Below are positions 1-41,458 of a stretch of DNA of 41,458 bases, one piece after another. Source of the stretch: Pirellulales bacterium (GTDB taxonomy: Bacteria > Planctomycetota > Planctomycetia > Pirellulales > JADZDJ01); the NCBI GenBank assembly GCA_020851115.1, contig JADZDJ010000240.1, forward strand, positions 1 through 41,458, given 5' to 3'. The position numbers and the translations under genes were made by a program. How positions within the stretch are numbered: position 1 is the first letter of the stretch; every line of letters begins with the position of its first letter. Below the pieces are notes generated by a model that worked only from the letters and a program-made list of their open reading frames with translations, was not told the DNA's origin and did no database searches.

Positions 1-318
1 CCTTTCCCCAGACTCCGAGGCATTTGCGCCACTCATTTGCCTCGCAACCGCTCGCGCGCTACCACCACCTCACCCGTCTGGATCGAATTGACTGTCGTCT
101 TCAGTTCCCGGACAGACTCCTAGCAATAGGCAACGGTCGCATTGCGCGAAGACCAGCTCCCGGCAGGCGAGTCGTGCCGAGACCCGATCGAGACGTGCGG
201 CTGTTTTTGCCGCAGTTCTCTATCCCTTGGTCTTTATTTGCGGCCATCAGCGTAATGGCAACAGAGGAAATCACTTCATGGTGAGGCTCGCCGACCAGAC
301 ATTGGAAATTGCAGCAGC
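1..318. other. Left edge, no supported gene
   Basis: No reading frame here looks like a real protein on either strand. The open frames are arginine- and proline-rich shadows with no start signal and no recognisable motif. The stretch is probably the 5' region of the plus-strand gene beginning at 319, but I see no convincing promoter and no Shine-Dalgarno sequence before that ATG. Confidence 0.5.
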
Positions 319-1386
319 ATGAGAAAACCGTCTTCGATTGAGTACTATCGATGTACCTCGAGCTTTCAGGGTCTCCGAAAAACGCTCGGCACCGCACAAT
401 TTGCGGAAGATCGGGAAAAATCGCTCGCCTATTGGGTTGTGCCGAGTGATCGCCGATTTCCGCACGCCTTCTTGGGCCGCACGCTTGGCGAAGTTCTAGA
501 CACATCCTTCGACGACCTGGCGGCCACTGCGGGCGTGGGGCACAAGAAGATGAAGTCGCTGATTAAACTGCTGGCGCGCGTTGCCCAGCGGAAGCCTGCT
601 GCTCCAGACCCCGCCAAGCTTGTGGGACGCCAGCAGCGCGACAACTCGCGTTGCTGTTGCCCGCAAGGAAAATTCGATCCAAACGCGATTTCGCAGGACA
701 TGTGGGATGATTGGGCCAAAGCGATTCGCACCGCCGGCGCTCAGCACGAAAAGATAGGCCGCGTTGCAACCAGCTTGCAGTCCTTGCCCACCGCGATTTG
801 GACCACGCCGCTCGACTGGTATCTCAATCAATCTCTGATCGATATTCGTCGCTTAAGAACGTATGGCGAAAAGCGGGTGCGCTCGGTACTGGAAGCCATG
901 CACGATGTGTATGAAATCGTAGCAAGCTTGCGGCCAACCTCCCATTTAGGCGCTCGATTAACCCCAATTTTTGTCGCTGCGATCGAACAGTGGATTCAGC
1001 AGTCGATGACAGAGCCGCAGCAGGTCACGCGGCAAGCCGTGCGAGAATCGTTGCTGACGCCGCTGGTGCGACAAGTGACCATCGATTGCGGAACGGTTGT
1101 AGCACGCGTCGTTGAAAGCCGGTTGTCGATTCGCTTGGGAGCTGCGAGCGTACGGGCGATCTCGCAGCGATTGGAGGTGTCGCGGGCGAGGATTTATCAA
1201 TTGCTCGATGAGTCCGAGCGCGCAATGAACTTGCGATGGCCGGATGGTCGTTGTCAATTGACGCACCTCGTCGAACGACTTGCGGACCTTCAGCCCGAAC
1301 CCGACGGCGTGGTGGTAATTCGGACGGCGATCAACGTATTCTTCCCCGACGCGACTGAAGTAGCTCGAAGAGCCGAAGAATCGTAG
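319..1386 (+). CDS. HhH / winged-HTH regulator-like protein, function unknown
   Basis: This encodes 355 residues with no signal peptide or membrane segment, so it should be cytoplasmic. Residues about 55-90 (GRTLGEVLDTSFDDLAATAG then VGHKKMKSLIKLL) have the spacing of a helix-hairpin-helix of the kind found in the RNA polymerase alpha C-terminal domain. Residues about 270-310 (RLGAASVRAISQRLEVSRAR followed by IYQLLDESERAM) look like a helix-turn-helix resembling sigma region 4. The middle is predicted helical and contains SLIDIRRLRTYGEKRVRSVL, a second region resembling the alpha C-terminal domain. I infer a DNA-binding or transcription-associated protein; I do not recognise a named family. 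The ATG at 319 has no Shine-Dalgarno, so a later start is possible. No partner gene is close by. Confidence 0.75.
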   Translation: MRKPSSIEYYRCTSSFQGLRKTLGTAQFAEDREKSLAYWVVPSDRRFPHAFLGRTLGEVLDTSFDDLAATAGVGHKKMKSLIKLLARVAQRKPAAPDPAKLVGRQQRDNSRCCCPQGKFDPNAISQDMWDDWAKAIRTAGAQHEKIGRVATSLQSLPTAIWTTPLDWYLNQSLIDIRRLRTYGEKRVRSVLEAMHDVYEIVASLRPTSHLGARLTPIFVAAIEQWIQQSMTEPQQVTRQAVRESLLTPLVRQVTIDCGTVVARVVESRLSIRLGAASVRAISQRLEVSRARIYQLLDESERAMNLRWPDGRCQLTHLVERLADLQPEPDGVVVIRTAINVFFPDATEVARRAEES

Positions 1387-1566
1387 CCGCAGCTATGGCC
1401 GCCGGCGAGAACCGATTGGTTTGGAAACGGCGAAGCAACTCCACTGCGGATCGTTGAGCCAATCCGAACAGCGATTTCAGGAGGAGATTCCCTTCGCCGA
1501 CGTCGGTGGTTTGCAGTTCAGCCGGGAAAAAATTTCCCCTTCTTCAGGCCCTTTTTCGTATGGCGC

Positions 1567-1785
1567 TTACTCACCCTGCTCAAAGATTTTTTGCAGCAGG
1601 CGCTCCCAGCGCTGCTGTTCAACCAGTGCCCTAGCGTGAAGAAAGGCTATCTCGTAAAGCTGGGCAACATTTGTGGGGCCAGATCGCTGTGGAGCAGGCG
1701 GCTCGATCAGTTCAAACCGTGAACCGTTGGCTCCCGCCGTATTTGTCTCCGGCAGCGGCGAAAATGATCGAATGCGATTATTCAT
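1567..1785 (-). CDS. Possible small hypothetical protein (72 aa)
   Basis: A 72-residue frame starts ATG-AAT-AAT and ends in a charged amphipathic helix (NVAQLYEIAFLHARALVEQQ, then RWERLLQKIFEQGE). The residue composition is that of a normal soluble protein, unlike the arginine/proline-rich shadows around it. It is the best candidate in an otherwise gene-free 800-base stretch, but it has no Shine-Dalgarno and I recognise no family. It could be a remnant of a longer protein. Confidence 0.35.
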   Translation of the reverse strand: MNNRIRSFSPLPETNTAGANGSRFELIEPPAPQRSGPTNVAQLYEIAFLHARALVEQQRWERLLQKIFEQGE

Positions 1786-1820
1786 CGAAGGGTTTTTTCA
1801 TCCGTGAAAGCGCCTGCTAG

Positions 1821-1838
1821 CTAGCAACGCTAGCAACG
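1821..1838. repeat. Tandem 9-bp repeat (CTAGCAACG x2)
   Basis: Two head-to-tail copies of CTAGCAACG follow a GCTAGCTAGC palindrome that overlaps the first copy. It lies between the small minus-strand frame and the cysteine-rich gene. The rest of 1387-2200 shows no other gene. No function is evident. Confidence 0.6.
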
Positions 1839-1974
1839 ACGCCGCTCTGGCCAGTATTCCTAGGGTATCGAATGCTGACGAGCGTAAGTGAAGTACCGTC
1901 CGTTCCTACCGAAAAACCATCACTCACGTCACTTCCCTGCAAGCCCTAACACTTTGCGCCACGCGAAACTTCTC

Positions 1975-2004
1975 TTGTCGCGTTTCTTCGAACTGGCCTA
2001 TATT
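1975..2004 (+). promoter_or_regulatory. Candidate sigma-70 promoter for the Cys-rich gene
   Basis: TTGTCG (1975-1980) and TATATT (1999-2004) are separated by 18 bases, a plausible -35/-10 pair. It would give a leader of about 190 bases before the ATG at 2201. The match is moderate and this assignment is inferred from spacing only. Confidence 0.3.
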
Positions 2005-2113
2005 GGTCGGCGAGACGCCGATCCGCAGAGCGGGAGGATTTCCTCTTTTGCCCGGGCGCAGCTTTCCGAAACAACCCGGAAGCGTGTACCGCGAGTTGGC
2101 CGGAGATTTCAAG

Positions 2114-2141
2114 TTTGGGATTTGGGATCTCGAATCTCAAA
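2114..2141. repeat. Small direct and inverted repeat in the leader of the Cys-rich gene
   Basis: TTTGGGA occurs twice head to tail (2114-2120 and 2121-2127). The second copy also forms an imperfect dyad with the segment ending AATCTCAAA at 2141. In RNA this would be a short hairpin about 60 bases upstream of the start codon. It could be a protein-binding site or a piece of a dispersed intergenic repeat; the sequence alone cannot decide. Confidence 0.45.
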
Positions 2142-2200
2142 AGCGTGCGCGGCAAGTTGCCGCGATGAGTCGGAGAGTGGCCTTACAAAAGGAGTTTTGC

Positions 2201-2668
2201 ATGTCTGCTGTAATGATGGAACGATTCTCGGCAGCCTCTGCGCCGGCGATGCCTTCCTGGCAACCGACCGGCCTGCCAGCGGCAGCCCCTGTGGCCGGCA
2301 ACATGTGCGTGGTGCCGCGCTGCAAGATCAAGTTTGAAAAATGCACCGGCGGATTCAAACTGCACTGCAAATGCGACGACGAGATGTCGTGCGCGACGCT
2401 GCAGAATCTTTGCAAGATGCTCTGCGATGGGCTGTGCAGTTGTATTTGCTCGTGCAATGGCTTGGAGTGCTGCAAATGCTCGTTTGCGAATTGCCATTGC
2501 AAATGCGAGTACACGAAAGACGGCTGCTGCATCACTTGCACCAGCGGCGATAAGCAATGCTGCGAAATGCTGCAAGCGTGCTGCGATTGCTGCGCCAAGT
2601 GCTGCGAAAACGGCTGCTGCTGCTATGTCTGCTTCAACAACACGCCGGTTTGCTGTGGAACCTGCTAA
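2201..2668 (+). CDS. Extremely cysteine-rich small protein, metal-binding candidate
   Basis: The gene encodes 155 residues with 36 cysteines, all after residue 35. They come in CxC, CC and CCC clusters (for example CSCICSCNGLECCKC and CCDCCAKCCENGCCC). The first 34 residues are Met/Ala/Pro-rich and lack Cys. I chose the ATG at 2201 because AAGGAG lies about 8 bases upstream; the frame is open further 5' but that part has no Cys and a different composition. There is no signal peptide, so a cytoplasmic metallothionein-like metal store or a structural coat protein are both possible. It is far longer than classical bacterial metallothioneins (about 55 residues). A strong terminator follows, so it appears to be a single-gene unit. 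The repeated TGC codons leave long open frames on the other strand, which I treat as artefacts. Confidence 0.8.
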   Translation: MSAVMMERFSAASAPAMPSWQPTGLPAAAPVAGNMCVVPRCKIKFEKCTGGFKLHCKCDDEMSCATLQNLCKMLCDGLCSCICSCNGLECCKCSFANCHCKCEYTKDGCCITCTSGDKQCCEMLQACCDCCAKCCENGCCCYVCFNNTPVCCGTC

Positions 2669-2747
2669 ACGGCCACGCGGCCAGTCGTGCCGCGTGCCAA
2701 GCGCGACGACAGGCTGCCGTTGACAGGTTCTACGTGCGCTAGTAAAC

Positions 2748-2779
2748 AAGCCCGGGAGACGCGAGTCCTCCGGGCTTTT
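2748..2779 (+). terminator. Intrinsic terminator after the Cys-rich gene
   Basis: AAGCCCGG pairs with CCGGGCTT, extended by GAG/CTC around a one-base bulge, and the right arm runs into TTTT. It lies 80 bases after the stop of the cysteine-rich gene and before the peptide transporter, so the two are probably separate transcripts. Confidence 0.8.
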
Positions 2780-2911
2780 CTCGTTGCTCCGACAACGAAC
2801 CGAAAATCGAGAGTTGCAAATTGTATACTGCCGGGTGGGCGCGAGCGTCGCCACGCGGCTACAATCGCGGTTTTCCAAATACGCGTTCTCAGCTCCACAA
2901 GGGTTGTCCCG

Positions 2912-4294
2912 TTGACAAGCGATTCCGGTCCTTCTCCACCGCCGGCGTCTACCGAGGCGCAGGCTCCCGGCGTGCATCATCCCGTCGGATTCTGGTTCTT
3001 CTTTTGGGGTGAGTTCGCCGAGCGCTGCTCGTATTACGGCATGAAAACGCTGCTGCCTTTGTATCTGACCAATGAAATGAACATTTCGGACGGCCTGGCG
3101 GGTGCCGTGCAGTCATGGTTCAAGATGGCGGTCTACTTCTTGCCGCTTGTTGGCGGCTATATTGCCGATAAATTTTTCGGCAAATACTGGACGATCATTG
3201 GCTTCTCGATCCCCTACGTGCTGGGGCATTTTATCTTGGGAATTCCGCAGGAGTGGGCGGTTTTTACGGCGTTGGCATTGTTGGCTGGCGGTAGCGGCGT
3301 AATCAAACCGAACGTCTCGACGCTGATGGGGCTGACCTATGATCAACAGCGCGCGGGCCAAGATCAGCTTCGCGCGGCGGCGTTTATGTGGTTTTATTTC
3401 GCGGTCAACATTGGTTCGTTTATTTCCACCTCGGCGTTGCCTTTTGCGCGCGATAAGTGGGGTTACGCGGCGGCCTTTCAAGTTCCCGCCTGGCTGATGG
3501 TCGCAGCGCTGGCAGTCTTCGCGGCCGGAAAACCTTTTTACGCCGTCGAAAAAATCGAACACCGGCTGGCGACACCGACGGAGCGGAGCGAACAACGGGC
3601 AACGCTCAAGTCGCTCTTTGCGATCTTTCTGTTTATCGTATTTTTCTGGATCGCCTACGAACAAAACGATTCGCTGTGGATTTACTTTCTCCGCGACCAT
3701 GTCACCCTGCCGCAACTATGGTTCATGGACAAACCGCTGAAATCCGACGCGTTGCAGGCGATTAATCCGTTCTTGGTCGTGGTGTTCGTTCCCTTGTTCA
3801 ATTTCGCCTTCGCGCGACTCGATCCGCAAGCAAAATTCATCACGCGGACCAGAAAGATGTTCGCCGGGCTGTTGTTTACCGGTGCGGCGTCCGCTTTGAT
3901 GGCAGCGGCTGGTTACTTGTCGGAAATCTCAGGAGGCAACGTTTCAATCGGGTGGTATGTCGCCGCCTTCTCGGTATTGACCATCGGCGAAGTCTTGGTC
4001 TATGGCACGGGCCTGGAATTGGTATACACCTTTGCCCCGCCGCGGATGAAAAGCTTCGTCACTGCGTGTTTTTTGCTCACGGTGGCGATCGCAAATTTTG
4101 TCAACTCGGGGCTGTTCCAATTTTACGGCGGACGCAAGGCCGAAAATACGGAAGAGTGGCGCCTGCCGACGGTGTCGCCGGGAACCTTTTTCGCCCTGAC
4201 GGCGGCAATGATGGCCGCAGCCGCTGTCGGCTTCTACTTCGTCGGCCGCCGATTTGAGCGCGGAATCGTGGCAAAGTCGAATGCGGGCAAGTAG
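2912..4294 (+). CDS. POT/PTR-family proton-coupled peptide transporter
   Basis: This is an inner-membrane MFS protein that would import di- and tripeptides with protons. The first helix carries the family signature ExxER (GEFAERCSYYGMKTLLPLYL). The next conserved block (FKMAVYFLPLVGGYIADKFF) and GGSGVIKPNVSTLMG are also typical of the family. About 12 or more hydrophobic helices are visible over 460 residues. The frame is open back to 2687, but that extension crosses a terminator and is not membrane-like. The TTG at 2912 is preceded by AAGGG at a spacing of 8 and gives a short N-terminus (MTSDSGPSPPPAS), so I chose it. The aromatic residue that usually follows ExxER is Cys here. The substrate is inferred from the family only. 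Confidence 0.88.
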   Translation: MTSDSGPSPPPASTEAQAPGVHHPVGFWFFFWGEFAERCSYYGMKTLLPLYLTNEMNISDGLAGAVQSWFKMAVYFLPLVGGYIADKFFGKYWTIIGFSIPYVLGHFILGIPQEWAVFTALALLAGGSGVIKPNVSTLMGLTYDQQRAGQDQLRAAAFMWFYFAVNIGSFISTSALPFARDKWGYAAAFQVPAWLMVAALAVFAAGKPFYAVEKIEHRLATPTERSEQRATLKSLFAIFLFIVFFWIAYEQNDSLWIYFLRDHVTLPQLWFMDKPLKSDALQAINPFLVVVFVPLFNFAFARLDPQAKFITRTRKMFAGLLFTGAASALMAAAGYLSEISGGNVSIGWYVAAFSVLTIGEVLVYGTGLELVYTFAPPRMKSFVTACFLLTVAIANFVNSGLFQFYGGRKAENTEEWRLPTVSPGTFFALTAAMMAAAAVGFYFVGRRFERGIVAKSNAGK

Positions 4295-4369
4295 ATACAT
4301 TGTGTGCCCAATTATGGGTGCGTTTGATTGGTATTTCCCGCAATCAATGCGTCTGCGTAGAATATTCGA

Positions 4370-5332
4370 ATGCTGCTGTTTTCCTACCGTATCACATGGA
4401 TTGTCGTACTGCTCATCGCGACGGGTTGCGAAGGCGCACCGCCCACCACGGCTGCCAAAGCAGCGCCTCCCGCTCGCATGGCGCCCAAAATTGCTTTTGA
4501 TGGAGCTGCCTCGTTTGAATATCTCAAGCAGATATGTGCGATCGGGCCACGATACAGCGGGTCGAAGGGAATGCGCGAGCAACAAGCGTTGCTCGTAGAG
4601 CATTTTCAAAAGCTAGGGGCGAACGTCACGAAGCAGGAATTTCAAGCGCGGCATCCACAATCAGGCGGGGCCGTACAAATGGCCAACCTGATCATCCAGT
4701 GGCATCCGGAGCGAAAAGAGCGAGTGTTGCTTGTCGCTCATTACGACACCCGCCCCTTGCCCGACCGCGATCCGCGAAATCCCCGCGGCAACTTTATCGG
4801 CGCCAATGACGGCGGTAGCGGCGTGGCGGTGCTGATGGAATTGGGTAAGGCCATGCCGAAATTCGACAGCCCACTTGGCGTCGATTTCTTGTTGGTTGAC
4901 GGCGAAGAATTGGTGTTCCGCGAAGGCGACCCATATTGCCTCGGTTCTGCGCATTTTGCTAGGCAGTATTTCGCAGATCCACCGGAGCATCAATATCGCT
5001 GGGGCGTGGTGCTCGATATGGTGGGTGGAAGAAACGCGAGGTTTTTTCAGGAATCCAACAGCGCCGGCTGGCGCGACACGCTGCCGCTGGTGGAACAAAT
5101 CTGGGCAACGGCGGCTCGCCTCGGGGTGCGCGAATTCGTAGCGCAGATCGGAGAACAAGTCACCGACGACCACATTCCACTCCACGACATCGCACATATC
5201 CCAACGTGCGACATCATCGGTTGGCCCTATCAAGCGTGGCATACTCAAGCCGACACGCCGGCACAATGCTCCGCGGCGACGCTTGGCAAAGTAGGCTGGG
5301 TAATTTTCGAATGGCTGAAGGAGCAGAAGTAG
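4370..5332 (+). CDS. Lipoprotein glutaminyl-peptide cyclotransferase-like M28 enzyme
   Basis: A 320-residue zinc enzyme of the M28 fold with a lipoprotein signal (lipobox LIATGC, Cys20), so it should sit at a membrane facing the periplasm. Candidate zinc ligands are Asp147 (GANDGGSG), Glu180 (VDGEE) and His291 (AWHTQAD). Glu179, Asp216 and His268 match catalytic positions of glutaminyl cyclase. The insertion between DGEE and LGSAHF, and the WHT motif, fit glutaminyl cyclase better than M28 aminopeptidases; that is why I prefer conversion of N-terminal Gln to pyroglutamate over peptide cleavage. A TAGAAT box at 4358-4363 lies only 7 bases before the ATG, so a leaderless mRNA is possible. The peptide transporter lies just upstream. 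Confidence 0.8.
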   Translation: MLLFSYRITWIVVLLIATGCEGAPPTTAAKAAPPARMAPKIAFDGAASFEYLKQICAIGPRYSGSKGMREQQALLVEHFQKLGANVTKQEFQARHPQSGGAVQMANLIIQWHPERKERVLLVAHYDTRPLPDRDPRNPRGNFIGANDGGSGVAVLMELGKAMPKFDSPLGVDFLLVDGEELVFREGDPYCLGSAHFARQYFADPPEHQYRWGVVLDMVGGRNARFFQESNSAGWRDTLPLVEQIWATAARLGVREFVAQIGEQVTDDHIPLHDIAHIPTCDIIGWPYQAWHTQADTPAQCSAATLGKVGWVIFEWLKEQK

Positions 5333-5370
5333 AATCGGTTAAAATCTGGCGCCTGCTCGATCCTCGCCTT

Positions 5371-6423
5371 TCACGCGCACCGCGCTTCCGTCGGCGAAAT
5401 CTCGCTCAAAAGTCGGGCTTTTAGATCGGCGGCCCGCTGCGACGTCCACCATTGGCGGAACGCTGCGGTGGATTGCTGGAGTGCCGCCGCTTCCTGGGCA
5501 ATGAGTTTCTGTAGGATGGATCGCTGTGGTTGACAATCGTGATTGGTGAGCCACTGCGAGTATTGTCGTTGCGCAGTCGCATGATCGTTGACCGTACCGA
5601 GCTGTTCCTGCAATTGTTCGATCAGTGGATACAATTCGCCGCGGAACGCAGAACTGAATACGCCGGCAAAAACTTCCATCGCATAGCGCAAATGTTTTGC
5701 CGCGATGCGAATCTCGTGCAGCGCTTGTGTGCAATCGAGATCGGACTCGGCTGCGTCAAAGAATTCTGTCACGATCGTACGCATAGTCGCGGCTGCCGCC
5801 GAGTGAAATGTCGGTTCGAGCGATTCATCCACTCGCCAGTGCGCCTTGTCGGCCAATTTCCTTGCGCGTCGCGAAAATCCCGTTTTCTTCAATTTGCGAC
5901 GAACTTCGATGATGTCTGCTTGCGCATCGCACCGTGCCTCGGCAATTTGCTCGAGCATTGCCGTCAAACCGTCTACCATATCGTCCCCCGCTGAGCGCTG
6001 ATCCACATCGGTGGAAAGACGCTTCGCCATCACGTCCAAATCGCGCGCCGGACCGGCGGTTTTGCGAATCTGTTTCAATCGCTTACGGAGCCAGTTGCTC
6101 CGACGCCTTGGCAGTAGCCGCTCGAACAAATCGATCGCCACCATGGCGCGCCGTGTGGCAACGCGCAATTGATGCACGCTCTCGCCACCCCGCAAGTCGT
6201 CTTCCGCTGCCTGGATCAACCAACCGCAAACAGCTTTCAATCGAGATCGTATCACGCGGCAAGCGACATGGCTGACCGGTTCATCCTTGCAGTTGGCTTC
6301 GATCCATTTACTGTTCTTAGCCATAATCAAAGTTGACAAATTCGAAGCTGGCGGCGCGATGACAAGCATCTTGCTTTCCCAAAATGGTACGTTGCTATTT
6401 GGTCGAATTGAAAAAACGGGCAC
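5371..6423 (-). CDS. CHAD domain-containing protein
   Basis: A helical, basic, histidine-containing protein with two CHAD repeats: VHQLRVATRRAMVAIDLFER in the first half and LHEIRIAAKHLRYAMEVFAG in the second. CHAD domains bind polyphosphate and associate with polyphosphate granules or inorganic-polyphosphate enzymes; no such partner gene is nearby. The first start is GTG at 6423, with AGAAGG 8 bases upstream, giving 350 residues. An internal ATG at 6324 would remove a poorly conserved 33-residue N-terminus but has no Shine-Dalgarno. The gene converges on the M28 enzyme with only 38 bases between the stops. Confidence 0.85.
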   Translation of the reverse strand: MPVFSIRPNSNVPFWESKMLVIAPPASNLSTLIMAKNSKWIEANCKDEPVSHVACRVIRSRLKAVCGWLIQAAEDDLRGGESVHQLRVATRRAMVAIDLFERLLPRRRSNWLRKRLKQIRKTAGPARDLDVMAKRLSTDVDQRSAGDDMVDGLTAMLEQIAEARCDAQADIIEVRRKLKKTGFSRRARKLADKAHWRVDESLEPTFHSAAAATMRTIVTEFFDAAESDLDCTQALHEIRIAAKHLRYAMEVFAGVFSSAFRGELYPLIEQLQEQLGTVNDHATAQRQYSQWLTNHDCQPQRSILQKLIAQEAAALQQSTAAFRQWWTSQRAADLKARLLSEISPTEARCA

Positions 6424-6755
6424 GGCAACTGCCTTCTCTGACCAATCCCGCGAGACTTAGCGAATGCCGAGTCGTCGAAATTCCTCTTCGTCGGATGATT
6501 TGGTTCTATTTTCGCACACCTTTTTCCGAGCGTCCATGACCTTGGATCATTGATTGCCCATTGCGTCCACAAGGTTCGCCGTCGTTGTAAACCGTTTTCT
6601 GGTAAAACCCTACGTCACTCGCGCTCTTGGCGCAATGCGCGCAGTTTGTTGAAATGCAATCTCGGTTTGGCAAGTTAATTTGGTGGTATTTGTTATTCCC
6701 TTGACATATTTTGCACGGTCGGTGAACTGAAGCCTTCAATATCGGAGAATTGCCA
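6424..6755. other. Divergent intergenic region between CHAD gene and ald
   Basis: No gene is supported here. It must hold the promoters of the CHAD gene (minus) and ald (plus). A perfect TTGACA lies at 6701-6706, but no good -10 box stands 16-19 bases downstream, so I do not call a promoter. The open frames on the minus strand have no coding character. Confidence 0.5.
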
Positions 6756-7865
6756 GTGATTGTCGGAATTCCGCAAGAAGTGAAGAGCGACGAATATCGG
6801 GTAGCAATGCTGCCCGTGGGCGTTGAGGAAATGAGTCGCGCCGGGCATCAGGTCTTCGTACAGCGCGATGCAGGCGTCGGTTCGGGATTGCCCGATCATT
6901 TGTACGAACTTGCCGGCGCAAAAATGGTCGATACGGCCGCGGAGATTTTTGCCGTAGCCGACATGATCGTAAAAGTCAAAGAACCGCAGCCGGCAGAAAT
7001 TGCTATGTTGCGCCGCGGGCAGGTAATGTTTACCTACTTTCACTTTGCGGCAGATCGAACATTGACCGAATCGTTTTTGACCAGCGGTGCAACCGCCGTG
7101 GCCTACGAGACGCTGCGCGACGAACTCGGACGCTTGCCGCTGCTCACGCCCATGAGCGAAGTCGCTGGGCGCATGAGTATTCAGGAAGGGGCTAAGTATT
7201 TGGAAAAGCCGCAAATGGGCCGCGGCATTCTCCTAGGCGGCGTGCCCGGCGTGGCGCCGGCGAATATTCTCATTCTGGGCGGCGGGGTCGTTGGAGCGAA
7301 CGCGGCAAAAGTCGCCGCAGGATTTGGAGCAAACATTGCACTGCTCGACGTGAACATGGATCGACTGCGGTATCTCGACGACATTACTCCCGCCAATGTA
7401 GACGTGCTATATAGCGATCGCCACACGGTACGCGAATATCTGAAACTCGCCGATCTTGTGGTTGGTGCGGTGCTCATTCCCGGCGCCAAAGCGCCGCGTC
7501 TGGTCGAGCGCGACGAATTGAAGTTGATGAAGCCCGGCAGCGTGATTATCGACGTCGCGATCGACCAAGGAGGTTGCGTCGAAACGGCCCGTCCCACCAC
7601 GCACAGCGAACCGACCTACATGATTGATGAAGTGTTGCACTACTGCGTCACGAATATGCCCGGCGCGGTGGGTCGCACAAGCACCTACGCCCTGTGCAAC
7701 GTCACGCTCCCCTGGGCGCTGCAAATCGCCAAGCACGGCATTGAGCAAGCGGCCAAAATCAGCCGCCCGATCGCCCAGGCAGTGAACATTATCGATAGTG
7801 AAGTCACCAATCGAGCCGTGGCCGAGACATTTGGGATCACGCTGAAAAATCGCTTTGCAGCATAG
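6756..7865 (+). CDS. ald: Alanine dehydrogenase
   Basis: Catalyses the reversible NAD-dependent oxidative deamination of L-alanine to pyruvate and ammonia in the cytoplasm. The sequence matches the family end to end: PLLTPMSEVAGRM, the nucleotide-binding ILGGGVVGANAAK at about 172-185, and SVIIDVAIDQGG. The GTG at 6756 is the start I chose over an upstream TTG (6750), because GGAG then sits 8 bases away and the canonical residues Arg15, Lys75, His96 and Asp270 fall exactly on their standard numbers. The product is 369 residues, full length. It lies 98 bases upstream of mtnA and could be co-transcribed with it. Confidence 0.96.
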   Translation: MIVGIPQEVKSDEYRVAMLPVGVEEMSRAGHQVFVQRDAGVGSGLPDHLYELAGAKMVDTAAEIFAVADMIVKVKEPQPAEIAMLRRGQVMFTYFHFAADRTLTESFLTSGATAVAYETLRDELGRLPLLTPMSEVAGRMSIQEGAKYLEKPQMGRGILLGGVPGVAPANILILGGGVVGANAAKVAAGFGANIALLDVNMDRLRYLDDITPANVDVLYSDRHTVREYLKLADLVVGAVLIPGAKAPRLVERDELKLMKPGSVIIDVAIDQGGCVETARPTTHSEPTYMIDEVLHYCVTNMPGAVGRTSTYALCNVTLPWALQIAKHGIEQAAKISRPIAQAVNIIDSEVTNRAVAETFGITLKNRFAA

Positions 7866-7963
7866 TACCATGCAATCCGGAGCCGTCGGAGAGAGTGAGG
7901 CCGGATCACTGTTTCCTCCGTATTCAAATTGAGGTCGTCAGACTTTTCCATAAGGCACCTTCG

Positions 7964-9025
7964 ATGGCCAGCAGCACCAAATCACTCCAGACACTGCATT
8001 GGTGCGGCGATGTTGACGGCCAACTCGTGCTGATTGACCAAACGAGGCTGCCAACCGAATTCGTTGAAATCGAATGCCGCGACGCGCAATCAGTTTGGGA
8101 GGCGATTCGCAACTTGCGAGTTCGCGGCGCACCGGCAATTGGCATTGCAGCGGCATACGGGGTGTGCTTGGGAATACAAGCCGTCGCCCAGGTTGACGAA
8201 GCGGCATGGTTCGATCGACTGGACGAAGCGACCAAGTACTTGGCTTCCAGCCGTCCGACGGCGGTCAATCTCTTTTGGTCGATTGAGCGAATGAAGCGAT
8301 GCGCCGAAGGGCATCGCGGAAAAACACCTCCCCGAGAAATTGCCGCCGCATTGCTGAAAGAAGCACACGCGATTTACGAAGAAGACCAGCACATGAGCCG
8401 TTCGATTGGAAGGTTTGGATCGGCGCTGCTCCAGGATGGTCAAGGCGTGCTGACGCATTGCAATGCCGGGGGCCTGGCCACGGCCGATTATGGCACGGCG
8501 CTGGCCGTGATTTTTGCTGCGCACGACGCCGATAAACGCATTCACGTCTATGCTGATGAAACGCGGCCCCTGCTTCAAGGCGCTCGACTCACCGCGTGGG
8601 AGCTTCAGCGGCGCGGCATCGACGTAACTCTTATTTGCGATTCGATGGCCGCTCAAGTGATGCGCGAGGGCCGCGTGCAAACGGCGATCGTCGGCGCCGA
8701 TCGGATTGCGGCCAACGGCGATACGGCCAACAAAATCGGTACCTACGGTGTTGCGCTACTGGCTGCGGCTCACAACATTCCGTTATACGTGGCGGCTCCA
8801 AGCAGCACGTTCGACTTGTCGATTGCCAGCGGCGAGCAAATTCCGATTGAACTGCGCCCTGCCGAAGAAATCACGCACGGCTTCGGTCGACAAACCGCCC
8901 CGACTGGCGTTCGTGCGTACAATCCGGCATTCGATGTCACCCCGGCAAGATTGATTCGAGCAATTATCACCGAGCGCGGCATCATCGAGCCCGTGAACGC
9001 TCAAACGATCGCCGACGTGCTGTGA
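7964..9025 (+). CDS. mtnA: S-methyl-5-thioribose-1-phosphate isomerase
   Basis: Isomerises 5-methylthioribose 1-phosphate to the ribulose form in the methionine salvage pathway. Family blocks are all present: RVRGAPAIGIAAAYG (about 52-66), NLFWSIERM, LTHCNAGGLATADYGTAL with the catalytic Cys166, and IVGADRIAANGDTANKIGTY with the catalytic Asp246. I start at ATG 7964 (AAGG 8 bases upstream), giving 353 residues, the usual length; the frame is open to 7895 without family similarity. The stop overlaps the start of pxpA by four bases (GTGA), implying translational coupling. No other methionine salvage gene (mtnK, mtnB, mtnD) is in the window. Confidence 0.95.
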   Translation: MASSTKSLQTLHWCGDVDGQLVLIDQTRLPTEFVEIECRDAQSVWEAIRNLRVRGAPAIGIAAAYGVCLGIQAVAQVDEAAWFDRLDEATKYLASSRPTAVNLFWSIERMKRCAEGHRGKTPPREIAAALLKEAHAIYEEDQHMSRSIGRFGSALLQDGQGVLTHCNAGGLATADYGTALAVIFAAHDADKRIHVYADETRPLLQGARLTAWELQRRGIDVTLICDSMAAQVMREGRVQTAIVGADRIAANGDTANKIGTYGVALLAAAHNIPLYVAAPSSTFDLSIASGEQIPIELRPAEEITHGFGRQTAPTGVRAYNPAFDVTPARLIRAIITERGIIEPVNAQTIADVL

Positions 9026-9792
9026 AAACTTCCGTTGATCTCAACTGCGACCTTGGCGAACTGATCGGCGACGATGCACGCCTGCTCGACGCGGAAATCG
9101 TCAAGCTCGTCAGTTCAGTCAATATCGCTTGTGGGTTTCATGCCGGCAATCCGCGGATCATGCAACGCACGGTGGAACTGGCGGCCAAGTACGGCGTGGG
9201 AATCGGTGCGCATCCAGGGCTAGCCGACCGCGCAAGTTTTGGCCGCCATCCCATTGCCATCGCGGCCGCCGAGCTTTATGCCGACTTCCTGTATCAAATT
9301 GGCGCGCTTTCAGCGTTTGCCAATGCGGCAGATCAGCCGCTACAACACGTAAAAATGCATGGGGCGCTTGTGGAAATGGCTCGATCCGACGATTCGTTGG
9401 CCCAGGCAATGTGTCGAGCGACGCGAGACGCTGATGCGCATCTGATTTGGCTGTCGCCGGCGGGAGTGGCCGCACAAGCAGCCACGGAAATGGGACTGAG
9501 AGTGGTAAGAGAATTCTATGCCGATCGAGCGTATCATGCCAACGGCTCATTGGTCTCGCGGAAGTTGCCGGACGCGGTGATCGACGACGTAGTGAAAATC
9601 GACGATCGAATCACGCAGTTGTTCGAGAGCGAAACGGTGGCTACTCTTGAAGGCCAACGAATTCCAATTGCATTCGAATCGATTTGTATTCACAGCGATA
9701 CGCCGCAGGCATTGAAAATCGCGCAAGTCGTTCGCGATGTATGTGAGCGGCGAAGCGTTGCGGTCAAATCGTTTTCGAAATCAGTCGATTGA
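9022..9792 (+). CDS. pxpA: 5-oxoprolinase subunit A (LamB/YcsF family)
   Basis: One of three subunits of the bacterial ATP-dependent 5-oxoprolinase that opens 5-oxoproline (pyroglutamate) to glutamate. The 256-residue product begins with the family hallmark VDLNCDLGE, continues with SSVNIACGFHAGNP and GIGAHPGLADRASFGR, and carries HVKMHGAL in the centre. The start is GTG at 9022 inside the stop of mtnA. It is followed after 6 bases by pxpB and then pxpC, the conserved gene order. Confidence 0.94.
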   Translation: MKTSVDLNCDLGELIGDDARLLDAEIVKLVSSVNIACGFHAGNPRIMQRTVELAAKYGVGIGAHPGLADRASFGRHPIAIAAAELYADFLYQIGALSAFANAADQPLQHVKMHGALVEMARSDDSLAQAMCRATRDADAHLIWLSPAGVAAQAATEMGLRVVREFYADRAYHANGSLVSRKLPDAVIDDVVKIDDRITQLFESETVATLEGQRIPIAFESICIHSDTPQALKIAQVVRDVCERRSVAVKSFSKSVD

Positions 9793-9798
9793 GCCGCG

Positions 9799-10521
9799 AT
9801 GACTGAAACTCAAATTCCAACGCTGAAACCAGTTGGCGAAAACGCCCTGCTCGTCGAGTTCGAGCCGGAAATCAGTGTCGAAGTCAACCTTCGAGTACGA
9901 CGATTGGTCTTTGCTTTGGAACAAGCAAAACTGCCAGGAGTGGCCGAAATTATTCCGGCCTATCGTTCGCTGATCGTTTATTTCGACGTTAAACGATCGG
10001 ATTTGTCCGACCTCATGTCAGCCGTTCATTCGTGCCAGTTCGATGCTCAGGCGATCGAGCTTCCACAGCCGCGACTATTTCAGATTCCCACGGTTTACGG
10101 TGGAAAAGACGGCCCCGACTTGTGGCAAGTCGCGACAGAGGTACAGCGTTCGCCGGACGATGTCGTAACGCTGTTCTCGACCCGGAAGTACCCGGTCTAT
10201 TGCTTGGGATTTCTCTGCTCTTTGCCATATTTGGGAGGAGTTCCGAGGCCGCTGAATGTGCCACGACGGTCTACACCGCGAATGCGCGTGCCAGCCGGAT
10301 CGGTCGGCATTGCCGGCCGACAAGCCGTCGTATTGCCAATTGAGATGCCATCGGGATTTCACTACCTCGGTCGAACACGGATGAGTATTTACGACCCAGC
10401 GCGAATTCCGCCGACAGCAATTCGGCCTGGCGATTTAGTCGAGTTCCCCGCCGTGTCGGGTGACGAGGCGGAACAGTGGTCCGGCCGCTGGTTGGATTGT
10501 CCCCTTCACGCTCCACCGTGA
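9799..10521 (+). CDS. pxpB: 5-oxoprolinase subunit B (KipI-like)
   Basis: This 240-residue subunit of 5-oxoprolinase corresponds to KipI/PxpB. The N-terminal half has the typical GENALLVEFEPEISVEVN block; the C-terminal half contains YCLGFLCSLPYLGGVPRPLN and RMRVPAGSVGIAGRQAVVLP, the cyclophilin-like part. The GRT.MSIYDP and PGDLVEF motifs at the end are also conserved. Neighbours pxpA and pxpC support the assignment. The last codons, including TGA, form the left arm of a hairpin (10507-10561). Confidence 0.93.
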   Translation: MTETQIPTLKPVGENALLVEFEPEISVEVNLRVRRLVFALEQAKLPGVAEIIPAYRSLIVYFDVKRSDLSDLMSAVHSCQFDAQAIELPQPRLFQIPTVYGGKDGPDLWQVATEVQRSPDDVVTLFSTRKYPVYCLGFLCSLPYLGGVPRPLNVPRRSTPRMRVPAGSVGIAGRQAVVLPIEMPSGFHYLGRTRMSIYDPARIPPTAIRPGDLVEFPAVSGDEAEQWSGRWLDCPLHAPP

Positions 10522-10561
10522 CGGTGGTAGCTCCCTCGATTTTGCCTCACGGCGGAGCGTG
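10507..10561 (+). other. Intergenic hairpin spanning the pxpB stop codon
   Basis: CACGCTCCACCGTGA (10507-10521, ending with the pxpB stop) is complementary to TCACGGCGGAGCGTG (10547-10561) at 14 of 15 positions, around a 25-base loop. There is no T-run after it, so it is not a classical terminator. It could slow ribosomes, stabilise the upstream mRNA or set the pxpB:pxpC ratio, or it may be a REP-like element; those roles are inference. Confidence 0.7.
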
Positions 10562-10573
10562 GGGAAGACATGA

Positions 10574-11485
10574 ATGAAAGCCGTGCATGAAGTTCTCAAA
10601 ATCATTAAGCCGGGATCGTTGGCAACAATTCAAGACGCCGGTCGGCCAGGGCTGCGCCGATACGGCATTCCGCCATCGGGGGCGATGGATCAATCATCGT
10701 ACGCCGTCGCCAATCGATTGGTTGGCAATTCAGCCGGCGCAGCGTCGATTGAAATCGCTTTGGGTGGGTTCGTTGCCGAAGCGATTACGTCTCTTACGGT
10801 TGCCATTGGCGGCGGCAACTTAGATCCGCATTTGAACGAGAAATCGGTGCCGATGTGGACGGCCTTCGCAATCGCTGCCGGCGATCGACTAACTTTTCCG
10901 AGGCGAATCAGCGGCTGTCGTGCCTATTTGGCCATTCGCGGAGGATTTCATGCTCTCACTTTCCTCGAGTCCAAATCGGTATTCTCGAAAGGGCGGATGG
11001 GAAGGGCGCTACTGGCCGGCGATATCCTGTCGATCGAGCGCGAACTTCCAGTCCTGCAACGATCGGCGCAAAATTGCGACGAAGCGTTAAAGCTGAATTT
11101 TTCGCCGCCGCATCGCATCCGCGTGATTCTTGGCCCGCAAACCGATTACTTCACACCGCGCGGCATCGATACTTTCCTGAATTCCGAGTATCGACTCAGC
11201 TCAAATTCCGATCGCCAGGGCTTGCGAACGAGCGGACCGGCGATTGAATTCGCCAACAGCCCCGACATCATTTCAGATCCCACACCGCTGGGCGCGATTC
11301 AAGTTCCCGGCGATGGCCAACCCATTGTGCTGCATCGCGATGGTCAAGTGACTGGCGGTTATCCGAAAATCGCGGTCGTGGCGTCGGCTGATCTCGACCG
11401 CTTCGCCCAAATGTTTCCCGGTGACGTGCTGCAATTCGAAGCGATCTCACGCGAGTCGGCGATCGAGCTTGTGCGCCAGTGCTGA
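10574..11485 (+). CDS. pxpC: 5-oxoprolinase subunit C (KipA-like biotin-dependent carboxylase fold)
   Basis: The third 5-oxoprolinase subunit, 303 residues. The N-terminus shows the KipA signature (IIKPGSLATIQDAGRPGLRR, then YGIPPSGAMDQ), the middle has RAYLAIRGGF, and the C-terminus has GAIQVPGDGQPIVLHRDGQV followed by TGGYPKIAVV. Family length is 300-340 residues, so the gene is complete. GGGGAAG lies about 8 bases before the ATG. It ends the mtnA-pxpABC run and faces the acyl-CoA dehydrogenase gene. Confidence 0.93.
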   Translation: MKAVHEVLKIIKPGSLATIQDAGRPGLRRYGIPPSGAMDQSSYAVANRLVGNSAGAASIEIALGGFVAEAITSLTVAIGGGNLDPHLNEKSVPMWTAFAIAAGDRLTFPRRISGCRAYLAIRGGFHALTFLESKSVFSKGRMGRALLAGDILSIERELPVLQRSAQNCDEALKLNFSPPHRIRVILGPQTDYFTPRGIDTFLNSEYRLSSNSDRQGLRTSGPAIEFANSPDIISDPTPLGAIQVPGDGQPIVLHRDGQVTGGYPKIAVVASADLDRFAQMFPGDVLQFEAISRESAIELVRQC

Positions 11486-11802
11486 AGGCAGCCGTCACAT
11501 GATTGCCAATGGCGAAGAGCCGTTGGAGTGCTCGCGAATTCATCGACCTTCCACCGAATTCGTGGCAAATGAAAAGCCGTTGCAAACTTCCGCTACGGGA
11601 CGACAAAGGTTGCAAACTGAAGTTTGCACGAGGTCCATTGACGGTTGGAGATTGGAGGATCCAGGTGGCTCCAGCGTCGGTAGGTCGATTTCGTCCTCGA
11701 ACAGGTGATCAGCGGAAAGTGTCATGCGATACGCTTCTCGATAAAGTGCTACCCAATTCGCACGATTTATTCCAGCGCCATCTGAAAACTTGGGAAGCAC
11801 CA
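11486..11802. other. Convergent intergenic region with a short hairpin
   Basis: No gene is supported between pxpC and the convergent acyl-CoA dehydrogenase gene. GTTGCAAACT occurs twice (11579-11588 and 11609-11618 approximately), and the second copy forms a perfect dyad, TGCAAACT-GA-AGTTTGCA (11611-11628). It lacks a T-run on either side, so it is at best a weak bidirectional transcription end. Confidence 0.5.
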
Positions 11803-13563
11803 TTACGGCAAAACTGCGTTTGCCGCTTCCGTGATCAGCTCATCATCGTTGCTCCAGAGGTTCGCGAGGGCCTGATTAATTTGCCGTTCAGCGCTGCGGA
11901 GGTAGTAGCGGCCGGCAACAAGATCGCGTTTGGTTTGATGGTCGTCACCGCCAGCTTCGGCGTAATGTAGCGTCGCATCGAGCCGGTGAAGGACGCAGCC
12001 GCTAATGTAAAGTTCGATCACGGCATCGGCGATTCGACCGAGTTGATATTGGTGATCAACGATGTCTTCGCGATAGGTGCGCAGCAACTTTTCAACGTTG
12101 CTCCCCAGTGCCGCGACGCTGCGGCCGAGACGGTCGGCATCGGATTGAAGCTGGCTGTTGTGGACGTGGACTTCGGGAGCGCGGAACAGCGATTCAAGCT
12201 TTCGCCCCGCGAAGCCACCGATTTTGCCGAAATGGCGGAGCGGATTGGAGAGAGCGTCAAGAACCCCTTTTAGTTCCAGGCCGACGTCGCGCATACCAAC
12301 CAGGGCGACGAACGCGCGCAGCACGTCGTTGGCCCCTTCGCCGATCATGTTGATGCGTGCGTCGCGCATCATGCGTTCGTAAGGCTCGTCGGTGAAGTAG
12401 GCTTTGCCGCCGAAGATTTGGATGGTGTCGTTCACGATCCGCCAATGGGTGTCGGTGGCGAACACTTTGAGCATTGCCGTTTCGAGCATGTAGTCGTCTT
12501 CGCCCGAATCGATTAGCGCCGCAGTTTGATACGTGGCGGCTTCCATGGCAAAAGCGCCGGCGTTCATGTAGGCAAGTTTTTCTTTCACCAGTTCGAACGT
12601 GCCGATCGGTTGGCCGAATTGGATCCGTGTGGCGGCGTGCTGCGAGGCTTTTCGCAAACAGAATTTGGCCGCGCCCGTGCAAGTGGCTCCGAACGTAACG
12701 CGGCCGAAATCGAGGACGGTTAGGGCGACTTTCAAACCTTTGCCCAGCGGGCCGAGAATGTTTTCCTTCGGCACGAACATGTGTCGAAACGCAAGGCGGC
12801 TGGTGGCGCTGCCGCGCACGCCGCATTTGGGCATGCGGGCTTCGAGGACTTCAAAGCCGGGCATGTCGGGAGTCACGATGAACGCGGTGATTTTCGTTGC
12901 TTCGCTGTCAGGAACTGGCGTGCGCGCCATGACTGTGAGCACCTTGGCAATGCCGCCGTTCGTGATCCAGCGCTTCTCGCCGTTGAGGACATAGCCGCGG
13001 CCGTCGTCGGTGGGCGTGGCGGTGGTTTGCACGTTCGCAGCATCGCTGCCCGCCTCCGGTTCAGTAAGCGCGAATGCATTGATCCATTCGCCGGTCGCCG
13101 ATTTTGGCAGCCAGCGCTGCCGTTGGTCGGGCGTGCCAAAAAGGACGACGGCACGTGGGCCGATCGAATGATGCGCGTTGACGAACAATGCCGTGCTGGC
13201 GCAGTGTCCGCCGAGCACTTCGAGCAATCGGCAGTATTGCGTTTGCGATAGGCTGCGGCCGCCATATTCCACCGGAACGCACGCGCCGAGCATGCCTAAC
13301 TTGCCGAGACCTTCAATCACGCGCTGCGGGATCATCGCTTCGCGGTCGATGGCGACCGGGTCGATTTCCGTTTGACAAAACGCTCGTAGTTCGTCGGCCA
13401 TTGCCGCGATTTGCTGGTCCGCCGGTAAATCGGGATACGGCAGCAACTTGCGATTGGCATACGTGCCAAAGAACAGACCTTTGGCAAAACCGACATTTTG
13501 TCGGCGATCGCCGAGAAGTTCTTCTGCCTCGGCGATTTGCTTTTCACGCTGGGTAAGAGTCAT
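11803..13563 (-). CDS. Acyl-CoA dehydrogenase, VLCAD/ACAD9-like
   Basis: An FAD enzyme introducing the trans-2 double bond in acyl-CoA, first step of beta-oxidation. The 586-residue product has the usual N-terminal helical domain, the middle domain with AFALTEPEAGSDAANVQT and GEKRWITNGG, and the C-terminal domain with the RIQFGQPIGTFELVKEKLA motif. The probable catalytic base is Glu409 in MIGEGANDVLRAF. An extra C-terminal helical domain of about 170 residues follows, as in very-long-chain acyl-CoA dehydrogenases. The ATG at 13563 has AGAAGG 6 bases upstream; the open frame beyond it is not family-like. No etf or other beta-oxidation gene is adjacent. It lies about 90 bases from the insertion sequence. 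Confidence 0.92.
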   Translation of the reverse strand: MTLTQREKQIAEAEELLGDRRQNVGFAKGLFFGTYANRKLLPYPDLPADQQIAAMADELRAFCQTEIDPVAIDREAMIPQRVIEGLGKLGMLGACVPVEYGGRSLSQTQYCRLLEVLGGHCASTALFVNAHHSIGPRAVVLFGTPDQRQRWLPKSATGEWINAFALTEPEAGSDAANVQTTATPTDDGRGYVLNGEKRWITNGGIAKVLTVMARTPVPDSEATKITAFIVTPDMPGFEVLEARMPKCGVRGSATSRLAFRHMFVPKENILGPLGKGLKVALTVLDFGRVTFGATCTGAAKFCLRKASQHAATRIQFGQPIGTFELVKEKLAYMNAGAFAMEAATYQTAALIDSGEDDYMLETAMLKVFATDTHWRIVNDTIQIFGGKAYFTDEPYERMMRDARINMIGEGANDVLRAFVALVGMRDVGLELKGVLDALSNPLRHFGKIGGFAGRKLESLFRAPEVHVHNSQLQSDADRLGRSVAALGSNVEKLLRTYREDIVDHQYQLGRIADAVIELYISGCVLHRLDATLHYAEAGGDDHQTKRDLVAGRYYLRSAERQINQALANLWSNDDELITEAANAVLP

Positions 13564-13656
13564 GAAATGCCTTCTTGAGTGTGGGAAACTCGACATGCCT
13601 GCTGAATTATGGGCGGTCGCGCGGGGTTCGGCAACGGTGCTTTGGCCAGTCATCGG

Positions 13657-13680
13657 GGTGTGAGCGTCTGGAAAGTAGGT
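13657..13680. repeat. Left terminal inverted repeat of the IS
   Basis: Begins GGTGTGAGCGTC and ends GTAGGT. The outer 12 and inner 6 bases are identical to the reverse complement of 14737-14760; the middle six differ at five positions. Confidence 0.85.
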
Positions 13681-13749
13681 GGAAAATTTGCTCTGCTGAA
13701 GGAGGTTTGGCAAAAGGGGGGCAACTTTCAAGCATTCACGGAGGCGGTG

Positions 13750-14726
13750 ATGTCTACTCAGCAGGTGATCGACGAATCGGTGGGCGCAACGCAGCAATCG
13801 GAAGCGGAGCGGATTTTCGAGCGGCTGGGACCGTTTTTCGATGAGGAACGCATGCGGATTGCTCGGTTACTAGCCTCCAAGCCGGACAGCGAACTGTTCG
13901 GCCAGACGGAGTACGAACTCCGCGACCGGGTGCATCACCTGGGAGCCAAGTCGCTGGAAGCGGCCGCCGACGAGCGGCAAAAAAAAGGCGGATACGAGGG
14001 TGCTAGCTTAGTCTGCCCCCATTGCCAACAGGATGCGCGGTTTGTGAATCGCCGTCCCAAACGGGCCACCACGCTGTTGGGAAGCATCCGGTTCCGGCGA
14101 CCCTATGACCATTGCGCTCGGTGCGGCCGGGGTTTGTTTCCTTGGGACCAGACGTTGGGAGTGGATGGGCGAGGCTTCACGCCCGCGGCGCAGGAGCTGG
14201 TGAGGCCCAGCAACAAGTGGCGTTGTCCGATGGGGGCAGCGGCTTGGAGGAATTCTTCCGCGTGAACTTCCCTCGCGCCGAGTGCATCCTCGACTTCTGG
14301 CATGCCAAAGAACATCTGGTCGAATTCAGCCATGCCTGGTTTGGTCAGGCGGAAGCCGAACGCAGCGATTGGTTGGACGAGCAATGTCATCGACTGAAGT
14401 ATCCAGGCGGACAAGCGGTGCTGTAGCGCCTGGAAGCGCTTGATTGGAGTTCACGAAGTGCTGCGGTCCGGGAATCCCATCGAGAGCACACGCAATCCTT
14501 CCGCAACCATGTGCATCGCATGGATGATCCCCGCTCTCGGAAGAACGGCTGGCAGATTGGCTCGGGGCCGGTGGAAGCCGCCTGCAAAACGGTCGTGGCC
14601 GAACGGCTCAAGTGCAGCGGAATGCGGTGGGGCGCGGAGGGAGCGGACAGTCTCTACCACCTACGAGCCCTCTGGCTCAGTGAATCGAACCTCTGGGAAG
14701 CCTTCTGGAAAGATCACCCAAACTAA
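13750..14726 (+). pseudogene. ISKra4-like transposase, frameshifted, deleted and interrupted
   Basis: The N-terminal part (from ATG 13750) reads QQVIDESVGATQQSEAERIF and then a zinc-ribbon-like region with CPHCQQDARF and HCARCGRGLFPWD. After PAAQELV near 14200 the frame changes and the text jumps to ALSDGGSGLEEFFRVNFPRA and ILDFWHAKEHL, which belong more than 100 residues further on in intact members. An in-frame TAG at 14424-14426 then interrupts VL-stop-RLEAL, probably a former CAG. The C-terminus (IGSGPVEAACKTVVAERLK, GMRWGAEGADSLYHLRAL) is intact to 14726. At least three lesions (internal deletion with frameshift, nonsense codon) make it inactive. Confidence 0.85.
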
Positions 14727-14736
14727 CGGCCGACTT

Positions 14737-14760
14737 ACCTACAAATCTGACGCTCACACC
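14737..14760. repeat. Right terminal inverted repeat of the IS
   Basis: Begins ACCTAC and ends GACGCTCACACC, the reverse complement of the left end at 19 of 24 positions. It starts 10 bases after the transposase stop codon. Confidence 0.85.
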
Positions 14761-14775
14761 GGACCCGATGGCGGA

Positions 14776-14805
14776 CTGCCGAAGTGGCGAGGAGTTTGCT
14801 AGAAT
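14776..14805 (+). promoter_or_regulatory. Candidate promoter of the first MFS gene
   Basis: TAGAAT (14800-14805), with a TTTGC just before it, and a weak CTGCCG (14776-14781) 18 bases upstream. It lies just outside the insertion sequence, about 54 bases before the ATG at 14859. The -35 match is poor. Confidence 0.3.
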
Positions 14806-14858
14806 CGTCGTTCCCGGCCGCTGCGCCCACGCATTCCTCTCGTACGTTTCTCCTGCCC

Positions 14859-16424
14859 ATGATCGACTCGACGCTTGGTTCGTCGCGGCTCACTGCCGTA
14901 CAATGGCTCGTCTGTATCATCGCAGTCATTGGATTTGCGTTCGACACCTATGAACTGCTGATGCTGCCGCTGGTGTTGCGGCCGGCTCTGATGGAGTTTG
15001 GATTTTCGCCGTCTCCCAATGATCCATCGTTTGCCTACTGGCGAGGTATGCTGTTCTTTGTTCCCGCTTTTGCGGGCGGAATTTTTGGTCTGCTGGGCGG
15101 ATATTTGACAGATCGGCTGGGGCGGCGCCGAGTGCTTACGTGGAGCATCTTGATTTATGCATTTTCGGCGTTTGCGGCGGGCTTTTCGACGAACATTTAC
15201 CAATTGCTGTTCTTTCGCTGCACGACGTTCATTGGCGTATGCGTCGAATTTGTCGCCGCCGTCGCATGGCTGGCCGAATTGTTTCCCGATCACAAGCAGC
15301 GAGAACGAGTATTGGGATACACGCAAGCGTTTAGCTCGGTGGGCGGTCTGCTTGTCGCGTACGCCAATGGACTCGCCGTGAAGCATGCCGCCGATCTGCC
15401 GTTTTCGATCGGCTTGCCGCAGTTTTTAGATTTCTTGGGCGAAATCCAAAACCCGCATGCGGCCTGGCGCTACACATTGATGTCGGGCTTGATCCCGGCA
15501 ATTCCGTTGATTGTGATCCGTCCTTTCTTGCCGGAGTCACCATCGTGGAAGTCGAAGAAAGATGCTGGCACGCTGAAACGGCCAAGCCTGGCGGAATTGT
15601 TCTCCCCTGACCTTCGCCACACGACAATCATAACGACGGCAATGTTTGCGCTGAGCTACGGTGCGGCATTTGGGGCGATTCAGCAAATGCCGCAGATTGC
15701 GCCTGGCATGCCCGACGTTTCCGCAAAAATAGCAGCGGCACTCAATACGAATGAGGCTCGGACGATGGTAAAAAAGCGGTTGGCATCGGATGAAGTCAAG
15801 AAAATGCTCGCAGGACAGCCGCCGGAAGCGCAAGAGAAAATTATTGCCGAACAAATAGCGATCGCAAGCCGACCGATCTCCGCGCCAATCGTACAAGCCG
15901 CTGCGTCCAATTACACGAAAGTCCAAGAATATGGTGGTCTCGCAGGGCGGTTTTTGTTGGCGCTTCTCGTCATTCGCATCGTCAGCCGGCGAGCGTTGTT
16001 GCGAGTGTTTCAGATTCCTGGCCTCATTGTCATGCCGATCGTCTTCGGTTATTTGGCAATGAACAATCAGGAACTGTTCGCAATCGGCAGTTGGCACGTT
16101 AGTTCGTTCGCGGTGGGGATGTTTCTGGTTGCTTTATTCACCGTCGGGCAATTCAGCTTTTGGGGCAACTATCTGCCGCGAGTTTATCCGTTGCATTTGC
16201 GCGGCACTGGCGAAAGCTTCGCCGCCAATATCGGCGGGCGGATGATTGGTACATCGTTCGCGTTTTTGGCCAGCAACATTGCCACGCTTCAGTTTATTCC
16301 TGGCAAGACCGATCCCGAAAAAATGGCATTCGCCGCGGGATTAATCGGATTTGGCGTGTATTTGTTCGGCTTGATCTTGTCGTGCTGGCTGCCAGAGCCA
16401 AAGCGTGAGCAATTGCTGGAATAA
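14859..16424 (+). CDS. MFS transporter with large hydrophilic insertion
   Basis: A 521-residue inner-membrane carrier of the major facilitator superfamily. The first helix ends FAFDTYELLMLPLVLRP, and the loop after the second helix carries the MFS motif GGYLTDRLGRRRVL. About 12 hydrophobic segments are visible. Between the seventh and eighth helices there is a charged insertion of about 85 residues (roughly 273-359, MPQIAPGMPDVSAKIAAALN onward) containing KKRLASDEVKKMLAGQ; this is unusual for the family. I start at ATG 14859 because the open frame upstream is not membrane-like. The acidic first-helix motif resembles the aromatic-acid/sialic-acid symporter group, but the substrate is unknown. 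A second MFS gene follows. Confidence 0.85.
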   Translation: MIDSTLGSSRLTAVQWLVCIIAVIGFAFDTYELLMLPLVLRPALMEFGFSPSPNDPSFAYWRGMLFFVPAFAGGIFGLLGGYLTDRLGRRRVLTWSILIYAFSAFAAGFSTNIYQLLFFRCTTFIGVCVEFVAAVAWLAELFPDHKQRERVLGYTQAFSSVGGLLVAYANGLAVKHAADLPFSIGLPQFLDFLGEIQNPHAAWRYTLMSGLIPAIPLIVIRPFLPESPSWKSKKDAGTLKRPSLAELFSPDLRHTTIITTAMFALSYGAAFGAIQQMPQIAPGMPDVSAKIAAALNTNEARTMVKKRLASDEVKKMLAGQPPEAQEKIIAEQIAIASRPISAPIVQAAASNYTKVQEYGGLAGRFLLALLVIRIVSRRALLRVFQIPGLIVMPIVFGYLAMNNQELFAIGSWHVSSFAVGMFLVALFTVGQFSFWGNYLPRVYPLHLRGTGESFAANIGGRMIGTSFAFLASNIATLQFIPGKTDPEKMAFAAGLIGFGVYLFGLILSCWLPEPKREQLLE

Positions 16425-16538
16425 TCGACGCGTTCTAATCGCTCCCGCACATTTGGATGATCCAATCAAACCCCAGCTTTACCTGTCCTATTCGACCGCT
16501 AATCACTCCTCGCGTCAAAAAACTGCGGCTGAACTCTC

Positions 16539-18062
16539 ATGTCAAAACCGATCAATTCAACTGCTGTTCCCCACGCCTCTTCTAGCGCCGGCAAATGGAT
16601 GGCACTGATTGCTGCCATTCTGGGCTGGCTGTTTGATGGCTTTGAAATGGGCATGTTCCCACTCATCGGCAAGCCGGCGCTGGCGGCGCTGCTGGGTCCA
16701 AAAAGCGACCAGGCGGCCGATTGGTTTGGCGTGATCATGGCCGTGTTTCTGGTTGGGGCGGCGACCGGTGGAGTGATCTTTGGTTGGCTCGGCGATCGAA
16801 TTGGTCGCGTGCGGGCGATGTCGCTTAGCATTGTCACCTACGCAATCTTCACCGGACTTTGCGGCTTCGCGACCGAAGCCTGGCACATTGCCGTGCTGCG
16901 GTTTGTCGCCTCGTTGGGCATGGGGGGCGAATGGTCGCTGGGCGTAGCACTGGTCATCGAGCTGTGGCCCGACCGGTCGCGCACTTTTGTAGCCGGTATG
17001 ATTGGGGCGGCATCTAATGTCGGCTTTTTGCTCGTGGGGATACTTAGCCTGAGATTGCTCCAAGTCGTTGGCGACGTGCAGGAGTTGATGCGGGGAATTG
17101 GCCTAGGCGAGACAACGATCGACTATTTGACTTCCAACCAGGCTTGGCGGCTGCTCATGATTGCCGGGGCATTGCCAGCGCTGCTGGTTTTCTTGATCAG
17201 GCTATTTGTGCCAGAATCGGAACGTTGGCAGCACGAACGCGACAAAGGCGCCACCTCTCATTGGGCAACGCGCGATTTAATTGGTGTGTTGGTCGGCTGC
17301 TGCGGGGCCGGTTCGGTGATCTTCTGCTGGACTCCGCTTGTGAACAATTCCGCTATCCGAATCATCGGCACAGTCATGGGCGTTGCCGTGGCATTCTTTG
17401 GATACGCGTATCCCGTGTGGTGCTACATGCGGCGGGCAGAGCAAGCCGGCGCACTCACCGTGGAAAGCCGCGCCACGAATACTCGGAACCTGTTGCTTGG
17501 TGCGCTGATCAGTGGTATTGCGCTGTTGGGAACATGGGGGGCTTTACAATGGGCGCCGCGCTGGGCCGCCGAAAGCTTGCAGTCCGATCCACTCAAGCAT
17601 GCCAAAGAGTATACGCAAATCTATTCGGCGCTCGGGGCGATTGTTGGCACGATTGCAGCGGCGTACTTAGCGGGCGTTGTGGGGCGGCGGATGGCATACT
17701 CGCTAATTTGCGTCGGTTCGTTCGTATCGGCACTGTATTTGTATCTGGGCAACGACCAGTTCGACGCGAAATTTCTCTTCGCGATGTTCACAGCCGGAGC
17801 GATGACGGCGGCGTTCTACGGGTTTTTCCCGCTCTATTTGCCGGAGCTGTTTCCGACCAAAGTCCGCGCGACCAGTCAGGGATTCGCCTACAATTTTGGG
17901 CGAATCATTGCCGCCATCGGCACACTACAAACGGCGAATTTGATGAAATTGTTCGACGGCAACTTTCCGATGGCAGGCTCGATCCTCAGCGGCATTTACT
18001 TACTGGGGCTATTGGCAATCTGGTTCTGCCCTGAAACCAAGGGAAAGCCGCTGCCCGAATAG
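16539..18062 (+). CDS. MFS transporter, sugar-acid/aromatic-acid symporter-like
   Basis: A 507-residue inner-membrane MFS carrier. The first helix has LGWLFDGFEMGMFPLIGKPA, with the DGFE acidic motif of the aromatic-acid/sialic-acid proton symporters; the 2-3 loop has GWLGDRIGRVRAMSL; the fourth helix carries SLGMGGEWSLGVALVIELWP, also typical of that group. The C-terminal half has LPELFPTKVRATSQGFAYNF. It is a distant relative of the preceding transporter and separated by 114 bases, so the two may have arisen by an old duplication or serve related substrates. Substrate identity is inference at family level only. Confidence 0.88.
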   Translation: MSKPINSTAVPHASSSAGKWMALIAAILGWLFDGFEMGMFPLIGKPALAALLGPKSDQAADWFGVIMAVFLVGAATGGVIFGWLGDRIGRVRAMSLSIVTYAIFTGLCGFATEAWHIAVLRFVASLGMGGEWSLGVALVIELWPDRSRTFVAGMIGAASNVGFLLVGILSLRLLQVVGDVQELMRGIGLGETTIDYLTSNQAWRLLMIAGALPALLVFLIRLFVPESERWQHERDKGATSHWATRDLIGVLVGCCGAGSVIFCWTPLVNNSAIRIIGTVMGVAVAFFGYAYPVWCYMRRAEQAGALTVESRATNTRNLLLGALISGIALLGTWGALQWAPRWAAESLQSDPLKHAKEYTQIYSALGAIVGTIAAAYLAGVVGRRMAYSLICVGSFVSALYLYLGNDQFDAKFLFAMFTAGAMTAAFYGFFPLYLPELFPTKVRATSQGFAYNFGRIIAAIGTLQTANLMKLFDGNFPMAGSILSGIYLLGLLAIWFCPETKGKPLPE

Positions 18063-18100
18063 GTGCAGGAACTTGGGAGGTTCGATCGACGTTGGCGAAA

Positions 18101-18128
18101 TTGACCCCGCGTGACAAATTTCTACAAT
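18101..18128 (+). promoter_or_regulatory. Sigma-70-type promoter of the livKHM genes
   Basis: TTGACC (18101-18106) and TACAAT (18123-18128) are 16 bases apart, a close match to the -35/-10 consensus. Transcription would start near 18135, giving a leader of about 35 bases to the ATG at 18171 that has its own GGAGG. Confidence 0.6.
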
Positions 18129-18170
18129 GGCGCATGGCTGAATGATCCTAATCGCTTGGAGGGCACGAAT

Positions 18171-19439
18171 ATGCATCGAATCCATTTCTGGACGGTATGG
18201 GCATCGACGGCCGCGGCAGCCTGCATTTGCGGCTGCAATACTTCGAGTTCGACACCGTCGGGCAGCACTACCGCCACGTTGAGAGTCAACCCCGACGCGC
18301 CCAAATCGGGCGCCATTCGGATTGTTTCCAGTCTGCCGCGTACCGGCAGTGCGAAGCAGCAGAGCGATACAATTGTGAATGGTATCAAAATGGCGTTCGA
18401 TGAGGCCGAATACAAAGTAGGCGATTTCACAATCGAGTATTCCGATCTCGATGACGCCACCGCCGCTGCCGGGCAGTGGACGGCCGAAAGCGAAGCCGCC
18501 AATGCAAAAGAAGCCGCAAACGACCCCAACGTAATGGTATATATCGGCCCCTATAATTCGGGGGCGGCAAAAACATCAATGCCGATTCTCAATAATGTCG
18601 GCTTGCTGATGATCAGCCCCGCAGTATCGGCCGTTGGCTTGACGAAGCCCGGCAAAGGTGAAGACAACGAGCCGGGCGTCTATCGTCCCACCGGCAAGCC
18701 AAACTTTACTCGCGTCGTGCCTGCCGACGATTTGCAAGGCTCCTATGGTGCCGACTGGGCGCATCAGCTAGGAATAAAGAGCGCCTACATTTTGGACGAC
18801 AATCAGGTGTATGGAAAAGGGTTGGCCGACATTTTTCGCGACCGCTGCCAAGAACTGGAAATCGAAGTGCTTGGCCAGGACAGCATCGACGAGAAAGAGC
18901 AGGACTTTAAGCCGCTGATGACAAAAATCAAATCGACCAATCCCGACATGATTTACTTTGGCGGCACAACACAAACCAAAGGCGGACAAATTTGCAAAGA
19001 TATGGTCGCCGCCGGACTCAATTGCAAGCTGATGGTTCCCGATGGTTGTTACGAAGCGGCATTCATCGAAGCTGCCGGCCCCGAAAACGCCAATGGCCGC
19101 GTCTACGCGACGTTCGGTGGACTACCACCAAAAAACCAAGTTGGCAAGGGCAAGGAGTTCGTCGAAAAATACCAAGAAAAATACGGCAGTATGCCCGAAG
19201 CCTACGCCATTTATGGCTACGAAGCCGGTAAAGTGGCACTCGAGGCCATTCGCCAAGCGGGCGTCAAGGACCGAGCGGCAATTCTGGGTGCCGCTTTTCT
19301 CATCAAAGATTTCGACGGCGCGCTGGGAAAATGGTCGTTCGACGAAAACGGCGATACGACGCTTAAAAAGCTCAGCGGCAGCATCGTCCGCGACGGCGAT
19401 TTTGAATTTGTGCGGATCCTGGGAGAGGAAAAAAATTAA
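18171..19439 (+). CDS. livK: Branched-chain amino acid-type ABC substrate-binding lipoprotein
   Basis: A periplasmic binding protein of the LivK/type I fold, 422 residues, anchored as a lipoprotein (signal MHRIHFWTVWASTAAAAC, lipobox ICGC, Cys22). Family blocks include RIVSSLPRTGSAKQQSDTIV, VMVYIGPYNSGAAKTSMPIL and DDNQVYGKGLADIFRDRCQE. The ATG at 18171 is chosen over an open frame from 18111 because GGAGG lies 8-9 bases upstream and the signal peptide starts there. The ligand may be a branched-chain or other amino acid or an amide; the sequence does not tell. The permeases livH and livM follow, but no ATPase gene is in the window. Confidence 0.88.
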   Translation: MHRIHFWTVWASTAAAACICGCNTSSSTPSGSTTATLRVNPDAPKSGAIRIVSSLPRTGSAKQQSDTIVNGIKMAFDEAEYKVGDFTIEYSDLDDATAAAGQWTAESEAANAKEAANDPNVMVYIGPYNSGAAKTSMPILNNVGLLMISPAVSAVGLTKPGKGEDNEPGVYRPTGKPNFTRVVPADDLQGSYGADWAHQLGIKSAYILDDNQVYGKGLADIFRDRCQELEIEVLGQDSIDEKEQDFKPLMTKIKSTNPDMIYFGGTTQTKGGQICKDMVAAGLNCKLMVPDGCYEAAFIEAAGPENANGRVYATFGGLPPKNQVGKGKEFVEKYQEKYGSMPEAYAIYGYEAGKVALEAIRQAGVKDRAAILGAAFLIKDFDGALGKWSFDENGDTTLKKLSGSIVRDGDFEFVRILGEEKN

Positions 19440-19585
19440 GGGTTCAGCGTTCAGGATTGATCTGTAATCGGCAAGTAGACATACAGGTTGACGAATTGAA
19501 GGGATGAACGGACGATTCGCTCGATGAGATGTGGTATCGATGAAGCTCGAGATGTGCCGACGCCCAACTCCTGAAACCTGAACCC
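19440..19585. repeat. Putative MITE-like element with 17-bp inverted ends between livK and livH
   Basis: GGGTTCAGCGTTCAGGA (19440-19456) and TCCTGAAACCTGAACCC (19569-19585) are inverted copies matching at 15 of 17 positions. They frame about 112 bases without coding content. The left end begins at the last base of the livK stop codon. The length and inverted ends resemble a miniature inverted-repeat element; an alternative is a large regulatory stem. I see no second copy in this window. Confidence 0.55.
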
Positions 19586-19606
19586 CAACCCCTCTTCCCC
19601 TGCACG

Positions 19607-20566
19607 ATGCTTCCTCTGCTGGCTGTCGCCGACACTGCTCCAGACTGGTTTACATTTTTCTTGCAGCAGTGCATCAATGGCCTGACGTATGGCGCGCTGA
19701 TCGCGCTCATTGCTCTGGGCTACACGATGGTGTATGGCATCATCGGGTTGATCAATTTCGCCCACGGCGATCTGTTCATGCTGGGCACGTTTCTCGCACT
19801 GACGCTCATTAGCGCCTTTGGTCTGGATACTCCGGATGCGTCGAGCGGGGCCATTGCCGTCGGGCTGCTGGCAATATTTCCGATCGCCGCCGTTTTTTGC
19901 GGAGCGTTGAATCTGGCCGTCGATCGCATTGTGTATAAACCGCTGCGCCGCGCCCCAAAGCTGGCGCCACTCGTTTCAGCCATCGGTGTATCGTTCATTT
20001 TCCAAAACATCGGCCTGTTGTGGAAAGGTCCGGCCGACTTAAGCGTGCCGAGCCTAGTACCGCGAACCGATTTTTTCAGCGATCCCACACTGGAATTCAC
20101 AGTGAAGGACCTGTTTTTGACTCTCACCGTTTTGCCAATCATGTTCGGCCTGACGTTGCTGGTGAAGTATACGCGGCTCGGCAAATCAATGCGTGCCGTT
20201 TCGCAAAACCCCACGGCCGCGCAATTGATGGGCATCCACGTCGAGCGAGTGATTGGCAATACATTTGCAATGGGAGGCGCGCTGGCCGGTTTCGCATCCG
20301 TGATCTACGCCCTGTATATCAATACGGTTGGATTTCAGATCGGCTATATCAACGGCCTGTATGCCTTTACCGCGGCAGTGCTAGGCGGCATCGGCAATAT
20401 TCCCGGCGCGGTGCTGGGTGGCCTGGTGATTGGCCTGGTCCGCTCGCTGGGCGCGGCCTACGTTGGCGCTCGTTGGGCGACGGCGATCATCTTTGGAATT
20501 CTGATTGTGATTCTCATATTCCGGCCCTCCGGCCTGCTCGGTGAACGCACGCGGGAAAAGGTATGA
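19607..20566 (+). CDS. livH: Branched-chain amino acid ABC permease LivH-type
   Basis: A 319-residue inner-membrane permease with about eight helices. The N-terminal block NGLTYGALIALIALGYTMVY followed by GIIGLINFAHGDLFMLG is the LivH hallmark, as is VSQNPTAAQLMGIHVERVI (the cytoplasmic loop that contacts the ATPase) and TAAVLGGIGNIPGAVLGGLV. The ATG at 19607 lacks a clear Shine-Dalgarno. Its stop overlaps the livM start by ATGA, implying coupled translation. Confidence 0.93.
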   Translation: MLPLLAVADTAPDWFTFFLQQCINGLTYGALIALIALGYTMVYGIIGLINFAHGDLFMLGTFLALTLISAFGLDTPDASSGAIAVGLLAIFPIAAVFCGALNLAVDRIVYKPLRRAPKLAPLVSAIGVSFIFQNIGLLWKGPADLSVPSLVPRTDFFSDPTLEFTVKDLFLTLTVLPIMFGLTLLVKYTRLGKSMRAVSQNPTAAQLMGIHVERVIGNTFAMGGALAGFASVIYALYINTVGFQIGYINGLYAFTAAVLGGIGNIPGAVLGGLVIGLVRSLGAAYVGARWATAIIFGILIVILIFRPSGLLGERTREKV

Positions 20567-21711
20567 AGCCAAGCTGGACCAAGTTTTTGCCGCGGTGGGA
20601 AGTGCTGGCGTTCTTGGCCATCGCACTTTTCCCGGCGTTTTGCGCATTGGTACGAAGTGTTTTTCCCGTCCAGTCGACGTGGGGCAATCTATTTGGCAGC
20701 AAGCTGACCGACTTGCTCATTTACGCCATTCTTGCGCTCGGTCTGAACGTGGCAGTTGGCTATACAGGACTATTGCAATTGGGGATTGCCGCGTTTTTTG
20801 GCATCGGCGTCTACATCACCGGTATTCTCACCGTCAATTCCTATCCGTTTCAGGTCGGCTTTTTCGTTTCGCTATTGTCGGCCACGCTTGGCGCCGCGCT
20901 GTTCGGATTGATCCTTGGTGCTCCCACTTTACGTCTGCGTGGCGATTATCTGGCCATCGTCACGCTGGGCTTTGGCGAAGTAGTCAAGGTGACGCTGCGC
21001 AATCTGGAAGAAATCACCAAAGGAACCAAAGGCTTGAATCCGATTCCACCGCCCCATTTGCCTGATTGGCTGGCTGTCGTCGCAGGTTGGTTCGGCTTTA
21101 GCAACAAGTGGGATCTCGATTACCGGTTGTTCTTCTACCTGTCGCTGTTCATCTTGGCAATCGTCGTCTTGCTCTTGAAAAACTTGGAACACTCGAAGCT
21201 GGGCCGATCGTGGGTTGCCATTCGAGAGGACGAACTGGCCGCCAGTTGCATGGGCGTCAATGTGCCCCGAGCAAAATTGGCAGCTTTTGCCGTCAGTGCT
21301 GGACTAGCTGGCTTGGCCGGCTGCTTGTACGCCACCAAACTGACGAATACCGCCGATCCGAACGCCTACGACTTCAATCGTTCGATCATCATGCTTTGCT
21401 GCATTATTCTGGGTGGTTTGGCGAGCATCCGCGGCACACTGCTGGGCGTATTTCTGCTGCTCGGGTTCGAATACATTGTGTCGCCGCAGATCGACTCGTG
21501 GATTCAGGACTCTGGCATCCTCGATAGCGCCGTCCAGTGGGCAAAATCGGTTTCGCCCGATAGCAATCAGCTAGCGAATGCGTTTGCCCGGCTGCTGACT
21601 TTTAGTAATTGGAAATTCATGATCTTCGGGTTGGCGTTAGTGCTGATGATGCGATTCCGCCCGGAGGGCCTATTGCCATCGTCTCGAATTCAACAGGAAT
21701 TGCGGCATTAG
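20563..21711 (+). CDS. livM: Branched-chain amino acid ABC permease LivM-type
   Basis: A 382-residue inner-membrane permease pairing with LivH. It shows LIYAILALGLNVAVGYTGLL, QLGIAAFFGIGVYITGIL, the LRLRGDYLAIVTLGFGEVVK block and the ATPase-contact loop WVAIREDELAASCMGVNVPR. It starts inside the livH stop. The usual next genes, livG and livF (ATPases), are absent; the following gene is an exoribonuclease in another transcription context. The importer must therefore use ATPases encoded elsewhere, unless the system is incomplete. Confidence 0.93.
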   Translation: MKPSWTKFLPRWEVLAFLAIALFPAFCALVRSVFPVQSTWGNLFGSKLTDLLIYAILALGLNVAVGYTGLLQLGIAAFFGIGVYITGILTVNSYPFQVGFFVSLLSATLGAALFGLILGAPTLRLRGDYLAIVTLGFGEVVKVTLRNLEEITKGTKGLNPIPPPHLPDWLAVVAGWFGFSNKWDLDYRLFFYLSLFILAIVVLLLKNLEHSKLGRSWVAIREDELAASCMGVNVPRAKLAAFAVSAGLAGLAGCLYATKLTNTADPNAYDFNRSIIMLCCIILGGLASIRGTLLGVFLLLGFEYIVSPQIDSWIQDSGILDSAVQWAKSVSPDSNQLANAFARLLTFSNWKFMIFGLALVLMMRFRPEGLLPSSRIQQELRH

Positions 21712-21887
21712 GGGCAGTCGGCACCATTTTCGTCACAGCAGGCTCCAATCCGTGGGGACGCCAATTCTGAAGAGAAATCAGCCCCGCGCATTGGGGTTAT
21801 CGCGCTTTCGCAATATTCATTGGCGGCGTACAATGTCATTTCAAACTTCATTGATGCCATTTCCGCAAAGCAACAAAGTATTTTTTC

Positions 21888-22874
21888 ATGCCCCGCCGAT
21901 TTGTCAGCGACCTTGGTTCGCAGGAGAACGTTTCTCAGATTTTCTTGGCATCGCAAAAACAGTTGCGCCCCAACCGCAACGGCAACTTGTATTTGCAAGT
22001 CGATTTGGCCGACCGCACTGGTTCGATCTGTGCCCGGATGTGGAACGCCAGCGAGACCGATTACCGGTCGTTTGAAGACGGCGATTTGATCCATGTTGAA
22101 GGGGCGACGCAGGTCTATCAGGGTGGCCTGCAACTGATCGCGACCAGCGTTTGCAAGGCACAGGCCGAAGAAGTCGACATGGCCGATTTCATGGCCCTGT
22201 CGCCGGCCGACATCGACCAGCTTGCCCGCCGGCTAGCGGAATTGCTGCGATCAATGCGCGACGGACATTTGCGCAACCTGGCCGAATGCTTTTTGAGCGA
22301 CGACGAATTCATGAATTGTCTAGCCAAATCGCCCGCGGGAGTGAAAAACCATCATGCCTATCCCGGTGGATTGCTTGAACATGTGGTGAACCTGATGGAA
22401 GTCGCCGACCGCATCGTCGATCGCTACCCGGCCATTGACCGCGATTTGCTGCTAATGGGCGTGCTGCTGCACGACATGGGGAAGATTCAGGAACTTTCGT
22501 CCGACCGCGGCTTCGCCTACACCGACAGCGGGCAGTTGCTGGGGCACGTGATCCTGGCGATATCGATGCTCGACGACAAAGTGCGCCAGGCCGAGGAACT
22601 TTCGGGCGAACCTTTTCCGGCAGATACGGTCCTCAGGCTAAAACATATGATTGTCAGCCATCATGGCGAATACCAGTTCGGCGCTCCCAAATTGCCGATG
22701 ACGCTGGAAGCCGTCGCGCTGCATCACCTGGATAATTTGGACGCCAAGATCCACAATTTCCAGCAACTGATGCGTGACGACGCAAATCTCGACAGCCCTT
22801 GGACGCAATACCATCAATCGTTGGGGCGGAAATTGTACAAAGGAAATGTCAAAGAGCCTGGCGGAGGTCGGTAG
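21888..22874 (+). CDS. YhaM-like 3'-5' exoribonuclease (OB-fold + HD domain)
   Basis: A 328-residue cytoplasmic protein. Residues about 30-95 form an OB-fold nucleic-acid-binding domain (GNLYLQVDLADRTGSICARM, EDGDLIHVEGATQVYQGGLQ). From about 150 an HD phosphohydrolase domain follows, with NHHAYPGGLLEHV, the metal-binding LLHDMGK near 193, and SHHGEYQFG. This domain order is that of YhaM, a 3'-5' exoribonuclease of RNA turnover. I take the ATG at 21888. A TACAAT box lies at 21829-21834 but I find no matching -35. RNase R is encoded next, which supports an RNA-decay role. Confidence 0.88.
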   Translation: MPRRFVSDLGSQENVSQIFLASQKQLRPNRNGNLYLQVDLADRTGSICARMWNASETDYRSFEDGDLIHVEGATQVYQGGLQLIATSVCKAQAEEVDMADFMALSPADIDQLARRLAELLRSMRDGHLRNLAECFLSDDEFMNCLAKSPAGVKNHHAYPGGLLEHVVNLMEVADRIVDRYPAIDRDLLLMGVLLHDMGKIQELSSDRGFAYTDSGQLLGHVILAISMLDDKVRQAEELSGEPFPADTVLRLKHMIVSHHGEYQFGAPKLPMTLEAVALHHLDNLDAKIHNFQQLMRDDANLDSPWTQYHQSLGRKLYKGNVKEPGGGR

Positions 22875-23128
22875 GACGGTTCACTGCAACGGAGAAGGGC
22901 GACGGGCGAAGATCCTCAAACCCAGCGAGTTGATGCCGCACCAAACGCCAGGCTGGCTCCAGATTCGAGGAGCGACTTGTCGTTGAAGAAAGCAAGCGAA
23001 GCGGCGAAGAGATTTCAGAATTCAACCGCACCGTGGGCGGAAAAATTCGTCTGCGAAAAACGTATCGCATCACACACATCGCGGCAGCGATACTTCTCAC
23101 CGCCTGCCGCCTACCGCATCCTCTTCCC

Positions 23129-25498
23129 ATGAATTTCTCTGAACTCGAACAGATTGCGCTCGATTTTGTCGGCCAGCCGACTTACAAACCGATCAAACCG
23201 CGGATGATTGCCAAGCGGCTAGGGCTGGATGAAGACTCCAGCCGCCAGCTCAAGCGGGTAATCAAGTCGCTCGTCAAACGTGGCCTTTTGGGTTACGGCG
23301 AAAAACACTTTGTCGTGCCGGTCAACAAACCCGCCAAGACTCTTACCGCAAAGCCTAAGTCCGACAAGCTACACGGGGCAGCGGAAGGCCGCGAAGAACC
23401 GTCGCGTCGCGCCAAACCATCGCGGGCCGAACTTGACGACGGCCGAGTTACGGGCATCTTCCGGCGCATGGCCGCTGGTTACGGCTTCGTGCGCCCTGTC
23501 GGCGTTGCCACCAAAGGAGATCGTAGTGGCGATATTTTTGTCGCGGCAAATCATTCGATGGACGCTGCCACTGGAGATACTGTGCTGGTGGCGCTTTCGA
23601 AGAAGCGCGACATTCGCCGGCCGAATCCCGAAGGTGACATTGTCGAAATCTTGGAGCGCGAGACGCATCAATTCGTCGGCACCTATTTCGAAGCCGCAGG
23701 CAACGGCTATGTGCAAGTCGACGGTACGCTGTTCTCGAAGCCAGTGTATGTAGGCGACCCCGGCGCGAAAAGCGCTCAACCCGACGACAAGGTCGTCTTC
23801 GAAATGGTCCGCTTCCCGTCGCACGTTCACGACGGCGAAGGAGTGATCACCGAAGTGCTGGGCAGTAAAGGAGCGCCAGGTGTCGATACGCTCTCGGTCA
23901 TCCGCGAATACAACCTGCCAGGTCCGTTCGCCGAAGATGCGCTGGACGACGCTCGCAAACAGGCCGAAAAGTTCGACGAATCGACCGGCGGCCGACTCGA
24001 TCTCACCGGTGAAACCGTCATCACGATCGACCCGGTTGATGCCCGCGATTTCGACGACGCCATTTCACTGGATCGGCTCGAAAATGGCCACTGGCGGCTC
24101 GGCGTTCATATAGCGGATGTCTCACATTTTGTTCGCAGCAAGACGCCGCTCGATCGTGAGGCATTTCAACGAGCGACAAGCGTGTATTTGCCCGATCGCG
24201 TCATTCCCATGCTGCCGGAGATCGTTTCAAACAATCTCGCCAGCCTGCAGCCAGAAAAAGTTCGCTACACCAAAACGGCGTTCATCGAATTCACGTCTGA
24301 AGGCATCCGCACCGCGGTCGATTTGCAAAACACCGCGATTCGCAGTAAGCGGCGGTTCACGTACGAAGAAGTCGATGAATTCCTCAAAGACCGTGAAGCG
24401 TGGCGCAGTAAGCTTAAGCCTGAAGTTCATGGCCTGCTCGCCCGCATGCACGAATTGGCGATGGTTTTGCGCCGCCGCCGATTCGACCGTGGGTCGCTGG
24501 AACTGACCATGAAAGAAGTGAAGGTCGATCTCGACAAGCATGGCCGCGTCGAAGGAGCGCATGTCGTCGAAAACACCGAGAGCCATCAGATCATCGAAGA
24601 ATTCATGCTGGCAGCGAATATGGCCGTGGCCGAGACGCTGCACCAGCACGACATGCTATTTCTGCGGCGGATCCACGCCGACCCCGACTCGCGTAAATTG
24701 AAAGCCCTTACCGAGTTCATCGCCGAACTCGGTTTCCAAACCGGCAGCCTCGAAAGCCGCTTCGAGCTGCAAAAGCTGCTCGGCTCGATCCACGGCCGCG
24801 CCGAAGAGCACGCCGTCAACTATGCTGTACTCCGCAGCTTGCAGCGGGCCGTTTATAGCCCTGAAGAACAAGGCCATTACGCATTGGCGAGCGATTGCTA
24901 TTGCCACTTCACTTCGCCCATTCGCCGCTATCCAGACTTGCACATTCATCGCCTCATCGATCTGTTGCTTGCAAAACGAAAGCCCGCCAACCACATGGGC
25001 GAACTCGTGGCGCTGGGCGAACATTGCTCCGAGCGCGAGCAGCGAGCCGAAGCCGCCGAGCGCGAGCTGGCGAAGCTCAAGCTCCTGATCTACATGAGCA
25101 GCCGCGTCGGCGAGCAGCTCGACGCGGTCGTCACTGGTGTCGAAGAGTTTGGTCTGTTCGTGCAAGGCGTCAATCTGCCGGCCGAGGGACTCGTCCACGT
25201 AGCGACGTTGGCCGACGACTACTACCGTTTCGACCGCCGTAGCCACAGGCTCGAAGGGCACCGCTCGGGCAACTCCTATCGCCTGGGCGACATGGTCCGC
25301 GTCGAAGTCGCTCGAGTCGATATTGACCGCCGCGAACTCGACTTCCGCATCGTGCAAAAGAAAGGCCGCGCGGCTCCTCCGCCAAGACTCAGCCGCGGCA
25401 AGGCAAAAAACCTGCGGGCAATCAAAGCGGATGCTCGCAAGCAGAAGCACGAGAAACATGGGCGGCGGGAAGGAATGCGAAAGAAGCGACGGCCCTAA
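23129..25498 (+). CDS. rnr: Ribonuclease R
   Basis: A processive 3'-5' exoribonuclease of the RNB family that degrades structured RNA. The 789-residue protein has an N-terminal winged-helix domain (MNFSELEQIALDFVGQPTYK), cold-shock-type domains around 105-270, the RNB catalytic domain with the metal-binding motif DPVDARDFDDAIS at about 300-313, and a C-terminal S1 domain from about 660 (LDAVVTGVEEFGLFVQGVNL). It ends in a basic tail rich in Lys and Arg, typical of RNase R and different from RNase II. The ATG at 23129 gives the family N-terminus; the frame is open to 23033 without similarity. It lies 250 bases after the YhaM-like gene. Confidence 0.94.
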   Translation: MNFSELEQIALDFVGQPTYKPIKPRMIAKRLGLDEDSSRQLKRVIKSLVKRGLLGYGEKHFVVPVNKPAKTLTAKPKSDKLHGAAEGREEPSRRAKPSRAELDDGRVTGIFRRMAAGYGFVRPVGVATKGDRSGDIFVAANHSMDAATGDTVLVALSKKRDIRRPNPEGDIVEILERETHQFVGTYFEAAGNGYVQVDGTLFSKPVYVGDPGAKSAQPDDKVVFEMVRFPSHVHDGEGVITEVLGSKGAPGVDTLSVIREYNLPGPFAEDALDDARKQAEKFDESTGGRLDLTGETVITIDPVDARDFDDAISLDRLENGHWRLGVHIADVSHFVRSKTPLDREAFQRATSVYLPDRVIPMLPEIVSNNLASLQPEKVRYTKTAFIEFTSEGIRTAVDLQNTAIRSKRRFTYEEVDEFLKDREAWRSKLKPEVHGLLARMHELAMVLRRRRFDRGSLELTMKEVKVDLDKHGRVEGAHVVENTESHQIIEEFMLAANMAVAETLHQHDMLFLRRIHADPDSRKLKALTEFIAELGFQTGSLESRFELQKLLGSIHGRAEEHAVNYAVLRSLQRAVYSPEEQGHYALASDCYCHFTSPIRRYPDLHIHRLIDLLLAKRKPANHMGELVALGEHCSEREQRAEAAERELAKLKLLIYMSSRVGEQLDAVVTGVEEFGLFVQGVNLPAEGLVHVATLADDYYRFDRRSHRLEGHRSGNSYRLGDMVRVEVARVDIDRRELDFRIVQKKGRAAPPPRLSRGKAKNLRAIKADARKQKHEKHGRREGMRKKRRP

Positions 25499-25772
25499 TT
25501 CGCCTTCTTCTGTGAAGCGAGCAACCGTCAAATGTGTATCGTCTTGCCTGTGTCTACCCAGATGAAGGCTCTCATGCGGCCTCGTAGGCGAACGCCTACT
25601 TCACCCGTGAGGTGATTGGAAGATGTACTCCCGGCAACACGCTGTTCGGGACTGTGCGACATGGAGTTTCGCAGTGCTAAAACTGGTATAACTATAGAAT
25701 AACAGATAGCGTGACAGAAGCCAAATTGGTTGGGTTATACGAAAATAGATAGTGAGATTTGAAGAATTTTTC
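25499..25772. other. Intergenic region after rnr, with a small hairpin
   Basis: No gene is supported here. GTAGGC-GAAC-GCCTAC (25584-25599) is a perfect six-pair hairpin with a tetraloop, about 85 bases after the rnr stop. It is followed by TTC only, so it is a poor terminator; it could be a REP-like palindrome. The AT content rises sharply after 25670, consistent with the promoter region of the next gene and a change in sequence character. Confidence 0.5.
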
Positions 25773-25801
25773 TTGACATCGTTGGTATATCTTGATACAA
25801 G
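25773..25801 (+). promoter_or_regulatory. Promoter with embedded operator dyad for the regulator gene
   Basis: TTGACA (25773-25778) is a perfect -35 box, and TACAAG (25796-25801) stands 17 bases downstream as a 4-of-6 -10 box. Between and overlapping them lies the dyad GTAT-N6-ATAC (25785-25798). A regulator bound there would block its own promoter, so autorepression by the downstream GntR/LacI-type protein is a reasonable inference. Confidence 0.5.
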
Positions 25802-25837
25802 GATTAGAACAACACAGGAAACGGTGGAGCTCTCCAT

Positions 25838-26977
25838 ATGTCCGTTAGTACTGAGATTTTTCGAAATACACGGCAGCCCAAGCATCGCCAAGTGAGGGAA
25901 TTTGTCCTGGAGCAGATGGCGGTAGGAAGGCTCAAGGTCGGCGACTCTTTGCCGGCTGAGGGAGTGCTTGCAGAGTCTCTTGGGGTTGGCCGCAATACGG
26001 TTCGGCACGCCCTCGGAGATTTGGCTCGTCAAGGATTCATCGAACGCGTACAGGGGCGTGGCGTGTTTGTGACGCGGGAAGTCCAGCTCCAACGAGAAGC
26101 GTCCATGGGTGTTTTTGGCCTAATTTTGCCAGATGTGCGAGGAAGTTTGTATCCATCGTTGATCAAGGGGTTCGGAGAGGTTGCCGGTACATCAAGGCAT
26201 TCCATTGCAATCTGCGAAACCTGCAACGAGCTCGGACGGCAGGGAGATGCTATTTTGCAAATGATCGATCGCCGGGTCGCGGGAATTGCGATGGTGCCTA
26301 CTACGGATGGCGTACCGATTCATCAGCTTCGCCAGTTGGAGGAACATGGCATCCCCACCGTCCTTTGCCACCGCGGAGTGGAAGACGTTGCGGCGACCGT
26401 CATCACTTGGCCATGGGAGGAAGTCGCTCGCGTTGCCGCAAGGGAAATTGTGAAACGTGGTCATCGGCATGCAGCGTTTGTCGCGTACAAGCGGTATCGT
26501 TACACCGAAATGTACGAAACCACATTTCGGCAATCGCTGGCGGAGCATGGCCTCGCCTTGCCGGTAGATCGGGTTGTCTATCACGAGGATTTCATTCGAC
26601 CTAGCGGCGACGATCAGGCCCGTCGCGCATTGACGGCCATGCTGCAATCGCCCAACCCTCCGACGGCAATATTTGCTAACGACATCGATGTCGGAGAACG
26701 CGTTTACCTCGAAACGATGCATTTGGGAATGCGAGTGCCCGAAGACTTGTCGATTGTGGCCTTTGGGGGGAAGTGGAGAGAAGGGTCGATCCGCGAGCAG
26801 TTGGCGTCGGTCGCCATCGACGAGGTGGAGTTGGGGCGGCGCGCCGCGAAGGTGCTCGGACGATTGCAAGCCAATCGTTCATCCTGGAGCCAGGAGCAAA
26901 AGATGGTCATGCCATTGGAATTTATCGAAGGTCGGTCACTGGCGCAGCTTGGTGTAAGTATTTCCCACGTACATTAG
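25838..26977 (+). CDS. GntR-HTH / LacI-type ligand-binding transcriptional regulator
   Basis: A 379-residue regulator joining a GntR winged helix-turn-helix (about residues 15-80; LPAEGVLAESLGVGRNTVRH, ALGDLARQGFIERVQGRGVF) to a periplasmic-binding-protein-like sensor domain of LacI type (about 85-370; GVFGLILPDVRGSLYPSLIK, PTAIFANDIDVGERVYLETM, GMRVPEDLSIVAFGG). This architecture is that of AraR-like sugar-responsive repressors. It lies at the head of the glycan-related locus on the right of the window, and its promoter carries a dyad, so I infer that it controls both itself and the downstream genes in response to a sugar. The effector is unknown. No clear Shine-Dalgarno precedes the ATG at 25838; the context GGAGCTCTCCAT lies 6-16 bases upstream. 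Confidence 0.9.
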   Translation: MSVSTEIFRNTRQPKHRQVREFVLEQMAVGRLKVGDSLPAEGVLAESLGVGRNTVRHALGDLARQGFIERVQGRGVFVTREVQLQREASMGVFGLILPDVRGSLYPSLIKGFGEVAGTSRHSIAICETCNELGRQGDAILQMIDRRVAGIAMVPTTDGVPIHQLRQLEEHGIPTVLCHRGVEDVAATVITWPWEEVARVAAREIVKRGHRHAAFVAYKRYRYTEMYETTFRQSLAEHGLALPVDRVVYHEDFIRPSGDDQARRALTAMLQSPNPPTAIFANDIDVGERVYLETMHLGMRVPEDLSIVAFGGKWREGSIREQLASVAIDEVELGRRAAKVLGRLQANRSSWSQEQKMVMPLEFIEGRSLAQLGVSISHVH

Positions 26978-27152
26978 GCGAGTTGACGGATAGCTAGTGC
27001 GGCCGGCGATGTATCGTCGAACGACGACGGGGCCGGATTCGGAGTCGAGGGTGACAGAGGATAAACGTGGAGCGAGAACAGGCACTTGGTAGCGGCCAAG
27101 AACGTGTCGATCACTGGCGATCATGATATGGCATTGCGAGATTCAATCGATC

Positions 27153-27164
27153 GCATCGCGATGC
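27153..27164. promoter_or_regulatory. Perfect 12-bp palindrome upstream of the PEP-CTERM gene
   Basis: GCATCGCGATGC is a perfect palindrome about 70 bases before the ATG at 27235 and 175 bases after the regulator gene. Its position and symmetry fit an operator, but its sequence differs from the GTAT-N6-ATAC dyad in the regulator promoter. Role inferred only. Confidence 0.35.
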
Positions 27165-27234
27165 AAAATTACGCGCCTTGTCTACGGGTTGGCTGCTTGT
27201 ACTTTTCTTTTTTCATTGTTTTAGGAGAAGACCC

Positions 27235-28257
27235 ATGAAAACAGTTTTGATTCGCAATGCCATCGGCATGATTGCCGTATTCGCAACCACTGCTTTCAGC
27301 TATGCAGTGCCTGTCGCGCAGCTAAGCCCGACTGATCCAGGTTTGAACATCGAATTCCCCTTTGTTGGACCAGACGCCTTCGGCAATACCAACCCTCTAT
27401 TGCCCACACAATGGGGCGGATATATCACCGGTGCCGCGGTTACTATTTCTGACGATGGGCGGCTTGTTGATTCCGGGGACAATGCCTATGTGCGTTATAA
27501 CACTACAATGCAAGGAGTGAATCCCGCTCCCAACCAATACACAAAGACGGCAATGGACATCACCAAGGATTGGGTCTTGTCTATGGAATGGGAATCGGAC
27601 ATGCAGGAGACGCTCGGCACTGTCTTTGAAGCGAGCGCAATCTTGCAAGATGTCGCACGATTCAGGGTCACAAGTCCCGGCGCATATGAATTGCAGGGTG
27701 GCGACGGTGGCGGACCCTATGCTTCGATCAAGACCTTCCCGGCAGGTTATTTGCAGCCGAATACTGTTTATACGCTGACGTTACATTACAAAGCCTCAAA
27801 CCAGTTGATGGACTTTTATATCAACAACACTTTGGAAGCCGTGGATTTTCCCGCTCCAGGCACCGAGCCAGACCACGCGGTTGATTTCCTGCAGCTTGGT
27901 GGAGGCGCCCTGACGGCGGTTCCAGGCCTGAATTACTTCGACAACATTCAGATTGGCCTGCTTGGAACTGCTGCACATCCCGGCGATTTCAACGGTGATG
28001 GCAACGTTGACGGCGCCGATTTCGTCGCCTGGCAGACGCATTTTCCCACGGCCAGCGGCGCGTCACTGGCCGACGGCGACGCGAACGGCGACGGCGCGGT
28101 CGATGGCGCAGACTTCGTGATCTGGCAAACGAGCTTTCCGTATCCAGAGTCGAGCCCCGGCGTATCGCCCGTGCCCGAGCCGAATGCTATCGCGCTGGCT
28201 GTGCTCAGTGCGTTTGGTTTGCTGTTCGTCCAGCATCGGCGCGCGTCGGCGAATTGA
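27235..28257 (+). CDS. Exported dockerin-like / PEP-CTERM protein
   Basis: A 340-residue exported protein. The signal peptide is MKTVLIRNAIGMIAVFATTA, cut near YAVP. Residues about 30-245 look like a beta-rich lectin-like domain (MDITKDWVLSMEWESDMQET, TVYTLTLHYKASNQLMDFYI). Residues about 249-297 hold two dockerin-like calcium loops (GDFNGDGNVDGADFVAWQT and GDANGDGAVDGADFVIWQT). From about 311 comes a PEP-CTERM sorting signal: PVPEPNA, a hydrophobic helix, then HRRAS. It should be handled by an exosortase and held at or released from the cell surface. AGGAG lies 7 bases before the ATG; the frame is open to 27178 but the signal peptide starts here. It follows the regulator and precedes the DUF1559 modules. 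Confidence 0.88.
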   Translation: MKTVLIRNAIGMIAVFATTAFSYAVPVAQLSPTDPGLNIEFPFVGPDAFGNTNPLLPTQWGGYITGAAVTISDDGRLVDSGDNAYVRYNTTMQGVNPAPNQYTKTAMDITKDWVLSMEWESDMQETLGTVFEASAILQDVARFRVTSPGAYELQGGDGGGPYASIKTFPAGYLQPNTVYTLTLHYKASNQLMDFYINNTLEAVDFPAPGTEPDHAVDFLQLGGGALTAVPGLNYFDNIQIGLLGTAAHPGDFNGDGNVDGADFVAWQTHFPTASGASLADGDANGDGAVDGADFVIWQTSFPYPESSPGVSPVPEPNAIALAVLSAFGLLFVQHRRASAN

Positions 28258-28299
28258 GTTTTCGACGCCAACGGCGCGAGAACGGAATCGATAAATTCT

Positions 28300-28338
28300 T
28301 GGCCGCGGCTTGGTCCACGAAGGTTCAAGCCGCGGCCA
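28300..28338 (+). other. Strong 13-bp hairpin between PEP-CTERM and DUF1559 genes
   Basis: TGGCCGCGGCTTG (28300-28312) and CAAGCCGCGGCCA (28326-28338) are perfectly complementary around a 13-base loop. The stem is very GC-rich, lies 42 bases after the upstream stop codon and 67 bases before the next start, and has no T-run. It may protect the 3' end of the PEP-CTERM mRNA or act as a partial terminator, allowing higher expression of the first gene. Confidence 0.8.
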
Positions 28339-28405
28339 TGATGGGAACAGAGACGAGGCGTCTTACCAATTTCTGGGTTGCCGTTTGTCATTGGGAGAAT
28401 TCGTC

Positions 28406-29383
28406 ATGAAACGTCAATTGCAGCGAACATGGAATCGATCTGGATTCACAGGGTTCACGCTTGTGGAATTGCTCGTCGTCATCGCCATCATTGGTGTGCT
28501 CATCGCGTTGCTCCTCCCTGCAGTGCAAGCTGCGCGAGAAGCGGCACGACGCTCGCAATGTGCAAATCACCTCAAACAAATCGGATTGGGAATTTTGAAT
28601 TACGATAGCGCCAACAAGTCGTTTCCAGTTGGTGGCATAACGGAAGGACATTGCTGCGGCACGCGCAGCAAGACGAGTTGGGCGATATTGATCCTGCCGT
28701 TTATCGAAGAGACCGCACTGTTTGCCAGCTATTATCCCAAGCTCTATAACGAGGACAAGCTAAATCAACCCGCCGTGCAGACGGTGGTACCAACCTATGT
28801 GTGCCCCCTCGACCAGTGGTCGGTCTTTATCGACAAGCCCGACAGCGGGCCGGCGTTCGCCCTGAATCTCGAATACCGCCATTCGTCTTATCGCGGGTGC
28901 AGCGGCTACTCCGACGGCACAGCATGGTGGGATGCCCAATCTGGCGATCAGTTGTTTAACGACTTCCCATTAAAAAGCAGTTGGCGAGGAGCGCTCTACA
29001 CGATCGGCGCAATTAACATTCGCAAACCCGCCAAAGTGAAAGACATGATCGACGGCACCAGTAAGAGCCTGCTCGTGGGGGAGGCATTGAATCTAACGCG
29101 GCATGGCCGTAGCACGTTTTGGGGCTATTCCTATGCATCCTACAATAAGTCGACCGTCGTCAAAGAATCACGGACCTTGTTGGCCGACTTCGACCGCTGC
29201 ACACAAATCGGCGGTGTCGCGGCGAATAATCCTTGTAAACGTGGCTGGGGCAGCTTGCATAGCGGCGGAGTCATTCTATTTACGTTCTGCGACGGCTCGG
29301 TTCGGATGCTCAACGACACCATTGACTTGGGGGTGCTGGCGGAAGCGGCTACGATTGCCGGTGGAGAAGTGCCAAGATTATGA
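28406..29383 (+). CDS. DUF1559 prepilin-like protein (module 1)
   Basis: A 325-residue protein with a type IV pilin/type II secretion pseudopilin N-terminus: [20 protein letters not shown] with the processing site before FTLVE, then the DUF1559 block AREAARRSQCANHLKQIGLG. The C-terminus carries the family's His...Asp-Gly motif (LHSGGVILFTFCDGSVRML), here with ten residues between His and Asp. DUF1559 proteins are greatly expanded in planctomycetes and of unknown function; the prepilin signal implies membrane insertion and surface display. GGGAG lies 8-9 bases before the ATG at 28406. The stop overlaps the next gene by ATGA. Confidence 0.92.
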   Translation: MKRQLQRTWNRSGFTGFTLVELLVVIAIIGVLIALLLPAVQAAREAARRSQCANHLKQIGLGILNYDSANKSFPVGGITEGHCCGTRSKTSWAILILPFIEETALFASYYPKLYNEDKLNQPAVQTVVPTYVCPLDQWSVFIDKPDSGPAFALNLEYRHSSYRGCSGYSDGTAWWDAQSGDQLFNDFPLKSSWRGALYTIGAINIRKPAKVKDMIDGTSKSLLVGEALNLTRHGRSTFWGYSYASYNKSTVVKESRTLLADFDRCTQIGGVAANNPCKRGWGSLHSGGVILFTFCDGSVRMLNDTIDLGVLAEAATIAGGEVPRL

Positions 29384-29823
29384 AGCGCTCCCTAAATACG
29401 ACCATTTTGATCGCCGCGATTGGTGGTGTCACGGCTGGGTGCGGCCAGGCTGAACATTCCCTCGTTCCAGTTTCCGGCCAAGTTACCCGCGGATCGAAAC
29501 CCGTCGCTGGAGCGAGTGTGACCTATCAGCCAATGGCTGAATCAGCGGACCCATTGAACATTGGTCCTGGCTCATTTGGTCGCACCGATACCGGAGGCCG
29601 ATACACTTTGCGCACTTTCGATACCTCCGATCGCCAAGGGGCGATTGTCGGACGACATCGAGTGACGATATACCTCCATTCTCAAGCCGCGGCATCGGAT
29701 GCCGCGGGCAAATCGCGAGTCGAGCAACTGCCTTCCGCGTATACCGATGGATCGCTAATCATCGACGTTCCAACGACTGGGCTTGAAAATGCTAATATCG
29801 ATCTCGACCGGCCGCGGCATTAA
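29380..29823 (+). CDS. Small carboxypeptidase-regulatory-like lipoprotein (module 1)
   Basis: A 147-residue lipoprotein (signal MKRSLNTTILIAAIGG, lipobox TAGC). The mature part is one small beta-sandwich: VPVSGQVTRGSKPVAGASVT, then GRTDTGGRYTLRTF and GAIVGRHRVTIY. Such proteins regularly follow DUF1559 genes in planctomycetes, with unknown function. It begins within the stop of the DUF1559 gene, so translation is coupled. It is a paralogue of the protein at 30973-31419; its C-terminus differs and lacks the final beta-strand segment of the paralogue. Confidence 0.85.
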   Translation: MKRSLNTTILIAAIGGVTAGCGQAEHSLVPVSGQVTRGSKPVAGASVTYQPMAESADPLNIGPGSFGRTDTGGRYTLRTFDTSDRQGAIVGRHRVTIYLHSQAAASDAAGKSRVEQLPSAYTDGSLIIDVPTTGLENANIDLDRPRH

Positions 29824-29853
29824 ACATGTGCTTGTTTTGTGCTGCAGCGCGAA

Positions 29854-30852
29854 ATGAGTGATTCGCGTATCCATATTCGACTATTTATCAGCGCAAGAAA
29901 GAGTGCTCGTCAGATCATTGCAATGCATTGCTCGCCGCAAAAAGCAAGCGATTGGCGATTCACCGGCTTCACCTTGGTGGAGTTATTGGTAGTCATTGCC
30001 ATCATCGGAATTATGATTGCGCTATTGCTGCCGGCGGTCCAATCGGCACGCGAATCAGCGCGACGGACAAAGTGCGCCAACAACCTCAAGCAAATCGGTT
30101 TGGCGATTCAAAACTATTCGAGTGCAAAGCGCACATTGCCTCCCGCCGGATGGAAGAATATCGCCGGAGGCGCCCCTGTGACAGGTCCGCCGCAGGGCTT
30201 GTCGATCCATGCTCTAATTCTACCCTTTCTCGAGGAAACGGCTGCGTATACCCAACTACCGACTTTCAACGTCTATTTCAATAATCCCACGCTCGAACGA
30301 ATGAGGATCTCTACCTACCTGTGTCCAACGGGCTTCTTGGAGTATGTGCCCGTCTCAGGCATCAATCGATACGTGCAACACTATAACCCAGTGTTGGGCG
30401 CTAAAGGAGCGAATTTGTGGGGCGGCGCAGACTTTCTTGTGAACGATCCTTATGGATATGGAGGCTACGCCGACACGGGAGCACATATTATGGACAAGCC
30501 CTTCAAAGTAGCAAAGATTACCGATGGGACGAGCAAGACATTTGCTTTAGGAGAAATGTCCTGGGACACCGGATTGAACTCCTATTGGGTGCGCAGCACG
30601 AGCAGTGGACCGGGCGTCAGCGACAATTCAGGTTCTTATTGCTGCCGCAATTTGTACTACCCGTTGAATTCAGTCAGTCTCTACAATGGGGCCAAAGTCA
30701 ACGACTTTAGTTTCGGAAGCATGCATCCTGGCGGAGGCTCTCATTTCTTGCTGGTGGATGGCTCGACGCATTTCCTTCGCGACACCATTGCATTAAAAAT
30801 CCTCCAAGCGCTGGCAACGCGCAGCGAAGGGGAAAACGGGGCGATCGAATAG
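29854..30852 (+). CDS. DUF1559 prepilin-like protein (module 2)
   Basis: A second DUF1559 protein. The prepilin motif is [20 protein letters not shown], followed by [20 protein letters not shown], and the C-terminal motif is [19 protein letters not shown], again with ten residues between His and Asp. The start is uncertain: GTG 29839, ATG 29854 (used here) and ATG 29923 are all in frame and none has a Shine-Dalgarno. Only the last gives the short leader usual for the family ([20 protein letters not shown]). It follows the module 1 lipoprotein by about 30 bases. Confidence 0.88.
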
Positions 30853-30972
30853 ATGGAAAGCAACCAATTTACTTTTCGAAGGCGATTGGCATCGGCGCTG
30901 TGCGATGCGGTGTATTTCCCAAGGCGCTCAACAAAAGCAAGCTGGTTGCTGTTTGAGTGCAGGGTTCGCTCG

Positions 30973-31419
30973 ATGCGACTAAGAGGGCTATGGTTGTTGG
31001 CGTTCGTTCTCTCGATTGGCTGTGGTCCTCGGGGTGATGTTTTGCTCGCGCCAGTAGCCGGGACGGTGTTGCTTGATGGCAAGCCACTGTCGCATGCGTA
31101 TGTCACCTTTACTCCGGAACAAGGCAGGGCGGCAACCGGTCGGACCGGAGTTGACGGAACGTTTGTGCTTGGAACCTTTGCAACCAACGATGGAGCATTG
31201 ATCGGCCGTCACCAAGCGACCGTCGTTGCTCGAGAAACAACCGATGCCAAGCGTGCGTCGGCGGACGCAGAGGCGGACGCCATGAAGTTGCCGGGGCGAT
31301 CGCGAATACCGGCCAAGTATGAGAACACCGCGACGAGCGGCTTCACTTTCGAGGTTAAAGAAGGAATGGATAACCAATTTCAACTTGTCTTACACTCACG
31401 CGTAGAGAAATCGCGATGA
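30973..31419 (+). CDS. Small carboxypeptidase-regulatory-like lipoprotein (module 2)
   Basis: A 148-residue lipoprotein: signal MRLRGLWLLAFVLSIGC, then APVAGTVLLDGKPLSHAYVT, GRTGVDGTFVLGTFATNDGA, LIGRHQATVVA and a closing beta segment SGFTFEVKEGMDNQFQLVL. It shares the core sandwich and the LIGRH/IVGRH motif with the protein at 29380. The frame opens at 30853 directly after the DUF1559 stop, but the signal peptide begins at ATG 30973, which I chose. With the preceding gene it forms a second copy of the DUF1559-lipoprotein pair. Confidence 0.83.
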   Translation: MRLRGLWLLAFVLSIGCGPRGDVLLAPVAGTVLLDGKPLSHAYVTFTPEQGRAATGRTGVDGTFVLGTFATNDGALIGRHQATVVARETTDAKRASADAEADAMKLPGRSRIPAKYENTATSGFTFEVKEGMDNQFQLVLHSRVEKSR

Positions 31420-31624
31420 GCAAGATTGGCATCACTTGAGAGGGTCTGATATGCAAACAATGTAAAAGACAGATTGTGATGAGCAGAGAAACAAGGCACG
31501 ACGTTTATGCACACCAACCGTTTGATGGCTAATCAGCGGTAGTGGGAGATCAGAGAAGAGGATTCGACGAATTTGGCGTATGGAACATTCACGATTTACT
31601 ATCCTAACATGTGAGAACATTGAC

Positions 31625-32464
31625 ATGCATCATTCAACACGCAAAATCGGCTTGACCATCCTGGCCGTACTAACGAGCAATGTGGTTTTTCAAGGGTCTT
31701 TGAATCAAGCAGAGGCCGCCGCGATTACCAGTGCAGACTTTAGTTTTGCCTATGGTTCGACCGTCAAATCCGCCACGCTTCCTACTTGGACATTAACCGA
31801 AAATCCAGGCAGCGCAACAACCATCGGAGATTTCACTTTCTCGCCAGATCCTGCTGGTCAGGTGCAATCGGGGACCGGTCCCACGTTCGTCGGCGCTGTA
31901 CTCAGCGACGGCGGAGGGGAAGATGTGGATCGCGTCGGATCGCTATCAGACCCATTCGCTACCGGCGGCTTTTTATTGCCGATTTCCGCCAGCTATAACG
32001 GCCCTGCACCAGCCGATGCGGCGGCCACGCCGAACTATCGATTGATGATCGAGATTACGAACCTTAGCATTTGGGGTGCTACCACAGTTGCCGATGCAAG
32101 CTCGTTGGCTTGGGACGAAACGACATCCGGACACTTACAAACATCGCCATCGATTGGCCTCAATGTCGCAAATTCAGTTGCCTTGCTCAACGCAGCCTCG
32201 ACGTATACCCAATTGGCGTGGGATCCTACGGATTATGATACCAGCTTGGGTGCGATTAACGATTCGTTCACGCGGACGTTCGATTTTCTTCCCGGTACCG
32301 GCAACGATGGTCGAATTGGAGATGGAATTCAAATTACCGGGAAGGTCCACTTGCTGTACGACGCGGTGCCCGAACCGGGAGCGTGTTTATTAGCAGTTCT
32401 TTCCAGCATCGGTGCGGCCGCATTGAGGTACGCTCGACGCGGGAAAAGAATTGTCACGGCTTAG
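31625..32464 (+). CDS. Exported PEP-CTERM protein
   Basis: A 279-residue exported protein with signal peptide MHHSTRKIGLTILAVLTSNV cut after AEAAA or nearby. The mature part is Thr/Ser/Gly/Asp-rich and beta-rich, with no domain I can name. The C-terminus is a PEP-CTERM signal: DAVPEPGACLLAVLSSIGAA, then an arginine-rich tail (RYARRGKR). The mature domain is unlike the dockerin-bearing PEP-CTERM protein upstream. No Shine-Dalgarno is seen before the ATG at 31625, and 205 bases without a gene lie upstream. A terminator follows 40 bases after the stop, closing this group of genes. Confidence 0.83.
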   Translation: MHHSTRKIGLTILAVLTSNVVFQGSLNQAEAAAITSADFSFAYGSTVKSATLPTWTLTENPGSATTIGDFTFSPDPAGQVQSGTGPTFVGAVLSDGGGEDVDRVGSLSDPFATGGFLLPISASYNGPAPADAAATPNYRLMIEITNLSIWGATTVADASSLAWDETTSGHLQTSPSIGLNVANSVALLNAASTYTQLAWDPTDYDTSLGAINDSFTRTFDFLPGTGNDGRIGDGIQITGKVHLLYDAVPEPGACLLAVLSSIGAAALRYARRGKRIVTA

Positions 32465-32969
32465 CAGGAGCCACGGTGAGACGGATTGTTCGGTCGCAGG
32501 GGGCTCGTCACGGGTGACGGACCATCCGTGACATTTTTGTCCACCGTTGCCGCAGTCAATGTCGAAATTCCACCTCCAAGTTTGATAGCCGAAGTCGAGT
32601 GGCCTTGAGAATTAGAAATAGTCTGATTGTATCCTACTCAACCAGCATGGCCGTCGTTCCTGTGGTACAGAGGCTGGCATGTGTTCGTGCAATTACGTAG
32701 ATCGTGTATAACATGCAAGTTCAACAGCCTAGTTGATTGCTGGCCATACAGCGGGGTTGCCATTGCGAATGCGCATCGGCGACATGGTTGAGAGACCGAG
32801 CCTTGTTTGGAGTCTCAAGAAGTACTCGCCGCGCGAGGGCGCTGGAGAAATATCGCGCTAACTTCAAACCCGAGCAGACGACGAATTGGCCGCTACTGGC
32901 GATCGGTGTTTACATTGACTTGGCGCCATCGCGATCGAGTACGATTTCCGATCTTGGAGGAACAATAGT
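32465..32969. other. Intergenic region before the catabolic operon
   Basis: After a terminator (32507-32538) I see no supported gene in these 505 bases. One open frame (32737-32973) runs into the next start but has no start signal and poor composition. The region most likely contains the promoter and operator of the operon starting at 32970, but I cannot place a convincing -35/-10 pair or a copy of the GTAT-N6-ATAC dyad. Confidence 0.5.
32507..32538 (+). terminator. Intrinsic terminator after the second PEP-CTERM gene
   Basis: GTCACGG (32507-32513) pairs with CCGTGAC (32526-32532) around a 12-base loop, directly followed by ATTTTT. This divides the surface-protein genes from the catabolic operon. 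Confidence 0.7.
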
Positions 32970-34418
32970 ATGAAGCTTGAGAGTTCATGTTGTTCGCGAA
33001 TACTCTGCCGATTGCTGCCGATCTGCCTCTTGGTGTCATCACGTCTCGTTGTGCAGTCGTGCGCTGCGGAGCGAGCTGCGGATTTTGGCAGACGATGGGT
33101 GCGTAGTCATCCGCTGACTCTCATGGCGCTCGTGCAGAGCAATGAATCCGTCAGCGATAACGATCTGTATTCCAAGGCCGGACTCAACACCATGCTTGCT
33201 TGGAAGGATCGGCCGGCGGTGTTTGACGCGGCAGCGCGCCAAGGGATACCTTGGCATTTTCAGCTAGATCCTCGACGCGGTCCACTTAGTGAAGAACTGA
33301 AATCTTATGTTTCCAAGCTATTCGAAACTCACCCTGGTGCGGAAGGATGTCTGGTGTGGGACGAACCAAAACTTCCAGAAATGGCCGAGCTAGGCAAGGT
33401 CGTCGCGTGGATCAAGGAAACCCATCCGCAATTGCTCGTCTATACCAGTGGCAACCCGATTACACCGACCGACGACCCGAGGTACCACGCTCATTTGGCA
33501 GGTATCACCGACGAGCATCTGAAAAAGTCGTCGCCTTATAGTTACAACGACTACTTAAGAGACATTATTGAGCGCGTAGGGCCTGATGTCTTAATGGCAG
33601 ATGTCTATCCGTTTTGGAACCCAGAGAAGATTGTACCGGAAGATTATCTCGTAAAGCGATATTACCTGATGCTGGCCACAATCCGCCAAGAGGCGATCAA
33701 GGCGAACTTGCCTTTTTGGATTTTCGTGCAAGCCTACGAACATCCCAATCGATGTCGATTTCCCAGCGAGGCGGACGTTCGCATGCAAGTCTACAGTTCT
33801 CTGGCATTTGGATTTACGGGGCTGGCATATTTCACGTATGACCCGATGTTTGAGCGGTCCATCTTGGACCGCCAGCATCGGCCGACGGAACTGTACGAGC
33901 ACATTGCTAAACTGAACGCTGAGGTAGGGCACCTAGGTAAATCGCTGCGATGTCTTACGAGTACGGAGGTTGTCTATTTTCCTGGGCGTCAAATGATTCA
34001 TGGCAAGACGATTTCGAATCCTTTCCCTGCGGGAATGAAGCGATTATCCAGCAGCCCCTTCGGCCGATCGATCGTTTCCAATTTACTGATTCCAGAATCT
34101 GCGTTACTCAAGAATGCAATGATTGGTTTTTTCAAGGACGACCTTGGCGGCCGCTATTTCATGGTCGTTAATCTGACGCATGGCGCAAATAGGTCTTCGC
34201 TGGAAACGACCATGCCCTTGACGATCACATTCCCTCCGACGATTAAGACAATTGCGAAACTGTCGCGGGAGACTGGTGAATCCGAGTTCGTTGCGATCCA
34301 GAAGAATCGCTTGGAGTTGACATTGGCGGGCGGTACCGGCGAGTTATTCAAAATTGGAGATGCCAATTTTGCTGGACTAGACGAATCCGAGGCGGGTGCC
34401 GGTCAATCAACAAGATAA
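32970..34418 (+). CDS. Secreted TIM-barrel glycoside-hydrolase-like protein
   Basis: A 482-residue exported protein: a signal sequence (LLPICLLVSSRLVVQSCAAE) is followed by what looks like a (beta/alpha)8 barrel. Barrel-like strands include GLNTMLAWKD, IPWHFQLD, GCLVWDEPKLPEMAELGK (about 126-143), DVLMADVYPFW, LPFWIFVQAY and GFTGLAYFTYD. The Asp131-Glu132 pair at the end of a strand is a candidate acid/base. A C-terminal beta-sandwich follows (FMVVNLTHGANRSS, LAGGTGELFKIG), as in GH42-like and related beta-galactosidase/arabinosidase families. I cannot assign a numbered family. GGAGGA lies 8 bases before the ATG. Its stop TAA overlaps the ATG of the next gene (TAATG). Confidence 0.75.
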   Translation: MKLESSCCSRILCRLLPICLLVSSRLVVQSCAAERAADFGRRWVRSHPLTLMALVQSNESVSDNDLYSKAGLNTMLAWKDRPAVFDAAARQGIPWHFQLDPRRGPLSEELKSYVSKLFETHPGAEGCLVWDEPKLPEMAELGKVVAWIKETHPQLLVYTSGNPITPTDDPRYHAHLAGITDEHLKKSSPYSYNDYLRDIIERVGPDVLMADVYPFWNPEKIVPEDYLVKRYYLMLATIRQEAIKANLPFWIFVQAYEHPNRCRFPSEADVRMQVYSSLAFGFTGLAYFTYDPMFERSILDRQHRPTELYEHIAKLNAEVGHLGKSLRCLTSTEVVYFPGRQMIHGKTISNPFPAGMKRLSSSPFGRSIVSNLLIPESALLKNAMIGFFKDDLGGRYFMVVNLTHGANRSSLETTMPLTITFPPTIKTIAKLSRETGESEFVAIQKNRLELTLAGGTGELFKIGDANFAGLDESEAGAGQSTR

Positions 34419-35569
34419 TGTTTCATAGGTGCATCGTGCGACGCGCGGTCGTTTTCCAATTGTTGCTTGCGACAATGTCTTTCGGTGTTACCGCAAATGC
34501 TTCGAACGCAATCGTCGAAGTATCCGCTGCGGAGCTTGCCGCCGATGGCTCCGTTGCTTGGTATGACGCAAAGCTGGTTGAACTTGAGGGCAAAGGTTGG
34601 CGGGAGACGAAATCCTTGTTCAGCAGACTGCCTGCGAAGGCGGAGAACGTCGTCCGCGCTGCGGTATGGAACCTCAGTCAACAAAGCGCTGGAATTTGCG
34701 CTCGGTTCGTCACGGATTCGACCGAGATTCACGCGAGCTGGACACTCACACTCGACAATCCCCAGCTTCCTACCATGGCAGCCTCAGGCGTCAGTGGCTT
34801 AGACCTTTACGCGCGAGACAACCAAGGGCCGTGGCTGTGGGCCGGGTGTGCTGCGCCGACGAAGTTTCCTGTAAATGAAGCCGTGTTGCTCAAGGATGCA
34901 CCTGCTGGGAAACGGGAGTACTTGCTTTACCTGCCGCTCTACAATGGTGTGACAAGTCTTCAAATTGGCATTAAATCAGAATCCAGGTTGCTTCGGCCGA
35001 CAGCACGTGGCCGCGACAACAAGCCGATTGTCTGCTATGGCACTTCGATTACCCAAGGTGCTTGTGCTTCTCGACCTGGTTTGTGTTATCCCGCAATTCT
35101 TGGTAGACAATTCGATCGGCCGGTCATAAACCTTGGATTTTCGGGTGAAGGCGAAATGGAAGCTGAGATGGCAGCACTACTGGGGGAGATCGACGCAGCA
35201 GCTTATTTGATTGACTGTCTGCCCAATATGGATCGGCAGCAAATCGAGGAGCGAGTCGCACCATTCGTCACCAGATTAAGAAGAAGTCGGCCGCAAACGC
35301 CAATCGTGTTAGTTGAGGACCGTTTGTTTGCTGAAAATTCGTTACGAACCTGGTTGAAAGATCAAAACGCAAGCCTAAATCCGACTCTTCGAGCGGCTTA
35401 CGAGAAACTGCGATCGTCTGGAATTGAACGGGTGTACTACGTGCGCGGAGGAACGCGATTGATGGGAAACGATGGCGATGCAACCGGCGACGGCAGCCAT
35501 CCGAACGATATCGGATTTATGCGCGAATCGAAAGTGTTTGAAGAGATCTTGCGTCCGCTTTTGAAATAA
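34418..35569 (+). CDS. SGNH/GDSL esterase with GxDLY N-terminal domain
   Basis: A 383-residue exported hydrolase. After the signal peptide (VVFQLLLATMSFGVTANA) comes the N-terminal beta domain with the GLDLY signature (SGVSGLDLYARDNQGPW, about 125-140) of the GxDLY family. The SGNH domain then shows Ser210 in VCYGTSITQGACASRPG, the Gly block NLGFSGEGEMEAEM, the Asn block DCLPNMD and the Asp358/His361 pair in DGSHPNDIGF. Relatives are carbohydrate acetyl-esterases, so removal of acetyl groups from a glycan is the best inference. It is translationally coupled by TAATG overlaps both to the gene before and to the gene after. Confidence 0.87.
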   Translation: MFHRCIVRRAVVFQLLLATMSFGVTANASNAIVEVSAAELAADGSVAWYDAKLVELEGKGWRETKSLFSRLPAKAENVVRAAVWNLSQQSAGICARFVTDSTEIHASWTLTLDNPQLPTMAASGVSGLDLYARDNQGPWLWAGCAAPTKFPVNEAVLLKDAPAGKREYLLYLPLYNGVTSLQIGIKSESRLLRPTARGRDNKPIVCYGTSITQGACASRPGLCYPAILGRQFDRPVINLGFSGEGEMEAEMAALLGEIDAAAYLIDCLPNMDRQQIEERVAPFVTRLRRSRPQTPIVLVEDRLFAENSLRTWLKDQNASLNPTLRAAYEKLRSSGIERVYYVRGGTRLMGNDGDATGDGSHPNDIGFMRESKVFEEILRPLLK

Positions 35570-38121
35570 TGGAGCTGCATAGGACTTGCGTCCGCAGTCG
35601 CTCATACTCGCCGATGTTGAATCTTCGATTGAAACCGATGGTTGCCAATCCATATTTCGATCACCGAACCGCCACCGTACCACAGGTGCTCGCTATCGCA
35701 GTTTCCTTCCTGGCATGCTTCGGCGCCCGATCCACAATCGGAGGTGCCGCCGATCTGACGGTTCAACCAATCGACTTTTGGCATGTCGAGTTGCAGTGCG
35801 AATTGCCAATTGAAGCAGCAACATCGCTAATTGCCCAAACCACGGTTGTCCAACCTCAGGGAATGACTTGTGTGATGAAATCGGAAGTTGAAATCCGGGA
35901 GCGCACAGCACGCTGGAAGATCACCTATCCGCTCATTGACGAAGGGCGGTTCGACGTCGAATCGGGAACTTGGTCAGGTTACTGGCTCATGGGTGAGTAC
36001 CAATTCAGGGTCGATTTCTTGGATGGCGACCGGGTTGTACAGGCTGCCAAAGCGTCTATAGATCCAATGTCACTTTGCCCGCGCGACAAATATGGGCCGA
36101 TCTTCACGAAATACCCGCGCCAATTCATCGAGTGCGCGCCGTTACGCCCGGCGTTCATTGATTCCGATCAAATGCAATTCACGATTCGCACGATTCCCGA
36201 GCGAGTCAGCACATGCATGGCGGTCGCCGATGTGACGGCCCCAAGGGATGACACCATATTGGCCGGTCCTTGGACGCTGGAACTCCATGGCGATGCCTTG
36301 CAACGGGAGTTTGAAACCTCAGGTTGGCCGCGCGGTGAATATTGGATCCGCGTGAGGCTTCAACAAGACGGAAAGCCGGTTGGGCCGCACTTAATTCGCA
36401 AAGTGTGGAAGGAAATACTTCCATCGATCAAATTGCGCAATAGGCCGATGCGATTGGGGCATCGTTATCAGATGCTGACTGGCGCTTCCGACCTGGCTGC
36501 CATCGAGGGCATTCGCTTTGTTCCCGACCGGCTTGTCAAACAGCCGGACCATCCGTTGGTCATCATGGACAAGCCGTGGGAAACCGAGCTGTTGTATTAC
36601 AAATCGCTTCATTTCGACGCAAGCAACGCAGAATTTGTTCTTGAGTATGAACTTGCCGGCGGCGATCGGCAGCGAGACGGCGAGCGCGCCGCCCTCCCTG
36701 CAACCGTTTGTCGCGCTGTTTCGAAAGATGGTCTGAGTTGGACCAAACCGTCGCTCGGCTTGGTGGAATATCGAGGGTCGCGAGACAACAACCTAGTTCC
36801 ACCCGACAAAGAATTCGTTCCTCCTCGAATGCAAGGCCGCGTCGATACACTTCTGCACAACTGTACGCGGGCAAAATTTCGTCCGTACGATCCGCGGGAC
36901 GATGGCCCGGTGAACATGCAGTATGTGTTTGTCACTTCCATCAAGCGCTCGTTCGTCAATCAATGTTCGGATCCGAGCAGTAAGCCATATTGCACCGGTG
37001 CGTGGCCGATGGAAAGACGCGGCGACACCTACTTAGTGCTGACGCAAGAGCCGCTGCTCTATTCGGGGACGGGCATGGATTTACATCATTCGACGGAACA
37101 AATCACGCTGCACGTCGAAGATCGATCAACCGGCGCGCTCTACTATTATTTCCGTCCTGGAGCGCCGTCGTATCCACCGCACGATGCGCCCTACGACAAC
37201 ATGCATATGGTTCGTCGATGTCTCGGTGTGGTTTGGACCAAAGACGGTGTGAATTGGGAGCGACGACTAATTGCGGTACCGGACGAGAATGACGCACAAG
37301 GTACGCAATTGTATTCCAATTCTCTATACACCAGCGAACGAGAGGCTGACTCTGCACGGCCAGCGATGGCTCTGGAAAACCATTGGAGCCAAGCTGCGGT
37401 GTCCGAAGGGCAACAGGCCTTTTGCACGTTCACGATCTTTGACGCGAAGCGAAATCGACTGTGGCCAGAACTTGTCGCCATGGACGACCTGCTGCATTGG
37501 CGGCGTTTCGACAGCCGCAGCAAATTTATTCCAAACGGCCCCTCCGGGAGCTATGACTATGGCCTCATAAAAATCGCGACGAGCTACCATCATTTTGGCA
37601 ACGAGTGGTGGTTTCCGTATCAAGCCATCAACACACTGCATCAAGACTACATCGGCTTGGCAAAAGTCGATAGCGTGCGCCAACTACAACAGCAGTATCC
37701 CAACTACGCCGAGATTCCCGGGTTTGTCGATTGGGAACAATATTGGCAGCGCTGCAAGTCGATGCGATATTACACCGGCATTGCGCGCTGCGCAAGTGGT
37801 CGCGTCTGTCACGCCGAAGCTATCGCCGGCATGGGAAGTCTCCAAACCGCTCCGTTCGTGCTCCAAGGAAGTACGCTTCTTATCAACGGAATCGTTCCTG
37901 CCAATGGCTCATTGCAAGTAGAACTCCTCGACGAATTCGACAAGGTCATCTCTGGGTTCGATCAAGCGACATGCAGGCCAATAGAAGGTGACTCGCTTGC
38001 ATTGACAGTTGCGTGGGAACACGGTCGGATGAGCAGCTTGCAAGGAAGAGTAGTGAGTCTGCGTTTCCTACTCAAAGGTTCTCAGTTGTTCGGTTATCGT
38101 CTGCAAGATTCACGAGAGTGA
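35569..38121 (+). CDS. Large exported beta-propeller/beta-sandwich protein, GH-like, unknown function
   Basis: An 850-residue protein with an N-terminal export signal (VPQVLAIAVSFLACFGARST) preceded by an unusually long leader; a start at ATG 35638 would shorten it by 23 residues. Residues about 60-280 form beta domains; about 300-740 show recurring propeller-like strands (ALPATVCRAVSKDGLSWTKP, SLGLVEYRGSRDNNLVPP, DGVNWERRLIAVPDENDAQG, MDDLLHWRRFDSR). Asp/Trp repeats of this kind occur in GH32/GH43-type five-bladed propellers. The C-terminus (LLINGIVPANGSLQVELLDE, LQGRVVSLRFLLKGSQLFGY) is a beta-sandwich seen at the end of many secreted planctomycete hydrolases. I cannot name catalytic residues. 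The ATG overlaps the esterase stop (TAATG), and the aldolase gene follows after 53 bases. Confidence 0.75.
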   Translation: MELHRTCVRSRSYSPMLNLRLKPMVANPYFDHRTATVPQVLAIAVSFLACFGARSTIGGAADLTVQPIDFWHVELQCELPIEAATSLIAQTTVVQPQGMTCVMKSEVEIRERTARWKITYPLIDEGRFDVESGTWSGYWLMGEYQFRVDFLDGDRVVQAAKASIDPMSLCPRDKYGPIFTKYPRQFIECAPLRPAFIDSDQMQFTIRTIPERVSTCMAVADVTAPRDDTILAGPWTLELHGDALQREFETSGWPRGEYWIRVRLQQDGKPVGPHLIRKVWKEILPSIKLRNRPMRLGHRYQMLTGASDLAAIEGIRFVPDRLVKQPDHPLVIMDKPWETELLYYKSLHFDASNAEFVLEYELAGGDRQRDGERAALPATVCRAVSKDGLSWTKPSLGLVEYRGSRDNNLVPPDKEFVPPRMQGRVDTLLHNCTRAKFRPYDPRDDGPVNMQYVFVTSIKRSFVNQCSDPSSKPYCTGAWPMERRGDTYLVLTQEPLLYSGTGMDLHHSTEQITLHVEDRSTGALYYYFRPGAPSYPPHDAPYDNMHMVRRCLGVVWTKDGVNWERRLIAVPDENDAQGTQLYSNSLYTSEREADSARPAMALENHWSQAAVSEGQQAFCTFTIFDAKRNRLWPELVAMDDLLHWRRFDSRSKFIPNGPSGSYDYGLIKIATSYHHFGNEWWFPYQAINTLHQDYIGLAKVDSVRQLQQQYPNYAEIPGFVDWEQYWQRCKSMRYYTGIARCASGRVCHAEAIAGMGSLQTAPFVLQGSTLLINGIVPANGSLQVELLDEFDKVISGFDQATCRPIEGDSLALTVAWEHGRMSSLQGRVVSLRFLLKGSQLFGYRLQDSRE

Positions 38122-38174
38122 ATCCAGAGAGTTTTACAAAATCAGATTGTTTTTTAATAGAAAGTTAACGTCAC

Positions 38175-39071
38175 ATGCGAACGAGCAAAATCAAAGCTAA
38201 GCTAGCTCGAAATGAGCCTGCACTATGTACGTCATTAAGTCTTGCGGACCCAGCCATATTTGAGCTAACGAGCCTGATGGGGTTCGACGGCATTTGGATG
38301 GATTTGGAGCATCATACGGCCAGCTTGGAGACCGCCGCCCATCTGATGCGCGCCGCTCGCGTCGGTTCTGCGGACATTGTGGCGCGGCCTGCCAAGGGCG
38401 AGTTCATGCGGATGAGCCGAATGTTGGAAATCGGCGCTCAGGGAATCATGTACCCACGGTGCGACAACGCCGCGGAAGCTGCAGAAGTTGTGCGTTGGGC
38501 CAAGTTCGCCCCCGATGGAATGCGAGGATTCGACGGCGGGAACGCGGATGCCGCCTACACTTCGATGAGCCTGTCCGACTATGTCGCTCACGCGAATCGA
38601 GAAACGTTTATTATTATCCAACTCGAACATCCACAAGCCATCGAACAAGCCGATGCGATCGCGGCGGTTCCCGGTGTTGACGCGCTCATGGTTGGTCCGG
38701 CCGACTTCAGTATTCTCGGGGGATTCCCCGGCGAGTTCGACCACCCACAGATGACCGCGGCGCTTGACAAAACGGCGCGTGCCGCGCGTCAAACAGGTAA
38801 GCACTGGGCCTTTCTTGCGCAGAATGCCGAACTTGCCGATCACGCCCTAAAGATGGGCGCAGCGTTGATCTTTCATTTTTCAGATCTGGTTGCCGTCAAG
38901 AATGCCCTTGAGCGAGTCCAACAGCAATTCTCACCGATGGGGTTTACCTTCGACGACTGTCGCAATGGCAAGGCTGCCAACGAATATGCAGGCACCGACG
39001 CTGCACCTCGCTTCTCCAAGCCACCGATGTTCATCCGCGGAAATATGGCCAATCAAGAGCAATGCTCGTAA
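38175..39071 (+). CDS. HpcH/HpaI family aldolase
   Basis: A 298-residue class II (divalent metal) aldolase that cleaves 2-keto-3-deoxy sugar acids or related 4-hydroxy-2-oxo acids to pyruvate and an aldehyde. Key residues are present in order: His46 in WMDLEHH, Arg71 in VARPAKGEF, Gln149 and metal ligand Glu151 in IIIQLEHPQA, and metal ligand Asp177 in MVGPADFSI. The C-terminus is about 30 residues longer than usual, ending in a Lys/Asn-rich tail. No signal peptide, so it is cytoplasmic. Its place after three exported hydrolases suggests that it completes breakdown of a sugar acid released from a glycan. Confidence 0.9.
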   Translation: MRTSKIKAKLARNEPALCTSLSLADPAIFELTSLMGFDGIWMDLEHHTASLETAAHLMRAARVGSADIVARPAKGEFMRMSRMLEIGAQGIMYPRCDNAAEAAEVVRWAKFAPDGMRGFDGGNADAAYTSMSLSDYVAHANRETFIIIQLEHPQAIEQADAIAAVPGVDALMVGPADFSILGGFPGEFDHPQMTAALDKTARAARQTGKHWAFLAQNAELADHALKMGAALIFHFSDLVAVKNALERVQQQFSPMGFTFDDCRNGKAANEYAGTDAAPRFSKPPMFIRGNMANQEQCS

Positions 39072-39101
39072 CCGACCTCACCAGTTTCTCAAACGACATT
39101 T

Positions 39102-39560
39102 ATGCCAATTCGAGCAAAGTATACGCACACGAACATTGTGGCCAAGGATTGGCGGCGACTCGCCAAATTCTACGAGGAGGTGTTCGGCTGCACGCCGATT
39201 CCTCCAGAGCGAGATTATCGCGGCCCATGGATCAACGATGTCACCGCGCTGTTGGGCGAGATTTCGCTCGCAGGTATGCATCTACGGCTCCCAGGGCACG
39301 GTTCGCAAGGACCGACGCTCGAAATTTTTGAATACAATCAGCAGGCCGAGCGCCCCTCCACTGCGGCCAACATGCCGGGTTTTGCCCACATTGCGTTTCA
39401 TGTGGATGATGTTTCTGCCGCCAGTTCGGCCGTACTTGCCGCGGGAGGCCACGAATTGGGCAAACTACATTCGATGCATGTGCCTGGGGCGGGAATGATT
39501 ACCTTGATCTACCTGACAGACCCCGAGGGAAACATCATTGAACTGCAAAACTGGTCTTGA
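39102..39560 (+). CDS. VOC-superfamily (glyoxalase-like) protein
   Basis: A 152-residue cytoplasmic protein with two beta-alpha-beta-beta-beta modules. Likely metal ligands are His9 (YTHTNI), a Glu in PTLEIFEY, a His in FAHIAFHVDD and the Glu near the end in GNIIELQNW. The family includes lactoylglutathione lyases, epimerases, dioxygenases and resistance proteins, so the reaction cannot be fixed. It lies 30 bases after the aldolase and 67 bases before the oxidoreductase; an isomerase or lyase step in the same pathway is the simplest inference. Confidence 0.85.
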   Translation: MPIRAKYTHTNIVAKDWRRLAKFYEEVFGCTPIPPERDYRGPWINDVTALLGEISLAGMHLRLPGHGSQGPTLEIFEYNQQAERPSTAANMPGFAHIAFHVDDVSAASSAVLAAGGHELGKLHSMHVPGAGMITLIYLTDPEGNIIELQNWS

Positions 39561-39627
39561 ATGAGTCGAAAGAATGGTGAATTGAATCGATCGGTGGGCA
39601 CAACCCAAGTCACAACGGTAGGCACGT

Positions 39628-41082
39628 ATGCAAAACCATTCGCGGCGTCAATTCTTGCACGATACACTCTGGTCGGCCGCTACTGCCGTCATTGCAAGCA
39701 ACTTACCATTGCAGCCATGCTTTGCTGGCGATCAACAAAGCCGTAGCCCTAGCGAAAGGCTTCGAATTGCAGTGCTAGGAGTGGGTAAGCGTGGAATCGA
39801 CCATGCGACGGCATTTGCCTCGCGCCAAGATACGGAAGTCGCCATTATTTGCGATGCCGATACGGATACTGGCCAAAAGCGATGCGACGAGTTGCTTGAA
39901 AAGACTGGCAGGCGTCCGCATTTTGAACAAGACCTCCGCAAGGTGATTGACAACAAGAGCATCGATATTGTCAGTATCGCTCTGCCCAATCATTGGCATG
40001 CCCTGGCGGCCATCTGGGCAATGCAGGCCGGCAAGGATGTCTACGTTGAAAAGCCCGTCAGCCATAACATCGCCGAAGGACGCGCCGTGGTTGATTCGGC
40101 CCGCAAATACAAACGCATCTGCCAAACTGGCACGCAGCATCGATCGCTTCCCGGATTGCGCGACGCGATTGCCTATCTGCATTCGGGCAAACTTGGCGAT
40201 GTGAAAATCGCTCGTGGCCTATGCTATAAGCCCCGCCGTTCGATCGGTCCACCAGGAAGTTATCTCCCGCCGCCCTCGGTGAATTACGATCTGTGGTGTG
40301 GTCCTGCGCCCGTTAAACCTGTAACCCGGAAAAAGTTTCACTACGATTGGCATTGGTTTTGGGACTATGGCAACGGCGAGATAGGTAATCAAGGAGTCCA
40401 TCAAATGGACATTGCGCGTTGGGGACTTGGCGCTGACACCAAGCGTTCTAGCGTCATCAGCTTTGGAGGCCGATTTCGCTTCAACGATGCTGGCGAAACA
40501 GTAAACACTCAACTCGCAGTTTACGGCTATGGGCCACAATCGCTGTTATTTGAAATTCGTGCCTTGGAAACCGCGGATCGTCGAGGCGTCCGAATTGGAG
40601 TGATCTTCGAAGGGACACAGGGGAGTCTGGTGTGGAACTCAGTGCAAGCAGGTGGTATCGCATTTGACCTCGACAATCGACCCATCGAAACGTTCTTGGC
40701 CGGCGCGGGAGATCATTTTGATAACTTTGTGCAGGCAGTTCGTTGCCGACGGGTAGAAGCCCTGCATGCCGATATCTTGGAGGGACATCTTTCGAGCGCA
40801 CTTTGCCATTTGGGAAATATCTCGCACCGGCTGGGAAACGATCTCTTGCCCGAAGCGGCGCGCGAGATCGCCGCACGCATCGAGAACTTCGATTCCCTAC
40901 AAGAGACTGTCGAACAGTTGGTTGCTCACTTGCGAGCCAATCGTTGGCCTACTGGCGATGATCGATATCTACGAGCCGGCGAACTGTTGGCTTTCGATAC
41001 GCGTTTGGAGAAGTTTATCAACCACAGCCGAGCTGACACATATTTAACCCGTGCTGATCGGAAGCCGTTTGTTGCTGAATGA
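39628..41082 (+). CDS. Tat-exported Gfo/Idh/MocA family oxidoreductase
   Basis: A 484-residue NAD(P)-dependent sugar or inositol oxidoreductase. The N-terminus is a twin-arginine signal (HSRRQFLHDTLWSAATAVIA), so the folded enzyme with its cofactor is exported. The Rossmann motif is LGVGKRGID (about 50-58), the catalytic lysine motif is VEKPVSHN (Lys142), and the C-terminal domain has GNGEIGNQGVHQMDIARWGL. Tat-exported members are numerous in planctomycetes and act on sugars in the periplasm; some related families are glycosidases that use NAD transiently, so hydrolysis is also possible. The ATG at 39628 gives the complete signal. It is the last gene of the operon. Confidence 0.9.
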   Translation: MQNHSRRQFLHDTLWSAATAVIASNLPLQPCFAGDQQSRSPSERLRIAVLGVGKRGIDHATAFASRQDTEVAIICDADTDTGQKRCDELLEKTGRRPHFEQDLRKVIDNKSIDIVSIALPNHWHALAAIWAMQAGKDVYVEKPVSHNIAEGRAVVDSARKYKRICQTGTQHRSLPGLRDAIAYLHSGKLGDVKIARGLCYKPRRSIGPPGSYLPPPSVNYDLWCGPAPVKPVTRKKFHYDWHWFWDYGNGEIGNQGVHQMDIARWGLGADTKRSSVISFGGRFRFNDAGETVNTQLAVYGYGPQSLLFEIRALETADRRGVRIGVIFEGTQGSLVWNSVQAGGIAFDLDNRPIETFLAGAGDHFDNFVQAVRCRRVEALHADILEGHLSSALCHLGNISHRLGNDLLPEAAREIAARIENFDSLQETVEQLVAHLRANRWPTGDDRYLRAGELLAFDTRLEKFINHSRADTYLTRADRKPFVAE

Positions 41083-41096
41083 ACACATGAGGAGCC

Positions 41097-41171
41097 GGTC
41101 GCGGTAGGACCGCTCGTTGCCGGGCGGCCTCCGCACAGATTCGTACGTGCGGCATTACCGCATACGTCTCC
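41097..41171 (-). ncRNA. Group II intron domain V/VI-like relic
   Basis: On the minus strand, 41171-41139 reads as a 33-base hairpin in the domain V pattern: lower stem, CGTA/TACG, a two-base CG bulge on the 3' side, then TGCGG-TAAT-GCCGCA. It is followed by a domain VI-like stem (GGCCGC with GCGGTC) that ends in CCTACC with a possible bulged A, and GCGAC at the expected 3' end. The catalytic triad usually written AGC is AGA here, and its pairing partner is AA, so the base of domain V is disrupted. No reverse transcriptase or 5' intron sequence is visible. I read it as an orphan, probably inactive intron 3' end. Confidence 0.5.
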
Positions 41172-41271
41172 TGCTTCGGGCGTTTGGCATAGAAGCGATC
41201 ATTGGGATGCCCAAAGGTCGACTGCAAACCCAGGAATAGCTGCCGGCCTTAGGCAACTCCGGGCGAATAGC

Positions 41272-41458
41272 TTACCCAGTATCGTTGATTGGGGAGATGC
41301 GCACTGAATATTTGGGGAGGGCAGCATCGCGTTGGAGGCGTTGGGCGATGGCGCGGAACGCCTGTTTGGCCACGCGAATTCCCTTGTCGTAGGTCGTTTC
41401 CAGCAGTTGAACGACCGGGCGGAATCCTTTCCAGGTCATCGTCGCGGCCCAGTTCATC
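41272..41458 (-). pseudogene. C-terminal piece of a DDE-type transposase, cut by the window edge
   Basis: The minus-strand frame enters from beyond the right edge and ends at 41272. It reads MTWKGFRPVVQLLETTYDKG, then IRVAKQAFRAIAQRLQRDA and LPKYSVRISP. This resembles the end of ISAzo13/Rhodopirellula-type DDE transposases, but the match is from memory of the pattern only. Whether the gene is intact upstream cannot be seen. It lies next to the intron-like relic on the same strand, so the right edge is probably mobile-element debris. Confidence 0.45.

Follow-up and report, generated by a model that had tools for sequence, protein, structure and literature searches.

Why would a bacterium make a protein of 155 residues of which 36 are cysteines? 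The question is raised by a gene on the forward strand (2201-2668) of the window, by which we mean the whole stretch of 41,458 nucleotides of Pirellulales DNA analysed here. A sequence-only reading of the gene had offered a metal store, a redox buffer or a disulfide-linked structural protein. A metal or a redox role keeps some likelihood, as discussed below. The lead missing from that list is sulfur itself: the gene context and a common leader point to sulfur uptake and to cysteine and methionine metabolism, and relatives of the protein use Met in place of hydrophobic residues and of Cys. We put the probability at roughly one half that the protein belongs to a regulon for sulfur homeostasis in planctomycetes, most likely as a cytosolic reserve or buffer of cysteine and methionine. 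We infer this function from a conserved protein family with internal repeats, the linkage of its genes to sulfur genes, the leader element and the exchange of hydrophobic residues for methionine.

All cysteines of the window protein lie in its last 120 residues, the first at residue 36 and the last at residue 155, in nine overlapping CC, one CCC, nine CxC and seven CxxC motifs; they are encoded by 34 TGC and two TGT codons. At the Cys rate of the eight neighbouring ORFs of the window (35 in 2681 residues), the binomial probability of at least 36 Cys in 155 residues is ∼7e-34. The N-terminal tail (residues 1-35, 2201-2305, forward strand) is of low complexity, has a conserved MSSA..ER-like start in the alignment and looks disordered (pLDDT <50), and no export signal is visible by eye in the protein. 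The gene has a good Shine-Dalgarno sequence on the same strand, AAAGGAG at 2188-2194, similar to that of most relatives. Around 80 nt past the stop codon, a scan found a terminator-like hairpin of its own, a GC-rich stem of the intrinsic type followed by a U-run (2748-2779, forward strand; fold -20.4 kcal/mol, z -2.72). A consensus scan also found a promoter-like site on the forward strand, TTGTCG-18-TATATT at 1975-2004, which matches at 9 of 12 positions (chance would give 0.6 in this region); leaders of other family members have ACTTGC...TATATT with similar spacing. As to the cysteines, the Shine-Dalgarno sequence, the terminator and the lack of a visible export signal, the sequence-only reading was borne out.

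It had also called for a homology search and held that the protein exceeds known bacterial metallothioneins. The protein is indeed no recognisable metallothionein, and the search returned a conserved family without a match to any characterised one: no Pfam, NCBIfam or PHROGs family was found for the window protein at E<=10, and PDB sequences gave chance-level matches only, both with the single protein and with a 20-row profile. With the window protein as query, 16 places were found in 13 of 57 related genomes, and across the phylum 5 of 392 genomes, its own included, had a match. Within the order, the 20-row profile picked up 28 places, spread over 25 of 296 genomes, and its phylum-wide count was likewise 5 of 392. 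Single-protein and profile searches combined give 30 near-complete members in 27 Planctomycetota genomes, two fragments (G590, G469) being excluded from all family counts. The one named record with a member is JACPPG010000035.1, from a groundwater Planctomycetia MAG. Plasmids had no match to the window protein, and viral contigs none to the family. As dN/dS is 0.06-0.24 in six member pairs, the protein itself is under selection, and the window ORF is a conserved protein, beyond chance. The family and its leader look undescribed in the literature searched, most subscription papers lying outside it.

That the cysteine-rich domain is built of two repeats of ∼50 residues came from aligning the profiles of its halves (hhalign probability 96%, E 3.8e-9), where 20 column-shuffled profiles reach at most 2.8%. 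In the window protein the repeats span residues 41-94 (2321-2482) and 99-155 (2495-2665), both on the forward strand. AlphaFold, run on two sequences, predicts a strand-strand-helix-strand-strand unit twice, the final strand of repeat 2 being less certain. This fold is only a suggestion because mean pLDDT is just 51 and 49. A Foldseek search with the low-confidence model returned no PDB fold at E<=0.001, and we therefore claim no fold.

A high content of sulfur residues is kept throughout the family, as the composition of a storage protein would have it. In the 20 aligned members, Cys and Met together account for 19.5-45.4% of the residues, with Cys counts of 18-38 and Met counts of 2-72. Six Met-rich members (L011-L016) reach ∼40% sulfur residues, keeping Cys at 26%; Met takes up 13 of their 27 hydrophobic columns, but only 5 of the 35 Cys columns. 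L019 and L020, the members furthest from the rest, are mostly Met and have it at 17 of the 35 Cys columns. Sulfur residues thus replace hydrophobic ones, and Cys and Met interchange. Seven Cys columns are invariant in the 20 members, and Cys is conserved in at least 18 of 20 at 19 columns.

The neighbourhood of the genes gives the composition its context. Flanking genes were clustered and then identified with NCBIfam. For 20 of the 30 members, genes for a sulfate ABC transporter, for transsulfuration enzymes of the cystathionine beta-synthase/gamma-lyase type (CBS/CGL) or cysK are no more than 7 kb away; at random, 0.22 of 30 would be so placed. Such counts treat members of the same family as independent, which they are not; collapsed by family, the linkage is seen in 7 of 12, in at least five different arrangements. 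Sulfate ABC genes are within 7 kb in 12 genomes (G001, G036, G044, G607, G507, G526, G530, G550, G582, G618, G645, G672), CBS and CGL-type genes in six (G003, G020, G036, G044, G051, G054), and cysK in G373, where an Rrf2 regulator stands between, and G423. G036 and G044 each have one member by sulfate ABC genes and another by CBS and CGL-type genes. In the family f8, the Cys-rich gene is followed on the same strand by a sulfate-binding protein gene in all eight genomes, with CysT-CysW-CysA next in four, all those in which the contig was read far enough. CBS-CGL genes adjoin every one of the six Met-rich members but none of the 24 others; this association spans three families, and a simple Fisher figure overstates their independence. 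Sulfate-binding protein, CysT, CysW and CysK score above their NCBIfam cut-offs. CBS scores below its own, and the CGL-type enzyme is above cut-off solely for the cystathionine gamma-synthase model at L034 and for none of the models listed at L031, so that the exact reactions of both enzymes are not fixed. A Pfam tally of the neighbours (113 proteins at 18 hand-chosen loci out of 23, with 227 ORFs) is illustrative only; known sulfur genes hidden by its longest-ORF rule were restored by hand, and the families displayed are 25 of 125.

The window gene is among those not linked to sulfur genes, together with the members in G002, G018, G021, G031, G034, G093, G137 and G605 and one of the two in G051. 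The G002 member is probably linked to a sulfate transporter as in G001, because its contig and that of the sulfate transporter both break near or in CysA. In the window, genes for a peptide transporter of the POT family and for an M28 peptidase (2912-4294 and 4370-5332) flank the Cys-rich gene, and no sulfur gene adjoins it; the sulfur role of this copy rests on homology and on its leader. An ORF at 7895-9025, 5 kb off, resembles MtnA, the methylthioribose-1-phosphate isomerase of methionine salvage, and its presence may be chance. We would also like to point out that a sigma-54 activator gene lies by a sulfate transporter or directly before a Cys-rich gene at three loci (L075:6288-7991, L022:17429-19099, L031:3287-4999) and is possibly a sulfur regulator. 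A sigma-54 promoter for the family, an idea taken from this adjoining regulator, scored like shuffled sequence and was dropped.

The main rival to a sulfur reserve is a store of soft metal, Cu(I), held by thiolates and thioethers as in Csp, the genes travelling with the sulfur supply for Cys and Met. Cu(I) is bound by Cys and by Met, the Met-rich members have MxM and MxxM tails, and seven cysteines are invariant. Cysteines alternate along the strands of the AlphaFold model, which would turn one face all thiol, and a folded core filled with Cys, with Met at its mouth, is described for Csp (PMC7558416). We nevertheless consider such a store unlikely. The family has no Pfam or NCBIfam match to Csp or metallothionein, its Met is spread over hydrophobic columns, and the number of potential ligands varies with the Cys and Met counts given above. 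Taking a metal-gene context as our own mark of a metallothionein, we found none of 88 P-type ATPase places within 20 kb of a member in 21 member genomes, the nearest, in G423, being ∼24 kb away. Moreover, the leader that the family has in common with other genes marks sulfur genes, not metal genes.

This leader is an element of 80 nt with the consensus GCYGACCCG-loop-CGGGAGG, then GCG-NNGCUGACUGG-loop-CCAGAGG-NNCGC, found roughly 70-190 nt ahead of the start codon in many members. Including that of the window, 16 of the 30 members have it. A model built without the window sequence (R3) matches the window on the forward strand at 2009-2093, scoring 32.3 bits in a search of 187 kb (E 8.1e-5); the first hairpin, GCCGAT-CCGC-AGA-GCGG-GAGG, is at 2017-2037 on that strand and corresponds to the first half of the consensus. 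A model built from 12 family leaders (R1) recovers four untrained ones (G003, G036:C30, G044:C8 and, at a contig end, G034), and outside the family its three top-scoring places in 25 genomes all adjoin sulfate ABC genes (G044, G036, G031). In the alignment of the second hairpin, 96.3% of cells are paired, against 36-47% when it is slid, and double changes occur in three pairs. The model of this hairpin alone (R2) gives no match to the window's second hairpin (3.8 bits). The leader was not recognised in members of f8 (for some genomes in the fetched stretches only), f16, f7, f56 and f78, nor in G018 and G373. A known sulfur riboswitch (SAM, SAH, sul1 and others) was considered and rejected: Rfam gave none near 20 members at gathering threshold, no match to the L008 leader at E<=5, and for the L012 leader just two weak matches, to unrelated families.

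The second hairpin recurs beyond the family. R2 matches are found in 31 of 57 relatives at E<=0.05, and the 33 matches of at least 30 bits in the 57 genomes comprise 11 family leaders and 22 non-family sites. By plain count, 18 of the 22 have sulfur genes no more than 9 kb away: sulfate ABC (5), cysK (1), a family 2B encapsulin or the desulfurase-like gene next to it (4), sulfatase (4) and a cysK-containing cluster (4). The site in G002 is near sulfur genes by synteny, and three are not near any (two in G020:C86, one in G030:C12). The R2 training set took in 10 of the 22; among the 12 untrained sites, one of which is identical to a trained one, 9 are near sulfur genes and that in G002 is a tenth by synteny. 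In the window's own genome, the sulfate ABC contig (G000:C232) has a match of 25.5 bits. Copies of the 36-nt hairpin can be seen at L036:13908-13943, L148:4647-4681, L153:3245-3279, L157:4934-4968 and 5241-5276, and L080:3725-3751. In related genomes, those without a Cys-rich gene included, this hairpin stands at loci of cysK, of family 2B encapsulin, of sulfatase and of the sulfate transporter, and we regard it as a candidate RNA regulator in a sulfur regulon.

Encapsulin genes of family 2B are present in 8 of the 57 relatives. The hairpin lies ∼190-235 bp upstream of the encapsulin in five genomes (in two at 22-28 bits only) and 1.05 kb upstream in G026, and was not found at the encapsulin loci of G042 and G052. 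One locus (L148:1442-4438) has tandem family 2B shell genes, 85% alike, followed by a desulfurase-like gene. The encapsulin gene of G014 carries the hairpin, as do those of G051 and G050, which have a class V aminotransferase (desulfurase-like) neighbour; these loci would agree with a role of the Cys-rich protein in redox or in carrying or buffering sulfane sulfur (persulfide), in partnership with three other products of the regulon, the cysteine desulfurase, the encapsulin and CysK. Such a role is, in our judgement, quite improbable, since Met cannot carry a persulfide, yet L019 and L020 are mostly Met, and just two of the 13 member genomes among the 57 relatives have an encapsulin gene.

At the non-family sites an ATG follows 17-38 nt past the hairpin. 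It starts a short ORF at 16 of the 22 sites and the long gene itself at five, and one site has no ATG. Eleven of these 16 carry two or more Cys among their final eight residues, as do 149 of 3065 background ORFs (4.9%; P 1e-11); among them are ...KERCCCW, which precedes cysK, and, from the sulfate locus of G001, MTLTCC. Endings in runs of Cys (CC, CPCC, CCCW) are seen in short ORFs at L036 (from 13963), L022 (below 12777), L157 and L103. No Cys uORF is conserved ahead of the family gene itself in 15 family leaders. Such endings, and the position of the f8 genes directly ahead of a sulfate-binding protein gene, could be taken to mean that the Cys-rich ORF is an oversized Cys-codon attenuator for neighbouring sulfur genes and its protein a by-product. 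This is very hard to reconcile with the low dN/dS across families, the conservation of non-Cys residues, the exchange of Cys for Met in relatives and the terminator of the window gene, and we give it little credence.

How a reserve of cysteine and methionine could work may be pictured as follows. Sulfur would enter through the sulfate transporter and the cysteine and transsulfuration enzymes, be laid down as Cys residues, and in some paralogs as Met too, of a compact two-repeat protein, and be given back by proteolysis when sulfur runs short. As a quarter of the codons are for Cys, translation would be gated by the supply of Cys (Cys-tRNA), and the protein would thus be an overflow ("luxury uptake") store. 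We give slightly less than even odds to the wider reading that a Cys version stands by sulfate uptake and a Cys/Met version by transsulfuration, within an undescribed sulfur regulon with a new leader hairpin, Cys-codon leader peptides elsewhere and a family 2B encapsulin. Several findings speak against these proposals. The seven invariant and 19 well-kept Cys columns are more than bulk storage needs, the window gene and nine other members are not beside sulfur genes, and the f8 members lack a recognisable leader. Sulfate starvation raises CysA/T/W, SbpA and the SrpI encapsulin in Synechococcus (PMC8049743). If the planctomycete regulon were starvation-induced by analogy, making a Cys-rich protein at that time would be paradoxical, and the protein would be most useful on resupply.

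If the reserve is real, it would be a dedicated bacterial sulfur store, and one could study the choice of sulfur amino acid for banking and its reason; the leader element would open a Planctomycetota sulfur regulon, encapsulin included, to direct test. Bacteria have dedicated stores for carbon, nitrogen, phosphate and iron. To our knowledge, no bacterial protein has been described whose own Cys and Met residues serve as a sulfur store, and the literature searched, which lies mostly outside subscription papers, gave nothing like it for a sulfur-storing bacterial protein, for Cys-rich planctomycete proteins or for such a leader. Even as a holder of metal, the family would be an unclassified Cys/Met-rich one.

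Known systems resemble the family in parts. The polycysteine uORF attenuators of mycobacteria, reportedly Cys-responsive (Canestrari 2020), are alike in the short ORFs with terminal Cys after the hairpin at other sulfur loci, whereas the family gene lacks such a uORF and is itself a conserved 155-residue protein. The 2S albumins and delta-zeins are sulfur-rich seed storage proteins of plants, and offer an analogy of working in their high Cys and Met content as a sulfur reserve; no Pfam match suggests homology to either. Bacterial metallothioneins (SmtA, BmtA, MymT) are also Cys-rich and apparently cytosolic, with CC and CxC clusters, and are small (MymT is 4.9 kDa; PMC7558416), but the window protein, at 155 residues and 36 Cys, is not small in that sense: it is much longer, has a predicted two-repeat domain and no profile match to them, and its relatives stand in a context of sulfur rather than metal genes. 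Csp1 and Csp3 likewise have many Cys, with Met used too, inside a pre-formed fold, as is predicted for the family. Csp is, however, a four-helix bundle (PMC7558416), whereas the family is predicted, at low confidence, to have strand-strand-helix-strand-strand repeats and has no match to a Csp profile. A further one is SrpI, a family 2 encapsulin with a cysteine desulfurase; in the relatives, genes of this kind have the leader hairpin in common with the Cys-rich family. SrpI is proposed to be a sulfur store and is induced by sulfate starvation (PMC8049743). The encapsulin is an unrelated shell protein, whereas the Cys-rich family would store sulfur in its own residues.
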